64,000 nucleotides of DNA from Fimbriimonadales bacterium (GTDB lineage Bacteria; Armatimonadota; Fimbriimonadia; Fimbriimonadales; GBS-DC): positions 1,453,221 to 1,517,220 of the forward strand of contig AP024673.1 in assembly GCA_025998675.1 (NCBI GenBank), read 5' to 3'. The position numbers and the translations under genes are program-made. The notes under the pieces were generated by a model that had not been told where the DNA came from, did not search any database, and saw nothing but the letters and a program-made list of their open reading frames with translations. This document shows positions 1-64,000 of this stretch, in pieces (the stretch's first letter is position 1; every line of letters begins with the position of its first letter).

Positions 1-1
1 A

Positions 2-1171
2 CGATGCGAGGCGTTGTGCGAACTCGCCGTGGCGCAGATTGCGCATGCGCAAGACGCCCAGCCGACTCTTGACCTTGCGCTTCAGACCGCTTTGCAAATA
101 AGGGGCAGCGAGAGTCAATCCGAGGCGTTGAAAAAGGTGGCTTCGGCATACGCGCAAGCTGGGTCTCATGAATACGCCTGTCAGATAGCCTCACAGATCG
201 AAAATCTCATGAGTCGATACGATGCTATAAGGGGAATTGCTGTCGCGCAGGCGCAGGCGGGGCTACACAGGGACGCGCTTGCAAGCGCCCTGCAAATTGA
301 GAACACCAATTCTCGACACTACACTCTGCAAAGGATTGCAGAGGCGCAGATACGGACAGGGCAATACGGCTCTGTACAAGAAATCGTTTCACATATGGAA
401 GGCTCCCTGAGCAAAGACGAGGTTTTACAGGGCTTTACTGTCGCACTGGCGCAAGCAGGGATGTATGAGGGCGCGCTACAGACCGCACAGCAGATTGAGG
501 ATGAATCGTATCGCTCTTGGGCTTTGCAGTGGATTGCGGAAATTCAGGTACACAACGGAAATAACGAGGAAGCGCGTGCTACACTTGACCTTCTACTCAA
601 AACCGCACAGCAATTTATGAGTGAGACTTTCTGGAGAGCATCTAGGGTACAAAAAATGATGGGGTTGGAAGAGGATGCCAACATTACCCTGAACCTGGCT
701 CTTCAGTGCGCCCTATCGGGGGATAGCGACTGGGGAGTAGCCCGTGCCCTGCAAGCTGTTGCTGAGGCGCAGATGAAAACAGATCGCGTTGGGGACGCTT
801 ACAGGACTCTCGGAACCGCGTTCAGAACCGCACTGCAATTTGAAGGGGGCTGGCATCGAGATCAATCGCTGCGAGAAATTAGCAAAGCCCAGGTACAGAC
901 AGGACACTACGAAGAGGCGATCCGAACAGCACTGCATATCAAAGAGAGTAAATACCGAGACGAAGCCCTGCAAGAGATTAGCAAAGCCCAGGCACAGGCA
1001 GGACACTACGAAAATGCGATTCAAACGGCACAAAGAATTGAGGACGCTGAAGGACGAAGTCAGGCACTGCAGGAAATTGCTCTTCTGCAGGCGCAATCGG
1101 GACGAATCGAAGACGCTCGCGCCACTTTCGAGTATGCACTACAGGCAGCGCTGGAGGTAGTTTCCAGATGA
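2..1171 (+). CDS. TPR-like tandem-repeat protein, 5' end outside the window
   Basis: The frame is open from the first base and the codons before the first possible start (TTG at 14) already read as a repeat unit, so the gene begins upstream. The protein is built from helical repeats of about 33-34 residues with a core like ALQEIAKAQAQAG followed by ALQTALQIED, typical of TPR/SEL1-like alpha-solenoids that serve as protein-binding scaffolds. No signal peptide, membrane segment or catalytic domain is visible. The stop codon overlaps the ATG of the next gene (ATGA), which encodes the same repeat type. The two may be translationally coupled or one gene broken by a frameshift. Partners and role are unknown. 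Confidence 0.75.
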   Translation, partial: RCEALCELAVAQIAHAQDAQPTLDLALQTALQIRGSESQSEALKKVASAYAQAGSHEYACQIASQIENLMSRYDAIRGIAVAQAQAGLHRDALASALQIENTNSRHYTLQRIAEAQIRTGQYGSVQEIVSHMEGSLSKDEVLQGFTVALAQAGMYEGALQTAQQIEDESYRSWALQWIAEIQVHNGNNEEARATLDLLLKTAQQFMSETFWRASRVQKMMGLEEDANITLNLALQCALSGDSDWGVARALQAVAEAQMKTDRVGDAYRTLGTAFRTALQFEGGWHRDQSLREISKAQVQTGHYEEAIRTALHIKESKYRDEALQEISKAQAQAGHYENAIQTAQRIEDAEGRSQALQEIALLQAQSGRIEDARATFEYALQAALEVVSR

Positions 1172-2646
1172 GCAGCAAGCATCGGTCTGGTTGGCGACTG
1201 AGCAAGGTCTTTGCAGGGCTCACACGGCGATGTAGCGCGTTGGCTGATCTTGCTCGGTCACAAGCACAGGCGGGGCTGTACGATCTTGCCCTTCAGACCG
1301 CCCTGAGAATCGAGGACGCCGATTACCAGACCGAGGCGCTGCGCGATATTGCTGAAATGCAAGCGCAGGCGGGGCTGACCGAAGACGCCCTCGCCACTTT
1401 CCATCGCGCGCTTCAGAGCAATCAGCGAAATACGGAACCCGATGAATATTTCTGGGGCTTGGAGACGATTGCTCAGGCGATGATACAATCGGGAATGCAC
1501 GAGCAGGCGCTCGAGATTGCCCTGCAGATTGAAGAAGTTGTGGAACGCAACAAGATGTTGCAAACGATTGCGGAGGCGCACGCGCAGGCAGGACTGCATG
1601 ACCAGGCGCTCACAATCGCTCTCCAGATTGAAACCCCTGAGAACCGATGCGAGGCATTGCAAACAATTGCGGAGGCGCACGCGCAGGCAGGACTTTATGA
1701 CCAGGCGCTCACAATCGCTCTCCAGATTGAAACCCCTGAGAACCGATGCGAGGCGTTGCGAACGGTTGCCGAGGCGCACGCGCAGGCAGGGATGATGGAG
1801 CAAGCCCGTGTTGTCTTCGAGCATGCTCTTCAGACGGCTCTTAGCATCCCTCGTGGCTCCTTTTCGTGGGAACTTTCCGACTCACCCCGTGATGAGTCGC
1901 TGGAACAGCTCGTGAAGTCGCAAGCGCAGTTTGGAATGTATGAAATGGCGTTCCAGACTGCTTTGATGATAGAAGATTTGTATACACAGACATGGGCGCT
2001 TCTGATACTCAGTGACGCGCAGGCGGAGAACAGACACATCGAGAACGCCACAAAAACTGTCAAGCTCGCGTTCGAGACAGCGCTGCAGATAACAGATGCA
2101 TTGCAGCGAGTGCACGCACTGAGTGTGCTTGCTTTCATGCAGGCAATGTTGGACAAGCTCGATGACGCCAACACCACTCTCAATCTTGCCCTTCAAAACG
2201 CTCAGAAGATTGAAGGCTTCTCTATTCGAAACCGTCAACTGGCATCTATTGCCAAGCTATATCTGGAAGCGGGATTGCACGAGCAGGCGTCTCGTATCGC
2301 CGCTCAGATTGAAGAGCTTTTCAACAGGCAGAAGATATTGGAGAATATCGCGGACGCCCAGGCACAAGCTGCCCAATTCCCCGAAGCCATGCGCACGGTG
2401 GGGCTGCTTGCGGGTGAGTCTTCCGACTTTTTCCCTGAACTTGCGATGAAGATGGTAGAAGCGGGCGATCGGCGCTATTTCAAGCAGCTCCTGCTCCCAT
2501 GCGCGTACTTCAAGCAAGCTGCGATGGAGATGTGCGCCGCGCTGATCCGCGCCTATCCCGAACAGGCGGAGGCGATTGGCGAAGTGGTGATGGAGTTCGT
2601 CGGCGCGCAGGGGACTGACACGGAAGCAACCGAACCCGCGCCGTAG
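1168..2646 (+). CDS. TPR-like tandem-repeat protein, second part
   Basis: 492 residues of the same 33-residue helical repeats as the preceding frame. The ATG lies 9 bases after GGAGGT (1153-1158), a good Shine-Dalgarno site, and overlaps the upstream stop as ATGA, which argues for coupled reinitiation. Against that, the first 30 residues are not repeat-like, and upstream of the ATG this frame reads GGSFQ, resembling the GSF that follows ALSIPR inside this same protein. A single frameshift near 1150-1170 could therefore have split one long gene. Units at 1564-1662 and 1663-1761 are almost identical in DNA. A protein-interaction scaffold is likely; no enzymatic domain is seen. Confidence 0.75.
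   Translation: MSSKHRSGWRLSKVFAGLTRRCSALADLARSQAQAGLYDLALQTALRIEDADYQTEALRDIAEMQAQAGLTEDALATFHRALQSNQRNTEPDEYFWGLETIAQAMIQSGMHEQALEIALQIEEVVERNKMLQTIAEAHAQAGLHDQALTIALQIETPENRCEALQTIAEAHAQAGLYDQALTIALQIETPENRCEALRTVAEAHAQAGMMEQARVVFEHALQTALSIPRGSFSWELSDSPRDESLEQLVKSQAQFGMYEMAFQTALMIEDLYTQTWALLILSDAQAENRHIENATKTVKLAFETALQITDALQRVHALSVLAFMQAMLDKLDDANTTLNLALQNAQKIEGFSIRNRQLASIAKLYLEAGLHEQASRIAAQIEELFNRQKILENIADAQAQAAQFPEAMRTVGLLAGESSDFFPELAMKMVEAGDRRYFKQLLLPCAYFKQAAMEMCAALIRAYPEQAEAIGEVVMEFVGAQGTDTEATEPAP
1564..1761 (+). repeat. Two near-identical 99-bp tandem coding repeats
   Basis: Units 1564-1662 and 1663-1761 each encode one 33-residue repeat and differ at only a few bases, while neighbouring units have diverged strongly. 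This points to a recent duplication or gene conversion. The first bases of the window look like a further close copy. Confidence 0.85.
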
Positions 2647-2706
2647 CTGGTCGCGTGCCTGGGCGCGCCTTGCTTGCTGCGTGAACCCTATGAGTATCCA
2701 CTCTAC

Positions 2707-3798
2707 CTACCCCCAGTACCGCTCCCAGAAAGTAATCTGCTGCTGGGCGAAGCGGCGGGCGTAGTCCAGGTCGGTGGGGTCAATCGCTGGCGGCGCGTGG
2801 TCGGTCAGTGTCGGGATACGGTCGTGCGCCTCGAAAGTCTCAGGCGTCGCGTCGGGAAGGTCTATGCCCACAAGCGTCGCAATCGCAAGCGTCCACATGC
2901 GCGGCACGGTGGTCAGATTGTAGCCCCCGCCGCCCAGCGCAACCATCGGAACGCCCAGCGACCTCGCCCACTGCACGGCGCGCAACCAGCCCTGCGCCGT
3001 CAGGCACAGGTGTCCCAGCGGGTCCAGAGAGTGCGGGTCGCACCCCATCTGCAGCACGAGCGCGTGCGGCTGGAACCGCTCGAAAGCGCGGGGTACGACC
3101 CGCTCGAACGCCTCCCACCAGATGGCATCGTCCGTGTAGGGCGCGAGCGGGATGTTGACCGAAGTCCCTTCCGCGTCGCCCTCGCCCAGCTCGTTCACCG
3201 CGCCCGTGCCCGGAAAGAGCCACTGCCCGCCCTCGTGAATCGAGACGGTCAGCACGCTGGGGTCGCGGTAGAAAATCCACTGCACGCCGTCGCCGTGATG
3301 CAGGTCGATGTCCAGATACGCCACGCGCTCGAACCGTTCGCGCAGGATGTGAACAGCGATTGCGGGGTCGTTGAAGATGCAGAAGCCGCTGGCGCGGTTG
3401 GGCAGCGCATGGTGCAGCCCGCCCGTGATGTTAATTGCCAGCGGCGCGCCGTCGCGCACGGCGCAGGCGGCGGCGACCGTCGCGCGGGTGTACGCCAGCG
3501 CCGCCTCCCACATGCCCACAAACGGCGGATTGTCCCCGTAGGGCGAGAAGCCCCAGCGATGCGCGTCCATCAGCGGCGCGCCCGCGCTGAGCTGACGCAC
3601 CACCTCGATATATTCAGGCGTATGCACGCGGCGCAACGCCGACTCGTCGATTTCAGGCGGCGTCTGCCAGTCCAGACGGTCGCTCAGCCCATAGGCGTCC
3701 ATCAGGGCGCGCAACAACACCAGTCGCTGCGGCTTCAGCGGATGCGACTCGCTGAACTGATACTGCTCAATCGCCGAATCGTAAAAAAACGGCGTCAT
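2707..3798 (-). CDS. Histone deacetylase superfamily / AcuC-like deacetylase
   Basis: 363 residues of the arginase-deacetylase fold, a zinc-dependent amidohydrolase removing acetyl groups from lysine or acylated amines (AcuC acts on acetyl-CoA synthetase in Bacillus). Visible family motifs are GGLHHA (about 127-131), the metal-binding DIDLHHGDG (about 163-171), a second Asp region LQMGCDP, and GGGGYN with the catalytic-loop Tyr. The start is ATG 3798, giving MTPFFYD, the usual N-terminus; longer versions run into the neighbouring gene. It lies 35 bases downstream of a DNA methyltransferase on the same strand. The substrate cannot be told from sequence: AcuC and acetylpolyamine amidohydrolase are both possible. 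Confidence 0.88.
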   Translation of the reverse strand: MTPFFYDSAIEQYQFSESHPLKPQRLVLLRALMDAYGLSDRLDWQTPPEIDESALRRVHTPEYIEVVRQLSAGAPLMDAHRWGFSPYGDNPPFVGMWEAALAYTRATVAAACAVRDGAPLAINITGGLHHALPNRASGFCIFNDPAIAVHILRERFERVAYLDIDLHHGDGVQWIFYRDPSVLTVSIHEGGQWLFPGTGAVNELGEGDAEGTSVNIPLAPYTDDAIWWEAFERVVPRAFERFQPHALVLQMGCDPHSLDPLGHLCLTAQGWLRAVQWARSLGVPMVALGGGGYNLTTVPRMWTLAIATLVGIDLPDATPETFEAHDRIPTLTDHAPPAIDPTDLDYARRFAQQQITFWERYWG

Positions 3799-3833
3799 CA
3801 CAGGCAGTATACCTGCAGTCGCGCGCATGCGCC

Positions 3834-4688
3834 CTACGACTGGATTGCCTCCACCTCCAGCCACTCAATCCCGTCCCAGCCATGAAAACGCTTCTGCATC
3901 ACCTCGATGGCTTCGGGGTTGTTGTCCACTAGAATGAACCGCCTGCCCAGCTCCAGCGCGGCGACGCCCGTTGTGCCGCTGCCGGCGAAAAAGTCCAGCA
4001 CCAGATGCTCCGGGTGCGATGAGGCGCGGATAATTCGGCGCAGAATGCCCAGCGGCTTCTGAGTTGGGTAGCCCACGCGCTCCCTGCCGTTGGTCGGCAC
4101 AATCGTATGCCACCACACATCGGTCGGCAGCTTGCCCCGTCGCGCCTTCTCTGCGCCCACCAGCGCAGGCGCCATGTACGGCACACGGTCAATCGCGTCT
4201 GGATTGAACACATAGCGGTCGGGGTCTTTCACATAGAGCAGGATGGTGTCGTGCTTGGGGGGCCATTTGCGGCGGGGGCGTCCGCCATAGTCATACGCCC
4301 AGATAATCTCGTTCAAAAAACACGCCCGCCCGAAAATCGCGTCCAGCAGCACTTTGCAGTAATGCGCCTCGCGATAATCGATGTGAAAGTAGAGGCTGCC
4401 GTGCGGCGCAAGCACCCGATACGCCTCCTGCAGGCGCGGCTCCAGAAAGGCGAGGTAGTCGTCGAAAATATCGATGAAGCTGCGCGAGCCGAGCGTGAGC
4501 GTGCGGTAGCGGTTGCCCCCAAAGCCCACCCGATCGCCCGACTCGGAGCGCACCGTGCGCAACGCGGTGTAGCGCTGCTGCTTGCCCGTGTTGAAGGGCG
4601 GGTCGATGTAAATCAGATCCACCGATTCGGTCGGCAGGGTCTGCAGCACATGCAGGTTGTCCCCGAAGTAGACGCGCCCACGCCACAT
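3834..4688 (-). CDS. Site-specific DNA methyltransferase (N6-adenine/N4-cytosine)
   Basis: 284 residues. The catalytic motif DPPFNTG lies near residues 29-35 and the AdoMet-binding motif FFAGSGTTGVAALELG near the C-terminus, the order of beta-class amino-methyltransferases. It methylates an exocyclic amino group in duplex DNA. No restriction enzyme is adjacent, so it may be a solitary epigenetic methyltransferase. The next gene on the strand is the HDAC-like deacetylase 35 bases away, perhaps co-transcribed. The recognition sequence cannot be read from the protein. Confidence 0.88.
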   Translation of the reverse strand: MWRGRVYFGDNLHVLQTLPTESVDLIYIDPPFNTGKQQRYTALRTVRSESGDRVGFGGNRYRTLTLGSRSFIDIFDDYLAFLEPRLQEAYRVLAPHGSLYFHIDYREAHYCKVLLDAIFGRACFLNEIIWAYDYGGRPRRKWPPKHDTILLYVKDPDRYVFNPDAIDRVPYMAPALVGAEKARRGKLPTDVWWHTIVPTNGRERVGYPTQKPLGILRRIIRASSHPEHLVLDFFAGSGTTGVAALELGRRFILVDNNPEAIEVMQKRFHGWDGIEWLEVEAIQS

Positions 4689-4715
4689 CGCGGCAGAGGA
4701 TACCCACTCGCGCGG

Positions 4716-5531
4716 CTAATTGTTCGGCTGAATCGTCACCTTGCGGGCGTAGTCGTTGCCCTCCTCGTCGCGAGTGCGGTGAATCGTCGCGCGGGCGGGC
4801 GGCTTGATTTGCTCCACCTTCACGGACTTGCCCTTGAAGGTGAACTCGGTGTTCTCATCGTAGCGGATGTCGCGCACATCGCCCGCGCGGGTGAGGACCC
4901 TGAGAATCTTTTTCTGGCGGTCGATGCCCTGAATCGTGCCCTGCAGCGACGGGAGCGTGCGCTCGCGTCCAATCTGGGCGTCCTTTTCGGTGTTGCTGAC
5001 CGACAGGAGCATCGTGTCGAGGTTCGACAGCAGGCGCGGCGCGAGATAGAGCGTCTCGCCGACGGCGAAGTCCTCCAGCGTCGCGGGCTTGCCGTCGCGC
5101 TCGAAGCGGGTTTTGGGGGTGAATTTGTAGGCGAATCGGCTTTTGTCGGGCAGCTCGATGAGCAGGTAGTTGTCCTCCACGCCGACGAGCGCGCCCTTGA
5201 CGATGCCGCGGCGCACCTTCTCCAGCCATTTCCAAGTGTCGGGGTCTGCCATCTCGCGCACGACGGGGCGCACCTGCACGCCGACGCTGACCCGCGCCAT
5301 CACCTGCTTGCCCTCCATCTGCCGAAACGCCTCGATGTCGGCAGGTTGTTTGCCCATCCACAGGCGCGGCTTTTTGTGCAGGGTCGCGTTCATATCGGGC
5401 TTGCCCGCCCGCTTGAGGACAATCGCGCCGCCTTCGGGATCGAACTTCGCCAGCGTCGCCAGAAAAATCTCCGTTTCCGCCCAGCCCGCGAGAACCGCCA
5501 TGCAGAACGCCACACACGCCAGCATGCGCAT
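4716..5531 (-). CDS. Secreted protein with repeated DUF5666-like beta domains
   Basis: About 271 residues with a signal peptide (MRMLACVAFCMAVLAGWAE) and then two or three beta-rich modules. The last, with GTIQGIDRQKKILRV and DENTEFTFKGKSV, resembles DUF5666 OB-like repeats. Three in-frame ATGs lie close together (5537, 5531, 5525). The SD-like GAGGTG abuts the first, so 5531, six bases away, is preferred. It is divergent from the gene at 5605. Function is unknown; a periplasmic or cell-surface location is inferred from the signal peptide. Confidence 0.65.
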   Translation of the reverse strand: MRMLACVAFCMAVLAGWAETEIFLATLAKFDPEGGAIVLKRAGKPDMNATLHKKPRLWMGKQPADIEAFRQMEGKQVMARVSVGVQVRPVVREMADPDTWKWLEKVRRGIVKGALVGVEDNYLLIELPDKSRFAYKFTPKTRFERDGKPATLEDFAVGETLYLAPRLLSNLDTMLLSVSNTEKDAQIGRERTLPSLQGTIQGIDRQKKILRVLTRAGDVRDIRYDENTEFTFKGKSVKVEQIKPPARATIHRTRDEEGNDYARKVTIQPNN

Positions 5532-5590
5532 ATCCATCACCTCGCGGGCGGGCGATTCGCGCCTTTCGCGCGATTTCCTGCCCCGTGAGG

Positions 5591-5596
5591 TATAAT
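5591..5596 (+). promoter_or_regulatory. -10 element TATAAT, leaderless promoter
   Basis: TATAAT ends 8 bases before ATG 5605 and there is no SD site, so transcription should start at or within a base or two of the start codon. Confidence 0.65.
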
Positions 5597-5604
5597 CTTT
5601 CTGG

Positions 5605-6525
5605 ATGAGCCGACACGAAAAACCCACCAGCCGACGCGACTTCCTGCGCGAGGGGTTGCGCTCGCTGGTGAACGCAGGCTTTGGGGGCGTCTTTGAGAAG
5701 CTGGAGCGGGTAGGCGAGCTGATGGAGCGGGGCGAGCCGAAACCCGCGCCGCTGACGCCCGTTCTCAGCTGCGAGAGCCGCGCATTGCACCCCCTGCTGG
5801 AGTCGGGGCAACTCAGCCTCGAAACCTGCGGCGCGCTGCTGAACGAGCTGGACATTCAGGGCGTGAGCCTGAGCGACCGCCACATCAGCAGCCTGCATCC
5901 CCGCGCGCTGGAACACCTGCGCGAGAGCTTCCACCGCCACGCGATTGCCATCACAGGCGTGATGGTCTCGGAGCCTGTGAACCTGAACGACGAGCCGAGC
6001 CTGAGTCGGCGTCTGGACGAGACGATTGAACGCCTGCAGGCGGCGGCGATTCTGCAAGCCCCGCTGATTCGGCTGCACCTGAGCGGCGAGCGCGACGACG
6101 AGCTGTTCGAACGCGGCGCGCTGTTCCTGCAGCGACTGCTGCCCGAAGCGCGGCGACGGCGCGTGCGTATCACTATCGAGAACCGCGACGGCGTCGGACG
6201 ACGCCCTGAGCTGCTGGTGAACCTGATTCGGGCGACCGACCCGCGCTGGATTGGCGCCTGCTACGACTTCGGGCACGGCGCGCCCGAACGATACTACGAC
6301 GCCGCGCGCATCCTCGCGCCCTACGCCTTCCATGTGCATGCCAAAAGCCGCGCTTTCGACCCGCGCGGCGAAGAGACAACGATTGAGTACGGGCGCGTGC
6401 TGAGCATCCTGCGCCTTGCCAGCTATGTCGGCGCGCTGTCGATAGAGTATCTCGGCGAGGACGACCCGCTGGAGGGCGTGCGCCGAACGCGCGATTTGAT
6501 CCGACGCCACTGGCGCGCCTACTGA
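5605..6525 (+). CDS. Sugar phosphate isomerase/epimerase-like TIM-barrel protein
   Basis: 306 residues. After a basic N-terminus with RRDF, which looks Tat-like but lacks a hydrophobic stretch behind it, the rest resembles the xylose-isomerase-like TIM barrel. Metal-site-type segments are visible: RITIENRDG, GACYDFGHG, FHVHAKS and LSIEYLGED, matching the conserved Glu/Asp/His positions. The substrate is unknown, probably a sugar or cyclitol. It is the first gene of a likely operon with tilS two bases downstream. The ATG at 5605 follows a leaderless-type promoter. Confidence 0.75.
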   Translation: MSRHEKPTSRRDFLREGLRSLVNAGFGGVFEKLERVGELMERGEPKPAPLTPVLSCESRALHPLLESGQLSLETCGALLNELDIQGVSLSDRHISSLHPRALEHLRESFHRHAIAITGVMVSEPVNLNDEPSLSRRLDETIERLQAAAILQAPLIRLHLSGERDDELFERGALFLQRLLPEARRRRVRITIENRDGVGRRPELLVNLIRATDPRWIGACYDFGHGAPERYYDAARILAPYAFHVHAKSRAFDPRGEETTIEYGRVLSILRLASYVGALSIEYLGEDDPLEGVRRTRDLIRRHWRAY

Positions 6526-6527
6526 CG

Positions 6528-7913
6528 ATGGAGATTCTGGAGCGCGTGCGCGCGACTCTCCGCGAGCGACGCCTGCTGCCCCCAGACGGCGGTCTTGTGA
6601 TTGTCGGCTATTCGGGTGGGGCAGACTCCACCGCGCTGCTGCACCTGCTGACGCGCCTGCAGGACGAGTTCCATATCCACCTCCACGCGGCGCACCTGCA
6701 TCACGGCATGCGCCCCGAAGCGGACAACGATGTGCGCGTGTGCCAGTCTGTGTGCGAGCAACTGCAGGTTCCCCTGCACATCGAGCGCGTCGATGTGCCC
6801 GCGCGGGCGCAGGCGGCGCGCATTTCGCTGGAAGAGGCGGGGCGCAACGCCCGCTACGAGTTCTTCGAGCGGCTGGCGCACGCGCTGGACGCCGTCGCTG
6901 TCGCGCTGGCGCACACCCGCGACGACCAGATGGAGACCATTCTGATTAACCTGCTGCGCGGCACGGGACCGCGCGGGCTGTGCGGCATGCCTTACCAGCG
7001 CGACCGCATCATTCGCCCCCTGCTCGACGCGACGCGCGCCCAGACGCACGCCTACTGCGCCGCGCACGGGCTGCCGACCGTGTTCGACAGTACGAACCTG
7101 GACCCGCATCAGCTGCGCCGTCGCGTGCGCATGGAGCTGCTGCCCCTGATGCGCGACCTCTCCCCAGCCATCGACCGCCATCTGCTGCGCCTTGCGGACA
7201 TTCTGGCGCAGGAGGAGTCGTGGTGGGCGACCGCGCTGGAGTGCGGAATCGTAGCTGCTGAAACTTCGCTTCAGCACTCCACACTCGCGCGGGATGCCTT
7301 CACTCAACTTCACCCCGCGCTGCAGCGGCGCGTGTTGCGCGAATGGTTGCGCAGGCGGCTGGGCGCGTTGAACCTCCCGCCGTATGAGATTCTGGAGGGC
7401 GTCCGCCGCGCCGTGCTGGACGGCAGGCGCACTTCGTGGCAACTCACGGACGCCCTGCGCCTGACCACCGACGAGACCGCCCTGCGCCTGCACGAAGCGT
7501 CGCCCAGCCCTGAACCCTATGAGTACCCCGTTGTGCTGGAGACGCCCGTGCTGATTCCGCAGGCGGGCGCATGGCTGGAGGCGCGCCTGCAAAACGCCCC
7601 GCCCCCATCGCTTGAGCCAGCGTCCTACGAGGCGTACCTCGACGCCGACGCCGTGCAGGGACACCTGTGCGTGCGCAACGGACGCACAGGCGAGCGATTC
7701 CAGCCGCTGGGCATGCACGCGCCCAGAAAACTGAGCGACATCTTCATCGACCGCAAAATCCCCCGCGCCGAACGCTGGCGACTGCCCCTGCTGTGCGACG
7801 CGGCGGGCATTCTCTGGATCCCGGGCTACACGATTGCCGCGCGCGCCCGCATCACGCCCGACACCCGGCGCGTGCTGCATGTCGCCCTGCGCCGAAACGG
7901 CACGGAAGCGTAA
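6528..7913 (+). CDS. tilS: tRNA(Ile)-lysidine synthase
   Basis: 461 residues. The PP-loop ATP-binding motif SGGADS is at residues 29-34, followed by HLHHGMRPEAD and the C-terminal TilS domain. The enzyme ligates lysine to C34 of the tRNA-Ile CAU anticodon so that it reads AUA, and is essential in bacteria. It starts two bases after the upstream stop, indicating co-transcription. A repeat element (7237-7281) lies in frame inside the gene and supplies residues about 237-252, in a variable stretch between the catalytic and middle domains. The frame is intact, so the enzyme should be functional. Confidence 0.93.
   Translation: MEILERVRATLRERRLLPPDGGLVIVGYSGGADSTALLHLLTRLQDEFHIHLHAAHLHHGMRPEADNDVRVCQSVCEQLQVPLHIERVDVPARAQAARISLEEAGRNARYEFFERLAHALDAVAVALAHTRDDQMETILINLLRGTGPRGLCGMPYQRDRIIRPLLDATRAQTHAYCAAHGLPTVFDSTNLDPHQLRRRVRMELLPLMRDLSPAIDRHLLRLADILAQEESWWATALECGIVAAETSLQHSTLARDAFTQLHPALQRRVLREWLRRRLGALNLPPYEILEGVRRAVLDGRRTSWQLTDALRLTTDETALRLHEASPSPEPYEYPVVLETPVLIPQAGAWLEARLQNAPPPSLEPASYEAYLDADAVQGHLCVRNGRTGERFQPLGMHAPRKLSDIFIDRKIPRAERWRLPLLCDAAGILWIPGYTIAARARITPDTRRVLHVALRRNGTEA
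7237..7281 (+). repeat. Double-hairpin repeat copy inside tilS (in frame)
   Basis: 45 bp bounded by TGGAGTGC and GCACTCCA, the same ends as the intergenic copies. The CTGAAAC..GCTTCAG half is well preserved; the GGAAGC half is degenerate or shortened. The length is exactly 15 codons, so the tilS frame is kept. Orientation is as in the copies at 30411 and 58130. Confidence 0.8.
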
Positions 7914-7928
7914 GCGTCAGACGATGTG

Positions 7929-8552
7929 ATGGAACGGGCGTTGGCGATGGATAACCTGTACGCTGGAGCGGTAGACCGCACGCTCACCGATGAGCAACTC
8001 GCAGCGAAGGCGCGCGAGGGCGACGCCGCCGCGATGGAGGAACTCTACCTGCGCTACCGGCAGCCCGTGTTCCGAATCGTGTACCGCTCCACGCGCAACA
8101 CCGACGAGGCGGAAGACATCGTGCAGGATGTGTTCCTGAAGGCGTTCGAACGCCTGCACACCTTCCGCGAGCAGAGTCGGTTCAGCACATGGCTCATGCG
8201 CATCGCGCTGAACCTGTGTACCGACCGCGCGCGCATGCGCCAGCGCCGACAGGAGCTGCTGGAGCGCGAGGCGGAGCATAAACTGGCGTGGAGCCATCCC
8301 GACTCGCCCGACCCGCTGGAGACCGTGCAGGAGAACGCTTTTAACGAGGCGTTTTATACCGCGCTGCGCCAGCTGCCCGACCACCATCGGCAGCTGATTG
8401 TGCTGCGCGATCTGGAAGAGATGGACTACGAGGAGATTGCCCGCATTCTGGGCACGAGCGTCGGCGCGGTGAAGCTGCGGGTAATGCGCGCCCGACGCGC
8501 GTTCAAAGTGAAGCTGGAGCCGCTATTGCGAGCGATTGGAGCCTTGGAATGA
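7929..8552 (+). CDS. ECF-type RNA polymerase sigma factor
   Basis: About 207 residues with region 2 (AMEELYLRYRQPVFRIVY, then DEAEDIVQDVFLKAF) and region 4 (LPDHHRQLIVLRDLEEMDY, then YEEIARILGTSVGAVKLR helix-turn-helix). It directs RNA polymerase to a small regulon, probably in response to envelope stress. The start is ambiguous (GTG 7926, ATG 7929 or ATG 7947). The stop overlaps the start of the anti-sigma gene as ATGA, tight coupling typical of sigma/anti-sigma pairs. It lies in the same run of genes as tilS. Confidence 0.92.
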   Translation: MERALAMDNLYAGAVDRTLTDEQLAAKAREGDAAAMEELYLRYRQPVFRIVYRSTRNTDEAEDIVQDVFLKAFERLHTFREQSRFSTWLMRIALNLCTDRARMRQRRQELLEREAEHKLAWSHPDSPDPLETVQENAFNEAFYTALRQLPDHHRQLIVLRDLEEMDYEEIARILGTSVGAVKLRVMRARRAFKVKLEPLLRAIGALE

Positions 8553-9382
8553 GACACCCTTGCCGTGAACTGGAACGACATATCGAGAGTGGAGCGGAGC
8601 ATCTGCCCGACGCCCTGCGGGCGCACCTGACAGCGTGCGCCCGATGTCAGCGTGCGTGGCGGCTGCACGCGGCGTACCGCCGCGCCCTGCAGGCGGCTCG
8701 GCGCGAGCCGACGCCCGCATGCGAGTTGCCCTGGTCGCGCGTGCAGGCGCAAATCGCGGCGCGCGCGGTAAGCCGACGCCCTGCGCGATGGCTAAGCCCT
8801 GCGCTGGCGTGGGGGACGGCAATTGTCGTTGCGCTGGCGATAGGCGCGGCGCTGTTCCCGACGATGACGCAGCCGCGCGGCAAGACGCACGCACGGGCGA
8901 CTCACGAGCATCTTATGCCTGCGCCTGCGGACATGGCGCATGCTGAGGCGCTGGACGCGGACGCTCCCGCACAGGCAATCGCCCGCGCCGAAAACGCGCC
9001 CCGTGCGCCCGCAACGACCATCGTTGCGCAGGCGACGCCCCGCATGCACGAATCTGCGCGCCTGCAGTCGCCCGAAGCAAAGTCGCCGCCGCCCCCCATG
9101 CGCGCGAGAGGTTCTGCGGCAGAGGCGAACAACATCCCAGAATCTGACCCCATGATGCGCGCGAGAGCCGTCCCGCACGAGGATGCGGCGTTCGTTATGG
9201 GGCAAGCGATGGCAGGGGGTACGCCCGATTTCGGATACGAGCAGGCGTTCGCCATCGCCAGCCTGCCGCTCACGCCCTTCGGGGTGGGCGACCAGTCGAC
9301 AGGCGTGGAATATTTGCCCATTCGTTATGGTACATCATCGTATGAGGGTTCCCATCATGAAGCAGTTATTGGCTCTTTTTAG
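8549..9382 (+). CDS. Membrane-anchored zinc-finger anti-sigma factor
   Basis: 277 residues. The N-terminal part has the HLTACARC motif (H-x3-C-x2-C) of putative zinc-finger anti-sigma domains, which hold ECF factors inactive. One membrane helix follows at about residues 82-104 (ALAWGTAIVVALAIGAALF), then an Ala/Pro-rich, low-complexity outer segment. The ATGA overlap with the sigma gene supports its being the cognate regulator. The 3' end overlaps the pseudo-HtrA gene by 26 bases. The outer segment has no recognised sensor domain. Confidence 0.85.
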   Translation: MRHPCRELERHIESGAEHLPDALRAHLTACARCQRAWRLHAAYRRALQAARREPTPACELPWSRVQAQIAARAVSRRPARWLSPALAWGTAIVVALAIGAALFPTMTQPRGKTHARATHEHLMPAPADMAHAEALDADAPAQAIARAENAPRAPATTIVAQATPRMHESARLQSPEAKSPPPPMRARGSAAEANNIPESDPMMRARAVPHEDAAFVMGQAMAGGTPDFGYEQAFAIASLPLTPFGVGDQSTGVEYLPIRYGTSSYEGSHHEAVIGSF

Positions 9383-10322
9383 TGTGTGTTTGTGTGTGCT
9401 GGGTCTGGCGCAGCAACCCTCGCTGCTGGAGCGCACGGGGCAGGAGGTGAGCCTCGTGGTCGAGCGCGCGCGCCCTGCCGTCGTGACGGTCGAAGCGCGG
9501 GTGGGCGGCAGGCTGGTGCGCAGCAGCGGGTTCGTCATCGACTCGGCAGGCTTCGTGGTGTGCGCGGCGGAGGGCGTGCGCGCCCAGCCGCAGGTCGCGC
9601 TCTACCTGCCCGAGGGCGAGGCGGTTCCCGCGCGCGTCGTCGGCGTGGATAACATCACGGGCATCGCCCTGCTGCGCACGGAGGGCAGTATGCGCCTGCA
9701 ATCCCTGAGCTGGGGCAGCTCCGAGCGGCTCACGCTCGGCTCGCCGCTGATTCTGATTGGCAATCGCAGCGGGCTGGAGGGCAGCGTCACGGTCGGCACG
9801 CTGGGCGGCAAAGACCGTGTGGGCGTGCGACGCGACAACCAGCGCGTGGTGTTGCTCCTGCAGTTCAACGGCACGGTCGGTTCAGGCGAGCCGGGCGCGC
9901 CGCTGCTCGACTCGCAGGGGCGCGTGGTTGGCGTGATGGTGGGCGAACTCGCGTCGGTGGAGGGCGCGCCTGTGTCGCCTGTGGCGGTGGTCGGCTTCGC
10001 CGTGCCGTCTGAAATTGCCCAGCGTGTGGCGACTGACCTGCGCACGAAAGGGCGCGCGGAACACGCATGGCTGGGCGTCGACTACCAGGGGTTGCCGAGC
10101 GGCGTCGTCGTGCGCCGCGTGGCGGCGGGCAGCCCCGCCCAGCAGGCAGGCGTGCAGGTGGGCGACCTCATCGTGCAATACAACGAGAAGCCCATCCGCA
10201 CCGCGTCCGACCTCACGCGCGAACTCTACTTCGCCCGACCCAACCAGCGGATTACGCTCACGGTGATGCGCGAAGGGCAACAGGCGCGTCTGACCATCAC
10301 GCTGGGCATGCAGTCGCTGTGA
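9357..10322 (+). CDS. HtrA/DegP-like PDZ protein lacking the catalytic triad
   Basis: 321 residues: signal peptide (about 1-18), a trypsin-like S1C domain and a C-terminal PDZ domain (about 225-315). The fold signatures SSGFVIDSAGFVV and APLLDSQGRVVGV are clear, but all three catalytic positions are changed: the TNAH position reads CAAE (Glu72 for His), the D-L-A position reads GIA (Gly102 for Asp), and GNSGGP reads GEPGAP (Pro179 for Ser). It should not cleave peptides. ATG 9357 is preferred because GAGGG lies 7-8 bases upstream. Placement after sigma and anti-sigma genes suggests a periplasmic sensor or chaperone role (inference). Confidence 0.85.
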   Translation: MKQLLALFSVCLCVLGLAQQPSLLERTGQEVSLVVERARPAVVTVEARVGGRLVRSSGFVIDSAGFVVCAAEGVRAQPQVALYLPEGEAVPARVVGVDNITGIALLRTEGSMRLQSLSWGSSERLTLGSPLILIGNRSGLEGSVTVGTLGGKDRVGVRRDNQRVVLLLQFNGTVGSGEPGAPLLDSQGRVVGVMVGELASVEGAPVSPVAVVGFAVPSEIAQRVATDLRTKGRAEHAWLGVDYQGLPSGVVVRRVAAGSPAQQAGVQVGDLIVQYNEKPIRTASDLTRELYFARPNQRITLTVMREGQQARLTITLGMQSL

Positions 10323-10323
10323 G

Positions 10324-11742
10324 CTACGCCGCCTGCGCAAGGCTATCCATCTGCAACAGACGCAGCTTGTTGCTGCCGTTCAGCGCGGCGAGTTTGTAGC
10401 ACTCCGCCAGCGTCGGGTAGTTGAAGATGGCTTTCAAAAAGTAGTCCACTGTCGCGCGGAAGGCAATCGCCATCTGCCCGATGTGGATCAGCTCGGTTGC
10501 CCCTGTGCCGATGGCATGCACGCCGAGAATCTCGCGCGTCTGCTCGTGGATGAGCATCTTGAGCATGCCGTTCGTGTCGCCGAGCAGTTGCCCGCGCGCC
10601 GTCTCGCGATAGTGCGCCACGCCGACCTCGTAGGGCACGCCCTCGCGCGTGAGTTGCTCCTCGGTCTTACCGACCGTCGCGATTTCGGGGATGGTGTAGA
10701 TGCCGTAGGGGAACAGAGGGCAGCTCTGCTCAACAGGCTCCCCGCAAGCGTGGCAGGCGGCGACGCGCCCCTGCTCCATCGAGGTGCTTGCCAGCGCGGG
10801 GAAGCCGACCACATCGCCTACGGCGTAGATGTGCGGGATGGCGGTCTGGAACCGCTCGTTGACCTGCAGGCGTCCGCGCGAGTCGGGCTCCAGCCCGATT
10901 TTCTCCAGCCCCAGCGTGGCGGTCGCGCCCTGCCTGCCGATGCAATACAGCAGCGCGTCCGCGCGCAGGTGCTTGCCGCTGGCTAAGGTCGCCTCCACCA
11001 GCCCGCACGGCAGCGCCTGCACCTGCTGCACCTGCTCCCCTAAACGCAGGGTGATGTCCGAGGCGCGCATGTGGTACTGTAGGGCTTCACTGATTTCGGC
11101 GTCCAGAAACTCCAGCAGGCGCGTGCGCGCCTCCACCAGAATCACGCGCACGCCCAGCAGGTTCATCATGCAGGCGTACTCCACGCCGATGACCCCGCCG
11201 CCCACGATAATCAGCGTCTTCGGCAGACGCGGCAGGCGCAGGAACGAATCGCTGTCCACCACATGGCAGTCGTCGAAGGGGATATGCGACGGACGCGCGG
11301 GAACCGTGCCCACCGCCAGAATAATCGACTCCGCCCGCGCCAGCTCGTGCCCCGACGGCTGAATCACGCGCACGGTATGCTCGTCCTCAAAGTAGGCGTT
11401 GCCCCACAGGAGCATCACGCCGTTTTTCTGCAGGTGTTCGTGCAGCACTGCCTGCTCGACGCGGATGATGTGCTGGCACTGGGCGACCAGCTCCTGAATC
11501 GAGAGGGTTTGCGGCGCGGCGGGAAGGGCGTCGTGCGCGAACGCGCTGCGGCGTCCCGTGAGTTGCAGAATCGCTTCCCGCAGCGCCTTGCTGGGAATGG
11601 TGCCTGTGTGCAGGCACACGCCGCCCAGATGGGTCTGCCGCTCGACGATGGCGACGCTCCGCCCCAGCTTGGCGGCTTGAATGGCGGCGCGCTGCCCCGC
11701 AGGACCGCTGCCAATCACCAGCACATCCACCTGCCGCATCAT
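10324..11742 (-). CDS. sthA: Soluble pyridine nucleotide transhydrogenase
   Basis: 472 residues, FAD flavoprotein of the disulfide-reductase family, exchanging hydride between NADPH and NAD+. It has two Rossmann motifs (VIGSGPAGQRAA and IIVGGGVIGVEYA), the FAD motif YAVGDVVG, and GVCLHTGTIPSKALRE. In that last motif one redox cysteine of lipoamide dehydrogenase is replaced by Thr, the SthA hallmark. ATG 11742 (or 11739) is chosen because upstream residues are not family-like. It converges tail to tail with the HtrA-like gene, one base between the stops. Confidence 0.92.
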   Translation of the reverse strand: MMRQVDVLVIGSGPAGQRAAIQAAKLGRSVAIVERQTHLGGVCLHTGTIPSKALREAILQLTGRRSAFAHDALPAAPQTLSIQELVAQCQHIIRVEQAVLHEHLQKNGVMLLWGNAYFEDEHTVRVIQPSGHELARAESIILAVGTVPARPSHIPFDDCHVVDSDSFLRLPRLPKTLIIVGGGVIGVEYACMMNLLGVRVILVEARTRLLEFLDAEISEALQYHMRASDITLRLGEQVQQVQALPCGLVEATLASGKHLRADALLYCIGRQGATATLGLEKIGLEPDSRGRLQVNERFQTAIPHIYAVGDVVGFPALASTSMEQGRVAACHACGEPVEQSCPLFPYGIYTIPEIATVGKTEEQLTREGVPYEVGVAHYRETARGQLLGDTNGMLKMLIHEQTREILGVHAIGTGATELIHIGQMAIAFRATVDYFLKAIFNYPTLAECYKLAALNGSNKLRLLQMDSLAQAA

Positions 11743-11824
11743 GGGACTTATTCCACATGCGGCGCTCCAAAAGATACCCCCCCGAACGACGGTGTTCAGG
11801 GGGTAGACGGAAGGGAAAGAACGC

Positions 11825-12067
11825 TTAGCGTCCGCCTTTGCCCGGGGGCGTCGGTAAACCGCTCGCCGGCTGCGCGGGCTGCGGCGCATAGCCGCCGTAG
11901 CCGCCTCCCGGACCCGAAACCGTACCGGGCGGCGGCTCCGTCGGGCGCGGACCGTTCGGATCGATCTCAATAAAATCGCTCCGGGGTCCACTCATCGACT
12001 GCCAGGCGAACACGCCCAGCGCCAGCAGCACGACCGCAATCAGCACATAAATCAGGTTTTTGTTCAT
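11825..12067 (-). CDS. Small single-pass membrane protein with Pro/Gly-rich tail
   Basis: 80 residues: an N-terminal membrane helix (about 5-23, LIYVLIAVVLLALGVFAW) and a polar Pro/Gly-rich tail ending GKGGR. It lies 8 bases downstream of the prepilin-like gene on the same strand. A protein of the same design sits in the same position after the second prepilin-like gene (31739-31960), so the two-gene unit is repeated in this window. Function is unknown; a role with the pseudopilin, such as assembly or retention, is inferred from context only. Confidence 0.7.
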   Translation of the reverse strand: MNKNLIYVLIAVVLLALGVFAWQSMSGPRSDFIEIDPNGPRPTEPPPGTVSGPGGGYGGYAPQPAQPASGLPTPPGKGGR

Positions 12068-12075
12068 CGCTCACC

Positions 12076-12942
12076 TCACTGCTGTCCGCCCCAGACATAG
12101 GCGCTGGGGTCGGTAATCGCATAGGTCGCCGGGTTGACCCCTGCCAGCAGGTCATAGGGATGGCGCACCGCCTTCACATGCCCATCGACCCACGCCACAT
12201 TCGCAATCCCGCTGTGATGTGGGAACTGCGCACCGCTCTGCACCAGTCGCTGGCGGTTGTGCCAGGGCCATGTGCCGCCGTACTTGCGCCAGTAGTTTGC
12301 GCCGCCTGGCTGCTCGTTGATTGCCCAGCCGCCAAACCAGTAGGCAGCGTTGGAGCCAACATAGCTGGGCGCTTCGACGAACCAGTTGCCGCCGCCCTGA
12401 CCTTCGCCGCTGCTGTTGGCGTCCCATACGCTATCCACCAGCATCACCGTCCCTGCAGGGCGGTAGACGCCCGCCAGAGAAATACCTCTGTGCTTGGCGT
12501 TGCTGTCCATCGGGCTGAGATAGAGGTGATTGTAGCCCAGATTGGTCTTGATGCCGTAGCAGTATGAGACATCGTTGCCGACGCTGCACCAGGCTTCAAT
12601 CAGGATACTGTCGTTCGCCTGCGGATCGGACGGGCAGCGGAACACCTGCCAGTTCTTAACATACGACTGCACCAGCTGCGGCCACACGCGGTCGCCTTGG
12701 TTCGGGTCGTAGGTCACAAAGAAGCTCGCGGGCGAAGTCATCAGGGGCACCATCGTCTCGTCGTAGTCCTGAATGTACATCAAGACCGCCTTGACGCCCT
12801 GATTGAAGTTGCTAATGCACGCGGTCTTTCGGGCGCTTTCACGCGCCTGCGCAAACACAGGAAACAGGATCGCCGCCAGAATGGCGATGATCGCAATCAC
12901 GACCAGCAACTCAATAAGGGTGAAACCTACTCGCTTACGCAT
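12076..12942 (-). CDS. Prepilin-like protein, DUF1559 type (locus 1)
   Basis: 288 residues. The type IV prepilin N-terminus [17 protein letters not shown] has a basic leader, the G-F cleavage site and Glu at +5; [12 protein letters not shown] follows. The middle has cysteines (FRCPSDPQ) and the C-terminal part has [11 protein letters not shown], the H/DG motif of the family. Such proteins are expanded in Planctomycetes and Armatimonadota and are thought to be pseudopilins. ATG 12942 gives the normal short leader. It is upstream of the small membrane protein at 11825 and divergent from efp. The export substrate is unknown. Confidence 0.88.
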
Positions 12943-12992
12943 AATAAACTTGTAGATTGCTCGCCTGATTACCAGACAAGCGCAAAAACGGG

Positions 12993-12998
12993 TACAAT
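12993..12998 (+). promoter_or_regulatory. -10 element TACAAT of efp
   Basis: GGTACAAT followed by a short leader with AAGGAGG (13009-13015), 6 bases before ATG 13022: an ordinary SD-led start, in contrast with the leaderless promoters nearby. Confidence 0.6.
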
Positions 12999-13021
12999 CA
13001 CTGTGGTTAAGGAGGCAAGAT

Positions 13022-13594
13022 ATGGTAGACACGAGCGATTTCCGCAGTGGGCTGAACATTATCTTAGACGACGAAATCCATACGATTCTGGAGTACCAGC
13101 AGTCGCATCAGGGGCGCGGGAGCGCGATTGTACGGGCGCGCCTGAAACGCCTGCGCGACGGCGCGATTTTCGAGCGCACCTTCAAATCGGGCGAACGCTT
13201 CCCGCAAGCGTATCTGGAGCGCAAGCAGATGCAGACCCTCTACCGCGACGGCGACGACTGGGTCGTGATGGATTCGTATACCTTCGACCAGATTCATGTG
13301 CCCGTGTCGCAGTTTGGCGACGGCGCGAAGTTCCTCAAAGACGGCATGGAGGTCTACCTGCTCTACTTCAACGATCAGATTGTGGGGGCGGATGTGCCCG
13401 ACTTTGTGGAGCTAACGGTGGCGGAGACGGACCCGAACTTTCGGGGCGACACGGCGTCGGGCGGCTCCAAGCCCGCGAAGCTGGAGACGGGCGCGGTGAT
13501 TCAGGTGCCTTTCCATATTGAGGTCGGCGATGTGTTGAAGGTGAACACGCGCGAGGGCGTCTATGTCGAGCGCGTGCGCAAGGGCGGCGGCTAA
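13022..13594 (+). CDS. efp: Translation elongation factor P
   Basis: 190 residues, three beta-barrel domains of EF-P, which relieves ribosomes stalled at polyproline. The tip loop of domain I reads HQGRGSA, so the residue facing the peptidyl-transferase centre is Arg, as in Thermus, not the Lys of E. coli. The C-terminal signature [17 protein letters not shown] is present. A strong SD site precedes ATG 13022. The stop overlaps the stop of the convergent histidine kinase gene. No EpmA or EarP modification gene is in the window. Confidence 0.95.
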
Positions 13595-15123
13595 TCGCCC
13601 GCGAGAATCCGCCGCACCTTCGCTGAGAGCTGCGCCATCGTGAACGGCTTGGCGAGGAACTCGACGCCCGGCTTGACCTCGCCGCGCTCGATGACCGTGT
13701 TTTCGGTGTAGCCCGACACGAAGAGCGTCTTCATAGTGGGGTGCATCACGCTGAGCGCGCGCGCCAGCTCGCCGCCGCGCATCTCGGGCAACACCACATC
13801 GGTGATAAGCAAATCGGGCGCGTGCGCGGCGGCAATCTGGAACGCCTCCTGCGGGCGGCTCGCTTCCAGTACCGTGTAGCCCAGCGCGCGCAGCATTTCG
13901 CTCATCGTATGGCGCACTTCGTCGTTATCCTCAACGATTAACACGACGCCGCTGCCGGGTTGCACAGAGGTTTCTGTGGGATGCGCCCGCAGCGGCTTTA
14001 CCTCTTCGTACACGCGCGGCAGGTAGATTTTGAAGGTCGTGCCCTTGCCCGGCTCGCTGTAGACCCAGATATGTCCGCGCGCCTGATTGATAATCCCATG
14101 CACGGTCGCCAGCCCCAGCCCGGTACCGCCCGCGCGCCCCGTATAGAACGGCTCGAAGATGTGGGGGAGGTGTTCGGGGGCGATTCCCTCGCCCGTGTCG
14201 GTGATGCTGATAAGCACATACTCGCCCGGTTGCACGCCCCAGTGCTGGCTGGTGTAGACTTCATCCAGCGTCACATTTTGCGTCTCTACCGTGAGCTTGC
14301 CGCCGTTGGGCATCGCCTGTCGCGCATTGGAGGTCAGATTGACCAGTACCTGCTCCAGTTGCACGGGGTCGGCGCGCACGGCTCCCGTCCGTTCATCCAG
14401 CAGGCATTCGAGCTGAACATCTTCGCCCAGCACGCGCTGCAGGAAGGGCGTGAGCTGTTGCAGGTGTTCGTTCACGCTCATCGCCTGGGGCGCAATCACG
14501 CGCCGCCGCGCGAAGGCAAGCAGCTGGCTCACCAGCTGGCTGGCGCGCTCAACCGCCTCCAGAATCTGCAGCAGATGGGCGCGGGCGGGCGCATTCTCGG
14601 CAAGCTGGAGTAGCGCCAGCTCCGTGAACCCGCTGATCGCCGCCAGCATATTGTTGAAATCGTGCGCAATCCCGCCTGCCAGTCGCCCGATGCTCTCCAT
14701 GCGCGTCGCCTGCTCCACCTGTTCCTGCAGGCGCTGAATCTCGGTGATGTCCACCGCCAAGCCCAGCACGCCGTCGACCGCGCCGTCCGCACTGCGCAAC
14801 GGCTCCAGGCGCGTTTGATAGAGACGCTTGCCCCACTGGAACTCGTACTCGACCGACTCGCCCTGCAGGGCGCGCCGATGCATCTGGAGCGGCAGAAAGT
14901 CGGGGTCTGTAGTCTGGAAATAGTCTGCAAGCGATACGCCCAGCAACTCATTTTCTCGCAGTCCCAGCGCGCGTAGCCCTGCGCCCAACGACGAGGTGAA
15001 GCGCAAATCGCGGTCTACCGTCCACATAATGGCGGGGAGCTGCCCCAGAATCAGGCGCAGGCGCTGATCCGAAGTCGGCTCAGGCGCACCGTCGGACGGT
15101 TTCAGTTGGTTGTTCACATTCAT
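13591..15123 (-). CDS. Hybrid sensor histidine kinase with PAS and receiver domains
   Basis: About 510 residues: PAS domain (about 24-130), HisKA with the phospho-accepting His in GRLAGGIAHDFNNML, HATPase with N box (LTSNARQAMPNGG), DTGEGIAPEHLPHIFEPFY and GGTGLGLATV, and a C-terminal receiver domain (VLIVEDNDEVR, phospho-acceptor Asp in LLITDVVLPEM, Lys in FLAKPF). There is no membrane segment, so it is a cytoplasmic sensor. AAGGAG abuts ATG 15123, so the GTG two codons later (15117), at proper spacing, may be the real start. No response-regulator partner is adjacent. Confidence 0.92.
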   Translation of the reverse strand: MNVNNQLKPSDGAPEPTSDQRLRLILGQLPAIMWTVDRDLRFTSSLGAGLRALGLRENELLGVSLADYFQTTDPDFLPLQMHRRALQGESVEYEFQWGKRLYQTRLEPLRSADGAVDGVLGLAVDITEIQRLQEQVEQATRMESIGRLAGGIAHDFNNMLAAISGFTELALLQLAENAPARAHLLQILEAVERASQLVSQLLAFARRRVIAPQAMSVNEHLQQLTPFLQRVLGEDVQLECLLDERTGAVRADPVQLEQVLVNLTSNARQAMPNGGKLTVETQNVTLDEVYTSQHWGVQPGEYVLISITDTGEGIAPEHLPHIFEPFYTGRAGGTGLGLATVHGIINQARGHIWVYSEPGKGTTFKIYLPRVYEEVKPLRAHPTETSVQPGSGVVLIVEDNDEVRHTMSEMLRALGYTVLEASRPQEAFQIAAAHAPDLLITDVVLPEMRGGELARALSVMHPTMKTLFVSGYTENTVIERGEVKPGVEFLAKPFTMAQLSAKVRRILAGD

Positions 15124-15234
15124 CTCCTTGCGCCTCAGCCCATAACCGCGCGAGAGAAGGACGCGACCGCATGGTACCTGATTTTTATTTTTTGCAGAAC
15201 ATTACACGCCCGTGCGAGTCTATGTAAGGCAAGG

Positions 15235-15240
15235 TACAAT
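15235..15240 (+). promoter_or_regulatory. -10 element TACAAT of the M28 peptidase gene
   Basis: GGTACAAT, then the SD site GAGGTG at 15247-15252 and ATG 15258. The short leader is SD-led. Confidence 0.55.
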
Positions 15241-15257
15241 CCTATCGAGGTGCTGCT

Positions 15258-17021
15258 ATGAGACGAATCGGTGTGATGATTGGCGTTGTCTGGCTTGTCG
15301 CGCTGGCGCTGGCGGACCGCACAAGCGTTTCGGTCAGCAATCTGCAGGCGCATGTGAAGTATCTCTCGTCGCCGGAGCTGGAAGGGCGATTTGCGATTGC
15401 GCCCGGCGCGCACAAAGCGGCGGACTATATCGCGCGCGTGTTCGAACAATCGGGACTGGAGCCGAAAGGCACGAACGGCTATTTTCAGGATTGGGAGCTG
15501 ACGCTGGGCTTCAAGCCGGGCGCGGAGAACCATCTCAAGATTCGCGGGGGGCGTGTGTGGGAAGCGCCCGCCGAAGCGATTCGCCCGCTGAACCTGACCG
15601 CGAACACGAAGGTCGAGGGCGAGCTGGTGTTTGTGGGCTACGGTATTTCGCAGCCGAACGCGGGCTACGACGACTACGCTACGGTCGATGTGACGGGCAA
15701 GATTGCGGTGATTTTGCGCGGCGCGCCGGGCTGGGAAGGGGTCAGCCCGGACATCCAGCGCGCGGCGCGCATCCCGCAGAAGGTCCAGACCGCCCTGCAG
15801 AAGGGCGCGGCGGGCGTGATTCTGGTAAACCTGCCGGAGAACGATCGTCTGCTGCCGCTGGGCATGCGCGGGCGCGCCCCCGCTGCGAACGCCGCGATAC
15901 TGAATGTACAGGCGTCTGTCGGCGACAAACTGCTTCAGTCGCTGGGGCTGACCATCGCCGAGGCAGTCAAGCGCATCAACGAGAAAGGACTGCCCATGAG
16001 CGCGAATCTGAATATTACTGCCGAGATGGTCGCTTCGATTGAGCCGAATCGCGGCGTCGCGCGCAATGTGGTGGGCTTCATTCCGGGCAACGACCCGCAA
16101 CTGCGCAACGAGGTGATTGTGATTGGCGCGCACTATGACCATCTCGGCTACGGCGAGGTGGGGTCGCTTGCCCCAGAGCCGGGCGACATCCATCCCGGCG
16201 CGGACGACAACGCTTCGGGCACGGCGGCGATTATGGAGCTGGCGCGCCTGCTGGCGCAGAACCGCGACCGGCTCAAGCGTAGCGTGCTGGTAATCGCCTT
16301 CTCCGCCGAAGAGGAGGGCTTGCTCGGCGCAGAGTATTTTGTGCAGAACCCGACCGTGCCGCGCGAGAACATCGTCGCCATGCTCAACTTCGACATGGTG
16401 GGGCGGATGAACAACAATCGCGTCTCGGTCAGCGGCGTCGGCACGGCTGCCGCATGGGAAGGCATCCTCAAAGCGGCGAACACGGAGAACCTGACCCTGC
16501 AGCTGAGCCAGTCGGCGTCGGGCGGCAGCGACCATATGCCGTTTATGCGCCGCGAGATCCCTGCCCTGTTCTTCTTCACGGGCATGCACCCCGACTACCA
16601 TCGCCCGTCGGACACATGGGAGAAGATTAACTACGAGGGTCAGGCGCAGATAGTCGCGCTGGCGGAGCGCGTGGTGTATGACCTCGCCAGTCGCTCGGAG
16701 CGGCTCAAGTTCACCCGCCCGCAGCAACCCCAGCCCCAGCAGGGCGCGTCGCGCGGCGGCTTCCGCGTGCGCATCGGGCTAATCCCCAGCTACTCAGAGC
16801 AAGAGGGCGTGCTGCTGGATGGCGTCGCGCCCGGCTCGCCTGCGGAGCAAGCAGGTCTCAAAGCAGGCGACCGCATCGTTGCCGTCATGGGGCAGCGCGT
16901 CAAAAACATCGAGGAGCTGACCAGCCTCTACGAGAAGATGGAGCCGGGCAAGCCCGTGGAGTTCACCATCGTCCGCGAGGGGAAAGAGATCAAGCTGCAG
17001 GTGACGCCTGCGTCGCCCTGA
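15258..17021 (+). CDS. Secreted M28 aminopeptidase with PA and PDZ domains
   Basis: 587 residues: signal peptide (1-19), protease-associated insertion (about 110-255), M28 zinc peptidase core and a C-terminal PDZ domain (about 500-585). Metal-site motifs are GAHYDHLGYG, HPGADDNASGTAA, FSAEEEGLLGAEYF and LNFDMVGR, with the last ligand in HPDYHRPSDT. It probably removes N-terminal residues from peptides in the periplasm or outside the cell. The PDZ domain may bind C-termini. Its stop is followed immediately by a TIR-bounded repeat element shared with the convergent nuclease gene. Confidence 0.9.
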   Translation: MRRIGVMIGVVWLVALALADRTSVSVSNLQAHVKYLSSPELEGRFAIAPGAHKAADYIARVFEQSGLEPKGTNGYFQDWELTLGFKPGAENHLKIRGGRVWEAPAEAIRPLNLTANTKVEGELVFVGYGISQPNAGYDDYATVDVTGKIAVILRGAPGWEGVSPDIQRAARIPQKVQTALQKGAAGVILVNLPENDRLLPLGMRGRAPAANAAILNVQASVGDKLLQSLGLTIAEAVKRINEKGLPMSANLNITAEMVASIEPNRGVARNVVGFIPGNDPQLRNEVIVIGAHYDHLGYGEVGSLAPEPGDIHPGADDNASGTAAIMELARLLAQNRDRLKRSVLVIAFSAEEEGLLGAEYFVQNPTVPRENIVAMLNFDMVGRMNNNRVSVSGVGTAAAWEGILKAANTENLTLQLSQSASGGSDHMPFMRREIPALFFFTGMHPDYHRPSDTWEKINYEGQAQIVALAERVVYDLASRSERLKFTRPQQPQPQQGASRGGFRVRIGLIPSYSEQEGVLLDGVAPGSPAEQAGLKAGDRIVAVMGQRVKNIEELTSLYEKMEPGKPVEFTIVREGKEIKLQVTPASP

Positions 17022-17026
17022 TGGGA

Positions 17027-17137
17027 CAAACTGCTTGACGCAGTTCCATAAGCCCCTTCTCGTAAGGTTCCCCCTGCGCACAGGGGGAACCAGAAGGAGG
17101 GGGAATTAACGAACTCTGCCGCGCCGATTGTATTAGC
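17027..17137 (+). mobile_element. TIR-bounded hairpin element 1 (MITE-like)
   Basis: About 110 bp between convergent stops. The right terminal repeat (17104-17137, with ACGAACTCTGCCGCGCCGAT) is clear and contains the stop of the convergent nuclease gene. The left terminal repeat (17027-17056) is degenerate. The cargo is an 11-bp perfect hairpin, GGTTCCCCCTG (17066-17076) and its complement (17081-17091) around CGCA, likely also a two-way terminator. Confidence 0.6.
17066..17091. terminator. Strong hairpin between convergent genes
   Basis: 11-bp GC-rich perfect stem with a 4-base loop, between the M28 peptidase stop and the nuclease stop. There is no long U run, so intrinsic termination is plausible but not certain. 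Confidence 0.5.
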
Positions 17138-17834
17138 CCTCAGGCGGCACGCGCAGGAGCAGGTACCGAAACTCGCCATGGCGCACACGCTCGTCTTCGT
17201 AGGGCTTGACCAGCAGGTGCGTCAGGCAGTTGGAGTACCGCTCCCAGCGGAGCGTGTAGGTGTGGCGCAGGGTTATCGGCTGCTCGCGCCCTTGAATCGT
17301 GCCCTGTGAAGCGCCCTCGCCCCAGTGAAGCGTCTCGCCGCTCCAGAGGGTTCTCCCTTCGGTCAGACGAAAGTCGTAGTAAAAGACATCCTCCTCGCCC
17401 GGCGGTTTCCAATACGCCGAGTCGTTGGTGAGTACCACTGTGTAGCCCACTGCCTCGATGTTTTTGCGTGCGTATTTCTGCACCAGCGTCTCCAGGCGCA
17501 TCAGGTCTCGGAAAAAATCGTACCTTCCGAGGAGCTGCGCCCCACGATTAGAGAGGCTGTATGTTTCAAACTCGTCGTCTGCAAGCTGCACCTGCACGCG
17601 CAACGCACGCGCCCAGTATTTGAGTTCCATCAGCGCCACCTGCCCTTTTGCATAGGCGAATATGTCCACACGAGCGTTCTGATTGTTGATTATCTCCGTC
17701 TTCTCCATTCGAATCGTCAGTTGTGGATGATGCTGATGCATCGCGAGCGCCAGCGCGAACTGGAAGTCCGCTTCCGAGTGGAAAACCGGACGCTCACGGC
17801 TCAGCGATTCCAGAAGCTGTGGTACATCTATCAT
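17133..17834 (-). CDS. Predicted PD-(D/E)XK-family nuclease-like protein
   Basis: 233 residues. The N-terminal half has the arrangement of PD-(D/E)XK enzymes: Glu21 (HSEADFQ), Asp57 (ARVDIFAYAKG), then Glu70 and Lys72 (VALMELKYW). The C-terminal half is unlike families I know. ATG 17834 is preferred because GAGG lies 7 bases upstream; the alternative is 17849. There is no methyltransferase or other defence gene beside it. It may act on DNA or RNA, or be a solitary defence or repair nuclease; function is not established. Confidence 0.6.
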   Translation of the reverse strand: MIDVPQLLESLSRERPVFHSEADFQFALALAMHQHHPQLTIRMEKTEIINNQNARVDIFAYAKGQVALMELKYWARALRVQVQLADDEFETYSLSNRGAQLLGRYDFFRDLMRLETLVQKYARKNIEAVGYTVVLTNDSAYWKPPGEEDVFYYDFRLTEGRTLWSGETLHWGEGASQGTIQGREQPITLRHTYTLRWERYSNCLTHLLVKPYEDERVRHGEFRYLLLRVPPEG

Positions 17835-17938
17835 TTCGCTGCCTCGCAAACTCTCCAGTATATCGCTAATAATACCTTGCTGTTCGCAGACGCATGGCGG
17901 TTTGCCAGTTGCGATTCTCGCGGCGGACGATGGCGAGG

Positions 17939-17944
17939 TATACT
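17939..17944 (+). promoter_or_regulatory. -10 element TATACT, leaderless promoter
   Basis: GGTATACT ends 6 bases before ATG 17951; no SD site. Confidence 0.65.
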
Positions 17945-17950
17945 TCCGAT

Positions 17951-18838
17951 ATGCGCATCGTGTCGCTGTTGCCCAGTGCGACGGAGATTGTGTGTGCGCT
18001 GGGGCTGGGGGAGTTTCTGGTCGCGCGGAGCCACGAGTGCGATTACCCGCCTGAGGTGCAGGAGCGTCCCGTGATTACCTACAGCCTCATCCCGCCCGAT
18101 CTGCCCAGCCACGAGATTGACCGCGTGGTCTCCGAGACGCTGATGACGCACGCGACGCTGTACGGGTTGGATGTCGATCTGCTGCAGCAACTGGAGCCGG
18201 ACCTGCTGATTACGCAGGCGTTGTGCGATGTGTGTGCGGTGTCGTTCAACTCGGTGCAGGAGGCAGTGGCGCAGCTCAGCCCGCGCACGCGCGTGCTGAA
18301 TCTGGAGCCGACCACCCTGCAGGGCGTGCTGGACACTTTCCAGCAGGTCGCCGACGCGGCGGGCGTGCCCGAACGCGGGCGCGCTCTGGTGGAACAGTTT
18401 CAGGCGCGCGTCGATAGGGTGCGCCAGCGCACACAGAACCGCCCGCCCGTGCGCGTGAGCTTTCTGGAGTGGATTGACCCGCCGTTTGCCTGCGGGCACT
18501 GGACGCCCGAGCTGGTCGCGCTGGCGGGCGGCGTCGATGGGCACGGACGCGCAGGGCAGCCCTCGCGCCGACTGGAGTGGCAGGAGGTGCTGGCGTGGCA
18601 ACCCGAAGCCCTCGTGATTGCTTGCTGCGGCTTCACGGTGGAGCGCACCCTGCAGGATTTGCCTCTGCTGGCGCGCATGCCGGGTTGGGATACGCTGCCC
18701 GCCGTGCGGAGCGGCGCGGTGTTCATCACGGATGGCAACGCCTACTTCAGCCGCCCGGGACCGCGCCTCGCCGACTCGCTGGAGTGGCTGGCGGCGCAAC
18801 TGGAGTGGTGTAATGCGCCCGCCGCCTCGCGCGTCTAA
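17951..18838 (+). CDS. Cobalamin-binding-type (BtuF-like) periplasmic-binding-fold protein
   Basis: 295 residues of the class III substrate-binding fold: N-terminal lobe IVSLLPSATEIVCALGLG, central LEPDLLITQALCDVC, C-terminal lobe ending with DSLEWLA. This is the COG0614/BtuF type. There is no signal peptide or lipobox, as in a subgroup of cytoplasmic relatives, so transport duty is doubtful; it may bind a corrinoid or another metal chelate in the cytoplasm. No permease or ATPase gene is adjacent. The start fits a leaderless promoter. Confidence 0.8.
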   Translation: MRIVSLLPSATEIVCALGLGEFLVARSHECDYPPEVQERPVITYSLIPPDLPSHEIDRVVSETLMTHATLYGLDVDLLQQLEPDLLITQALCDVCAVSFNSVQEAVAQLSPRTRVLNLEPTTLQGVLDTFQQVADAAGVPERGRALVEQFQARVDRVRQRTQNRPPVRVSFLEWIDPPFACGHWTPELVALAGGVDGHGRAGQPSRRLEWQEVLAWQPEALVIACCGFTVERTLQDLPLLARMPGWDTLPAVRSGAVFITDGNAYFSRPGPRLADSLEWLAAQLEWCNAPAASRV

Positions 18839-18845
18839 CAAGTGG

Positions 18846-18851
18846 TATAAT
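18846..18851 (+). promoter_or_regulatory. -10 element TATAAT of the Tyr-rich protein gene
   Basis: GGTATAAT follows the BtuF-like stop closely. GGAGG (18861-18865) precedes ATG 18871, so this is an SD-led start. Confidence 0.55.
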
Positions 18852-18870
18852 CTGGATAGAGGAGGCAACG

Positions 18871-19998
18871 ATGCGATACTTCTGGCTGATTGGGGCGCTC
18901 GTGTTCAGTTTGAGCTTCGCGGACGATGGTCTGGGGGGACTGGTGCGCAAGACGGAGGGCAAAAAAGGCGGCAACAAGCCCGCGCCGTCGCGCGAGTCGG
19001 ACTCCAGCCCGTCGCGCAGCAACGACGACAAAGGCAACAAGCCGCGCCCGAGCGACAACTCCGGCGCGCCGCAGAACAGTCCCGGCAACCCGCCGCAGGA
19101 CAACGACCCGTTCCGCAAGAAACCGCGCAATGGTTCGGGCAACAACGCGCCGCAGCCGCCCCGTGATACGGGGCGCGTGCCCCAGGAAGGCAACCGTGTA
19201 CCGTTGGAGGCGCGCCCGGTACCGTTCGAATCCCGCCCTGTGCTGACTCCTCCCAGCGCGCCCAACCGAATCGACAACCGCCCTGTGCCGCTGGAGAGCG
19301 CCGAGCTGCCCGCGCTCGTGCGCCGCACGGAGGGGCTGAACCCGCACCGCTGGCGCGACCGCTATGTGCTGCTCCCGATTGACCCCAGCTACGGCTACAG
19401 CGGCTACTATGTGAGCTATCGGTTCGGCAACCTGCGCTTTGGGTATCAGTATTACTACATCTATCCCGATCCGTACCGTGTGGTGTACGCGCCCTACTGG
19501 TACTATGACCCCTGCCCGCCGTTTCTGGTGGTCTATCGGGTGGTCTATCTGCCGCCGCGTCCGCATACGGTGCTGGTGGAAGTGCCGATTTATGTGGAGA
19601 CGCCGTACTATCTGGAGCGTCGCCCGCTGGATAGCCAGCAGCAGCTGCTGAGCGACCTGCGCGCCGCGTGGATGCTGCGCGACCCCAGCTACCTCACGCG
19701 CTACATCCGCCCCGAAAGCTACATCTCGATTTATCTGGACGGGCAGTACGCCTATTCCGTGCCCGCGCAGGACTACATCGACATGACGCGCGACGCTATT
19801 CGCGCCGTGCGCACCGAGCAGATACGCTTCTATCGCGTGACTCGGCGCGGCGAGACGCAGCTGGTGGTGCGCGGCGAGCATCAGTATATCGACGATGCGA
19901 CGGGCGTGCGCCGACTGGTCTACATCCAGTACACCTTCGAGCGGGTGGACGGGCGCTGGTACCTGATTGAAGCAGGCTCGTCGGCGAATCGGTTGTGA
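18871..19998 (+). CDS. Secreted low-complexity, Tyr-rich protein of unknown function
   Basis: 375 residues: signal peptide (1-17), a polar Pro/Asn/Ser/Arg-rich disordered stretch (about 30-145), a Tyr/Pro-rich middle (about 165-250, with YQYYYIYPDPYR and YYDPCPP), and a folded-looking C-terminal domain (about 255-370) ending in QYTFERVDGRWYLIEAG. That ending looks like the last strands of an NTF2-like or SnoaL-like fold (tentative). Composition suggests a cell-surface or matrix protein. It is followed directly by TIR element 2, whose end supplies the stop codon. Confidence 0.6.
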   Translation: MRYFWLIGALVFSLSFADDGLGGLVRKTEGKKGGNKPAPSRESDSSPSRSNDDKGNKPRPSDNSGAPQNSPGNPPQDNDPFRKKPRNGSGNNAPQPPRDTGRVPQEGNRVPLEARPVPFESRPVLTPPSAPNRIDNRPVPLESAELPALVRRTEGLNPHRWRDRYVLLPIDPSYGYSGYYVSYRFGNLRFGYQYYYIYPDPYRVVYAPYWYYDPCPPFLVVYRVVYLPPRPHTVLVEVPIYVETPYYLERRPLDSQQQLLSDLRAAWMLRDPSYLTRYIRPESYISIYLDGQYAYSVPAQDYIDMTRDAIRAVRTEQIRFYRVTRRGETQLVVRGEHQYIDDATGVRRLVYIQYTFERVDGRWYLIEAGSSANRL

Positions 19999-20206
19999 TA
20001 GCAACTGCGCTGTCAGACTTCGTAATTGCCGTGCGCCTACAGCCAGAGCCACGCGCGTTTTGCCCTCACCCCCAGCCCCTCTCCCGCGCGGCGGGAGCGG
20101 GGAGCCGTGTGAGCGTTGCACAGTACGCCACCCCCCTCTCCCGAATCCTCGGGAGAGGGCGACATACAGTGCGGATTCACGAACCCTGACGGCGCAGTTG
20201 GTATGA
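19996..20206 (+). mobile_element. TIR-bounded hairpin element 2 (MITE-like)
   Basis: About 210 bp with 34-35-bp imperfect terminal inverted repeats: left 19996-20030, right 20173-20206, sharing blocks such as CAACTGCGC and GTCAG. The left end begins on the TGA stop of the preceding gene. The cargo (20061-20163) is the CCCTCACCCCC / CCCCTCTCCC hairpin repeat. It lies between the convergent Tyr-rich protein and mfd genes. Confidence 0.75.
20061..20163. repeat. CCCTCACCCCC-type hairpin repeat
   Basis: Two C-rich/G-rich hairpins (CTCCCGC..GCGGGAG and CCCTCTCCC..GGGAGAGGG). The same family occurs at 58229-58274 and 60604-60725. Confidence 0.7.
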
Positions 20207-20269
20207 GCGCACTCCCCGCACTCGAAAGGGAAGTACCTTTCGATAAAAGGGAACTCTCTCGCGGGCGGG

Positions 20270-23200
20270 CTACGCTTCCATGCAGGCTTTGAGTTCGCTT
20301 AGCAGCAGCATCAGCGTCTCCAGCGGGTGGTCGCCCAGCGGCGCACTGATTTCGTCGGGCTGGGTGCGCACGCCGCGCACGGCTTGCTGCAACGCCAGCT
20401 GCCAGCGCGCCTTGAGCTTGCGCTCCGGCTTGAAACGCAGCGCCAGCCGCTTGCCCTCGACGCCAATCCGCTGGACGCCCAGCGCGTGCGCCAGAATGCG
20501 CTGCTCCATCAGGCGGATCAGGCTCTTCAGCGGCAGGGGCAACTCGCCGTAGCGGTCGCGCAACTCGCGCACCAGCGCCTTGAGTTCCTCGCGCGTGCGG
20601 CTGCCCGCGATGCGCTTATAGTAGCCCAGCCGCTGCGCGACATCCTGAATGTAGTCGTGCGGGATGTAGGCGTGGATGGGCAGCTGGCTGGCGTCGGGCA
20701 GCTCCTCCTCGACGGGCGAGTCGAGGCTCCAGTCGGTCTCGCCCTTGCGCAGGCGGCGGATGGCGTCGCGCAACATCGCCTGATACAGCTCCAGCCCGAC
20801 GGAGCGCATCGCGCCGTGCTGCTCCTCGCCCAGCAGGTTGCCCGCGCCGCGAATCTCCAGATCGCGCATCGCCAGCGCGAAGCCCGACCCCAGATGCGAA
20901 AACTCACGCAACGCCTGCAGGCGGTCTTCCGCCTTCTCGGTCAGCTTGCCCGCGCGATACAGAAAGTAGGCATACGCCTGTCGGTCGGAGCGCCCGACGC
21001 GCCCACGCAACTGATACAACTGCCCCAGCCCGAACCGCTCCGCGCCCTCGACCAGCAGCGTGTTCACATTCGGCATATCCAGCCCGTTCTCGATAATCGT
21101 CGTACTGACCAGCACATCGTACTCGCGATTGTAGAACGCCAGCACGGTCGCCTCGACCTCCTGCGGGGGCATCTGCCCGTGCGCGACGGCAATCCGCGCG
21201 TGCGGCACCAGTTTTTGCAGGCGTTCGGCGGTGTGCGTGATGCCCTGAATGCGCGGCACGACATAGAACACCTGCCCGTCGCGCTGCAGCTCGCGCAGGA
21301 TTGCCTCGCGCGCCATCCAGTCGGTGTAGGGCGCGACAACGGTGCGGATGGGCAGCCTGCCCGGCGGCGGGTCGGTAATCATGCTCATGTCGCGAATCTC
21401 GGTCAGCGCCATATACAGCGTGCGGGGGATGGGCGTCGCGCTCATAGAGAGCACATCGACCGTGCCGCGCAGTTTTTTGAACCGCTCTTTCTGCATCACG
21501 CCAAAGCGCTGCTCTTCGTCGATAATCACCAGCCCCAGATTGTGAAACTGCACATCGCTGGAGAGGAGGCGGTGCGTGCCGATGACCATATCGACCGCGC
21601 CTGTTTTCAGCCCGTGCAGGATGCGCTTCTGCTCGGCGGGGCTAATCAGGCGGCTGAGCAGGGCGACCTGCGCGCCGAACGGCTCGAATCGCTCCTTGAA
21701 GGTCTGGTAGTGCTGGTACGCGAGGATGGTGGTGGGGCACAGCAGGGCGACCTGTCGTCCCGCCATAATCGCTTTGAAGGCGGCGCGCAGGGCGACCTCC
21801 GTCTTGCCGAAGCCGACATCGCCAATCAGCAGCCGATCCATCGGGTGAGGCGATTCGAGGTCGGCTTTCACTTCGGCAATCGCGCGGAGTTGCCCCTCGG
21901 TCTCAAGGTAGGGGAACATCGCCTCCATCTCGGCTTGCCAGGGGGTGTCCTCGCCGTAAGGGGGGCGTGTGGCGCGTTCGCGCAGGGCGTAGATGCGCAC
22001 CAGCTCTTCGGCGACCTCTTTCGCCTTCTGGCGGGCGCGGGCGACCGTGCGCGTCCATGCCATGCTGTTCAGTCGCTTCACTTCGGGCGGCTTGTCGTCG
22101 GGCGCAAGGTACTTCTGAATGCGGTCTAACTGGTCGACGGGCACGAAGATTCGGTCGGGGTGCGCGTACTCAATCAGCAGGTACTCGCGCTTGACCCCGT
22201 CGCGCTCCAGCGTGGTCAGCCCGCGAAAGACGCCGACGCCGTGATAGAGATGCACGACATAATCGCCCGGCTGCAGGTCCATGATGGAGGCGATGGGCAC
22301 GCCTTCGTTGAAGCGGCGCGGGGGCAGGCGCAGGCGGCGGTTTTCGAACAGCTCGCCGTCGGTCAGCAGGGCGAACTGTTGTGCGTCCCAGACGAACCCG
22401 CCGCCCAGATTGCCCTGAAAGAGTTCGACGCTCCCCTCCAGCGCGGCTTCCTGCAGCGCTTTGCGCACCTGCGTGGGGCGGTCGGTGGCGACGACGATTC
22501 GGTAGCCCGCCTGATGCCAGCGGTAGACGCGCTGCCAGAGTTCGCCGACGGTTCCTGTCGCGGTGCGCAGGGCGCGCGCGCCCAGCTCGTGCGCGTGGTC
22601 GGCGGGCAGGGGGCGTCCGCCTGCGACGATGGGGTCGCCCAGCAGCAGGCTCGCGCGGGCGCGCTCGATGCGCTCGAACGGCTCAAGATACTCGTCGGGC
22701 GACAGAGGCGGGATGTCGCCCCGCGCCGCGCGCGACTCCAGCGACTGGCGCAGCTCGTCGACGGCGCGGTCGCAGGCGGTGTTCAGCATCAGCGGCTCGT
22801 CCAGAATCAGCCAGCCGTCGTCGGGCAGGTAGTCCAGCAGGCAGGCGCGCGCGTCCAGCAGCCAGGGCAGGTACAGCTCCAGTCGGTCAAACGGCGCGCC
22901 CTGCAGCAGCGGGCGCAGGTCGTCTTCCAGATTCTGGCGCAGGGTCGGCTGCAGCACAGCGGGCTGGCGGGCGATGCGCGTCTCCCAGTCGGCGCGGATG
23001 CGCGTCGCGACCGGCTCGGAGCCCATCGGAACCTCGCGCGCGGGGGGGAGGGCGATATGCTTAATCTGTCGGGTGGAGCGTTGCGTGGCGGGTTCGAACA
23101 GGCGCAGGCTGGCGATTTCGTCGCCCCAGAACTCGATGCGCACGGGCATCTCCGCGCCCATCGGGAACACATCGACGATGCCGCCGCGCCGCGCGAAGCG

Positions 23201-23734
23201 TCCGGGCAGGCGCACCGGCTCCTGATACTCGTAGCCGTCTTCCGCCAGTCGGCGCAGCAGGGCGTCGGGGGCGATTTGGGCTTGCCAGTCGTGCGCGTCG
23301 GGCGGCTCGGCGTCGGGCAGGCGCAGGCGCACCAGCTCCGATTCGAACAGCGCGGGGGGCATCGTGCGCTGGAGGGCGGCGGCGACGGGCGCAATCACGC
23401 ACACCGCCTCGCCCCTATAGAGCGCGTGCAGCGCGTGCAGGCGTTCATGCAGCGTCTCCTGCTCGACCCCCGTTGGCTCCAGCAGGGGCGTCAGGCTGCT
23501 GGGCGCGCGCAGCAGGCGGTGTTCGGGCAGCCCCAGCCGCAGCAGCACCGCCAGCCATTGCTCGGCGCGCGGCAACGACGGCGTGAGAATCAGCACAGGC
23601 TGGGATTGCGCAACAAGCCACGGGGCAAGCAGCACGGGGCGCGACTCCAGGCACGCCTCGCGCCAGACGGTGGAGGTCCCATGCGTTGGCGCGGGCGTCG
23701 CGGCGCCCAGCGGTGTCAGCCACTCTGGAAGCAT
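20270..23734 (-). CDS. mfd: Transcription-repair coupling factor
   Basis: 1154 residues, full family length: UvrB-homology domains at the N-terminus, RNA-polymerase interaction domain (about 500-560), superfamily 2 translocase with Walker A GDVGFGKTE, DEEQRFG box and SATPIPRT, and the TRCF C-terminal domain. Mfd removes stalled RNA polymerase and recruits UvrA to damage. The only uvrA sequence in this window is a 252-codon stub. TACAAT lies 9 bases before the ATG with no SD, indicating a leaderless start. Confidence 0.97.
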   Translation of the reverse strand: MLPEWLTPLGAATPAPTHGTSTVWREACLESRPVLLAPWLVAQSQPVLILTPSLPRAEQWLAVLLRLGLPEHRLLRAPSSLTPLLEPTGVEQETLHERLHALHALYRGEAVCVIAPVAAALQRTMPPALFESELVRLRLPDAEPPDAHDWQAQIAPDALLRRLAEDGYEYQEPVRLPGRFARRGGIVDVFPMGAEMPVRIEFWGDEIASLRLFEPATQRSTRQIKHIALPPAREVPMGSEPVATRIRADWETRIARQPAVLQPTLRQNLEDDLRPLLQGAPFDRLELYLPWLLDARACLLDYLPDDGWLILDEPLMLNTACDRAVDELRQSLESRAARGDIPPLSPDEYLEPFERIERARASLLLGDPIVAGGRPLPADHAHELGARALRTATGTVGELWQRVYRWHQAGYRIVVATDRPTQVRKALQEAALEGSVELFQGNLGGGFVWDAQQFALLTDGELFENRRLRLPPRRFNEGVPIASIMDLQPGDYVVHLYHGVGVFRGLTTLERDGVKREYLLIEYAHPDRIFVPVDQLDRIQKYLAPDDKPPEVKRLNSMAWTRTVARARQKAKEVAEELVRIYALRERATRPPYGEDTPWQAEMEAMFPYLETEGQLRAIAEVKADLESPHPMDRLLIGDVGFGKTEVALRAAFKAIMAGRQVALLCPTTILAYQHYQTFKERFEPFGAQVALLSRLISPAEQKRILHGLKTGAVDMVIGTHRLLSSDVQFHNLGLVIIDEEQRFGVMQKERFKKLRGTVDVLSMSATPIPRTLYMALTEIRDMSMITDPPPGRLPIRTVVAPYTDWMAREAILRELQRDGQVFYVVPRIQGITHTAERLQKLVPHARIAVAHGQMPPQEVEATVLAFYNREYDVLVSTTIIENGLDMPNVNTLLVEGAERFGLGQLYQLRGRVGRSDRQAYAYFLYRAGKLTEKAEDRLQALREFSHLGSGFALAMRDLEIRGAGNLLGEEQHGAMRSVGLELYQAMLRDAIRRLRKGETDWSLDSPVEEELPDASQLPIHAYIPHDYIQDVAQRLGYYKRIAGSRTREELKALVRELRDRYGELPLPLKSLIRLMEQRILAHALGVQRIGVEGKRLALRFKPERKLKARWQLALQQAVRGVRTQPDEISAPLGDHPLETLMLLLSELKACMEA

Positions 23735-23743
23735 CTGGGGGAA

Positions 23744-23749
23744 ATTGTA
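23744..23749 (-). promoter_or_regulatory. -10 element TACAAT of mfd, leaderless promoter
   Basis: GGTACAAT on the minus strand, 9 bases before ATG 23734; no SD site. Confidence 0.6.
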
Positions 23750-23767
23750 CCTGCCGTTAAAAAAAAA

Positions 23768-23844
<77 letters not shown>

Positions 23845-23925
23845 TTGTCGCTATTAATATACCATGCGGATGGGGGGCTTTGTCAAGGGGGGAGCACTGG
23901 CGACGGCATATCCTATCCAGTTTGC

Positions 23926-24723
23926 TCACAATCCAACCCCCCAACCATCGTATTCCCCGCCGTGCTGTTCGGCAATCTGCTGCAGTCGCTCCACCACCTG
24001 CTCAAAATCACCTGCCTCAGGCGATGTATCGTCGTAGATCAGCACGCAATAGGTCTCCTCTTCCGCGTCGTCCAGAAAGCGCGCGTCGAAGCCTGCCGCA
24101 CGATAGGCGTCTACGGCGCGCAGGGCGCGCTCGGCGTCAGGAAAGAGACACAGATGCTCGACAGAGGCTTCCCGAAGCGCAGATACCGCCTCTGGGGGCG
24201 CATCCAGCAGCATCTGGTAGTACGCCGCGCGCTCAGGCGAACCCAGCGCCTCATGGATGAGGGCGAGCATTTCGTAAACCCCGTGGCTGGGAACCTCTTC
24301 GCCCCCGTATCGCAACGCCTGTTCGAGGCGTGCGGCGGCTGCCTCCAGTTTGCCAAGTTGTATCAGCACTGTGCCCAGCAACAGGTAGCTGTCCCACTTG
24401 TCGGGCTGCACTTCGAGGGCGCGCTCCAGATAGGGCGCTGCCTCGTCCGGGCGGTCTGTACGGGAGTAGCAGTATCCCAGATTGTGCCATGCGCCGGGCA
24501 TTTCGGGGTCCAGTTGGGTTGCCCGCTCAAACGCTTCGATGGCGGCGTCCCACTGCTGCTGTTGCACCCTGATGACGCCCTGAAAGAAGTGCGCCTCGGC
24601 AAGTTCAGGCGCAACCGAGAGAATCGGGCGGAGGCGCGCCTCCGCCTTGAGGTATTCACCTGCCGCTATCAGCGTTGCAATCTCTTCAAGGTCTTGCTGA
24701 ACCCGTAGCGCCTCGTTTTCCAT
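23926..24723 (-). CDS. TPR protein with C-terminal RraB-like domain
   Basis: 265 residues. Residues about 10-150 form four TPR units (AAIEAFERATQLDPEMPGA, AAPYLERALEVQPDKWDS). Residues about 195-265 end in EQHGGEYDGWGVGL and match the layout of RraB (RNase E inhibitor B), whose hallmark is the YDGWG end. TPR would bind partners; the RraB part may modulate a ribonuclease or simply be a shared fold. SD GGAGGCG precedes the ATG. It lies between tRNA-fMet and a pair of unknown paralogues. No RNase E gene is in view. Confidence 0.7.
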   Translation of the reverse strand: MENEALRVQQDLEEIATLIAAGEYLKAEARLRPILSVAPELAEAHFFQGVIRVQQQQWDAAIEAFERATQLDPEMPGAWHNLGYCYSRTDRPDEAAPYLERALEVQPDKWDSYLLLGTVLIQLGKLEAAAARLEQALRYGGEEVPSHGVYEMLALIHEALGSPERAAYYQMLLDAPPEAVSALREASVEHLCLFPDAERALRAVDAYRAAGFDARFLDDAEEETYCVLIYDDTSPEAGDFEQVVERLQQIAEQHGGEYDGWGVGL

Positions 24724-24808
24724 AGCGACGCCTCCGAACTACCGTCATCGCACGCCCCGCTCTCATTCTACCCCACAGCCCCTGCAATATCGCGCCTGAG
24801 GCAATCGC

Positions 24809-25579
24809 CTACTTGTGCTCCAGCACGCCGTCGGCTCTCTGAAGCCACAGCACGGCGCGCGCCGCCTCTTCCCGCGTGCGAAAAAGTGCCAGCGACTGCT
24901 CCAGCACGCCCGCCTCCGTATAACTGTGTTGTTGATACAGCGCACCCTCAAAAAAACCCCACACATAGGGCTCCTGCGGCGTGTAGCGCACGCGGTACAC
25001 GGTCTCAAAACGCGACGCAGGACGCTGCAACGCTTCTGCAAGGCGCGTGTCCTTCGGATCCCAGTTCGTCAACACCTGACCACCAAAGAAGTAGAAACCC
25101 CACACCCTGTGCTGGCGTTCGCCCGTCGTGAGCGTGCGACTCGTGCGCCGCGCCCACCAGCGCGGCGCGTTCGCTTCACAATCCAACTCCATCAGGTAGC
25201 CCCCGTCTCCCACTATATCTTCCAGTGAGTAGATATACACCGACCCGATGCGTGTGAAGCCTGATGGAAGTTCTGGGCGCTGGCGCAGTTCGGGCGCGTT
25301 CAGGCGCGCCAGAGTCACAAGCGCGATACGGCTTTGAGGGATTTCAGGCGACGGCGCAGACGAATCGGGCGTCTGTGCAGCTACGGAAGCCAGTTTATCG
25401 GGTACGACCGTTTCCACACGACCCGCAACCAGGCGTTTCAGGTCAAGCGGGCTCTCCTTCAGTGTCTGCAGGCGTCCGTACTCACGCCCCACGCGGAAAG
25501 AAAATAGCATATCGAGGCTCAGCGCCAGCACCGCCAGCACGAAGATTATATTCAACACTGTTTTTCTGCGACTACGCAT
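24809..25579 (-). CDS. Membrane-anchored protein of unknown family, paralogue A
   Basis: 256 residues. One N-terminal membrane helix (about 9-28) is followed by a variable linker and a conserved C-terminal half shared with the next gene: W-x-RRTSR, WGFYFFGGQVLTNW, DTRLAEAL, YVWGFFEGA, then SLALFRTREEAARAVLWLQ and ADGVL. I recognise no known domain. SD GGAGGTG lies 8 bases before the ATG. It is 47 bases downstream of its paralogue on the same strand, so probably one operon. An outward-facing soluble domain is inferred from the N-terminal anchor with basic residues ahead of it. Confidence 0.65.
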   Translation of the reverse strand: MRSRRKTVLNIIFVLAVLALSLDMLFSFRVGREYGRLQTLKESPLDLKRLVAGRVETVVPDKLASVAAQTPDSSAPSPEIPQSRIALVTLARLNAPELRQRPELPSGFTRIGSVYIYSLEDIVGDGGYLMELDCEANAPRWWARRTSRTLTTGERQHRVWGFYFFGGQVLTNWDPKDTRLAEALQRPASRFETVYRVRYTPQEPYVWGFFEGALYQQHSYTEAGVLEQSLALFRTREEAARAVLWLQRADGVLEHK

Positions 25580-25626
25580 AGAACGCTCACCTCCAGAACC
25601 GTCCTATCGGGACTGCCCGACAGTCA

Positions 25627-26394
25627 TTACGGCGCGCGCATCAACCTGTTCGGTATCAGGACGCCGTCTGCGCGCTGCAGCCACAACACCGAACGCTGCG
25701 CCTCCTCACGCGAGCGGAATATCGCACGAGACCGCTTCAGTATCCCCTCCGCTGTATACTCGTGTATCTGAACGATTGCCCCTGCAAAAAAGCTCCAGAC
25801 ATACCGTTCCTGCGGATTGGGGCTCACGGCGAGGCGATAGACACTCTCGGAAGCCTGCACGGGACGCGCAAACGCTTCCTCAAGGCGTGTGTCTCCGCGC
25901 TCCCAGTTGGTCAGAAACAGTTTGCCGAAGCTGTAGAACCCCCACAGCGAAAGGGCTTGCTCCCCCGCACGCGCCCGACTGGATGTGCGACGGAACCACT
26001 GAGGCGGTCGGGATACTGCATCGATGCTCACATAGTAGCTAGGCAAGCCAATCAGGGTGTCCAGATTGTAAGTATCGACGCGCTGTATCTGTTGCTCAAA
26101 CGACAGCACAGGGCGCTGGCGAACCGCCTCTTCCTCTGAGAGGACTAAATCGACAACCGTGTTGTATTCGTCGCGCGGTTCGATATCGTTCTCGGTCAGC
26201 ACGGGGTTGTCGCGATTGTCCGACGCCCGTCCTGCGGTTAGTTCGTCCGTCAGCCGCCCCAACTTGTCCTGTGTCGCGCTGGACTCGCGCGCTGCCCGAA
26301 GCGAGAGAAAAATATCGATCGCGGCGCCCCAGAACACAACTGCCATTATCAGCCAGACCGTGCGTGCATACCGTCGTCGGCTCTTCAGTTGCAT
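25627..26394 (-). CDS. Membrane-anchored protein of unknown family, paralogue B
   Basis: 255 residues with the same plan as the downstream gene: basic N-terminus, a membrane helix (about 12-31), a variable linker, and conserved WFRRTSSRARAGE, LWGFYSFGKLFLTNW, GDTRLEEAFARP, YVWSFFAGA and FRSREEAQRSVLWLQ blocks. The pair looks like an old tandem duplication, because the linkers are unrelated. SD GAGGAGAG precedes the ATG. No known domain is seen and no function can be proposed from context. Confidence 0.65.
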   Translation of the reverse strand: MQLKSRRRYARTVWLIMAVVFWGAAIDIFLSLRAARESSATQDKLGRLTDELTAGRASDNRDNPVLTENDIEPRDEYNTVVDLVLSEEEAVRQRPVLSFEQQIQRVDTYNLDTLIGLPSYYVSIDAVSRPPQWFRRTSSRARAGEQALSLWGFYSFGKLFLTNWERGDTRLEEAFARPVQASESVYRLAVSPNPQERYVWSFFAGAIVQIHEYTAEGILKRSRAIFRSREEAQRSVLWLQRADGVLIPNRLMRAP

Positions 26395-26590
26395 AGAAAC
26401 TCTCCTCGTCGGTTGCCACTGTAAAGTCTACCTGAGTAAGCATGTAGAGCGCCAGTTTTCAGAAGGGCTACGGCTCGCGCACAAAGTACAGCCCAAGCAG
26501 CGGCTGCTCGCACGTGCAAACAAGAAGACCTTGCAATCTGATAGCGCCCCGGCGCAGCGGGGCGATGCATAGCGTTGTGTAATTGAGTGG
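26395..26590. other. Intergenic region between divergent genes
   Basis: Roughly 200 bp upstream of both paralogue B (minus) and the hydrolase (plus). Apart from the hydrolase -10 at 26591 I see no repeat, RNA or ORF I can support here. Confidence 0.4.
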
Positions 26591-26596
26591 TATACT
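26591..26596 (+). promoter_or_regulatory. -10 element TATACT, leaderless promoter
   Basis: GGTATACT ends 7 bases before ATG 26604; no SD site. Confidence 0.65.
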
Positions 26597-26603
26597 TTTA
26601 GTG

Positions 26604-27488
26604 ATGTGGCTGGCAATCGTGGTCGGCGTTGGGCTGGCGCTGGGGGTGTTGCTGCTGGGCAACTACCTGGCGACCCGCGCGACTTTGCGCCCGCCGCGCA
26701 CGCCGTTTTTCATCACCCCGCGCGATCTGGGGCTGCCCTATCAGAATGTGGCGTTCCCGTCGCGCGACGGCGTCCGCCTGCACGGGTGGTGGATTCCCGC
26801 GCCGAAGCCTGTCGGGATTGCCGTGCTGTGCCACGGGTATCTGATGAACCGCTGTGAGCCGCTGCCAGTTGCGCGTGAACTCTGGCAGGCGGGCTTTCAC
26901 TGTCTGGTGTTCGACTTTCGCGCGATGGGCAAAAGCGAGGGCGACCTGTGTACGATTGGGGATCTGGAGCGGCTGGATGTGCTGTCGGCGGTGGATTTCG
27001 TGGCGCGCACGGCGCCGGGGCTGCCGGTGGTGGTGTATGGCGCGTCGATGGGGGGCGCGGCGGCGCTGCTGGCGGCGGCGGAAGACACGCGCATCCGTGC
27101 CGTGGTCGCCGACTCCGCCTACGCGCGGCTCAATCAGGCGGTGAAGGACTGGTGGCGCAACGCGGTGGGCAGGGCGTCCGTGCTGCTGCACCCGACGCTG
27201 CTGATTGGCAGGCTCTACACGCGCCAGTCCGCCCACAAAGTCGCCCCTGAAGCGGTGATTGCCAACATCGCCCCGCGCCCCGTGCTGCTGATGCACGGCA
27301 CGCGCGACCAGCTCATCCCGCCCTATCACGCAGAGCGGCTCTTTCAGGCGGCGCGCGAACCCAAACAACTCTGGTGGGCGGAAGGCTGCGAGCATGTGCA
27401 GGCGCGCTACGAACGCCCCGACGAGTTCTACCCGCTGCTGGTGAACTTCATGCTCCGCGCCGTCGGCGCAGACGAGACAGGCAAGTAA
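26604..27488 (+). CDS. Membrane-anchored alpha/beta hydrolase
   Basis: 294 residues. An N-terminal hydrophobic helix (about 2-20) is followed by an alpha/beta hydrolase domain with nucleophile elbow GASMGGAAAL, Asp in HGTRDQLIPP and His in EGCEHVQA. The oxyanion-region motif LCHGY is present. It belongs to the BAAT/serine aminopeptidase S33-like group; the substrate is unknown. ATG 26604 fits the leaderless promoter better than the upstream TTG. Confidence 0.85.
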   Translation: MWLAIVVGVGLALGVLLLGNYLATRATLRPPRTPFFITPRDLGLPYQNVAFPSRDGVRLHGWWIPAPKPVGIAVLCHGYLMNRCEPLPVARELWQAGFHCLVFDFRAMGKSEGDLCTIGDLERLDVLSAVDFVARTAPGLPVVVYGASMGGAAALLAAAEDTRIRAVVADSAYARLNQAVKDWWRNAVGRASVLLHPTLLIGRLYTRQSAHKVAPEAVIANIAPRPVLLMHGTRDQLIPPYHAERLFQAAREPKQLWWAEGCEHVQARYERPDEFYPLLVNFMLRAVGADETGK

Positions 27489-27543
27489 ACGGCAGGAATC
27501 CCCACACCAACTGCGAATTCTCCTCGCTGGCGAGGAGACCCCC

Positions 27544-28794
27544 ATGAAACGCAGATACGGCGCGAACGACCAGATACGGATTGCGATTATCGGCTGCGGC
27601 GGCATCGGACGCCATCACTACGGGCAGTTCAACCGCCTGCGCGGGCAGTGTGAGATTGTCGCCGCATGCGATGTGTACCAGAAACACCTCGACGAGTTCC
27701 GCACGATGACGGGGCGCGCCGATATCGAACCGTACACCGACTATCGGCGCATTCTGGAGCGCAAGGACATCGACGCGGTGGTGGTCGCCACGCCCGACCA
27801 CTGGCACGCAAAGATGACCATCGATGCGTGCGAGGCGGGCAAGCATGTGTTCTGCGAGAAGCCCGCGATGCACAATATCGCCGAGGGGCTGGCGATGGTG
27901 CATGCCGCCCGTGAACACAGGCGCGTGGTCGCCATCGGCTTGCAACAGCGCAGCGGGGAACACTTCAAAGAGGCGGTCGAGATTGTGCGTTCGGGCAGGC
28001 TGGGCAAAATCACGACCGTGCATTGCTGGAATGTGGGCAACGAGACGCCCAACGGCATCGGCAACCCGCCCGACGGCGACCCGCCCGCAGGGCTGGACTG
28101 GGACTTCTGGCTGGGACCCGCGCCGAAGCGACCCTACAACCCGAACCGCTGCATCTACCACTTCCGCTGGTTCTGGGACTACGCGGGGGGCAAGGTGGCG
28201 GACTGGGGCGTGCATCTGATTGATATCGCGCTGTGGGCGATGGGCGAACACAACCCGACGGAAGTGTGCGCCTACGGGGGCAAACTCGCGCTGAACGACA
28301 ATCGCGAGACGCCCGACACGGTAGACTGTATCTGGAAGTTCAAAGACTGGACGCTGCTCTACACCCATCGCGCGGGTAGCGATTATCCCCTTTATGGGCG
28401 CGGGTACGGCACGATGTTTTTCGGCACGAACGGCAGCCTGTATGTGGATCGGGGCGGGCTGGAGGTGCATCCCGACAAGGAGCGCATTCCCGCCTATAAG
28501 CGCGGTGGCTCGGCGCAGAGCGAGCCGCACGCCGAGAACTTTCTGGCGGCAATCCGCGAGGGCGCGCCGCTTGCAGTGGATGTGCTGACGGGCGTGCGCT
28601 CCACGATTGTGCCCCTGCTGGGCAACATCGCCTACCGTGTGGGGCGCAGCATCCGCTGGGACGCCCAGCGCGCGCAGATTGTCGGCGATCGGGAGGCGAA
28701 CGCGCTGCTCAGCCGCAACTGGCGCGCCCCGTGGGGCATCCCAAGGCGGTACATCAAGCCGATTGGCTACCCCATCCGTATCTCCCAATCGTAG
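27544..28794 (+). CDS. Gfo/Idh/MocA family oxidoreductase
   Basis: 416 residues. The N-terminal Rossmann motif IAIIGCGGIGRHH and the family signature CEKPAMHN are followed by the C-terminal beta-sheet domain. These are NAD(P)-dependent oxidations or epimerisations of sugars and cyclitols. GAGGAG precedes the ATG. Its 3' end overlaps the convergent RmlC-like gene by 28 bp. Neighbouring DUF6807 and cupin genes suggest a carbohydrate-degradation cluster. Confidence 0.92.
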   Translation: MKRRYGANDQIRIAIIGCGGIGRHHYGQFNRLRGQCEIVAACDVYQKHLDEFRTMTGRADIEPYTDYRRILERKDIDAVVVATPDHWHAKMTIDACEAGKHVFCEKPAMHNIAEGLAMVHAAREHRRVVAIGLQQRSGEHFKEAVEIVRSGRLGKITTVHCWNVGNETPNGIGNPPDGDPPAGLDWDFWLGPAPKRPYNPNRCIYHFRWFWDYAGGKVADWGVHLIDIALWAMGEHNPTEVCAYGGKLALNDNRETPDTVDCIWKFKDWTLLYTHRAGSDYPLYGRGYGTMFFGTNGSLYVDRGGLEVHPDKERIPAYKRGGSAQSEPHAENFLAAIREGAPLAVDVLTGVRSTIVPLLGNIAYRVGRSIRWDAQRAQIVGDREANALLSRNWRAPWGIPRRYIKPIGYPIRISQS

Positions 28795-29234
28795 GGGATT
28801 TCGGGCGTATTGTAGGGCAGGCGCAGCTCGTCAGGCTGGGCGCGATTGTATGGCTCGGTGGGGAAGTTAATCAGCAGCGACGGTTCCGTACCGATGGTCT
28901 TGTAGCCGTGCGCCACCAGCGGCGGGATGACCAGCAAAATTCGGTTGTGTTCGCCCAGAAAGAACTCGTTCACCATCCCGAAGGTGGGCGAGTCGGAGCG
29001 TCGGTCGTACAGCACTGCCTTCACCATCCCCTTCACCACCACCCAGTAGTCGGTCTGCTTCTCGTGCCAGTGCCATGCGCGGATGACGCCAGGGTAGTTC
29101 AGCGATACATAGGCTTGCCCGAACTTCTGGAACAGCGGGTCGTCGCAGCGAAGCATCTCCATCAGGTAGCCGCGTTCGTCGGCGTGGACAATCAGCGGCT
29201 TGGTCTGGACGCCCTCGATGAGTCGCTTCTCCAT
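28767..29234 (-). CDS. RmlC-like cupin (dTDP-4-dehydrorhamnose 3,5-epimerase family)
   Basis: 155 residues, single cupin barrel: GVIRAWHWHEKQTDYWVVVKG carries the His pair region and VIPPLVAHGY the second motif, with FPTEPYN near the end as in RmlC-type epimerases. It is likely a sugar-nucleotide or sugar-acid epimerase or isomerase. It starts 4 bases after the DUF6807 gene with SD GGAGGT, so one operon. Substrate is undetermined. Confidence 0.78.
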   Translation of the reverse strand: MEKRLIEGVQTKPLIVHADERGYLMEMLRCDDPLFQKFGQAYVSLNYPGVIRAWHWHEKQTDYWVVVKGMVKAVLYDRRSDSPTFGMVNEFFLGEHNRILLVIPPLVAHGYKTIGTEPSLLINFPTEPYNRAQPDELRLPYNTPEIPYDWEIRMG

Positions 29235-29238
29235 CGGC

Positions 29239-30378
29239 TTACCTCCAGATAATCGTGGGCGGGGTGCGGTAAGCGTCGTACTGGCGCGCGACGCCCGCCT
29301 CGTCGGTGCGCCCTTTGTGCAGCCAGAGCCGATAGCGGAAGGTGAGCGTCTCGCCCTTTTTGAGCGTGTGGTCGCCTGCGCCGTCGGGCTTGCCCGCCTC
29401 GAAGTCGTGGGCGCCGAACGGGTTCGCCGCGAACAGCCCGTAGTCGCGCACATGCCAGTAGGTCGGATGGCGCAGGTTAGCGGGATGGTCGAAGATGGCA
29501 ATCCCCACCGTGTCGCCTTCCACAATTCCTGTGTAGTCGCACCACACGGCGCGTTTGCCCCAGGCGTCGCGGTCGCGCAGTCCGTTCGCGTTCACAATCT
29601 GCCCGCCCGCGTTGCGAGTCACTTCCATGCTGCTGGCGACGCGCACGCCGAAAGTGCCCTCTTTGGTGTCGCCGAACTTCACATCGGCGTCCAGCGCGGT
29701 CAGGGCAACCGTGTAGTCGATCCAGCGCGAGTCGGGCGCGGCGTAGCAGATGACTTCGGTCGTCTCGTCCAGCAGGGGCTTGCCGTCGGGCGTCTGCCAC
29801 TGGTTCTGGGCGACCCAGCGCGCCAGCACGGGACCCGATTCGACTTTCTGCAGCGCGCGATGCACTATCACGCCTCGCCCCGCGCCCTCCGTCCAGAAGT
29901 CGACGCCGTTCACCGCGCCATGTGTGAACCATACCGAGCGGTGATGCGGGTGGTCGGTGCGCTCGCCCGCCACGACCTGCATCGGGAAGTGGCGCGTGAT
30001 GGGCTTCTCGTTGGGTCCGTAGAGGGGGTACAGGTACGGTTTGGGCGCGCCGCGCATCACATAGGCGGTGAACGGTTTGCCCCTGTGAGTAATCTGCAGG
30101 GCGCGTTCGGTGGCGGTGTGCGTGAAGCCCTCGGCGGCGCGTGGGTTCGGGCGAATCACATAGTGGTGCGTCTTGCCGCGCGGTAGCTCTGGCTCCAACC
30201 ACACCAGATACCGCCTGCCTGCCGATTCCACCACCTGCGCAGGGATGAGTTCGTTGGTGCGCTGGAGCGCGAGGGGCGTCTGGGGCGGCGCGCCGCGCCA
30301 CTCCGCCCAGAGAGGAACCTGCCGATACTCCGCCTGCCGCGCCGCTACTGAAATTCGCATCGATTCTGCCGCCTCCAT
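29239..30378 (-). CDS. DUF6807 (PmoA-like) family protein
   Basis: 379 residues. Family-type segments are RHFPMQVV, DHPHHRSVWFTHGAVNGVDF, WTEG and WCDYTG. DUF6807 proteins are common in polysaccharide-utilising bacteria beside Gfo/Idh/MocA enzymes; their activity is not settled. ATG 30378 has TATAAT 8 bases upstream and no SD. It is followed by the cupin gene in the same operon. No signal peptide is seen. Confidence 0.75.
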   Translation of the reverse strand: MEAAESMRISVAARQAEYRQVPLWAEWRGAPPQTPLALQRTNELIPAQVVESAGRRYLVWLEPELPRGKTHHYVIRPNPRAAEGFTHTATERALQITHRGKPFTAYVMRGAPKPYLYPLYGPNEKPITRHFPMQVVAGERTDHPHHRSVWFTHGAVNGVDFWTEGAGRGVIVHRALQKVESGPVLARWVAQNQWQTPDGKPLLDETTEVICYAAPDSRWIDYTVALTALDADVKFGDTKEGTFGVRVASSMEVTRNAGGQIVNANGLRDRDAWGKRAVWCDYTGIVEGDTVGIAIFDHPANLRHPTYWHVRDYGLFAANPFGAHDFEAGKPDGAGDHTLKKGETLTFRYRLWLHKGRTDEAGVARQYDAYRTPPTIIWR

Positions 30379-30386
30379 CGAAGCGG

Positions 30387-30392
30387 ATTATA
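30387..30392 (-). promoter_or_regulatory. -10 element TATAAT, leaderless promoter
   Basis: GGTATAAT on the minus strand ends 8 bases before ATG 30378; no SD site. Confidence 0.65.
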
Positions 30393-30410
30393 CCTTGCGT
30401 GCCGTCTGTA

Positions 30411-30467
30411 TGGAGTGCGGAAGCGGGGCTTCCGCGCATGCTGAAGCTGACGCTTCAGCACTCCAAA
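30411..30467 (-). repeat. Double-hairpin repeat, copy A
   Basis: TGGAGTGC and GCACTCCA ends enclose hairpin GGAAGC..GCTTCC and hairpin GCTGAAGC..GCTTCAGC, separated by GCAT. The right flank (30467-30500) matches the flank of the copy at 58130. It lies between the DUF6807 and GHMP kinase starts. Confidence 0.85.
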
Positions 30468-30544
30468 GGACGCGCCTGTGCGCATACGCGGACAGAAGAA
30501 CAGCACCCAGCAGGAGGTATGCCTGTAGACGCGAACATTGTCCC

Positions 30545-31531
30545 ATGCGTCCGATTCGTTATTCGGCGCCGGGGCGCGCGGGGATTGTGGGCAACCCCAG
30601 CGATATGTATGGGGGCGCGGTCATTTCCACAGCGATCCCGCTGCGCGCGCGCTGCACGCTGGAGCCTGCCGCACGCCTGACCTTCCAGTCCTCGGAGCAG
30701 CTGCTTGCGCCCGATTCGCTGGCGCTGACGGGCGATGCGTTCGATGTGTGTCGCGTCGCGTTGCAGGGGCTGGGCTTCACGGTTGCGGACGCGCCGTTCG
30801 CCCTGCGCATCGAGACGGACATCCCCGCGCAGTCGGGGCTGGCGGGGTCGTCCGCCCTGTTGACGGCGATTGTGGCGTGCCTGCTGCGCTATCGGGGCGA
30901 GTCGTGGGGCGCGCCGCATGCGCTGGCGGAGCGCGTGCGCCAGATCGAGGCGCAACTGCTGCAAGTCGCCTGCGGCTATCAGGATTTCTACATGGCGGTG
31001 TGGGGCGGGATTAACTTTATGGAGTTCCGCGACAAAGAGCGTCTGGGCGCCGATCCTGCGGAGCCGTGGGCGACGATGGAGCCGCTGGGGCGCTACCTGC
31101 GCGGCGCGATGCTCCCCCTCTGGCTGGCGACAACGGGCGGGCAGCGGTTTTCGGGCGCGGTGCACGCGAACCTGCGCGCGCGCTGGGAGGCGGGCGAGCC
31201 GCGCGTGCTGGACGGCATGCAGCGACTCGGCAGGCTCGCGCGGGACGCCAAACGCGCCCTGATAGAACAGGACTGGACGCGCCTCGCGCACCTGATGAAC
31301 GAGAACTACGCGATTATTCGCGAGCTGGGCGGCAGCGGCGAGAGCCTCGATCAGCTGGTCGCCTGTGCGCGGGAGCATGGCGCGCTGGGCGCAAAGCTGG
31401 CAGGCGCAGGCGGCGCGGGCGGCACGGTGATTGTGTTGACCCTCGCGCCCGAAAAGACACTGCCCGCCCTGCGCGAACTCGCCGCGCAGGTCATCCCCGT
31501 CGCCCCCTGCGCACCGGGGGTGATGGAGTAA
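30545..31531 (+). CDS. GHMP kinase family sugar kinase
   Basis: 328 residues. Motif 1 is APGRAGIVGNPSDMYGG, ATP-binding motif 2 is IPAQSGLAGSSALLTA, motif 3 is GAKLAGAGGAGGTVIV. It phosphorylates a small sugar or acid with ATP; the motifs resemble glucuronokinase and heptose-7-phosphate kinase relatives. Frames further upstream run through repeat copy A, so ATG 30545 is preferred although no SD is visible. The TAA stop forms the first bases of TIR element 3. Confidence 0.85.
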   Translation: MRPIRYSAPGRAGIVGNPSDMYGGAVISTAIPLRARCTLEPAARLTFQSSEQLLAPDSLALTGDAFDVCRVALQGLGFTVADAPFALRIETDIPAQSGLAGSSALLTAIVACLLRYRGESWGAPHALAERVRQIEAQLLQVACGYQDFYMAVWGGINFMEFRDKERLGADPAEPWATMEPLGRYLRGAMLPLWLATTGGQRFSGAVHANLRARWEAGEPRVLDGMQRLGRLARDAKRALIEQDWTRLAHLMNENYAIIRELGGSGESLDQLVACAREHGALGAKLAGAGGAGGTVIVLTLAPEKTLPALRELAAQVIPVAPCAPGVME

Positions 31532-31706
31532 TACCCACTGCGCAGTCAAAGTTCGTTAATTGCCTCGCGCGCGCCTGCAGAGGCGTGCTGTTGCCTGCGC
31601 CCCGCTACTATGGAGTGCTGAAGCGGGAGCTTCAGCATGCGGAAGCTACGCTTCCGCAACTCCATAAACCGCCGTTTTGCGAACGATGACCAGCAGATTG
31701 GTATGA
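31529..31706 (+). mobile_element. TIR-bounded hairpin element 3 (MITE-like)
   Basis: 178 bp. The left terminal repeat (31529-31564) starts on the GHMP kinase TAA and contains CCACTGCGCAGTCAAAGTTC. The right (31675-31706) ends in GATTGGTATGA. The cargo is copy B of the double-hairpin repeat. It sits between convergent genes. The segment 31552-31611 is nearly repeated at 55811-55869. Confidence 0.72.
31611..31664 (+). repeat. Double-hairpin repeat, copy B
   Basis: TGGAGTGC start, hairpin CTGAAGC..GCTTCAG, spacer CATG, hairpin GGAAGC..GCTTCC, end ACTCCA. Confidence 0.85.
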
Positions 31707-31731
31707 GGGCGGGAGAAAGTCTCCCGCCCTC
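31705..31731. terminator. Hairpin terminator after the small membrane protein gene
   Basis: Perfect 12-bp stem GAGGGCGGGAGA / TCTCCCGCCCTC with a 3-base loop, 8 bases beyond the stop at 31739 (minus). Confidence 0.6.
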
Positions 31732-31738
31732 ATCTCGA

Positions 31739-31960
31739 TTACCGTCGCCCGCCGGAGCCAATCGGCGGGGGCGAGGCAGGTCCGGAGCCGGTATATTCGG
31801 GCACGCCCAGATTATCCAGCCCCTGCTGCGATGGGTCAGACTGCGGATAGACTGTCTCGGACGGCTCTGCGCCGCGCCGCATCGTGAACCAGAGCGACAG
31901 CCCCAGCGCGAGCAACGCGACCACAATAATTCCCAGAGCCACGGGTTTGGAGACTTGCAT
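31739..31960 (-). CDS. Small single-pass membrane protein (locus 2)
   Basis: 73 residues: a membrane helix (about 8-26, ALGIIVVALLALGLSLWF), a polar tail rich in Pro and Gly, and the end GSGGRR. Same size, design and position as the 80-residue protein at 11825-12067, directly downstream of a prepilin-like gene (14 bases). Sequence identity outside the helix is low. Function is unknown; conserved pairing with the pseudopilin is the only clue. Confidence 0.7.
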   Translation of the reverse strand: MQVSKPVALGIIVVALLALGLSLWFTMRRGAEPSETVYPQSDPSQQGLDNLGVPEYTGSGPASPPPIGSGGRR

Positions 31961-31974
31961 AGCGGCTCACCACC

Positions 31975-32955
31975 TCAGATCGCCACACCGCCGTCGTCCA
32001 GGTCCCACAGGTACTCATCGAGGTTGTTGATGAACCCGCCGCACTGCGGACGCACATCACAGCCCTGACCAAGCTGGGACGGCGTGTAGGTCTTGGCGTG
32101 TCCATCGGCAAACAACACGGTCATGCGCTCGCGTCGGTGGAACGGCCATGCGCCGCCGAACTCCATCCATGTATACCAGCCCGTGGCGGTCTGCAGACGC
32201 CAGCAGGCAGGACGCGCCAGACGCGCACAGGAGTTGCCCTGATAGTCGTACCATCGCCCTGCGCGTCCACTATCACACTCAGCGCGTACCAGTGTGAAGG
32301 TGTCGAGGGTGCGTCCCGCGGTGTCGCGGTAGTAGCGGCACGGCGGCATCACAATCCAGTTGCCCCCACAGAGCGGCTGGCGAGACGCCGGGTCGCGCCA
32401 CCACAGGCTATCCACAAAGGCAATCGTGCGCGCGTGCTGCCCAATCTTGGCGTCCGTCGCGGGCGCGTTATACCAGCTCATATAGCCGCCGCTGCCCTGC
32501 GCGCGCTCCATAATCGGCGAGAGGTAGGCGTAGTTGTAGCCCAGATTGGTCTTGAGCGCCCAGCGATACTCGCGAATACACTGTTGCGTGGGCGGCGACT
32601 CGCCGTCGGCAGGGCAGGCGTCCAGAATCGCGTCCGTCGCCTGCGGGTCCGACGGGCAGCGGAACATCTGCCAGCTCTTCACATACGGCATCAGGAGCTG
32701 CGCCAGAATCTTGTCGTTGCAGTTCTCCTGCCCGCCGAACGAGGCGAAATACTGGGTCAGCGGCTGGGTCGTGTCGAAGTCGCTGGTATACATCACCAGC
32801 GCACGCCCCACCTGATTGAACCGCGAGATGCAGTTCACCTGACGCGCCGACTCGCGCGCCTGGGCAAATACCGGGAACAAAATGCTCGCCAGTATCGCGA
32901 TAATCGCGATGACCACCAGCAATTCTATCAGCGTAAAACCACGATAGCGCATCAT
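31975..32955 (-). CDS. Prepilin-like protein, DUF1559 type (locus 2)
   Basis: 326 residues with N-terminus [19 protein letters not shown] (cleavage after G, Glu5), [21 protein letters not shown] and C-terminal [12 protein letters not shown]. It is richer in Cys than the first copy (for example [24 protein letters not shown]), suggesting disulfides after export. SD GGAGGTG precedes the ATG pair (32955/32952). Likely a pseudopilin processed by a prepilin peptidase and assembled by a type II/IV system encoded elsewhere. Confidence 0.88.
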
Positions 32956-33063
32956 ACACCTCCTGATGAAGAAAAATACCCCCTGTTTGTTCAGATTCCT
33001 GCCAGTTAAAAAGTTTTATCAGGGGAGGCGCAGGAATCGCCTCCCCTGACGCGGGTAGCAAGG

Positions 33064-34479
33064 TTAGTTGCAGGTCTCGTCGCCGTCCTCGCCCTGTGCG
33101 CCGAAGTTGAACAGCACAATCAGCAGGTCGGCGTCGTCCACCGTGCCATCCTGATTCAGGTCAGCAGTAGCCGCCGCAGGATCCTGGCTGACATCGCCGC
33201 CGAAGGCAAAGAGAACCTCAAGCAGGTCGGCGTCGTCCACCACCTGATCGCCGTTGGCGTCGCCGTTGGGCAGGCTAATCGCGCCCAGATCGACCGTGCC
33301 GCTGACATTCACATTCGGGATGCGCACGCCCAGCCAGTGGCGGTTCGGAGAGAGGGCGACATCCACCACATTCAGGTCGGTCGGGCAGTTGATGAACAGG
33401 GTAATGTCGCCGTAGATGGGGCGCACCACCACATCGTAAGTGCCCGCGGCAATCTCCGGGGTGTCGATAGTGAAAGTGCCCGGAGTCGTCGGGGCAGGCA
33501 TGCTGAATCGCGCGACGCGCTGCTTCGTGCCCGGCAGGTAGAAGATGACCTCCACATTGGCGCCCGGCGCAGTGCCGCTCAGGTCCGCAAGCGACGCCGT
33601 GCCCGTCACCTTGCCCGGCTGCGCCTGCGAGTTGCGGAAGCCCAGCACGCCGTTGTAAAGCGCGGGACCGTGATAATCCTTCCACTCCGTGCCCGTGTTC
33701 CAGGGCGCCGTGCCTGCGAAGGGGTCGTTCGCGCGGAACTCCAGCAGCGGGTTCAGAATGCGCCCTACAGGGAATCCCGTGATGTTATTGTAGCGGAACC
33801 GCTGCCACGAAGCAGGCGCCAGCACGCCGCCGGAACTCGCGGACCCCAGCCCGCGCGGGGAGTAGTAGAGCTTGGGACCGCCCGGCGCGCCCATCGCCAG
33901 CGCCGTGTACGAGTCGAACGGACCAGCATTCGCGATGTCCTCGTCGGCGACGATAATCGCAAAATACAGCCCCGAGCCCAGCGTGATGCTCTGGTTCAGC
34001 GGGGTCGTGCGCAGAAAGGTGAAGGTTGTGGAGCCGCCGTAGTAGGTGGGAATCTGCACATCGCCCGTCTGGGGCGGGTCGCCCGGATAGGCGCCAAAGT
34101 TGCCGAAATAGAGGATATTGCCCAGATTAGGCTCCGGGCGACCATCCGCGCCCGTTTGCGAGCCAGTAATCCAGATGTACAGGTTCGGGAAGCCTGTGGT
34201 CAAGCCGGGCATGTAGACGATCGAGTCGAAGGTCATCGGCGCGCAAATCTGGAACGGGAGCGCCGTCCAGCGTGCGGGTAGACCACTGCCGGTCACATCG
34301 CCCGAGATGAAGAACAGGTAGTTGGCGGTGAGGGTAAGGGCGCTACAATCACCGCCGACGGTGAACCAGGCGTTCGCAGGGTTGCCTGCGAAGTAGACGA
34401 ACGGGTCCTGCGCGACCGCGGGTCGCGTCGCAAACGCCACGCACAACAAAGCCCCAACTGCATAGCGGTAGTATCGCAT
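33064..34479 (-). CDS. Secreted protein with C-terminal dockerin-like repeat pair
   Basis: 471 residues: signal peptide (1-23, ending AVAQ), a large beta-rich extracellular region, and two calcium-loop repeats at the C-terminus (DANGDQVVDDADLLEVLFAF and DLNQDGTVDDADLLIVLFNF) of the dockerin type I kind. The same repeat pair ends the protein at 60787. ATG 34479 has SD AAGGAGG at good spacing and TATAAT further upstream. No cohesin is seen in the window, so the repeats may anchor to an unlinked partner or act only as a calcium module. Confidence 0.8.
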   Translation of the reverse strand: MRYYRYAVGALLCVAFATRPAVAQDPFVYFAGNPANAWFTVGGDCSALTLTANYLFFISGDVTGSGLPARWTALPFQICAPMTFDSIVYMPGLTTGFPNLYIWITGSQTGADGRPEPNLGNILYFGNFGAYPGDPPQTGDVQIPTYYGGSTTFTFLRTTPLNQSITLGSGLYFAIIVADEDIANAGPFDSYTALAMGAPGGPKLYYSPRGLGSASSGGVLAPASWQRFRYNNITGFPVGRILNPLLEFRANDPFAGTAPWNTGTEWKDYHGPALYNGVLGFRNSQAQPGKVTGTASLADLSGTAPGANVEVIFYLPGTKQRVARFSMPAPTTPGTFTIDTPEIAAGTYDVVVRPIYGDITLFINCPTDLNVVDVALSPNRHWLGVRIPNVNVSGTVDLGAISLPNGDANGDQVVDDADLLEVLFAFGGDVSQDPAAATADLNQDGTVDDADLLIVLFNFGAQGEDGDETCN

Positions 34480-34501
34480 AGGAACCTCCTTTACAACCTT
34501 A

Positions 34502-34507
34502 ATTATA
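34502..34507 (-). promoter_or_regulatory. -10 element TATAAT of the dockerin protein gene
   Basis: GGTATAAT on the minus strand, then a short leader with AAGGAGG before ATG 34479. Confidence 0.6.
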
Positions 34508-34556
34508 CCATGCTTTTTCGCCGTTTCCTGCCATGCGCGTTCGGTGGGCGCGGTAT

Positions 34557-35612
34557 TTAGAGCGGTTTCGGCGCAGTGTCGGGCGTGAGGGCGGTTTCGC
34601 TGGCGGCGCGGCAGCGCTCGATGCGCGCAATCAGCCCCCACTCGGCGCGGAGCCAGTAGTCGCCGTAGGGCACGGCAAAGGCGGGCAGGCGCGCCTCGCG
34701 CAGGCGACGCTGTTCGGCGTGCGCCGCCCCCGCCGCGTCTGGCTCCAGCGTGTGGTCGCTCTCCACGCGACTGCCGTCGGGATTGTGCGATTCGGGACGC
34801 ACCGACAGCTCAATGCTCGGTTCGGGCAGGCGCACCTCGCGCAGGGCGTAGGCGCGCAGCGTGCGCGTCTGCATATCGAGCGCGAGGAATGGTCGCTCCG
34901 CGCTCGGCTCGTAGCCCTGTTCAACGACCACCTGCCCGCTCTGCAGCCAGTGCGGGAGCGCGAACATCGCCAGCTCGGTCAGCACGAAGCGCGGGTGATA
35001 CTGCGCGCCCACCAGCGCGACGCGCCAGCGCTTGTCCGCGTCCAGCCGACTGCGCAGGCGCACTTCGTAGACCTGATCGGGGATGAGAAACGCCAGCATC
35101 TGCAGTCCCGCGTGCATGACGATGTGCGCCAGCGCGCCCAGCGTCTCCAGAATCTGTTGCCCGCGCACGGGTTCAGGCGGCAGGCATTCCTGCCACGGCA
35201 TGCGCTCCAGATAGACCCTGCCGCCGCGCCGCTGGTACAGATACGCCTCGGCGGGCGTCAGCACCAGCGCGACATGCGCCGCGCGCCAGGTCAGCCACAG
35301 GTGATAGCCCATCACCAGCAGCGCCACTGCGACCAGCGCGCCCAGCCCCACCTGCGCCCAGCCCGGCAGGTCGCCCAGACGCTGCAGCCGCCCCGACTCC
35401 TGCCAGAACAGCCAGCCCAGAAACGGCAGGGCAATCAACAGGCGCCAGCCAAAGTTGCGCAGGAATTGCCGCCCGCTCAGCGGACCCATGCGCGCGCCGA
35501 CGCCTTCGAACGGGTCGTTTTTGCACCGCGCGCACCGCTCCTGCAACGGGTCGCACCCCGCCCCGCACACCGCGCAGCCGACCTGCGCCACGACATACCC
35601 CGCGCCGTTCAC
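34557..35612 (-). CDS. Zinc-ribbon membrane protein of unknown function
   Basis: 351 residues if started at GTG 35612, which lies 8 bases after TACACT with no SD. The N-terminus has two CxxC pairs (CAVCGAGCDP, CARCKN) of a zinc ribbon. Two hydrophobic helices follow (about 60-77 LLIALPFLGWLFW; about 90-112 VGLGALVAVALLVMGYHLW), then a soluble C-terminal domain of about 230 residues with no recognised family. A later start within the ribbon is possible. It is divergent from sucC. Confidence 0.6.
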   Translation of the reverse strand: MNGAGYVVAQVGCAVCGAGCDPLQERCARCKNDPFEGVGARMGPLSGRQFLRNFGWRLLIALPFLGWLFWQESGRLQRLGDLPGWAQVGLGALVAVALLVMGYHLWLTWRAAHVALVLTPAEAYLYQRRGGRVYLERMPWQECLPPEPVRGQQILETLGALAHIVMHAGLQMLAFLIPDQVYEVRLRSRLDADKRWRVALVGAQYHPRFVLTELAMFALPHWLQSGQVVVEQGYEPSAERPFLALDMQTRTLRAYALREVRLPEPSIELSVRPESHNPDGSRVESDHTLEPDAAGAAHAEQRRLREARLPAFAVPYGDYWLRAEWGLIARIERCRAASETALTPDTAPKPL

Positions 35613-35620
35613 CGCCCGAA

Positions 35621-35626
35621 AGTGTA
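35621..35626 (-). promoter_or_regulatory. -10 element TACACT, leaderless promoter
   Basis: GGTACACT on the minus strand, 8 bases before GTG 35612. It overlaps the sucC promoter region, giving a compact divergent promoter. Confidence 0.5.
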
Positions 35627-35638
35627 CCCTGCACGGGG

Positions 35639-35644
35639 TATACT
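35639..35644 (+). promoter_or_regulatory. -10 element TATACT of sucC
   Basis: GGTATACT, then a short leader with the SD site AGGAG before ATG 35667. Confidence 0.6.
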
Positions 35645-35666
35645 TGTAGCCCGACAGGAGCCGACG

Positions 35667-36821
35667 ATGAAACTGCACGAGTACCAGGCAAAACAGATTC
35701 TGAGCGATTTTGGCGTTCCGACGCCGCAAGGAGAGGTTGTCAGCACGCCCGCAGGGGCAAAAGCGGTCGCCGAGCGATTGGGCAAGCCCGTCGTAGTTAA
35801 AGCGCAGGTGCTGATGGGCGGACGCGGCAAAGCAGGCGGCATCAAGCTCGCCAAAACCCCCGATGAGGTGTTTCAAGCCGCTCAGGACATCCTCGGCAAG
35901 CGGCTCGTCTCGCCCCAGAACCCGCAGGGACTGGTCGCCGAGATGGTGCTGGTCGAGGAAGCCATCGAGATTGCCCGCGAATACTATATCGGAATCACCA
36001 TCGACCGCGCGCTCCAGCGCAATGTGCTGATGGTGAGCATGCAGGGCGGGATGGACATCGAGGAGGTTGCGGCGCAGAACCCTGAAGCCATCTCGACCGT
36101 CGCGATTGACCCGCTGTTGGGGCTGACCGACTACGCCGCGCGCGAGGCGCTCTATGGCGCGGGCATCCCGCAGGAGCAAATCCGCCCGATGAGCGCGCTG
36201 CTGCAGGGGCTGTACCGCGCCTACATCGCCGTCGACGGCAACCTTGCGGAGATTAACCCCTGCGCCGTGCTTGCCGACGGGCGCATCATCGCCGCCGACG
36301 CGAAAATCACTATCGACGAGAACGCGCTGTTTCGGCAGAAGCGGCTGGCGGAGCTGCACGACGAGAGCCTCGAAGACCCCATCGAGGCGGAGGCGAGCCG
36401 TCGCGGGATTGCCTATGTGCGGCTGGGCGGCGACATCGGCGTGATTGGCAACGGCGCGGGGCTGGTGATGTGTACCGTCGACGAGGTGGCGCGTGCAGGC
36501 GGACGCGCGGCGAACTTTCTGGATATTGGCGGCGGCGCGAAAGCCGACCGCGTGCGTCAAGCCGTTGAACTCGTGCTGATGGACCCGAATGTGAAGGGGC
36601 TGCTGTTCAACATCTTCGGCGGCATCACGCGCGGGGACGAGGTGGCGCGCGGGATGCTGGAGGCGTTCGAGACGCTGGAGGTCAACATTCCCGTCGTGGT
36701 GCGTCTGGCGGGCACGCACGCGGAGGAAGGGCGCGCGCTGCTGCAGGGTACGCCGCTCATTCCCGCCGAAACCATGCAGGAGGCGGCGCGCCTGATTGTC
36801 GAACGCGCGCGTGGGGTATAA
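35667..36821 (+). CDS. sucC: Succinyl-CoA ligase (ADP-forming) beta subunit
   Basis: 384 residues: N-terminal ATP-grasp domain (MKLHEYQAKQIL, KAQVLMGGRGKAGGIK) and C-terminal CoA-ligase domain (LLFNIFGGITRGDEVARG). The beta subunit binds ADP and succinate in the TCA cycle. The partner gene sucD (alpha) usually follows but here rnc does. The stop TAA lies inside the TATAAT that drives rnc. Confidence 0.96.
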   Translation: MKLHEYQAKQILSDFGVPTPQGEVVSTPAGAKAVAERLGKPVVVKAQVLMGGRGKAGGIKLAKTPDEVFQAAQDILGKRLVSPQNPQGLVAEMVLVEEAIEIAREYYIGITIDRALQRNVLMVSMQGGMDIEEVAAQNPEAISTVAIDPLLGLTDYAAREALYGAGIPQEQIRPMSALLQGLYRAYIAVDGNLAEINPCAVLADGRIIAADAKITIDENALFRQKRLAELHDESLEDPIEAEASRRGIAYVRLGGDIGVIGNGAGLVMCTVDEVARAGGRAANFLDIGGGAKADRVRQAVELVLMDPNVKGLLFNIFGGITRGDEVARGMLEAFETLEVNIPVVVRLAGTHAEEGRALLQGTPLIPAETMQEAARLIVERARGV

Positions 36822-36822
36822 T
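36817..36822 (+). promoter_or_regulatory. -10 element TATAAT of rnc, leaderless promoter
   Basis: GGTATAAT overlaps the sucC stop codon and ends 7 bases before GTG 36830; no SD site. Confidence 0.65.
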
Positions 36823-36829
36823 CCGAGCC

Positions 36830-37543
36830 GTGCGCTTCTGGCGACCGCGCAGTGCAGGCGCACGCCTGCCGATACGGAATAAGCACCTGGCGGCGCAAGC
36901 CCTCACCCATCGCTCACATACCGAAGGCGAACTACTCGCCAGCAACGAACGGCTGGAACTGCTGGGCGATGCGGTGCTGGGCTTGATTGTCGCCGAGTAC
37001 CTGTACCAGCACTATCCGCACTGGGATCAGGGACAACTCTCCAAAGCGCGGGCAAGCATCGTGCGGGCGAGCGTGCTGTGTGAGGCTGCCCGACGCGCAG
37101 GCTTGCCCCAGCTGCTGCGGCTTAGCCCTGCGGAAGAGGCGTCGGGCGGACGCGAGCGCCCCTCCATCCTCAGCGACGCCTTCGAAGCCGTGCTGGGCGC
37201 CATCTACCTCGATTCGGGCTACCGCGCCGCGCGCGACTACGCCCTGCACCACCTCAAGCCCGAACTGGACGCCCTGCACGCGGGCGAGATGCCCGTGCAG
37301 GACTTCAAATCGCAACTGCAGGAGCGCACACAGGCATGGTGGCGCATCACCCCGACCTACGAGGTGATCGACGAGTCGGGCACGCCGCACAACAAAACCT
37401 TCGTCGTGCAGGTCAAACTGCGCGATATTGTGGCGGGGCAGGGCGTCGGCTCCAGCAAGAAACAGGCGGAGCAGAACGCCGCCGCCCAGGCAATGCAGTT
37501 CACTGAACACAACAGGAGGCATTTAGATGAAACCTTCAGCTGA
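36830..37543 (+). CDS. rnc: Ribonuclease III
   Basis: 237 residues: RNase III domain with signature NERLELLGDAVLGL (catalytic Glu/Asp cluster) and the second acidic site in SDAFEAVLGAIYLDSGY, then a dsRNA-binding domain ending in GVGSSKKQAEQNAAAQA. It cleaves double-stranded RNA in rRNA maturation and mRNA decay. It starts at GTG behind a leaderless promoter. Its last 17 bases overlap mtnP. Confidence 0.96.
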   Translation: MRFWRPRSAGARLPIRNKHLAAQALTHRSHTEGELLASNERLELLGDAVLGLIVAEYLYQHYPHWDQGQLSKARASIVRASVLCEAARRAGLPQLLRLSPAEEASGGRERPSILSDAFEAVLGAIYLDSGYRAARDYALHHLKPELDALHAGEMPVQDFKSQLQERTQAWWRITPTYEVIDESGTPHNKTFVVQVKLRDIVAGQGVGSSKKQAEQNAAAQAMQFTEHNRRHLDETFS

Positions 37544-38333
37544 GATTGGCGTTTTCGGAGGCTCTGGCTTCTACTCGTTTCTGGACAAAGTGGAGGAAGT
37601 GAAGATCGACACGCCCTACGGCGCGCCCAGCGACACGGTCTCCATCGGCGAGGTCAACGGACGGCGCGTGGCGTTCCTCCCCCGACACGGACGCAAGCAC
37701 ACCATCCCCCCGCACAAAATCAACTACCGCGCGAACCTGTGGGCGATGAAAGAGCTGGGCGTGCAGGCGGTCATCAGCCCCTGCGCCGCGGGCAGCCTGC
37801 AACGGCATGTGAAGCCCGGCGACTTCGTGGTGGCAGACCAGTATGTTGACCGCACGCACGGACGCGCCGACACCTTCTACGAGGGTCCGACGGTACACCA
37901 TGTCTCCCCCGCCGACCCCTACTGCCCCGTGCTGCGCCAGATTGCGATTGAAGAGATTCGCGCGCACGGCATCCCCGTCCACGAACGCGGCACGATTGTG
38001 GTCATCAACGGTCCCCGCTTCTCCACCAAAGCCGAGAGCCGATGGTTCACCTCGATGGGCTGGGAAGTGATTAACATGACGCAGTATCCCGAAGCGTACC
38101 TTGCGCTGGAGCTGGCGATTCCGGTGGTGAACATCTCGCTGATTACCGACTACGACAGCGGGCTGGTGGCGGAGGGCGAGGTGAAGCCCGTCACGGCGGA
38201 AGAGGTGATGCATGTGTTCCATCAGAACGCCGAGCGCATCCGCAAGGTGATTTTCGGGATGATTGCGAAAATCCCGCCGAACTTTGAAAGCCCCATCCGC
38301 CACGCGCTGGATTATGCGAAGGTGACGGTGTAG
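37527..38333 (+). CDS. mtnP: S-methyl-5'-thioadenosine phosphorylase
   Basis: 268 residues, purine nucleoside phosphorylase fold: GVFGGSGFY phosphate loop, PRHGRKHTIPPHKINYRAN, GPRFSTKAESRW, and NMTQYPEAYLALEL, the base and methylthioribose pocket typical of MTAP rather than inosine phosphorylases. It releases adenine from the by-product of polyamine synthesis, feeding methionine salvage. SD AGGAGG inside the end of rnc precedes the ATG, so the two are coupled. Confidence 0.93.
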   Translation: MKPSAEIGVFGGSGFYSFLDKVEEVKIDTPYGAPSDTVSIGEVNGRRVAFLPRHGRKHTIPPHKINYRANLWAMKELGVQAVISPCAAGSLQRHVKPGDFVVADQYVDRTHGRADTFYEGPTVHHVSPADPYCPVLRQIAIEEIRAHGIPVHERGTIVVINGPRFSTKAESRWFTSMGWEVINMTQYPEAYLALELAIPVVNISLITDYDSGLVAEGEVKPVTAEEVMHVFHQNAERIRKVIFGMIAKIPPNFESPIRHALDYAKVTV

Positions 38334-38349
38334 CAGGGCGCGGCGCAGT

Positions 38350-39300
38350 CTACTCAAAGAGTGACGGCGTCAGGTTCTGTAGCCGCTGGCGTGCAATCTC
38401 GGCATATTCGGGATTAATCTCGATGCCGATGTAGTGGCGTTTCAGCGTGCGCGCGGCGAGTGCGGTTGTCCCGCTGCCGAGAAACGGGTCCAGCACCACC
38501 GCGCCTTCGGGAACGGTGAGTCGGATCAGGTACTCACACAGCGCCAGCGGCTTGACTGTCTGATGCTGATTGAATGCGCCACGCTCCTCGACGCTCGGCT
38601 TGGGAATCAGGAAATATTTGTCCAGCGTCTCCTCAATGCCCTCCACCAGCAGCACATTTGCAGGAAACATGTTCTGCCCGATACGCACTTCGGTGTTGAA
38701 CAGCCCCGTCCCATGTCGGAGCATGTTTTCGAGAAAAGTGCCATCGCAAGGTTTCTGGGCGACGATGATGGGTTCGTAGCACGACTTCACCTGAGGCGTT
38801 TTCCATCCCCGAAGGCGCTCTTTGAGCTGCTGTCGGGCAGGTTCCTCCAGCGGCATCCGTTCGATGAAGTGCGACACGCCCATTGCTTTGGGCTGATTCT
38901 GCGTGTAGAGCCAGAGGAAACAGTCGCGGATGTGAAAGCCTGCGTCCTCTACAGCGCACGCCACGCGATGTAGCAAGCGCGGGCTGGAGAACGAGAAGAA
39001 GAAGCCCCCTGGTTTCAGGATGCGGAACAGCTCCCGCGAGATGTCCAGATACCACTCGTACATTCGCCGCCCCTGATTGGGATCGAACTTCATGCCGGGC
39101 GGCAGGTGGAACACAGTCTGGCTTTTATAGAAGCGTCGAGCCGCGCGCTCAGGCGTCCATTCATTGTCCAGCTTGTCCAGAAAGTACGGCGGGTCGGTCA
39201 GCACGAGATCAACCGTATCGGAAGGCAACTGGGGCAGCACCTCCAGCGCATCCGCACAGATGATTCGATCCAGCCATTCACTGAGCGCGTTTGCTTGCAC
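38350..39300 (-). CDS. Type II-like DNA methyltransferase (R-M partner)
   Basis: 316 residues from GTG 39300, which has GGGAGG at 7 bases; a GTG at 39366 would add 22 residues. Catalytic motif LTDPPYFLD near the N-terminus and AdoMet motif DPFLGSGTTALAA near the C-terminus make it an N6-adenine or N4-cytosine methyltransferase of the beta order. It overlaps the end of the HNH nuclease gene, which points to a restriction-modification unit in which it protects host DNA. The site recognised is unknown. Confidence 0.85.
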   Translation of the reverse strand: MQANALSEWLDRIICADALEVLPQLPSDTVDLVLTDPPYFLDKLDNEWTPERAARRFYKSQTVFHLPPGMKFDPNQGRRMYEWYLDISRELFRILKPGGFFFSFSSPRLLHRVACAVEDAGFHIRDCFLWLYTQNQPKAMGVSHFIERMPLEEPARQQLKERLRGWKTPQVKSCYEPIIVAQKPCDGTFLENMLRHGTGLFNTEVRIGQNMFPANVLLVEGIEETLDKYFLIPKPSVEERGAFNQHQTVKPLALCEYLIRLTVPEGAVVLDPFLGSGTTALAARTLKRHYIGIEINPEYAEIARQRLQNLTPSLFE

Positions 39301-40054
39301 GACGCCGCCTCCCTCGCTGCTGACGCTTGCTGAGGTATTCGTAGAGAGATTGTACCTCCTGTTCACTCAGATATCCCTTCTCTATAGAGCGCTGAATAGG
39401 TTTGACTGAAGCCACGCCCACCACGCGCCCTCGCTCATCGTAGACCCAGTAGTTCCTATCCGCGCGATTGCAGAATTGACACTGCGGTATGGTATTTTCC
39501 TCAGTCAGGGGAAGTTTCGGGTTGCGATGAGCCCGCTGCAGTTGAGTGCGCTGGTTTCGATAGCGCAAGTTGGGTTCGCCTTCGCGCGAGCCGCAGGTCG
39601 CGCAGCGATTGTCGTATTTTTGCTTGATTGCCTCAAAAGCGTCATTGCTGCCGAGCCGCCTGTCTGGCAAGAAAGCAGGATGAGGCTCGTCCAGAGTCAC
39701 CAGAAGGTACGCGCTGGAACTGGGCGGCGGGTTATTTTTAGGAATATAGTTTCCCCGACGCGAGGAGACAATGTAAAACCCGCTCTGCATTCCCAGATGC
39801 CTTGCAGACTGCACATCATTCGTATTGGGATAGTATCGGCGGACGAATTGGGTTAACTCCTCTTTGGTGACCCACACCGTTTGTGGATAGCCTTTTGCTA
39901 AATAGACCAGCGCCAGAGCGTCCTTCGTGAATTTACCGCTGACTTCCAATCTGGGTAGTTTCACGCCCAGGTGGGCGAGTTTCGCCTGATGATGTGTCTG
40001 TATCATCTGGTAGATTTCCCTGATTTCCTGCTCGCCGAGCTGTAGCGAAGGCAT
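39278..40054 (-). CDS. HNH endonuclease (predicted restriction enzyme)
   Basis: 258 residues. The C-terminal half has a zinc-bound HNH-type core: CATCGSREGEP, then RTQLQRAHRNPKLPLTEENT and CQFCNR, i.e. two CxxC knuckles around the catalytic His region. The N-terminal 130 residues probably recognise DNA. The gene overlaps the following methyltransferase gene, the classic layout of a type II R-M system. TAAAAT 7 bases before the ATG gives a leaderless start. Fewer GC-rich codons than its neighbours hint at transfer. Confidence 0.82.
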   Translation of the reverse strand: MPSLQLGEQEIREIYQMIQTHHQAKLAHLGVKLPRLEVSGKFTKDALALVYLAKGYPQTVWVTKEELTQFVRRYYPNTNDVQSARHLGMQSGFYIVSSRRGNYIPKNNPPPSSSAYLLVTLDEPHPAFLPDRRLGSNDAFEAIKQKYDNRCATCGSREGEPNLRYRNQRTQLQRAHRNPKLPLTEENTIPQCQFCNRADRNYWVYDERGRVVGVASVKPIQRSIEKGYLSEQEVQSLYEYLSKRQQRGRRRRASKRAQ

Positions 40055-40061
40055 AAAAAGA

Positions 40062-40067
40062 ATTTTA
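40062..40067 (-). promoter_or_regulatory. -10 element TAAAAT, leaderless promoter of the R-M unit
   Basis: GGTAAAAT on the minus strand ends 7 bases before ATG 40054; no SD site. Confidence 0.55.
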
Positions 40068-40101
40068 CCTCTCCCCCACTACAGTTGCGTTGCTCCTGCG
40101 T

Positions 40102-40117
40102 GTAAGGGAAACCTTAC
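40102..40117. terminator. Small hairpin with GAAA tetraloop downstream of deoB
   Basis: GTAAGG-GAAA-CCTTAC with outer GCTCC/GGAGC pairing, between deoB and the R-M promoter. A terminator role is a guess. Confidence 0.35.
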
Positions 40118-40184
40118 GGAGGCGGAGCCTATGGACTATGTTCGCATGAGTGGTGCAACAAGTCCTGCATCACTAAAGCGAGCT

Positions 40185-41354
40185 TTACCCAAACTCTATC
40201 GGCGTCCCATGCGGCGGCTGCGCGCCCCAGAGCGCGCCTATCGTCGCGCCGATGTCCGCCAGCGTGCGCCGCACGCCAACCGCCCCCCCGCGCGCCATAC
40301 TCGGCGAATACATCAGCAGCGGCAGGTACTCGCGCGAATGATCCGTGCTGGGCGTGGTCGGGTCGTTGCCATGGTCGGCAGTCAGGATGAGCAGGTCTGT
40401 CGGGCGCAGCAGCGGCAGCAACTCCGCAAGCATCGCATCGAACGCCTCCAGCGCACGCGCAAAACCTGCAGGGTCGTTCCGATGCCCGTACAGCATATCG
40501 AAGTCCTCGAAGTTGGCGAAGATGAAGGCGCAGTCGCTTTCGAGGGCGCGGCGCAGGGCGTCGTAATGCTCCGGGTTGCTCTGCGTGCGCTCCGCTTGCC
40601 GAAAGCCCCGATAGACAAACAGCTCCGGTACGACGCCAATCCCGTAGACGCCGATCCCGCGCGCGTGGAGCGCGTCGATGAGGTTCTCAGGCGGCGGCAG
40701 CGGAAAGTCGCGCCGATTCTCCGTGCGCCGAAAAGAGTCTGGGCTGTCCCCCACAAACGGGCGGGCAATCACGCGCTGCACATGGTGCGGCGGCTGCAAC
40801 AGCGCGCGGGCGATTTCGCACATCCGATAGAGTTCCTCCAGCGGGATGACCGCCTCGTGCGCGGCGATTTGAAAAACGCTATCCGCGCTGGTATACACAA
40901 TCGGCTTGCCCGTGCGCAGGTGTTCCATCCCCAGCTGTTTGATAATCTCCGTGCCCGACGCGGGGTAGTTGCCCAGCGTCTCACGCCCAATCTGCGCCTC
41001 GAAGGCGCGTATCACCTCAGGCGGGAAGCCGTTGGGGTAGGTGGGGAACGGCGTCTCGGTGTGGACGCCCATCATCTCCCAGTGCCCCGTGACGGAGTCT
41101 TTGCCCTTCGAGTGGGGCTGTACCGTGCCGTAGTGCGCCTGGGGCGCGTCGGCGGGCGGGACGCCGCGCAGGGGCAGGAGGTTGCCCAGCCCCAGCGATT
41201 GCAGGCACGGCAGGTTCAATCCGCCGACCGCCTCCGCCAGATGCCCCAGCGTGTTGGGGGTATTCTCGCCTGTGTCGCCATAGTCCGCCGCATCGGGCGC
41301 CGCGCCCACCCCGCAGCCGTCCAGCACAACCAGAATCGCACGCTCCAGCCTCAT
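40185..41354 (-). CDS. deoB: Phosphopentomutase
   Basis: 389 residues, alkaline-phosphatase-like metalloenzyme interconverting (deoxy)ribose 1- and 5-phosphate in nucleoside salvage. Motifs: [18 protein letters not shown], the phospho-Thr region [37 protein letters not shown] and [18 protein letters not shown]. Its ATG overlaps the TGA of the uvrA stub (ATGA), so it appears translationally coupled to it. It cooperates with nucleoside phosphorylases in salvage. Confidence 0.95.
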
Positions 41355-42109
41355 TCCACGCTCCCCTGCACCACCGCCTGTTCAGGCAGGCTCACGATGT
41401 GAATCGTCGCCAGCCCCTTCGCCAGACGCAGACAGGTCTCCACCGCCTCCGCCAGACGCGACTCGACGCCCGCGCGCACCACCAGACGATCCACGACAAT
41501 CTCGATGGTGTGCTGCTTGTAGCGGTCGAGCGCGGGAACCTCGCTGATTTCGTACACCTGCCCGTCGACGCGCACGCGCACGAAGCCCAGTTTCTGCACC
41601 TCGCTGAACACATGGCGGTACTCGCCCTTGCGCCCGCGCACGATGGGCGCCAGCGCCTGAATGCGTGTGCCCTCCGGCAGGCGCATCACCGTGTCCACGA
41701 TGCCGTCCACCGTCTGGCGCGTGATGGGCTTGCCGCACTGGGGGCAGTGGGGGCGTCCCGCGCGGGCAAACAGCAACCGCAGGTAGTCGTAAATCTCCGT
41801 CACCGTGCCAACCGTACTGCGCGGGTTGTGGCTGGTGGACTTCTGGTCGATGGAGATGGCGGGCGAGAGCCCCTCGATGGAATCGACATCGGGCTTGTCC
41901 ATCACGCCCAGAAACTGACGGGCATAGGATGAGAGGCTCTCCACATAGCGCCGCTGCCCCTCCGCGTAGATGGTGTCGAACGCCAGAGTCGACTTGCCCG
42001 ACCCCGACACGCCCGTGATGACCACCAGTTTATCGCGCGGGATGGTCAGGTGCAGATTCTTCAGGTTATGCTCGCGCGCGCCCGTGATGACAATCTTATC
42101 CTGCGCCAT
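41351..42109 (-). pseudogene. uvrA: UvrA N-terminal fragment (252 codons)
   Basis: Strongly conserved start of excinuclease subunit [13 protein letters not shown], Walker [51 protein letters not shown], and the first zinc knuckle half CPQCGKP. The frame ends at the deoB start, where UvrA (normally about 940 residues) should continue with the second zinc module, signature and the whole second ATPase. The missing part is not encoded nearby. It may be a truncation by rearrangement, an assembly join, or a retained N-terminal module with a role of its own. It cannot be a working UvrA alone. Confidence 0.85.
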
Positions 42110-42120
42110 AGGCGGGGACA

Positions 42121-42126
42121 ATTGTA
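42121..42126 (-). promoter_or_regulatory. -10 element TACAAT of the uvrA fragment
   Basis: GGTACAAT on the minus strand, 11 bases before ATG 42109; divergent from the serS promoter. Confidence 0.5.
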
Positions 42127-42165
42127 CCTGAGCGCGCGCCTGCGCGCCCGACGGGTGCGTTTCGG

Positions 42166-42171
42166 TACAAT
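42166..42171 (+). promoter_or_regulatory. -10 element TACAAT of serS, leaderless promoter
   Basis: GGTACAAT ends 7 bases before ATG 42179; no SD site and no T-box-like leader. Confidence 0.65.
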
Positions 42172-42178
42172 TAGCGCC

Positions 42179-43456
42179 ATGCTGGACTACCGACTCCTGC
42201 GCAGTGAGCCCGACGCCGTGCGCGACGCGCTCCACAAACGCGGCTACCCGACCGACCTGCTCGACGAGTGGCTGGAGATTGACCGCCGCTGGCGCGAGAC
42301 GACCACTCAGGTGGAGACGCTCACCGCCGAGCAGAACCGCATCTCGAAAGAGATTCCCCAGCGCAAGAAGGCGGGCGAGGACGCCGCGCCGTTGCTGGAG
42401 CAGCTGCGCACCCTCAAGGCGCACATCGAACAGCTGGAAGACGAACGGCGCGCGTTAGAAACCGAGCGCGAGGCGAAGCTGCTGCTGCTGCCCAACATCC
42501 CCCACGCGACGACCCCCGTCGGCAAGGACGCCAGCGAGAATGTCGAAGTGCGCCGTGGCGGGCAGCCCCACCCGATGGCGTTCGAGCCCAGTCCCCACTG
42601 GGAGCTGGCGGAGGCGCTGGGGCTGATCGATTTCGAGCGCGGCGCGAAAGTGGGCGGCAGCGGGTTCCACTTCTACACAGGACTTGGCGCACGACTGGAG
42701 CGCGCGCTGATTAACTTCATGCTGGATTTGCACACGCGCGAACACGGCTACACGGAAATCTTCCCCCCGTTTCTGGTGCGCCCTGAGGTGATGGTCGGCA
42801 CGGGGCAGCTGCCCAAGTTCGAGGAGGAGATGTACCGCTGCGCCGATGACCCGCTGTATCTGATTCCGACCGCCGAAGTGCCCGTGACGAACCTCTATCG
42901 CGAGGAGATACTCTCGGCGGAGCAGTTGCCGATTAATCTGGCGGCGTATTCGCCCTGTTTTCGGCGCGAGGCGGGCGCGGCGGGCAAGGCGACGCGCGGG
43001 CTGCTGCGCCTGCACCAGTTCAATAAGGTGGAGCTGGTCAAGTTCACCACGCCCGAAACCTCCTATGAGGAACACGAGAAGCTGCTGCGCGACGCGGAGA
43101 CGGTGCTGCAACGGCTGGAGTTGCCCTATCGGATTGTCGCGCTTTGCACGGGCGACCTGGGCTTCGCCGCCGCCAAGTGCTACGACCTCGAGGTGTGGGC
43201 GCCGGGCGTGCAGATGTGGCTGGAGGTGTCCTCCTGCAGCAACTTCGAGGCGTTCCAGGCGCGGCGGGCGAACATCCGCTACCGCCCGGAGCCGACCGCC
43301 AAGCCAGAGTTTGTGCATACGCTGAACGCTTCGGGGGTGGCGACCCCGCGCCTGATGGCGGCGATACTGGAGAACTACCAGCAGGCGGACGGCAGCGTGG
43401 TTATCCCCGACGCGCTGCGCCCCTACATGGACGGCGTCAGTCGCCTCACTCCATAA
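42179..43456 (+). CDS. serS: Seryl-tRNA synthetase
   Basis: 425 residues: N-terminal tRNA-binding coiled coil (about 25-100) and class II core with motif 2 ([21 protein letters not shown]) and motif 3 near the C-terminus. It charges tRNA-Ser and tRNA-Sec with serine. The start fits a leaderless promoter; the leader is too short for tRNA-sensing control. The downstream glycosyltransferase gene starts 5 bases after the stop. Confidence 0.96.
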
Positions 43457-43460
43457 GTCG

Positions 43461-45065
43461 ATGCGCTGGGTTCTGTGGCTGTGCGTGCTGGCGGCGCTGA
43501 TTGACCTCACGGCGTTCGGCTTGACCGACCTCGATGAGGGTTTCTACGCCTCCGTCGCGTGGGAGATGCGCCAGTCGGGCGACTGGCGCACGCCGACCTT
43601 TCTGGGCGAGCCGTGGTTCGAGAAGCCGCCCCTGCTCTACTGGCTGATGGTCGGCAGCATGCGGCTGTTCGGCGAGAACGAGTTCGCGCTGCGCTTCCCG
43701 TCCGCTCTGTTGTACGCGCTTACCCTGCTCCTGCTCGCGTGGTGGGGCAATCGTCGGCTGGGGGCGGGCGCGGGCAGCTGGGCGGCGTTGCTGTTCGCGC
43801 TCGCCCCGCTGAGCCTGATTCTTTCGCGGCTGGCGATTACCGACATGGCGCTCACCTTTTTCCTGACAGTGGCGGTGATTGCGCTGTGGGAGGCGCGCGG
43901 GCTGGGCTGGAGTCTGGTGGGCGGCGTCGCGCTGGGGCTGGCGTTCCTCACCAAAGGACCCTTCGGGCTGGGGCTGGTGGGGCTGCTGTATGTGTGGAAC
44001 GCGCGGACGCTCCATGCGCAGGGCGTGCGCTTCCGCTGGGTGCTGTTGGCGCTGGGCGTCGCGCTGCTGACCGCGCTGCCCTGGTATGCTGGGGTGTACC
44101 TGCAGCACGGCGCGGACTTTTTCAACGAGTTCGTGGTGAAGCAGAACCTGCTGCGCTTTGCGGGGGGCGACACGGCGCATTCGGCGCTGCCGCTGATTCA
44201 GCGTGGGGATGTGGGGGGCGTGCTTGGAGGCGTCGCGGTGTACCTGCTGTTTTATGTGGTGGTGCTGTGGCTGGGCGGGCTGACGATGGTGGGCTGGGCA
44301 GGCGTGCTGTGGGCGCGCACGGACGACCCGCTGCGCGTGTATCTGCGGCGCTGGGCGTGGCTGGTGTTCGGGCTGTTCACGCTGAGCTTCACGAAGTTGC
44401 CCGCCTACATCTTCCCGATGTTCCCTGCACTGGCGTTGCTGGTGGGCGCGCGTGTGGCGGAGGCGCGGCGCGTGTCGCCCTCGACGGAGGGTTCTGGGAG
44501 TCGCTGGCTGGGGATGCGTCGTGCGGGCGCGCTGGCGATTGTGCTGGGCGCAGCGGTGTGGGCAGGCGTCGCGCTCTTCCGCCCGCTGTGGGCGCAGGCG
44601 CCCTGGGCGATGGCGCTCGCGCTGGGCATGCCGCTGACGATGCTTGCGCTGTATCGTCCCGCCGCGCCGCCGTGGCTGCGGGCGCTGGGCGCGCTTGCGC
44701 TTCTCATCGGCTGGAACGGCGCACTGACAGGCTATGACCGTCTCGCGCTGCGTCCTGTACGCGAGCTTGCGCTCAAACCGCCGCCCTACCGCACGCTGGT
44801 CGTCTATCGCGTGAACCCGGGCTATCCCAGCCTGCAGTTCTACCGCCGCGGCGCGTACACGCCTGTCGCTGACCCCGACTCCGCCCGCGCGCAGATGCTC
44901 CAGACAGGCGCGTATTGCCTCACCACCGACCCGAACTTTGGAGGCGCGTCGGCAATTCAGTTAGGGCGCGCCGAAGCGCTGGGCAGGGCGTTTTATCTGT
45001 TTGCGCCGCAGTATATGCAGAAGCCCCCTCGCCAGCGGCAAGGGGGCTCGATGTCGCAGCCTTGA
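43461..45065 (+). CDS. GT39/ArnT-like membrane glycosyltransferase
   Basis: 534 residues with about 11-12 hydrophobic helices. The first loop has DLDEGFYASVAWEM and FEKPPLLYWL, as in PMT/ArnT enzymes that use polyprenyl-phosphate sugars. It probably transfers a sugar to lipid, protein or cell-wall polymer on the outer face of the membrane. It is 5 bases after serS, hence co-transcribed. The gene end is 13 bases from the convergent NlpC/P60 stop. Confidence 0.85.
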   Translation: MRWVLWLCVLAALIDLTAFGLTDLDEGFYASVAWEMRQSGDWRTPTFLGEPWFEKPPLLYWLMVGSMRLFGENEFALRFPSALLYALTLLLLAWWGNRRLGAGAGSWAALLFALAPLSLILSRLAITDMALTFFLTVAVIALWEARGLGWSLVGGVALGLAFLTKGPFGLGLVGLLYVWNARTLHAQGVRFRWVLLALGVALLTALPWYAGVYLQHGADFFNEFVVKQNLLRFAGGDTAHSALPLIQRGDVGGVLGGVAVYLLFYVVVLWLGGLTMVGWAGVLWARTDDPLRVYLRRWAWLVFGLFTLSFTKLPAYIFPMFPALALLVGARVAEARRVSPSTEGSGSRWLGMRRAGALAIVLGAAVWAGVALFRPLWAQAPWAMALALGMPLTMLALYRPAAPPWLRALGALALLIGWNGALTGYDRLALRPVRELALKPPPYRTLVVYRVNPGYPSLQFYRRGAYTPVADPDSARAQMLQTGAYCLTTDPNFGGASAIQLGRAEALGRAFYLFAPQYMQKPPRQRQGGSMSQP

Positions 45066-45078
45066 AGCGTCCGTGCAA

Positions 45079-46026
45079 TCACCTGGTGATGCGCCGTGCG
45101 CCGACATAGCGCTGATGGTAGTAGCCTGAGTTCAGCGTGTCGACGCGCACGCGCCCCCGCGCACTGGAAGCATGTACAAACTTCCCGTTACCGATGTAGA
45201 TTCCCACATGCGAGATACGGTTGCCGCGCGTGCGGAAAAAGACCAGATCGCCGGGCTTGAGTTCACTGCGAGAGACGGGTTTGCCCACGCGATACTGCGC
45301 GGCGGAGTTGTGTGGGAGATGGATGCCGTGCTGCCGATAGATGTAAGCGGTGAAGCCCGAGCAATCGAACCCGCGCGAGCTGCTGCCGCCGTAGCGGTAG
45401 CGCGCGCCCAGATAGCCCATCGCGCGACGCACAGGAGCGGGCGCGCCGCTCGCCGATGCAGTCGCGGTTCGAGCCGTGGCGTTCGAGCGCGTTTCAGCAG
45501 CCTTCGCCGTTCGAGTGGCGGACTTCTGCGCAGAGGAACGAGTGGCTACTTGTTTTGCTTGTTGCGGGGGCTTGGTCGGGCTGAGGTACTTCGAAAGCAC
45601 CCAGCCTACCGCGCCGCTCTGGAGCCGAACCCGACTCCAGTCGCCCTGACGCCCCAGCACCTGCACTTTCGTCCAGCGATCGACAATCGTGAGGCGTCGG
45701 GCGTCGGTAGACGGCGCAGAACGGATGTTGATCCGATCTTTGTTAAGCTCTGCCCAACCCGACGCGGGGGCAGTGGGTTGAGCCGTGCGCGGCGCCCGTG
45801 TTGCGCCTTTGATGGGGATTTTAATCTGATCGCCCACCTGCAGCGCGTGCGGGTTGCGCAGATTGTTCACCGCCAGCAGGTCTGGCAGGCGCAGCCCATG
45901 TTTATGGGCAATGGTGTAGAGGCTGTCGCCCGGCTTGACGGTGTAAGTGATTGTTCGCTGCGCCGAGGCTGCGACGATCAGGCTCACGAGCGGGGCTATC
46001 AACCCCAAGCGTACTATGTTGACCAT
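45079..46026 (-). CDS. Secreted LysM-SH3-NlpC/P60 peptidoglycan hydrolase
   Basis: 315 residues: signal peptide (1-22), LysM (about 26-70, YTVKPGDSLYTIA..), bacterial SH3 (about 95-150, INIRSAPSTDA, GAVGWVLSKYL), a low-complexity Ala/Thr linker, and an NlpC/P60 domain with Cys in FDCSGFTAYIYRQ, His in HVGIYIGNGKFVHAS. It cleaves stem peptides of peptidoglycan during wall growth or division. SD AAGGAGG precedes ATG 46026. LysM and SH3 bind the wall. Confidence 0.92.
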   Translation of the reverse strand: MVNIVRLGLIAPLVSLIVAASAQRTITYTVKPGDSLYTIAHKHGLRLPDLLAVNNLRNPHALQVGDQIKIPIKGATRAPRTAQPTAPASGWAELNKDRINIRSAPSTDARRLTIVDRWTKVQVLGRQGDWSRVRLQSGAVGWVLSKYLSPTKPPQQAKQVATRSSAQKSATRTAKAAETRSNATARTATASASGAPAPVRRAMGYLGARYRYGGSSSRGFDCSGFTAYIYRQHGIHLPHNSAAQYRVGKPVSRSELKPGDLVFFRTRGNRISHVGIYIGNGKFVHASSARGRVRVDTLNSGYYHQRYVGARRITR

Positions 46027-46140
46027 AGTTCCCTCCTTGGTGATAGTCTCGTGCCCTGCGACCTCGGTCGCAAAGCGGGGGCAGTATACCCGATTCATTC
46101 GGGGGGAGTCAACCCCTCACGCCGCTGTCGCCCCTGCAGG

Positions 46141-46146
46141 TATACT
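46141..46146 (+). promoter_or_regulatory. -10 element TATACT, leaderless promoter
   Basis: GGTATACT ends 6 bases before ATG 46153; no SD site. Confidence 0.65.
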
Positions 46147-46152
46147 TTAAGT

Positions 46153-46866
46153 ATGCCGCAGGGCGCGTCAGGGAGGGCGAAACGAGGAGTCGGCTTGGGC
46201 GTCTGTGCCCTACTGATAGGCTTGAGCGCATGCGCACGGTTCCCCGACACGCCTATAACGGGCGGCGTACGCCGAATCGCGGTAGAAGTGCAGGTCGCAG
46301 GGCGTATTCGCCCCGACTATCACTACTTCGTGCTGTTCAATCTGAGCAACGACCCGACGGGTCAGGCGGGACCTGTGCCTGTGGTCGCGCCGCCGTGGGG
46401 CAACGGCTTCGCCGCAGGCGCGTTCACGCACTTCATGCGCTTCGACAACCTCCAGCCAGCGGGCGGCTACGCGCTCTATCGCGTCGTGCCCAACACGAAT
46501 CTGTCGGTGTTTCAGTATCTGGGCGCGCCGCGCTTTAGCGAACCCGTCGGCGCGGACACGAACCGCCTGCGCTTCGAAATCGACCTCACGCAGTTCATTC
46601 CCAACCCCATCGACGCTGCGCAGTTGCAGTTCATCCAGCTGAACATCCTCGCGACCGACCGCATCCCGTTAGACCCGAACGACCCGACGCCGAAGGTGGT
46701 GGACGCGCTGGGCGACCCGAATCTGGGCGTGAGCCAGTACCTGAACCTGCGGATTGACCAGAACCGCATCGTGCGCAACGCAGACACGGCTCTAGAACCG
46801 CGCGGGGACGCGCCCGACCCCGATCTGGACATCGTGGACTGGCGCGTGGAGGTGCGGGCGCTATGA
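46153..46866 (+). CDS. Lipoprotein of unknown function
   Basis: 237 residues. The N-terminus MPQGASGRAKRG plus a hydrophobic stretch ends in the lipobox LSAC (Cys about 27), so it should be lipid-anchored. The rest is beta-rich with no family I recognise (HYFVLFNLSNDP, FTHFMRFDNLQP, QFIQLNILATDRIP). The stop overlaps the ATG of the MFS-HEAT gene (ATGA), so the two are coupled and may act together at the envelope. Confidence 0.7.
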   Translation: MPQGASGRAKRGVGLGVCALLIGLSACARFPDTPITGGVRRIAVEVQVAGRIRPDYHYFVLFNLSNDPTGQAGPVPVVAPPWGNGFAAGAFTHFMRFDNLQPAGGYALYRVVPNTNLSVFQYLGAPRFSEPVGADTNRLRFEIDLTQFIPNPIDAAQLQFIQLNILATDRIPLDPNDPTPKVVDALGDPNLGVSQYLNLRIDQNRIVRNADTALEPRGDAPDPDLDIVDWRVEVRAL

Positions 46867-49223
46867 GCCAGCCGCAGGGACTGACGCGGCTGGAGATTGC
46901 GCGCGGGCTGCGCTGGGCGAACTGGGACGCGGTGTTTTTCACGCTGTTTGTCGCGCTTACCTCCGGCGCGTTCCAGATTGGTCTGGCGCGCGCGTTCGGC
47001 GCGAACGACCTCTGGATAGGAATCATCACCTCCGTGCCGTCGCTGGCGGGCGCGCTGCAGATTCTCACGGCGTACCTCGCCGACACCGCGCCCAGCCAGA
47101 AGCGGCTGGTCATCCGCTACGCCTTCTACTCGCGCCTGCCGTTTGTGGCGATTGCGTTTTTGCCGTTCCTGAGCGATTCCGCGCCGCGCCTGCAACTGTT
47201 TGCAGGGCTGCTTATTCTCTCGGCGGTGCTGGGGTCGTTCGCGGGACCGGCGTTTCTGGCGTGGCTGAGCGCGCTGGTGCCGCCTGACTATCGGGGGCGG
47301 TACTTTGGCAGGCGCAACATGATTCTGGGGCTGGTGTCGGCGGCGTCCGCGCTGCCCCCTGCGATTTTCCTCGACCAGGCGGTCAAGTACCAGCGGTTCT
47401 CAGAGGCGATTGCGTTCGCAACTCTGTACGGGCTGGGGGCGGTGTTTCTGTTTTTGTCGCTGTGGGCGCTGCGCAAGATGCCGGAGCCGCCCCGCACGCC
47501 CGCCGCAAGGCGCGGACTGCGCGGCGTGTGGGCGTTCTACCGCGAGCCGTTCCGCACGCGCAACTTCCGCTCGCTGCTGGGGTTCAACACCTTCCTCGTG
47601 TTCGGGCAGATGTTCGCGGGGCAGTTCTTCACGGTCTATATGCTGGAGCAGATTCGGATGCCCTACCTGATGGTGCAGGTGTCGGGGCTGATTGCCGCGC
47701 TGTTCAGCAGCCTCGCGATGCCCGTGTGGGGCTATCTGGCGGACAAGTTCGGCAACAAGCCGCTGCTGATACTGTCGCTGTCGGGGGTCACTTTCCTGCC
47801 CTATCTGTGGTTTTTGACCGACCCTGACCGCTACTTGTGGAGTATCGGGGTGATTTACTGTATTCAGGTGCTGGCGGGTTCGCTGTGGGCGGGGGTGGGG
47901 CTGACGCAGTTCAATCTGAATGTGGCGGTCGCGCCGCCGGAGCAGCGGGCGGTCTACATGGGCGCGCTGAGCGCGGTGGTGTCGCTGATGGGCGGTCTGG
48001 CGGCGTTTGGCAGCGGCGCGCTGATGGAGGCGATGAAGCCGTTTGTGCCCGACCCGACGCGCTTTTTCGTGCTGTTCGCGATTGCCTCGCTGTTCCGACT
48101 GCTGGCGTTCCCGTGGCTGCGGGGCATCCGCGAGCCGGAGGAGCGTTCGACGCGCTATGTGCTGTCGCAGTTGCGGGCGTCGGTGCGTCCGCGCGGATGG
48201 CGGGCGATGCGTCAGCTGCGCGGGCAGGCGGATGTCGCCACGCGCCTGAACGCCATCCGCACACTCGCCGAAGAGAAGACGCCGCTGGCGGTGGAGGAGT
48301 TGACCGCCGCACTGCACGACCCCATCCCTGAGGTGCGTCGGGAGGCGGCGCGTGCGCTGGGGGCGATTGGCGACCCGCGCGCCGTGCCCGCACTGATTCG
48401 CGCCCTGCAAGACCCCGCCAGCGACCTCGTGCTGGAGGCGTCGGACGCGCTCGGCGCGATTGGCAGCCCGGAGGCGACGGATGCGCTGGTACATCTGCTG
48501 CACAACGAGCGCATCGAGGCGCGGGTCGCCGCGGCGCAGGCGCTCCGTCAAATCGCTGACCCGCGCGCCCTGCCCGCTCTTATGCAACGGCTGGAACATG
48601 CGCCCGGACCGCTGGAGCAGTCCACCCTGCTGGAAGCCATTGCCGCCGCGCTGGAACGCGCCGAACCCGACATGCTGCACGACACGCTGGACCCCCACAC
48701 GCTCACGCGCTGGCTGGAATCGGAGCATCCGAGCGTGCGCGCGGCGGCGGCGCTGGCGCTGGCGAGCGTCCCGCCTGACCCGTCGCTTGCGCCCACTCTG
48801 CGCCTGCGCCTGCCGCAGGAGACGGAGCCTGCGGTGCTGGCGGCGTTTGCGCGCGCGCTGGCGCGGCACGGCGAGGCGCGCGACATCGAGCCGCTGCTCC
48901 AACGAATGGCGCACGCCGAATCGCCCCTCGCGCGTCAGCAAATCGCGCTCAGCGTCGCGCAGCTGCTGGAACGCTACGACTCGCTCTACACCCTGCTGAC
49001 CGCCGACGAGCCGCGTCGCGATCGGCTGATTGAGAAAGCGCTCGCGTTGCGCCTGCGCGAAAAGCCCGAACTCTCCGACGCGCTTCGAGCCTACGCCTAT
49101 GGCGACTACGGCTCCGCACTGCAGATTCTGCGAAACGCGATGCCGCGCCACCCGCGCCTGCAGGTACTGGCGCACGCCCCCGACTGCCTCGAATCGTGGC
49201 TGCTGGCGGTGAGCGTGATTTGA
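46863..49223 (+). CDS. MFS transporter fused to C-terminal HEAT repeats
   Basis: 786 residues. Residues about 15-430 form a 12-helix major facilitator unit (loop PDYRGRYFGRRN, YLADKFGNKPL). Residues about 450-700 are HEAT/PBS-lyase repeats (PEVRREAARALGAIGDPRA, DLVLEASDALGAIGSPEA), a cytoplasmic scaffold. The last 80 residues are not repeat-like. The substrate is unknown. The fusion suggests that transport or membrane location is tied to protein binding. Coupled to the upstream lipoprotein by an ATGA overlap. Confidence 0.85.
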   Translation: MSQPQGLTRLEIARGLRWANWDAVFFTLFVALTSGAFQIGLARAFGANDLWIGIITSVPSLAGALQILTAYLADTAPSQKRLVIRYAFYSRLPFVAIAFLPFLSDSAPRLQLFAGLLILSAVLGSFAGPAFLAWLSALVPPDYRGRYFGRRNMILGLVSAASALPPAIFLDQAVKYQRFSEAIAFATLYGLGAVFLFLSLWALRKMPEPPRTPAARRGLRGVWAFYREPFRTRNFRSLLGFNTFLVFGQMFAGQFFTVYMLEQIRMPYLMVQVSGLIAALFSSLAMPVWGYLADKFGNKPLLILSLSGVTFLPYLWFLTDPDRYLWSIGVIYCIQVLAGSLWAGVGLTQFNLNVAVAPPEQRAVYMGALSAVVSLMGGLAAFGSGALMEAMKPFVPDPTRFFVLFAIASLFRLLAFPWLRGIREPEERSTRYVLSQLRASVRPRGWRAMRQLRGQADVATRLNAIRTLAEEKTPLAVEELTAALHDPIPEVRREAARALGAIGDPRAVPALIRALQDPASDLVLEASDALGAIGSPEATDALVHLLHNERIEARVAAAQALRQIADPRALPALMQRLEHAPGPLEQSTLLEAIAAALERAEPDMLHDTLDPHTLTRWLESEHPSVRAAAALALASVPPDPSLAPTLRLRLPQETEPAVLAAFARALARHGEARDIEPLLQRMAHAESPLARQQIALSVAQLLERYDSLYTLLTADEPRRDRLIEKALALRLREKPELSDALRAYAYGDYGSALQILRNAMPRHPRLQVLAHAPDCLESWLLAVSVI

Positions 49224-49263
49224 GCTGCTGAGCGCGTTAACGCCGTCTTAACAAGCGTGCGAG

Positions 49264-49269
49264 TATAGT
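49264..49269 (+). promoter_or_regulatory. -10 element TATAGT, leaderless promoter
   Basis: TATAGT ends 8 bases before ATG 49278; no SD site. Confidence 0.5.
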
Positions 49270-49277
49270 TCACAGCC

Positions 49278-50291
49278 ATGTGGCGATTTTCCGCACAACG
49301 ACCGTTGGAGGTGCGCCCTGTGGTGCGCACCGCGCCGCTGCCCGACGACGCCGACGACCCCGCCATCTGGGTGCATCCCCGCAACCCGCGCATGAGCCTG
49401 ATCCTGGGCACGAACAAGGCGCGCGCGCCCCGCGGCGCAATCGGCGTGTACGACCTCAGCGGGCGCATGCGACAACGAATCGACGGCATCGACCAGCCCA
49501 ACAATGTCGATGTCGCGTACGGCTTCGCGCTGGGGCGCGAGCGTATCGATATCGCCGTAGCGACCGAGCGGTACGCCAGCCGCCTGCGCGTGTTTCGCAT
49601 AGACCCTGCCCGACGGCGGCTCATCGACATCACCGACCCCGAAGGCGCGCGCGTGTTTGCAGGCGAATCGGACGAACGCGCGATGCCGATGGGGATTGCG
49701 CTCTATCAGGCGGGTCAGGGCGAGGTGCATGCAATTGTCTCGCGCAAGTCGGGTCCCACGCAGGGCTACCTGCACCAGTATCGGCTGGTTCCGACGCGTG
49801 GCGGGCGCGTCGGCGTGCAACTGCTGCGGGCGTTCGGCGCGTTCAGCGGCGAGGGCGAAATCGAAGCCATCTGCGTGGACAGCGAACTGGGCTATGTCTA
49901 CTATGCGGACGAGAATGTCGGCATCCGCAAGTACCATGCCGACCCGCGCAAACCTGAACGCGAAATCGTGATGTTCGCAACGGAGTATGAAGGCGATCAG
50001 GAAGGCATCGCGCTATACGCTCCCCCGAACGGCGCGGGCTACCTGCTCTGCACCGAGCAGATAGAAGGGAACAGCAAGCTGCATATCTATCCGCGCTTTG
50101 GGGCGCAACGCGCGCCTCTGCTCACAGTGGAGACCGGCGCGGACGATACCGACGGGCTGGACGCCAGCGCGCACAACTTCGGCGCGCCCTTCGAGCGGGG
50201 GCTCGTCGTCGCTATGAACAGCGAAGGGCGCAACTTCTGGCTCTACCGCTGGGCGGATATTGAGCAGGCGATTCGGGCGCACGCGCGGTAA
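49278..50291 (+). CDS. Beta-propeller phytase-like protein, no signal peptide
   Basis: 337 residues matching the beta-propeller (3-)phytase fold: DDADDPAIWVHPRNP near residues 25-39, LGTNKA, QPNNVDVAYGF, EGEIEAICVDSELGYVYYADE and YEGDQEGIALY, the repeated Asp/Glu-rich segments that bind calcium. Classical members are secreted and release phosphate from phytate; here the first residues are MWRFSAQRP with no hydrophobic signal, so it looks cytoplasmic, or an export signal was lost. A leaderless promoter supports this start. Confidence 0.82.
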   Translation: MWRFSAQRPLEVRPVVRTAPLPDDADDPAIWVHPRNPRMSLILGTNKARAPRGAIGVYDLSGRMRQRIDGIDQPNNVDVAYGFALGRERIDIAVATERYASRLRVFRIDPARRRLIDITDPEGARVFAGESDERAMPMGIALYQAGQGEVHAIVSRKSGPTQGYLHQYRLVPTRGGRVGVQLLRAFGAFSGEGEIEAICVDSELGYVYYADENVGIRKYHADPRKPEREIVMFATEYEGDQEGIALYAPPNGAGYLLCTEQIEGNSKLHIYPRFGAQRAPLLTVETGADDTDGLDASAHNFGAPFERGLVVAMNSEGRNFWLYRWADIEQAIRAHAR

Positions 50292-50311
50292 GGCGTCGCG
50301 CGCATGCTGGG

Positions 50312-50317
50312 TACAAT
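50312..50317 (+). promoter_or_regulatory. -10 element TACAAT, leaderless promoter
   Basis: GGTACAAT ends 6 bases before GTG 50324; no SD site. Confidence 0.6.
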
Positions 50318-50323
50318 CGAGGC

Positions 50324-50611
50324 GTGCGCGAGATTGAGCAGAGCCTCGCCCTCACCTATCGGCGACTGACCTACGCCAGCGCGGTGTTGATGGCGCTGGG
50401 GTGGGCGTGGCATCTGGCGCGAGGCGACCAGACGAACTGGCTCATCACACTGGGGCTGGGGCTGCTGCTGCTGACGCCGCTGCTGGCGCTGGCGCACCTG
50501 GCGTGGCTGGCGAAGCCACTCGACTCGCTGACGGCGCGCTACAGCGGGATTGCGCTGCTCCTGCTGACGCTGGCGGTGCTGATTGGGCTACTTCTGGAGC
50601 GAACGCGATGA
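50324..50611 (+). CDS. Small three-helix membrane protein, DUF1634-like
   Basis: 95 residues with hydrophobic helices at about 14-32, 40-62 and 72-92. Arrangement and the N-terminal EIEQSLALTYRR resemble DUF1634 proteins (tentative). The stop overlaps the ATG of the FAD-linked oxidase (ATGA). It starts at GTG behind a leaderless promoter. Function is unknown. Confidence 0.65.
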   Translation: MREIEQSLALTYRRLTYASAVLMALGWAWHLARGDQTNWLITLGLGLLLLTPLLALAHLAWLAKPLDSLTARYSGIALLLLTLAVLIGLLLERTR

Positions 50612-52050
50612 GCCTGCCCGAAACGCTACGGACAGAACTGGCGCGCATCGTGGGCGCGGACGCCGTGCTGACCGACCCCATCCAGCTGCTGGCGTATGAC
50701 TGCGACGCCTACACGATTGAAAAATCGCTGCCGACGGCGGTTGTGCTGCCCCAGACGACGGAGCAGGTCGCGGCGGTCGTGCGGCTGGCGAACACGCACG
50801 GTCTGCCGATTGTGCCGCGGGGGGCGGGCACGGGGCTATCGGGCGGCGCGCTGGCGGCGCAGGGCGGCATCGTGCTGGCGTTCAGCCGCATGACGCAGAT
50901 TCTGTGGGTGGATACGCGCAACCGTCGCCTGCGCGCGCAGGCGGGCGCGGTTAACTACCAGCTCAGCAAAGCCGTACAGCACGCGGGGCTGCATTTCGCG
51001 CCCGACCCATCCTCGCAGGGCGCGTGCACCATTGGGGGCAATGTCGCCGAGAACTCCGGCGGACCGCACACGCTGAAGTACGGCGTCACGGTGAACCATA
51101 TCACGGGGTTGCAGGTGGTGTTGCCCGACGGCGCGATTGCGGAGCTGGGCGGCGTGGAAGACGAGCCGTTCGGCTACGACCTCGTGGGACTGCTGACGGG
51201 CAGCGAGGGCACGCTGGCGATTGTCACGGAAGTGATTGCCCGCCTGACGCCCAACCCGCAGGCGACGCGCACCCTGCTGGCGGTGTTCGAAACGCTGGAA
51301 GACGCCAGCCAGACCGTGTCGGACATCATCGCCGCGGGGATTGTGCCTGCCGCGCTGGAGCTGATGGACGCGCTGACCCTGCAGGCGGTCGAAGCGGCGT
51401 TCGGCTACGGCTTCCCGCTGGACGCGGAGGCGGTGCTGCTGATAGAACTCGATGGGCTGGAGGTGGAGCTGGACGGCGAGCAGGCGCAGGCGCTGGAAAT
51501 CTGTCAGCGCAACCGCGCCCGTGAGGTGCGCCGCGCGACCACCGTGCAGGAACGCGCGAAACTCTGGGCGGCGCGTAAAAAAGCCATCGGCGCGCTGGGC
51601 AGACTCGCACCCTCCTGCGTGACTCAGGACGGCGTTATCCCCCGCTCGAAACTCCCGCAGGTGCTACGCGAGGCGGGGCGCATCGCGCACAAGCACGGCT
51701 TGCAACTGGCGAATGTGTTCCACGCAGGCGACGGCAACCTGCACCCCGTGCTGCTGTTCGACGACTCCGACCCGGAGCAGGTCGCCCGCGTGGTGGAGGC
51801 AGGCGACGAAATCCTGGCGCTGTGCCTGCGGGAGGGCGGCAGCCTCTCGGGCGAACACGGAATCGGCACGGAGAAGTGCGCCTCGATGCGCCAGATGTTC
51901 ACCGCGCACGACCTGGCAATCATGAAGCGCGTCAAGTCGGTCTTCAACCCGAACGACACGCTGAACCCTGAGAAGATGTTCCCCGACACGCGCTACTGCT
52001 ACGAGAGCAAGCGTCGCCTCACGGGGGCGCGGCGCGGAGCGGCGATTTGA
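50608..52050 (+). CDS. FAD-linked oxidase, glycolate oxidase GlcD-like
   Basis: 480 residues: FAD-binding PCMH domain (VVRLANTHGLPIVPRGAGTG, then GGNVAENSGGPH) and C-terminal FAD-linked oxidase domain with HAGDGNLHP and SGEHGIGTEK, hallmarks of GlcD and D-lactate dehydrogenases. It oxidises a 2-hydroxy acid and passes electrons to an acceptor. GlcE and GlcF partners are not adjacent. Coupled to the small membrane protein upstream, which might anchor it (inference). Confidence 0.92.
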   Translation: MSLPETLRTELARIVGADAVLTDPIQLLAYDCDAYTIEKSLPTAVVLPQTTEQVAAVVRLANTHGLPIVPRGAGTGLSGGALAAQGGIVLAFSRMTQILWVDTRNRRLRAQAGAVNYQLSKAVQHAGLHFAPDPSSQGACTIGGNVAENSGGPHTLKYGVTVNHITGLQVVLPDGAIAELGGVEDEPFGYDLVGLLTGSEGTLAIVTEVIARLTPNPQATRTLLAVFETLEDASQTVSDIIAAGIVPAALELMDALTLQAVEAAFGYGFPLDAEAVLLIELDGLEVELDGEQAQALEICQRNRAREVRRATTVQERAKLWAARKKAIGALGRLAPSCVTQDGVIPRSKLPQVLREAGRIAHKHGLQLANVFHAGDGNLHPVLLFDDSDPEQVARVVEAGDEILALCLREGGSLSGEHGIGTEKCASMRQMFTAHDLAIMKRVKSVFNPNDTLNPEKMFPDTRYCYESKRRLTGARRGAAI

Positions 52051-52056
52051 ACGCGC

Positions 52057-52659
52057 CTACTCCTCCAGCACGCGGTAGATGTCCTGCAGGAGCTGCTGCA
52101 CGGCGTTTTTGTCCATGCCCGAATAGTAGCCGCGAATGCGCCCCTGACGGTCAATCAGCACCAGGCGGTCGCTATGCACAATCTCGTGCGTCGCGTCGCC
52201 CGACTCCACGCCCAGTTTGAACACCTCGCGCGAGAGTTTGTGAAGCGTCTCACGGTCGCCTGTCAGGAAGTGCCACTTGCCCCGCTGCGCCCCGTGCTTG
52301 TCCGCCCATTTCTTAAGTTGCGCGACGCTGTCGGTTTCGGGGTCTACCGTGAAGCCTGCCATCAGCACCTCCGGGTTGCTGGCGAACTCGCGCTGCACAT
52401 CGATGGCGTTGCGGTTCATCGTCGGGCAGACGCTGCGGCAGGTCGTGAAGAAGAAGTAGGCGACCCACACCTTATTATCGAAGGTCTCGCGCGTGATGGT
52501 CTCGCCCCACTGGTTTTTGAACTGGAAGGGCATCTCGACCGTGCCCATCACGGGCAGGGGCGGCTCTTTCGTGGCGGCGTTGCGGGCGTAGAGCGCGAAC
52601 ACAAACGCGGCGATTGCCAGCGCCAGCAAGCCCCACGCGAACAGCATCATCCCGCGCAT
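52057..52659 (-). CDS. SCO1/SenC copper chaperone
   Basis: 200 residues: N-terminal membrane anchor (about 4-24) and thioredoxin-like domain with CRSVCP copper-binding cysteines and the conserved His in EIVHSDRLVLID. It delivers copper to the CuA centre of cytochrome oxidase. It follows coxC by 10 bases in the order ctaB, coxC, sco. Genes for oxidase subunits I and II are not in the window. Confidence 0.92.
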   Translation of the reverse strand: MRGMMLFAWGLLALAIAAFVFALYARNAATKEPPLPVMGTVEMPFQFKNQWGETITRETFDNKVWVAYFFFTTCRSVCPTMNRNAIDVQREFASNPEVLMAGFTVDPETDSVAQLKKWADKHGAQRGKWHFLTGDRETLHKLSREVFKLGVESGDATHEIVHSDRLVLIDRQGRIRGYYSGMDKNAVQQLLQDIYRVLEE

Positions 52660-52669
52660 ACGCTTCGCC

Positions 52670-53308
52670 TCACTTGATGAGCATCACGCCGAACAGGATT
52701 GCCCACAGCGCGCCCAGAAAGTGCCAGTAAATCGCGCCCAGCTCCACCGATTGCGCGTTCACACGGCGCGCGACCTGCGCCTGATAGAGCAGGATCCCCA
52801 CGAACACGAGACCGCCCAGCAGGTGCAGTCCGTGAATCGCGCTGATGACATAGAACATCGCTGTGAAGAAGTGCGCGGGCGCGCCCTGCAACTGGCGGGC
52901 AATCTCGCCCCAGCTGCCCAGCTGCAACGCTAGAAACACCGCGCCGAGCATCAGCGTAAACAGCATGCCGCGCCAGACGCCGCGCAGATTGTCGGCGCGT
53001 GCGGCGTTCAACGCCATCTGGCAGGGAATGCTGCTCAGCAGAATCAGCGCGGTGCTGAACCACGCGAGCTTGGGCATCTGGAAAGCGAATTCGGCGCGAA
53101 CGGGCGTGCGCAACAGATACAGCACCGCCAGCGCGCCGAACATCGTCGTGAGCGCGCCCAGAAAGATATACAGCCCCAGTCGCGCCGCCTGAAAGCGGTC
53201 GAACGGTTGCTCGTGCCCCTCGCCGTCGCCGCCGCGATAGCGCGGGGGCACATTGCCCTCGCCAACCCCACGCCCATACGGACGCGGAGGCGTCTTCAGT
53301 TTCGTCAT
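52670..53308 (-). CDS. coxC: Cytochrome c oxidase subunit III
   Basis: 212 residues. A Pro/Gly-rich N-terminus of about 40 residues is followed by five hydrophobic helices. The conserved HFFTAMFYVISAIHGLHLLGG and IYWHFLGALWAILF blocks are those of subunit III. It stabilises proton pumping of heme-copper oxidase. It lies 9 bases after ctaB. Confidence 0.92.
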   Translation of the reverse strand: MTKLKTPPRPYGRGVGEGNVPPRYRGGDGEGHEQPFDRFQAARLGLYIFLGALTTMFGALAVLYLLRTPVRAEFAFQMPKLAWFSTALILLSSIPCQMALNAARADNLRGVWRGMLFTLMLGAVFLALQLGSWGEIARQLQGAPAHFFTAMFYVISAIHGLHLLGGLVFVGILLYQAQVARRVNAQSVELGAIYWHFLGALWAILFGVMLIK

Positions 53309-53317
53309 AGCGTCCTC

Positions 53318-54223
53318 CTACAGGGTGAGAATCATCCAGATGAGCAGCAACGGCAGGTACAGCACGGAACTGCGCAGCACGCTCCGCGCCCCCTGCGCTG
53401 GGTCCTGCGCGCGCACAAAGTGCAGCGCCGCGCGCAGCGTCCAGTAGCCCAGCGTGAGCGCGCCCAGCAGATAGAGCCAGCCATGCGTAATCAGCGGCGC
53501 GAACATCAGGCTGATGGCGACCATCGCCAGCGTGTACCAGAGTGAGAGTCGCGCTGTCGCCGCCGCGCTGGCGTCGGGATACGGCAACATGCGGAACCCT
53601 GCCCGCGCGTAGTCGTCGCGATAGAGCCACGCAATCGCCCAGAAGTGCGGGAACTGCCACACAAACTGCAACGCGAACAGCAGCCACGCCTCCAGCGAGA
53701 AGCCGCCCTGCGCCGCGACCCAGCCCGCCATCGGCGGAATGGCGCCCGGGATGGCACCAATCGCCGTGCTGAAGTGCGTGCGCGGCTTGAGCGGCGTGTA
53801 CGCGAACGCATACAGCAGGATCGAGAGCGCCCCCAGCCAAGCGACCGCCGCATTCACCCAGAGCGCGAGCGTCAGCACGCCCAGCACACCCCACAATACG
53901 CCCACCACCCAGCCCTCCATCGGCGCGAGCAAGCCCGACGGAATCGGGCGCAGCGCGGTGCGGGGCATCTGCGCGTCGCGCCGCCACTCAATCGCCTGAT
54001 TGAGCGCGTTCGCCGAGGCAATCACCAGCCACGAACCAATCAGCGTCGCCGCAATCAACCCGCCCTGCAGCGCCTGACCCCAGCCCCCCAACGCCAGTCC
54101 CGCAACCGTCGTGAGCCAGACCAACAGCGTCACGCGCGGTTTGCTCAATAGCCAGTACGCACGCAGCTTCACCATAGAAGACCCCGAAAGAGGCGCGCTC
54201 GCCGAACGCAGGGCGGTTTTCAT
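53318..54223 (-). CDS. ctaB: Protoheme IX farnesyltransferase
   Basis: 301 residues, UbiA prenyltransferase with about nine helices. The prenyl-diphosphate site NALNQAIEWRRDAQMPRTAL is N-x3-Q/D-type and the second acidic loop is YRDDYARAG. It converts protoheme to heme O for the oxidase. ATG 54223 has TACAAT 8 bases upstream with no SD. First gene of ctaB-coxC-sco. Confidence 0.94.
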   Translation of the reverse strand: MKTALRSASAPLSGSSMVKLRAYWLLSKPRVTLLVWLTTVAGLALGGWGQALQGGLIAATLIGSWLVIASANALNQAIEWRRDAQMPRTALRPIPSGLLAPMEGWVVGVLWGVLGVLTLALWVNAAVAWLGALSILLYAFAYTPLKPRTHFSTAIGAIPGAIPPMAGWVAAQGGFSLEAWLLFALQFVWQFPHFWAIAWLYRDDYARAGFRMLPYPDASAAATARLSLWYTLAMVAISLMFAPLITHGWLYLLGALTLGYWTLRAALHFVRAQDPAQGARSVLRSSVLYLPLLLIWMILTL

Positions 54224-54231
54224 GCCAGCCA

Positions 54232-54237
54232 ATTGTA
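54232..54237 (-). promoter_or_regulatory. -10 element TACAAT of ctaB, leaderless promoter
   Basis: GGTACAAT on the minus strand ends 8 bases before ATG 54223; no SD site. Confidence 0.65.
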
Positions 54238-54402
54238 CCCTATCCGCACCCTCGAACGCAAGAGTCTGTGCTTTTTTTCACAAGCGAACCGTTGAAGGCG
54301 GGGGCGTTCATGAAAGCGCTCCGAGCGAATACGCTGTATCTGATTAATCGGCGCGGCTGGCTTCCTAAACACAGGTCAGCGTCGTTGTGAGTACCTGCAC
54401 TC

Positions 54403-54443
54403 CTCCGTAAGTTTCCCTCGCTTGCGGAGGGAAACTTACGGAG
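54403..54443. terminator. Perfect 17-bp stem hairpin downstream of the PqaA-like gene
   Basis: CTCCGTAAGTTTCCCTC (54403-54419) pairs perfectly with 54427-54443 around a 7-base loop, 27 bases beyond the stop at 54470 (minus). No U run follows. The rest of 54238-54469 holds nothing I can support, apart from a weak TIR-like block near 54341-54356. Confidence 0.6.
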
Positions 54444-54469
54444 AGAAACATTTCACCGAAACGGTTGGC

Positions 54470-55741
54470 TTACTTCGGCACAATCACAGGCACGGTACAG
54501 AGCGAGAAGTTGCCCGTCTCGGCGCGGTAGGTGACCTCCGCGAACAGCGCGAGGTTGTGCCCACGGCGCGGAATGCGGGCGACCCACGCATCGCCCTCCC
54601 TTCGGGCGCGCACAGGCTCCCACCGCGCAGGGCGGAAGTCTTTGTCGTTCGCGCGGCGGGCGACCCACACCTCGACAATCTCAGGCTCACTGTCGCTGCG
54701 CACACGGAAGACCACCTCGTCGCCTGCGAGGCTGTGCGTCGCGCTCAGGCGAGTCGGGAACTCCATCTTGCCGACGCTCATCAGGTAGAACGCGCACAGG
54801 CTGTTCACCACACGGTCGTAGTCGCCCAGTCCGTGCCCGCCGTTGGGCACATAGAGCGCGTACTTGCGCTTGCTCGGCAGGTCGTCGAAGTAGAACCGCG
54901 CGGCGTCCGTCGCCCAGTAGGGGTCGTTCGCGCCGTTGATTATCAGAATCGGCATCGTGTAGCGCGCACGATAGGAGTAGGGGTCTACCCAGCTCACCAG
55001 TTGCCTGCCGCGCTCGGTGAGCATCTTCTCCATCAGCCCGCGCTCGTAATATTCCGAAATCTGCTGGCTGTAGCGCCCCCAGAGTTCGAGCTGGTGCGGC
55101 ATCTGCTTGAAAAAGTTCAGGTTGTCGAACACCATCGGGGCAATTGCGCGCACGCGGTTATCGACGGCGGCGGTCAGCCATGTCGTCCAGCCGCGCTTCG
55201 ACGCGCCCGTGACCAGAAAGTCCTTGATGTCCAGCCGCCACTCCTGTTTCGCAAACGCCTGCACAGCGTCCATCGCGCGCACGGCGGATTTGACCATCGG
55301 GAACAGCAGCGGCCAGGTCGCGTCGCCCGTCTCCCAGAACTGCACATAGGTGTGCGCAATCAGGTTGTCTTCCACGAGGTCGGGGCGGATCAGGGGCTGA
55401 TTGGGCACATCGTGCAGCACGACGCCAATCGCGCCGACGCGCTCCACGGCGCGGGCGATAATCTGCAGTTCGCTGCGCCCGTCGCCGCTGCCCGTGATGT
55501 AGAGAATTGCGGTGTCCGTGTATTTCAGCTCGTTCGGCTTCACGATGCGCACGCGATGACGCCATGTGAACTCGCGCCACTGCTGCGAGACCACCGTCAG
55601 CTCCACAAACTGGCTATTGCCGATTTTCGATTCGAGGCTCTTCGTCCACTCGAACGGCGACGGCGCGCGCACATAGCTTGTCAGGTCTGCCCGTGCGCTT
55701 GCCAGCAAAACCACGCTCAGGAGTATCCAGTTAATTTTCAT
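54470..55741 (-). CDS. Secreted PhoPQ-activated pathogenicity-related (PqaA-like) protein
   Basis: 423 residues: signal peptide (1-18), then an alpha/beta-hydrolase-like domain with nucleophile-type LVTGASKRGWTTWL, DPYSYRARYTMPILIINGANDPYW (split by the Asp region) and NGGHGL near the His position. Family PF10142, of uncertain activity, known from PqaA of Salmonella. SD AGGAGGTGG precedes ATG 55741. Here it is probably an environmental esterase or peptidase and not a virulence factor. Confidence 0.85.
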   Translation of the reverse strand: MKINWILLSVVLLASARADLTSYVRAPSPFEWTKSLESKIGNSQFVELTVVSQQWREFTWRHRVRIVKPNELKYTDTAILYITGSGDGRSELQIIARAVERVGAIGVVLHDVPNQPLIRPDLVEDNLIAHTYVQFWETGDATWPLLFPMVKSAVRAMDAVQAFAKQEWRLDIKDFLVTGASKRGWTTWLTAAVDNRVRAIAPMVFDNLNFFKQMPHQLELWGRYSQQISEYYERGLMEKMLTERGRQLVSWVDPYSYRARYTMPILIINGANDPYWATDAARFYFDDLPSKRKYALYVPNGGHGLGDYDRVVNSLCAFYLMSVGKMEFPTRLSATHSLAGDEVVFRVRSDSEPEIVEVWVARRANDKDFRPARWEPVRARREGDAWVARIPRRGHNLALFAEVTYRAETGNFSLCTVPVIVPK

Positions 55742-55756
55742 AATCCACCTCCTCCT

Positions 55757-55784
55757 ATGGTGTGCGGAAGCGTTGACTTCCGCC
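55757..55784 (+). repeat. Degenerate partial double-hairpin repeat
   Basis: GTGCGGAAGCGTTGACTTCCGC matches only the GGAAGC hairpin half of the family. It lies just upstream of the PqaA-like start. Confidence 0.55.
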
Positions 55785-55788
55785 CTAC

Positions 55789-55822
55789 TTATACTATCGG
55801 CGCGGCGAATTTCGTAAATGCC
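55789..55822 (+). repeat. Solitary TIR-type end next to the transposase
   Basis: Matches the terminal repeats of elements 1-4 (ATACTATCGGCGCGGCGAAT, then TTCGTAAAT). The following 45 bases nearly repeat 31563-31611. No partner end is found beyond the transposase. Confidence 0.6.
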
Positions 55823-55868
55823 TCGCGCGCACCTGCAGAGGCATACTGTTGCCCGCGCCCCGCTACTA

Positions 55869-55926
55869 TGGAGTGCTGAAGCGTCAGCTTCAGCATAGCG
55901 CGGAAGCGGAGCTTCCGCGACTGCCT
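55869..55926 (+). repeat. Double-hairpin repeat, copy C (left flank of RAYT)
   Basis: TGGAGTGC start, CTGAAGC..GCTTCAG and GCGGAAGC..GCTTCCGC hairpins. The right end is decayed (GCGACTGCC in place of GCACTCCA). It ends 23 bases before the transposase stop. Confidence 0.8.
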
Positions 55927-55949
55927 CTTTTTGACGCGCATCGCCTCCG

Positions 55950-56495
55950 TCAAACCTCTGGAACACGAACTCTATCATATGGTATCGTCGCCAGCACGCG
56001 CTGAAGCTCCGAAGGCGCGTGCGCCTTGAACCATGCAGCCGAACAGAAAGGGTAATCTTCCGCTTGTTTTACCAACCCATGGCGTACAGGATTGTTGTTT
56101 ACATAGTTCAACCGCGCAAGATAGCTTTTCTCATAGGTCAAGCAGGTGTCCCAATATTCGTACCATACTTTACGCCGATGTGCCTCATCCATAGAATTCA
56201 CTACCACAGCTGTCTTGGCATGCAGGCGCTGTATTAATCGGTTCAGAGAAGTCCCATTGGCGGGCGATTGTACGATGATATGATAATGATTGGAAAATAG
56301 CGCCCAAGCATGCAGCTCCCACCCATACCGACGCACTGTTTCGAAAAGCGACTCTTGCAGGATATGAAGCTTCGCAGGGGTGTTGAACAAGTGCTGTTTG
56401 TGTAGCGTAGACGCCGTCACGATGTATAAACTGTTCGGTACGAAGTAATGTTTCGGCGCGTGATGCCATCCACGAGTCTCTACCTGTTCTCCCAT
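55950..56495 (-). CDS. REP-associated tyrosine transposase (RAYT, Y1 HUH family)
   Basis: 181 residues, usual length for the family. The HUH motif is HYH (His70, His72 in SNHYHIIVQ). The catalytic Tyr candidate is Tyr131 in LNYVNNNPVRHGLV, and EDYPFCSAAWF is the typical end block. RAYTs bind and nick single-stranded REP hairpins and are held to spread them. Copies C and D of the double-hairpin repeat flank this gene, the layout of a REPtron. ATG 56495 is preferred; frames further upstream run through the repeat. Base composition is less GC-rich than neighbours, a sign of transfer. Confidence 0.92.
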   Translation of the reverse strand: MGEQVETRGWHHAPKHYFVPNSLYIVTASTLHKQHLFNTPAKLHILQESLFETVRRYGWELHAWALFSNHYHIIVQSPANGTSLNRLIQRLHAKTAVVVNSMDEAHRRKVWYEYWDTCLTYEKSYLARLNYVNNNPVRHGLVKQAEDYPFCSAAWFKAHAPSELQRVLATIPYDRVRVPEV

Positions 56496-56578
56496 CGAGT
56501 CTCCCTCTGCTGATGCACTCCGGTGCGGTTGCAGCAAGTTTTCAACAGCCTGATATCTGCGCGTGTGCGCAGACGCAT

Positions 56579-56707
56579 AATTTTGGAGTGCAGAAGCGGG
56601 AGCTTCAGCATGCGGAAGCTCCGCTTCCGCACTCCATACAAACGACGCTTCGCTTGTGTGGCGTCGTCGTAGCGCCGCGTTGCTCAACGCATCTGCACTC
56701 CAAAATT
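56579..56707. repeat. 129-bp unit with 16-bp perfect inverted ends around copy D
   Basis: AATTTTGGAGTGCAGA (56579-56594) is exactly inverted at 56692-56707. Inside lie copy D and a further 55 bases (GACGCTTCGC..GCGTCG). It lies between RAYT and rfaE2. Confidence 0.75.
56584..56636 (+). repeat. Double-hairpin repeat, copy D (right flank of RAYT)
   Basis: TGGAGTGC and GCACTCCA ends with both hairpins intact. The flank CATACAAACGACGCTTCGC is shared with the copy at 63938 and, inverted, with 58110-58130. Confidence 0.85.
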
Positions 56708-56711
56708 TACC

Positions 56712-57194
56712 TTACCGCGCCTTAATCGCTTCGACGAGTTGGGTGGTCGATTGTTCCGCTTCCAGCGGCAGGATGACCACGAACCCGCCCTGCTCGATGA
56801 CCGCTTCCGATTCGGGCAGGTCTTGCTCGGTGTAGTCGCCGCCTTTGGCGTAGTAGGCGGGCTGCACGAGTTGCGCCAGCTCGACCGCCGTCGTCTGCGG
56901 GAAGATGACCACATAATCGACGCACTCCAGCCCTGCGACGAGTTCGGCGCGTTCGGCGTCGGGGCGGTAGGGGCGCGGCTCGCCTTTGAGCTGGCGCACC
57001 GACTCGTCGCTGTTGACGCCCACCACCAGCAGGTCGCCCAGCGCGCGCGCCGCCTGCAGGTAGCGCAAGTGCCCTACATGCAACAGGTCGAAGCAGCCGT
57101 TGGTCAGCACGACCTGTTTGCCTGCCTCGCGCCACTGCGCCGCCAGCTGCGCGAGCGCGTCCCACGATAGAATCTTGCTCTCAGCGCGTCGCAT
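56712..57194 (-). CDS. rfaE2: D-glycero-beta-D-manno-heptose 1-phosphate adenylyltransferase
   Basis: 160 residues, nucleotidyltransferase with VLTNGCFDLLHVGHLRYLQ (HxGH motif), VGVNSDESVRQLKG and YYAKGGDYTEQDLPE. It makes ADP-heptose for lipopolysaccharide or glycoprotein, here as the separate C-terminal half of HldE. The start overlaps the end of the glutaminyl cyclase gene by 14 bases. The presence of heptose synthesis fits a diderm envelope. Confidence 0.9.
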   Translation of the reverse strand: MRRAESKILSWDALAQLAAQWREAGKQVVLTNGCFDLLHVGHLRYLQAARALGDLLVVGVNSDESVRQLKGEPRPYRPDAERAELVAGLECVDYVVIFPQTTAVELAQLVQPAYYAKGGDYTEQDLPESEAVIEQGGFVVILPLEAEQSTTQLVEAIKAR

Positions 57195-58068
57195 CGTCTT
57201 TCTCGGCGGCGGCAGTGCGCGGCGGGATCAGTTCAATCTCAAACAGCTTGTCCCAGTTCTTGCCTGTTACGAAGATGCGCTTGTTCTGGCGGTCGTAGGC
57301 GATGCCGTTCATCACCGCCTCGATGTCGCGGTCTTTGACGGGCAGCCCCTCCATGTCCACCCACGCCTTCACGATGCCCGTGCTGGGGTCGATTCGGGCG
57401 ATAATGTCGCTGTACCAGATGTTCGCCCAGATTTCGCCCTCGATATATTCCAGCTCGTTGAGGTTTTTGACGGGCTTGCCCTGCGCGCGGACAGTAATCG
57501 TGCGCACTTCGGCGAAGGTGTCGGGGTCGCGGAAGGTGATGGTCTCGGAGCCGTCGCTCATAATCAGGTGCTTGCCGTCGTTGGTCAGTCCCCAGCCCTC
57601 GCCAGAGTAGCGGAACTGGGTGAGTTGTCGGAACGCGCGCCGATCGTACACGAAGCAGACACCGTTCTGCCATGTGAGCTGGTAGATTTTATCGCCCAGA
57701 ATCGTGATGCCCTCGCCGAAGTATTCGCTGGGCAGGCGGTGGATTTGTGCGACGCGCCCCGTGCGCAGCTCCACCCGCCGCAACGACGACTTGCCGTTCA
57801 GCCCCGTGCCTTCGTACAGGTAGCCGTCGTGGAACTCCAGCCCCTGCGTGAACGCTTCGGGGTCGTGCGGGAAGGTGTTCACGATTTTGTAGCGATAGGT
57901 GGGGATTTCGGGTCCAGGCGTCGGCTCAGCGGCAGGCGGCGGCGAGGTCGGCGGGGGACTTGCCGCCGCGTTGGGCGTGCTGGCGTTGTTGGGCTGACAG
58001 GCGGCAAGGGCGAGGAGTAGGAAGCAGGTCAGCAGAGCGTGTACGAAGAGAAGAGTTTTGCCCTCTAA
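57181..58068 (-). CDS. Glutaminyl-peptide cyclotransferase (lipoprotein), start unclear
   Basis: Lipobox LALAAC with the modified Cys at 57997-57999, an Ala/Pro/Thr-rich linker, then the five-bladed beta-propeller of plant-type glutaminyl cyclases (DPEAFTQGLEF, YEGTGLNGKSSLRRV, GEGWGLTNDGKHLIMSDGS, LNELEYIEGEIWANIW). It cyclises N-terminal Gln to pyroglutamate. The signal peptide (GKTLLFVHALLTCFLLLAL) has no ATG, GTG or TTG ahead of it until 58353, beyond repeat copy E. The left boundary given is approximate. An unusual start codon or a damaged 5' end is possible. Confidence 0.75.
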   Translation of the reverse strand, partial: LEGKTLLFVHALLTCFLLLALAACQPNNASTPNAAASPPPTSPPPAAEPTPGPEIPTYRYKIVNTFPHDPEAFTQGLEFHDGYLYEGTGLNGKSSLRRVELRTGRVAQIHRLPSEYFGEGITILGDKIYQLTWQNGVCFVYDRRAFRQLTQFRYSGEGWGLTNDGKHLIMSDGSETITFRDPDTFAEVRTITVRAQGKPVKNLNELEYIEGEIWANIWYSDIIARIDPSTGIVKAWVDMEGLPVKDRDIEAVMNGIAYDRQNKRIFVTGKNWDKLFEIELIPPRTAAAEKDDATR

Positions 58069-58129
58069 TGTACCTTGACTGAGCGTCGCTGCGCTCTGGG
58101 TGCAGGGGGTGCGCGAAGCGGCGTCTGTA

Positions 58130-58182
58130 TGGAGTGCGGAAGCGGAGCTTCCGCATGCTGAAGCTCCTGCTTCAGCACTCCA
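58130..58182 (-). repeat. Double-hairpin repeat, copy E
   Basis: TGGAGTGC..GCACTCCA ends, GGAAGC hairpin first, GCTGAAGC hairpin second; right flank AAAGGACGCGCGTGTGCGCA shared with copy A. It sits just upstream of the glutaminyl cyclase 5' end. Confidence 0.85.
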
Positions 58183-58228
58183 AAGGACGCGCGTGTGCGC
58201 ACTTGCGAGCAGAGGGATAACACACAAG

Positions 58229-58313
58229 CCTCTCCCCTCGCCTGCCTGCGGGAGAGGGGGTGGGGGTGAGGGCTTGTACCAAGTCAGCCCCCCACCCCCC
58301 CGTAAACGGGGGG
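58229..58313. repeat. CCCTCACCCCC-type hairpin repeat plus G/C hairpin
   Basis: 58229-58274 is the inverted CCCTCACCCCC / CTCTCCC family. 58289-58313 is a separate hairpin, CCCCCCGTAAACGGGGGG. Both lie between divergent genes. The rest of 58069-58469 contains copy E and no supportable gene. Confidence 0.65.
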
Positions 58314-58469
58314 CATTTAAAAATCGCCTACCAACCGCCCAGCGTGTGCGCATAACGCCTGAATCATACCTCACAAGGCGACTGCCTGCAGGAACTTTTT
58401 GCGGCGGGGCGAATGAACGCGAATACGCCCGCGCGCGGGCGCATCGAGACACGGAGGTACAGGAGAGTA

Positions 58470-60137
58470 ATGGCTAATCAAGGCAACGGCGGACGCGAGC
58501 ATTGGGGTACACGGATTGGACTCGTGCTGGCGATGGCGGGCAACGCCATCGGGCTGGGCAACTTTTTGCGGTTCCCCGGTCAGGCGGCGGCGAACGGGGG
58601 CGGGGCGTTCCTGATTCCCTACTTCATCTGCCTGCTGCTGATGGCAATCCCGCTGATGTGGCTGGAGTGGGCGCAGGGACGCTACGGCGGCGTACGCGGG
58701 CACGGCACCACCCCCGCGATGTTCCAGCTGATGTGGCGACACCCCATCGCCAAGTATCTCGGCGTGCTGGGGCTGTTCATCCCGACGCTTATCCTGTTCT
58801 ACTACTCCTATCTGGGGTCATGGACGCTGGGCTACAGCATCAAGACGCTGCTGGGACAGACGCCACGGGTGGAGCAGAGCCAGCTGCATGAAGGCATGAC
58901 CGCCGACGAAATCTCCCAGACCGTGCTGGCGCCCTATGCGCAGTTTCTGGGGCAGTATTCGGGCGACACGGAGGAGGGCGTCTTTCTCAAGCCCGACCCG
59001 TTCACGCTGGGCGTGTTTGCGGTGGTCTACTTCATGACACTGTGGCTGATGGTGCGCGGTGTGTCGGGCGGAATTGAGCTGCTGGCGAAAATCGCGATGC
59101 CCCTGCTGTTCTTGCTGGCGATTGTGCTGATGATTCGCGTATTCACGCTGGGCAATCCCGTCTCGCAGGAGTACGGAGTGATGGATGGGATTGCGTTCCT
59201 GTGGGAGCCGAAGTGGTGGATTGAGCGCGATGGCAAAGAGGTGTTCGTGCTGCTGGACCCCAAGACATGGCTGGCGGCGGCGGGGCAGGTCTTCTTCTCG
59301 CTGAGTCTGGGCATGGGCGCAATTCAGTGCTATGCGTCGTACCTGCGGCGCAAGGACGATGTGACGCTCACGGGACTGTCGACGACGGCGTCCAACAGTT
59401 TCGCGGAGGTGGTGCTGGGCGCGTCGATTGCGCTGCCTGCAGCGTCGGCGTTCTTCGGCGTGGCGGCGGCGCAGGTCATCGCGGCGAAGGGCAGCTTCTA
59501 TCTGGGCTTCGTCTCGATGCCCGCCGTGTTCAGCTTCCTGCCTGCGGGCAACCTGCTGGGCTTTTTGTGGTTCCTGCTGCTGTTTTTCGCGGCGATGACC
59601 TCGGTGGTGGCGATGTGCCAGCCGATTATCGCCTTCCTCGAAGATGAGTTCGGCTTGACGCGCCAGCGGGCAGTCGCCGCTCTGGCAGTGCTCTGGCTGA
59701 TCGGCGTCCAGTTCGCGATCTGGATTAAAGGCGGCGTCGATGTGTACGATTTCTGGTCGGGCACTTTCGGACCGCCGCTGATGGCGCTGATTGAGGTGGT
59801 GATTCTGATGTGGATTTTCGGCGGCGATAAAATCTGGAAGGACATGCACGAGGGCGCGCTGCTGCGCGTGCCGCGCTTCTTCTACTTCTGCGCCAAATAT
59901 ATCACGCCGATTATCCTGGCAACCATTCTGGGCTTCTGGTACTGGGAAAATGTGATTCTGCCCTTCCAGGCAGGCGAGCTGGCGACACGCCCGATAGAAG
60001 CGGCAGGCTTGCAGGTCGGCTGGCATATCTGGATGATTCGCGGGTTCATTATCCTTGTGTTCCTGCTGCAGATTGCCGCCATCTGGTACGCATGGAATGT
60101 GCGCAAGAGCATGCAACGTGCGGAGGTGATCGAATGA
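58470..60137 (+). CDS. Neurotransmitter:sodium symporter family transporter (MetP-like)
   Basis: 555 residues, about 12 helices. The N-terminus has WGTRIGLVLAMAGNAIGLGN and FLRFPGQAAANGGGAFLIPY, the sodium and substrate site helices of the SNF/LeuT family. It imports an amino acid with Na+. It is followed by a 37-residue MetS-type subunit in an ATGA overlap, the arrangement known for the methionine/alanine importer MetPS. An SD-like GGAG precedes ATG 58470. Confidence 0.9.
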   Translation: MANQGNGGREHWGTRIGLVLAMAGNAIGLGNFLRFPGQAAANGGGAFLIPYFICLLLMAIPLMWLEWAQGRYGGVRGHGTTPAMFQLMWRHPIAKYLGVLGLFIPTLILFYYSYLGSWTLGYSIKTLLGQTPRVEQSQLHEGMTADEISQTVLAPYAQFLGQYSGDTEEGVFLKPDPFTLGVFAVVYFMTLWLMVRGVSGGIELLAKIAMPLLFLLAIVLMIRVFTLGNPVSQEYGVMDGIAFLWEPKWWIERDGKEVFVLLDPKTWLAAAGQVFFSLSLGMGAIQCYASYLRRKDDVTLTGLSTTASNSFAEVVLGASIALPAASAFFGVAAAQVIAAKGSFYLGFVSMPAVFSFLPAGNLLGFLWFLLLFFAAMTSVVAMCQPIIAFLEDEFGLTRQRAVAALAVLWLIGVQFAIWIKGGVDVYDFWSGTFGPPLMALIEVVILMWIFGGDKIWKDMHEGALLRVPRFFYFCAKYITPIILATILGFWYWENVILPFQAGELATRPIEAAGLQVGWHIWMIRGFIILVFLLQIAAIWYAWNVRKSMQRAEVIE

Positions 60138-60247
60138 GCCTGACAGGCTGGGTGTTTATGCTGAGCGCGTGGACTTTTTTCACCGCGCTGATTGTCTATT
60201 GCTACTATCGCATCCTGTTTGGCGGGGACAATCAGACCGCCGAGTAG
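60134..60247 (+). CDS. MetS-like small subunit of the NSS transporter
   Basis: 37 residues, [19 protein letters not shown] then [13 protein letters not shown]: one membrane helix and a short polar tail. The ATG overlaps the transporter TGA and has SD GGAGGTG inside the end of the transporter gene. Small subunits of this kind (MetS family) are needed for MetP-type transporters. Too short for usual gene-calling limits. Confidence 0.8.
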
Positions 60248-60249
60248 GG

Positions 60250-60255
60250 TATAAT
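60250..60255 (+). promoter_or_regulatory. -10 element TATAAT of rpmA
   Basis: GGTATAAT immediately after the metS-like stop. The predicted transcript has a leader of about 50 bases. Confidence 0.6.
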
Positions 60256-60264
60256 ACGGCGTGG

Positions 60265-60287
60265 GCGGGGCGGTCGCTCCGCCCCGC
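60265..60287 (+). promoter_or_regulatory. GC hairpin in the rpmA leader
   Basis: GCGGGGCGG (60265-60273) pairs perfectly with 60279-60287 around a 5-base loop, right at the predicted 5' end of the mRNA and 9 bases before the GAGGAGG region. It may stabilise the transcript or serve ribosomal-protein feedback. Confidence 0.5.
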
Positions 60288-60310
60288 GTATCACTGAGGA
60301 GGCGAATCGT

Positions 60311-60568
60311 ATGGCAAGTAAAAAAGGCGTCGGGAGTACCCGCAACGGTCGGGACAGCAATCCGAAGTTTCTGGGTGTGAAGGCGTATGGCGGCGAGTTC
60401 GTGCGCGCGGGCAATGTGATTGTGCGTCAGCGCGGCACGAAGTTCCATCCGGGGCGCAATGTCGGGCGCGGCAGCGACGACACGCTGTTCGCGCTGGTGG
60501 ACGGCTATGTGCAGTTCGAAGGTCCCCGCAACCGCCGCCGCGTGAGCGTCAACCCCATCCAGAACTAA
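60311..60568 (+). CDS. rpmA: 50S ribosomal protein L27
   Basis: 85 residues: [19 protein letters not shown] is the mobile N-terminal tail that reaches the peptidyl-transferase centre, followed by [19 protein letters not shown]. No cleavable Firmicutes-type extension. SD GGAGG precedes the ATG. It is usually found after rplU, which is absent here. Its TAA is the first base group of TIR element 4. Confidence 0.97.
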
Positions 60569-60790
60569 AATCTTGGGGCATCGTTCGTAAATAAGCGACG
60601 CAAGTTGCCCTCACCCCCTTTATCCCCCTCTCCCAACCCGTTGGGAGAGGGGGATGGCACATGACATGAGGCTCACATGGCTCCCCTCTCCCGCAAGCGG
60701 GAGAGGGGCTGGGGGTGAGGGCAACATGGCGCGCGGCTTGCACGGTATGCCCAAAGTAATTACGACCTCTGCCGCGCCGATTGGGTTTAG
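60566..60790 (+). mobile_element. TIR-bounded hairpin element 4 (MITE-like)
   Basis: About 225 bp between convergent rpmA and a dockerin gene. The left end (60566-60597) starts on the rpmA TAA and is degenerate, with TTCGTAAATA preserved. The right end (60756-60790, AATTACGACCTCTGCCGCGC) contains the dockerin gene stop. The cargo is the CCCTCACCCCC hairpin repeat. Confidence 0.65.
60604..60725. repeat. CCCTCACCCCC-type inverted repeat
   Basis: GTTGCCCTCACCCCC (60604-60618) is inverted at 60711-60725. Inside are two further hairpins, CCCTCTCCCAACCC..GGGAGAGGG and CCCCTCTCCCGC..GCGGGAGAGGGG. Confidence 0.75.
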
Positions 60791-61725
60791 CAGCCCTGTC
60801 CGAAGTTAAACAGCACGGTCAGCAAGTCCGCGTCGTCCACAACGCCGTCTTCGTTCACATCCTCTGGCAGACCAGAGCCTGTCTGCCCGAACGCAAACAG
60901 CACCGCCAGCAGGTCCGCGTCGTCCACGCAGCCGTCGCCGTTCACATCGCCCGGAATCGATTGTTCGACCACCGTCTCTATATCATCGATGTAGACGATG
61001 TACGGACCCAGATTCGCGGGGTCGGTCGGCGTGAAGGCGAGATGCTCGATCGTGCCCGTGGTACCGTCAATTTGCCCGTTGGCTGTACCGCCTGCGAACG
61101 GGAGGACGGGCTCCTGCCGAATGTTGAACTCCACTGTTACCCACTGGTCTTTCTGGTCAACCAGCTTGCCGATGGGGGCGTTAATACCCTGTGCGGAGGT
61201 CGCGCCAATCCATTCGATACCTGCCCCGGAACCATCAGGGCGAGTAGTGCCCCCATTCTGTCCACAAGCCGCGTTCGTGTCCGTCTCGCGGATGCCCAGC
61301 GTCAAGTAGAAGTCGGGCGTGCCCGACGGCACATAGAGGCGCACGCGCACGGTATGGTCAAAGTTAATCGCGGGGTTGGGAAGATTCGTGGCGTTGAAGG
61401 TCGTCAGGCGGAGCCATGCATTTGGATAAGGCTCGCCTGTGTTCGGGTTGACGCGGAATTGCCACGCCACGCGCAGCGACTGGGTTCCACTGAAAGCCTG
61501 CTCGTCGGAAATCTGGGCGCAGTTGTAGACGCCGTTTGCATAGTCGCAAGCGGTGGTGAATGCCAGAAACGCGCTGGTCGATCCCGAGAAGCTGGGCTGG
61601 CGGAAGAGAACGGAACCGTTGGCTCCGAGAGCGAAGCCCTCGAAGTCCGTAATCAGGCACTGAGCGAATGCGCCGCTCAGGCACGCAAGCGCTGTAATCG
61701 CCGTCAAAGCGTGTCGAATCTTCAT
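60787..61725 (-). CDS. Secreted protein with C-terminal dockerin-like repeat pair
   Basis: 312 residues: signal peptide (1-21), a beta-sandwich-type domain (about 25-245) that looks like a carbohydrate- or cell-surface-binding module, then DVNGDGCVDDADLLAVLFAF and DVNEDGVVDDADLLTVLFNF, the same calcium-loop pair as the protein at 33064. SD AAGGAGG precedes ATG 61725. The stop lies in TIR element 4. Confidence 0.8.
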   Translation of the reverse strand: MKIRHALTAITALACLSGAFAQCLITDFEGFALGANGSVLFRQPSFSGSTSAFLAFTTACDYANGVYNCAQISDEQAFSGTQSLRVAWQFRVNPNTGEPYPNAWLRLTTFNATNLPNPAINFDHTVRVRLYVPSGTPDFYLTLGIRETDTNAACGQNGGTTRPDGSGAGIEWIGATSAQGINAPIGKLVDQKDQWVTVEFNIRQEPVLPFAGGTANGQIDGTTGTIEHLAFTPTDPANLGPYIVYIDDIETVVEQSIPGDVNGDGCVDDADLLAVLFAFGQTGSGLPEDVNEDGVVDDADLLTVLFNFGQGC

Positions 61726-61759
61726 CGATAGCCTCCTTTCGCAGGTGTCCTGCATAGCC

Positions 61760-61765
61760 ATTATA
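61760..61765 (-). promoter_or_regulatory. -10 element TATAAT of the dockerin protein gene
   Basis: GGTATAAT on the minus strand with a 34-base SD-led leader; divergent from the leaderless promoter at 61789. Confidence 0.6.
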
Positions 61766-61788
61766 CCCCGAATCGGCGGGCGTTTGGG

Positions 61789-61794
61789 TATACT
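61789..61794 (+). promoter_or_regulatory. -10 element TATACT, leaderless promoter
   Basis: GGTATACT ends 7 bases before ATG 61802; no SD site. Confidence 0.65.
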
Positions 61795-61801
61795 GCGCGC
61801 G

Positions 61802-62959
61802 ATGGGAGGCGTGCGACAGGGAGGTTGGCTGGCGGCGCTGGTAGTTGCGCTGACCTTGTGCCTGCCGCTGGGGGCGCAACAGGACAAAGCGCAACAACGC
61901 CAGCAGTTGCAACGCGAGCTGCAGTCGCTGCAAGGGGAGATTGGCAAGCTCAGGGGCGCGATTGACCAGAAGCGGCGCGAGGAGCGCAAGGTGCGACGCG
62001 ACCTCGCCGAACTGGATCAAGCCATCACGCGCGTCACGGCGCGCCTGCGCGACACCCGCAACCGCCTCGCCCATGCGCGTAAAGAACAGGCGGAACTCGC
62101 CAAACGGCTCGAAATGCTCACCCAGCGCCTGCGCCGACGGGAGAACCTGCTCGCCCAGCGCCTGCGCGCCGCCTACAAGTACCGCAGCGTGTCGTACCTG
62201 AGCCTGCTGATGGGCGCACGCAACATCAGCGAACTGAACAGCCGCAGCTTCGTGCTGCGCCAGATTGTCAAGACCGACCGCGAACTGCTGGAGCAGGTGC
62301 GCGCCGACCAGCAGGAAGTCGCGCAGGCGAAAGCGCAGATGGACGCGCTGGTGCGCCGAATTACGGGGCTGGAAGCCGACCTGCGCAGCCAGCAGACGGA
62401 GCTCACCGACGCGCAGGACGAGAAACAGTCGCTGCTGAAAGACATCGCCCGCCAGCGCGCGCTCTATGAGCGGCAACTGGCGGAGCTGGAAGCCGAGTCG
62501 CAGGCGATTGCTCGCCGCCTGCGCGCCCTGATGGAGACGCCCCGTGGACGCGCCCGCGCCGATAAGCCCTGGTCGGGACGCTTCATCCGCCCTGTGGAGG
62601 GACGGCTCACTTCGGGCTTCGGCATGCGCGTGCATCCCATCTTCAAGGTGCGCCGAATGCACACAGGCGTCGACATCGCCGCGCCGAGCGGGACGCCCAT
62701 CCGCGCCGCCGATTCGGGCGTGGTCGTCGAAGCAGGCTACATCCGCGGCTACGGCTATACAGTCATCATCGATCACGGCGGCGGCGTGGCGACCCTGTAC
62801 GCGCACTGCTCCGCGCTGCTGGTGCGCGAAGGGCAGGAGGTGCAGCGCGGGCAAATCATCGCGCGCGTCGGCAGCACGGGCTACTCGACAGGACCGCACC
62901 TGCACTTCGAGGTGCGCATCAACGGCGAGCCTGTGAATCCGCTACAGTACGGCTTATAA
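61802..62959 (+). CDS. Secreted coiled-coil M23 peptidase (EnvC/NlpD-like)
   Basis: 385 residues: signal peptide (1-25), long coiled coil (about 28-250) and a C-terminal M23 domain with HTGVDIAAPSGTPI, VIIDHGGGVATLYAHCS and TGPHLHFEVRING. All zinc-ligand positions look intact, so unlike EnvC it may be an active peptidoglycan endopeptidase. The coiled coil resembles EnvC and usually docks to FtsEX; no ftsEX is adjacent. Confidence 0.9.
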   Translation: MGGVRQGGWLAALVVALTLCLPLGAQQDKAQQRQQLQRELQSLQGEIGKLRGAIDQKRREERKVRRDLAELDQAITRVTARLRDTRNRLAHARKEQAELAKRLEMLTQRLRRRENLLAQRLRAAYKYRSVSYLSLLMGARNISELNSRSFVLRQIVKTDRELLEQVRADQQEVAQAKAQMDALVRRITGLEADLRSQQTELTDAQDEKQSLLKDIARQRALYERQLAELEAESQAIARRLRALMETPRGRARADKPWSGRFIRPVEGRLTSGFGMRVHPIFKVRRMHTGVDIAAPSGTPIRAADSGVVVEAGYIRGYGYTVIIDHGGGVATLYAHCSALLVREGQEVQRGQIIARVGSTGYSTGPHLHFEVRINGEPVNPLQYGL

Positions 62960-62999
62960 GCGACAGGAAAATTCGCGCGGAGAGTCTATAGAGCGTCCT

Positions 63000-63884
63000 A
63001 TGGAAGCGAACATTTTCACGAATGTTGTGCTGCCTCTTGCGCTGGCGGTGATTATGCTGGGCTTGGGGCTGACCCTGACGCGCGACGACTTCCTGCGCGT
63101 GGTGATTTTCCCGAAGGCGTTCGTGATTGGACTGACCTGCCAGATGGCGCTGCTGCCGCTGGCGGGGTTTGTGATTGCCAAGTTATTCCCGATGGAGCCG
63201 CAGCTGGCGGTCGGGGTGATGATTCTCGCGCTCTGCCCCGCGGGCGCGACGGCGAACCTGATTACCTACCTCGCGCGGGGCGATGTCGCGCTGGGGATTA
63301 CGCTCACGGCGTTCAACAGCCTGATTATTATCATCACGACACCCATCCTGATTAACCTGTCGCTGGGACACTTTCTGGGCGAAAGTCAGGAGATTCGGCT
63401 ACCCGTGCTGCGCACGATTATTCAGGTGGGCGCGATTATCCTGATTCCGGTCTCAATTGGCATGTTCATCCGGGCGCGCAAGCCCCAGTTCGCGGCGGCG
63501 GCGGAGCGTCCCGTGCGTATCCTCTCAACGCTGTTCATCGCGATTGCGGTGCTGGGCGCGGTGCTGCAGGATGTGGAGAACCTGCCCTCGCACTTTCGAC
63601 AGGCGGGCGTCTCGATGCTCGCGTTGAATGTGCTGACGCTCTGGATGGGCTACAATGTGGCGCGCCTGTTCCGATTGCCGCTCAAGCAGGCGATTGCGAT
63701 TTCGATTGAGGGCGGCATCCAGAACGGCACGCTCGCGATTCTGATTGCCAGCACGATTCTGAAGCAGCCCGCGATGTCCATCCCTGCGGCGGTCTACAGC
63801 CTGATTATGTTCGCGACGGGCGCGTTTATGATTTACTACTTCGGGCGTCGCGCGCGTGAGGCTGCCCCAGAGATGGCGTCTTAG
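63000..63884 (+). CDS. Bile acid:sodium symporter (BASS) family transporter
   Basis: 294 residues with 9-10 hydrophobic helices, LALCPAGATANLITYLARGD and EGGIQNGTLAILIA being the two family crossover regions that hold sodium and substrate. It imports an organic anion (bile-acid-like, pantoate or a keto acid) with Na+. The start has CTATAGAG about 8 bases upstream and no SD, weakly like the leaderless promoters. No neighbour fixes the substrate. Confidence 0.88.
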   Translation: MEANIFTNVVLPLALAVIMLGLGLTLTRDDFLRVVIFPKAFVIGLTCQMALLPLAGFVIAKLFPMEPQLAVGVMILALCPAGATANLITYLARGDVALGITLTAFNSLIIIITTPILINLSLGHFLGESQEIRLPVLRTIIQVGAIILIPVSIGMFIRARKPQFAAAAERPVRILSTLFIAIAVLGAVLQDVENLPSHFRQAGVSMLALNVLTLWMGYNVARLFRLPLKQAIAISIEGGIQNGTLAILIASTILKQPAMSIPAAVYSLIMFATGAFMIYYFGRRAREAAPEMAS

Positions 63885-63937
63885 GTGTCGTTGCAGAAAG
63901 TGTTCAGCAATCGCTCTATCTGCGCATGCGCGTAATT

Positions 63938-63992
63938 TGGAGTGCTGAAGCGGGAGCTTCAGCATGCGCGGAAGCTCCGCTTCCGCACTCCA
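63938..63992 (+). repeat. Double-hairpin repeat, copy F
   Basis: TGGAGTGC..GCACTCCA with both hairpins intact. The left flank (63890-63937) resembles 56530-56583 left of copy D, and the right flank CATACAAACG runs to the window end. Confidence 0.85.
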
Positions 63993-64000
63993 TACAAACG

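Follow-up and report, generated by a model that had tools for sequence, protein, structure and literature searches.

A gene for a Y1 HUH transposase lies between two copies of a repeat that recurs elsewhere in the same region of an Armatimonadota genome, and the first-pass annotation read the gene and the repeats together as a REP/RAYT system. REPs and RAYTs have been described from many phyla, and the REP/RAYT proteins are among the best-studied domesticated transposases of bacteria. The question raised by this locus is whether the repeats belong to the transposase or merely stand beside it, and how they came to be dispersed. We analysed a stretch of 64,000 nt (the window), the 2.99-Mb genome that contains it (G000, the genome under study) and the genome of a sister species, 'Armatimonadetes bacterium HOT.MAX.079' (G008; contig JAIMAN010000019, in a fragmented assembly of about 120 contigs), together with more distant relatives.

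The transposase gene and its site

The gene (55950..56495, minus strand) encodes a protein of 181 amino acids. In profile searches the protein scored 100.9 bits against NF047646, the curated RAYT model (cut-off 80), and matched the Y1_Tnp domain PF01797, and its sole match in the PDB using phmmer was the TnpA-REP protein of E. coli (4ER8, E = 2.4e-8), a match that is also indicative of its fold. When residues are counted along the open reading frame from the ATG at 56495, the HUH motif (His70, His72) is intact and there is a single catalytic tyrosine, Tyr131, as first annotated; Tyr131 aligns with Tyr115 of 4ER8, and these columns are invariant across the clade described below. Plasmid records contained only distant relatives, with 23-31% identity. 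A second, weaker Y1-transposase-like gene is found about 8 kb to the right of the window end (G000:C1:1525066-1525377) and also in locus L207. It scored 38 bits against the RAYT model, it appears to have a similarly scoring counterpart in the other genomes of the genus, and its product seems to be a conserved protein of a different kind.

G000 and G008 each carry one copy of this type of RAYT at the same junction, between the rfaE domain II gene (56712..57194, minus; TIGR02199) and a gene that we label 'esterase', which has no NCBIfam match (54470..55765, minus). Gene order and orientation are identical in the two genomes. In six relatives (loci L135, L136, L139, L140, L141 and L143), rfaE and the 'esterase' adjoin with a short gap and the RAYT is absent. 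The RAYT is 71% identical between G000 and G008, compared to 92% for RfaE and 91% for the 'esterase', and it has evolved faster than its neighbours; RAYTs have been reported as fast-evolving (PMC2817692). To the RfaE of the other relatives the identity is at most 80%, so that G000 and G008, at 92%, are sisters.

The flanks of the gene in G008 were informative. Four copies of TGGAGTGC with a T-type hairpin lie upstream of the RAYT, and four copies of a G-type hairpin with GCACTCCA, one of which differs by a base in its head, lie downstream, so that the half units on the two sides stand in inverted orientation. The dispersed unit corresponds to both of these ends joined, with the gene left out.

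Number and fold of the repeat unit

The window contains 14 occurrences of TGGAGTGC against an expectation of 2.4, and none of 100 shuffles reached 14. Genome-wide numbers were obtained by pattern searches and from sampled stretches. The family first noticed in the window has 103 exact copies of the paired form TGGAGTGC-N20-45-GCACTCCA in the genome, and the control with the reversed pattern gave 0. As 259 half units (132+127) were counted, about four fifths of the halves sit in doublets. The unit has the architecture of a REPIN, namely a T-type REP followed, across a short spacer, by an inverted G-type REP, and the dispersed copies are 53-55 bp long. Doublets prevail over singlets, as in REPINs, and the unit is palindromic, dispersed and present in high copy number, as REPs are. 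The difference between the two inner hairpins that had been seen in the window holds in the larger sample: TGAAGC was paired with GGAAGC in 42 of 49 sampled units, and only 2 units had hairpins of the same type.

Full-length units, treated as DNA, folded far better than shuffled sequences (z from -5.9 to -7.3). A three-way junction, the fold originally proposed for every unit, was the lowest-energy DNA fold for the unit at 58130, whereas one long hairpin was slightly better for those at 56584, 63938 and 30411, since the inner hairpins are also able to pair with one another.

Repeats and RAYT occur together

Among 13 genomes of the genus, the RAYT and the units were found together in G000 (103 units) and G008 (70 units) only, and the other eleven had neither a RAYT of this type nor a complete TGGAGTGC unit. 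Repeat density therefore tracks the RAYT in the relatives, as had been anticipated. Because G000 and G008 are sisters, the co-occurrence within the genus and the gain (or retention) of the RAYT amount to one event.

We searched 291 Armatimonadota genomes with a looser pattern. Copy numbers ranged from 0 to 9 except in G000 (107), G008 (71) and G213 (93), and each of these three has a RAYT among the repeats. G213, from another family, is the only independent replicate of the co-occurrence and an independent case of the architecture seen in G000. Its 93 units have the same GGAGTGC head and are likewise built of two hairpins, but the hairpin sequences differ. Its RAYT (L182:4824-5755) is more distant and has three complete REPIN units around it, on both sides; a short internal duplication breaks the open reading frame. 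G189, again from another family, encodes the nearest relative of the G000 and G008 RAYTs (68% identical) and has no GGAGTGC unit, but GACT-tagged hairpins lie beside the gene. The next nearest sequences are from Chloroflexota and Hydrogenedentota, and this order of relationship suggests horizontal transfer in the history of the G000/G008 RAYT.

A different tag at the hairpin foot

Published REPs have a GT[AG]G foot, or CGTC where no transposase is known for the family (PMC2817692, PMC6006769, PMC3733652). The units described here do not carry the canonical GT[AG]G foot. In G000 the bases preceding the 8-bp stem are GGAGT, and GGA[GC]T is the tag of the clade; the comparison with GTAG-like tetranucleotides suggested in the first-pass annotation thus gave GGAGT or GGACT, which are not GTAG-like in the strict sense. 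The tag can alternatively be read as GGAG standing one base from the stem, that is, as a one-base change from GTAG.

We scanned the hairpins around 80 distinct RAYT loci for tags. GAGT was by far the commonest set of four bases at the foot of hairpins up to 350 bp from the gene (58 of 438 feet, compared to 8 of 352 farther off). Hairpins headed by GGA[GC]T were present within 500 bp of the RAYT at 28 of 33 loci in the clade to which the G000 protein belongs and at 5 of 47 loci with other RAYTs (p = 2e-11), while the far flanks of the clade loci gave 4 of 31 and shuffled sequences 0.2 of 33. In an unbiased 5-mer scan from which G000 and G008 were left out, GGAGT ranked first, at 25 of 31 clade loci. 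Hairpins with GT[AG]G adjoin just 5 of the 33 clade RAYTs; outside the clade, GTAGTGC was found at locus L130. In a RAYT tree the tag-bearing group comprised 35 rows with support of 100/99, and the tag was present in 30 of them. The clade spans five phyla: Armatimonadota, Chloroflexota, Hydrogenedentota, Verrucomicrobiota and Myxococcota. At one Akkermansiaceae locus (L095:4600-5900) the RAYT stands amid several long units arranged head to tail, which start with TTTTGAGTGCG and end with CGCACTCAAAAG.

Residues W94, Q95 and R104 of E. coli TnpA-REP are well conserved in the subclasses with typical REPs, and their region has been linked with recognition of GTAG (PMC6006769). Using the aligned 4ER8 sequence as the reference, we found that Q95 is replaced by Y, F or H in the clade, R97 is missing, and H101 and R104 are mostly T, while W94 and the catalytic residues have been retained. 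From the alignment, tag and contact residues appear to have changed together in this clade. The string GGAG is absent from the text of PMC3733652. Neither an account of a GGAGT tag nor one of REP/RAYT in Armatimonadota, a phylum for which the first annotation knew of none, was found in the literature searched; as this literature misses most subscription papers, both absences are weak evidence.

Units at the centre of longer elements

Alignment of the flanks revealed that most units in G000 are the centres of longer elements of ~160-175 bp with terminal inverted repeats. Family i elements are about 160 bp long (TAAGTGYCTTTGC...GCAAAGRCACTTA) with the ends TAAGTG...CACTTA, and family ii elements are about 175 bp long (ATACCAATCTGCTGGTCA...GCAGATTGGTAT). 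Of 59 sampled units, 45 had an arm of family i or ii on one side or both. A unit was present in each of the 18 family i elements that we recovered; many of the loci had been fetched by way of the unit, but a random sample of 304 kb agrees. Family ii elements occur without the unit too. Hybrids were also seen (L028, L209:12266 and L047), in which a REPIN unit joins an arm of family i to an arm of family ii, as if elements had recombined at the unit. Units of G008 lie instead in elements of the CCCTCTCCC type. Comparison of the G008 flank families with families i and ii gave nothing beyond weak matches, and no arm of either family was found in 320 kb of G004.

The copies initially listed in the window all exist, but three required correction. 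Copy C (55869..55919, plus; sequence and fold) has both the T- and G-type hairpins and is truncated, as the closing GCACTCCA is missing; a family ii arm adjoins it (55788..55868, plus) and the opposite arm is missing. The unit at 31611..31664 (plus) has a 1-nt insertion in the closing head (GCAACTCCA), and that at 7237..7281 (plus) is a degenerate unit of 45 bp, which lies in frame inside tilS and adds the peptide LECGIVAAETSLQHS. No tilS homologue with which this insertion might be dated was present among the fetched loci. Copy D (56584..56636, plus; sequence and fold) is complete as a REPIN unit and lies upstream of the RAYT, 89 bp from its start. It is adjoined by a family i arm of a truncated element (56522..56583, plus), and an extra inverted head, GCACTCCAAAATT (56695..56707, minus), identified by its sequence, pairs with 56579-56591. 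The proposal that the RAYT is framed by its own repeats is therefore borne out cleanly by the half units of G008, whereas in the window copy C is truncated and the unit of copy D lies inside a truncated MITE. The remaining dispersed units are at 30411..30465 (plus), with partial family i arms, at 58130..58182 (plus), and at 63938..63992 (plus), in the centre of a family i element.

We were able to place 14 unit sites of G000 in G008, and the complete unit was missing from 12 of them. These included the sites of the units at 30411 and 58130 and the RAYT locus itself, where G008 has half units only. Two clean insertions relative to G008 were identified, each of an entire composite. At 63938 the sequence in G008 is TCTTAGTCGC, an empty site with a single TA, and in G000 it is TCT-TA, followed by the family i element with its unit and then TA-GCCGC; this composite (63882..64000, plus), with the TA duplication on its flanks, extends ~42 bp past the window. 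At 31611 a whole family ii element (31530..31704, plus) is inserted at a junction that is empty in G008, with no clear target duplication. Terminal inverted repeats and a target duplication were thus seen for the family i composite and not for the bare unit. As entire composites were inserted, with a TA duplication at 63938, a DDE transposase fits as the mover and the RAYT does not, and the evidence points to a DDE-type transposase for these two copies. One further site (L059/L253) is apparently shared, both units being present in surroundings that can be aligned only poorly. A G008 unit at L267:2155 was considered as a precise insertion and rejected, the alignment being too poor to define a target site.

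In G016, which belongs to a different genus and lacks a close RAYT, there are two units, one in each composite type (L183:3443 and L184:3443). Hitchhiking or contamination is possible, the latter because one of the composites is 227 bp from a contig end.

TA-targeting MITEs of the IS630/Tc1 type have terminal inverted repeats and a TA duplication, and the unit could be no more than the central hairpin of such elements, moved by a DDE transposase encoded elsewhere and adjacent to the RAYT by coincidence. The presence of the unit in every family i element recovered, the arms on most sampled units, the insertion of whole composites and the G016 composites are in keeping with this explanation, but we consider it unlikely, because the same unit occurs in three host repeats that are unrelated (families i and ii of G000, and the CCCTCTCCC elements of G008) and inverted half units flank the G008 RAYT. 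In addition, among 291 Armatimonadota genomes more than nine copies were found only in the three whose RAYT stands amid the repeats, and the tag follows the RAYT clade across phyla. An autonomous, ordinary IS200/IS605 element accompanied by its MITEs, instead of a domesticated RAYT, is very improbable: although the protein has a Y1_Tnp domain and the flanking hairpins resemble IS ends, it scored 19.8 bits against the IS200 model NF033573, below the cut-off of 55, while passing the RAYT model, and it is a single-copy gene at a site that is syntenic in two species. Least credible is the idea that these strong hairpins are transcription terminators or mRNA-end structures under regulatory selection and not mobile DNA, given the resolvable orthologous sites that lack a complete unit, the relatives without any unit and the copy in frame inside tilS.

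A proposed history

We favour, with a probability of about 0.78, a REP/RAYT system made up of a REPtron plus REPINs, in which the RAYT entered in a common ancestor and the REPINs were later captured in MITEs. Weighing against this view are the single event behind the co-occurrence in the genus, with a lone replicate whose RAYT frame is broken, the two insertions of entire composites, the G016 composites in a genome that has no close RAYT, and the G189 RAYT with no GGAGTGC unit. The protein is a RAYT by family match, and the repeats are probably its cognate REP doublets, in agreement with the initial interpretation. The RAYT, a domesticated Y1 HUH nuclease, probably binds single-stranded hairpins with GGA[GC]T at their 5' foot and would cut beside them via Tyr131. 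It is likely to have reached the junction of rfaE and the 'esterase' in an ancestor shared by G000 and G008, and may make, or may once have made, REPINs out of its own flanking REPs. These REPINs would then have been captured within unrelated palindromic MITE-like elements, at their centres, the elements being different ones in the two species. Whole composites would afterwards have inserted in G000.

With most dispersed copies in G000 forming the cores of larger MITE-like elements, copying of the units by the RAYT is no more than plausible. Capture at the apex of palindromes in two species suggests that the RAYT may place units at sites where single strands are exposed by a palindrome. A more far-reaching proposal has two parts: that a RAYT clade in at least five phyla reads a third REP tag, GGA[GC]T, through replaced guide-pocket residues, and that the RAYT puts REPINs into unrelated palindromic MITEs, at their apex, after which these MITEs spread them across the genome and as far as a genus without such a RAYT. 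We put forward this combination tentatively and regard it as rather doubtful when taken as a whole.

Comparison with known systems

The system resembles the REP/RAYT systems of Gammaproteobacteria (REPtrons and BIMEs; PMC2817692, PMC8266576) in having a single-copy, vertically kept Y1 HUH protein that evolves faster than its neighbours, inverted REPs by the gene, and at least ~100 dispersed copies whose number tracks the cognate RAYT. It differs in its foot, GGA[GC]T (GAGT at the stem, or GGAG one base off) in place of GT[AG]G, and in the residues aligned to the guide-contact region of the E. coli protein. Like the REPINs of Pseudomonas fluorescens, the unit is an inverted REP doublet with a short spacer in which the doublet prevails, and the closeness in energy of the three-way junction and the long hairpin recalls their alternative hairpin and clover forms (PMC3116915); unlike them, it has halves of two types (TGAAGC and GGAAGC) and lies at the centres of MITE-like elements. 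The NHYH and W[YH] motifs are shared with TnpA-Y1 subclass 2.8, which was described from Cyanobacteria with YIHYNP and GT[AG]G tags (PMC6006769), whereas the present clade has mostly YVxxNP and the tag GGA[GC]T. The GTAG- and CGTC-tagged REP super-families (PMC3733652) are likewise palindromic repeats defined by an unpaired end tag, but neither tag is found here. The ~160-bp composites resemble TA-targeting MITEs of the IS630/Tc1 type in their terminal inverted repeats and in the TA duplication seen at one clean site, and differ from them in having a REPIN at the centre.

To our knowledge, the guide rule of REP/RAYT systems is known solely from GTAG-tagged examples, and a clade that appears to have altered its tag along with the aligned contact residues would be a natural experiment on how RAYTs read DNA. 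REPINs nested in MITEs may have a route to multiply and to cross between genomes without a transposase of their own, and spread of this kind would alter the interpretation of REP copy numbers. Set against these precedents, the system is of a known kind; its tag variant is new, and the nesting of its REPINs in MITEs is unusual.
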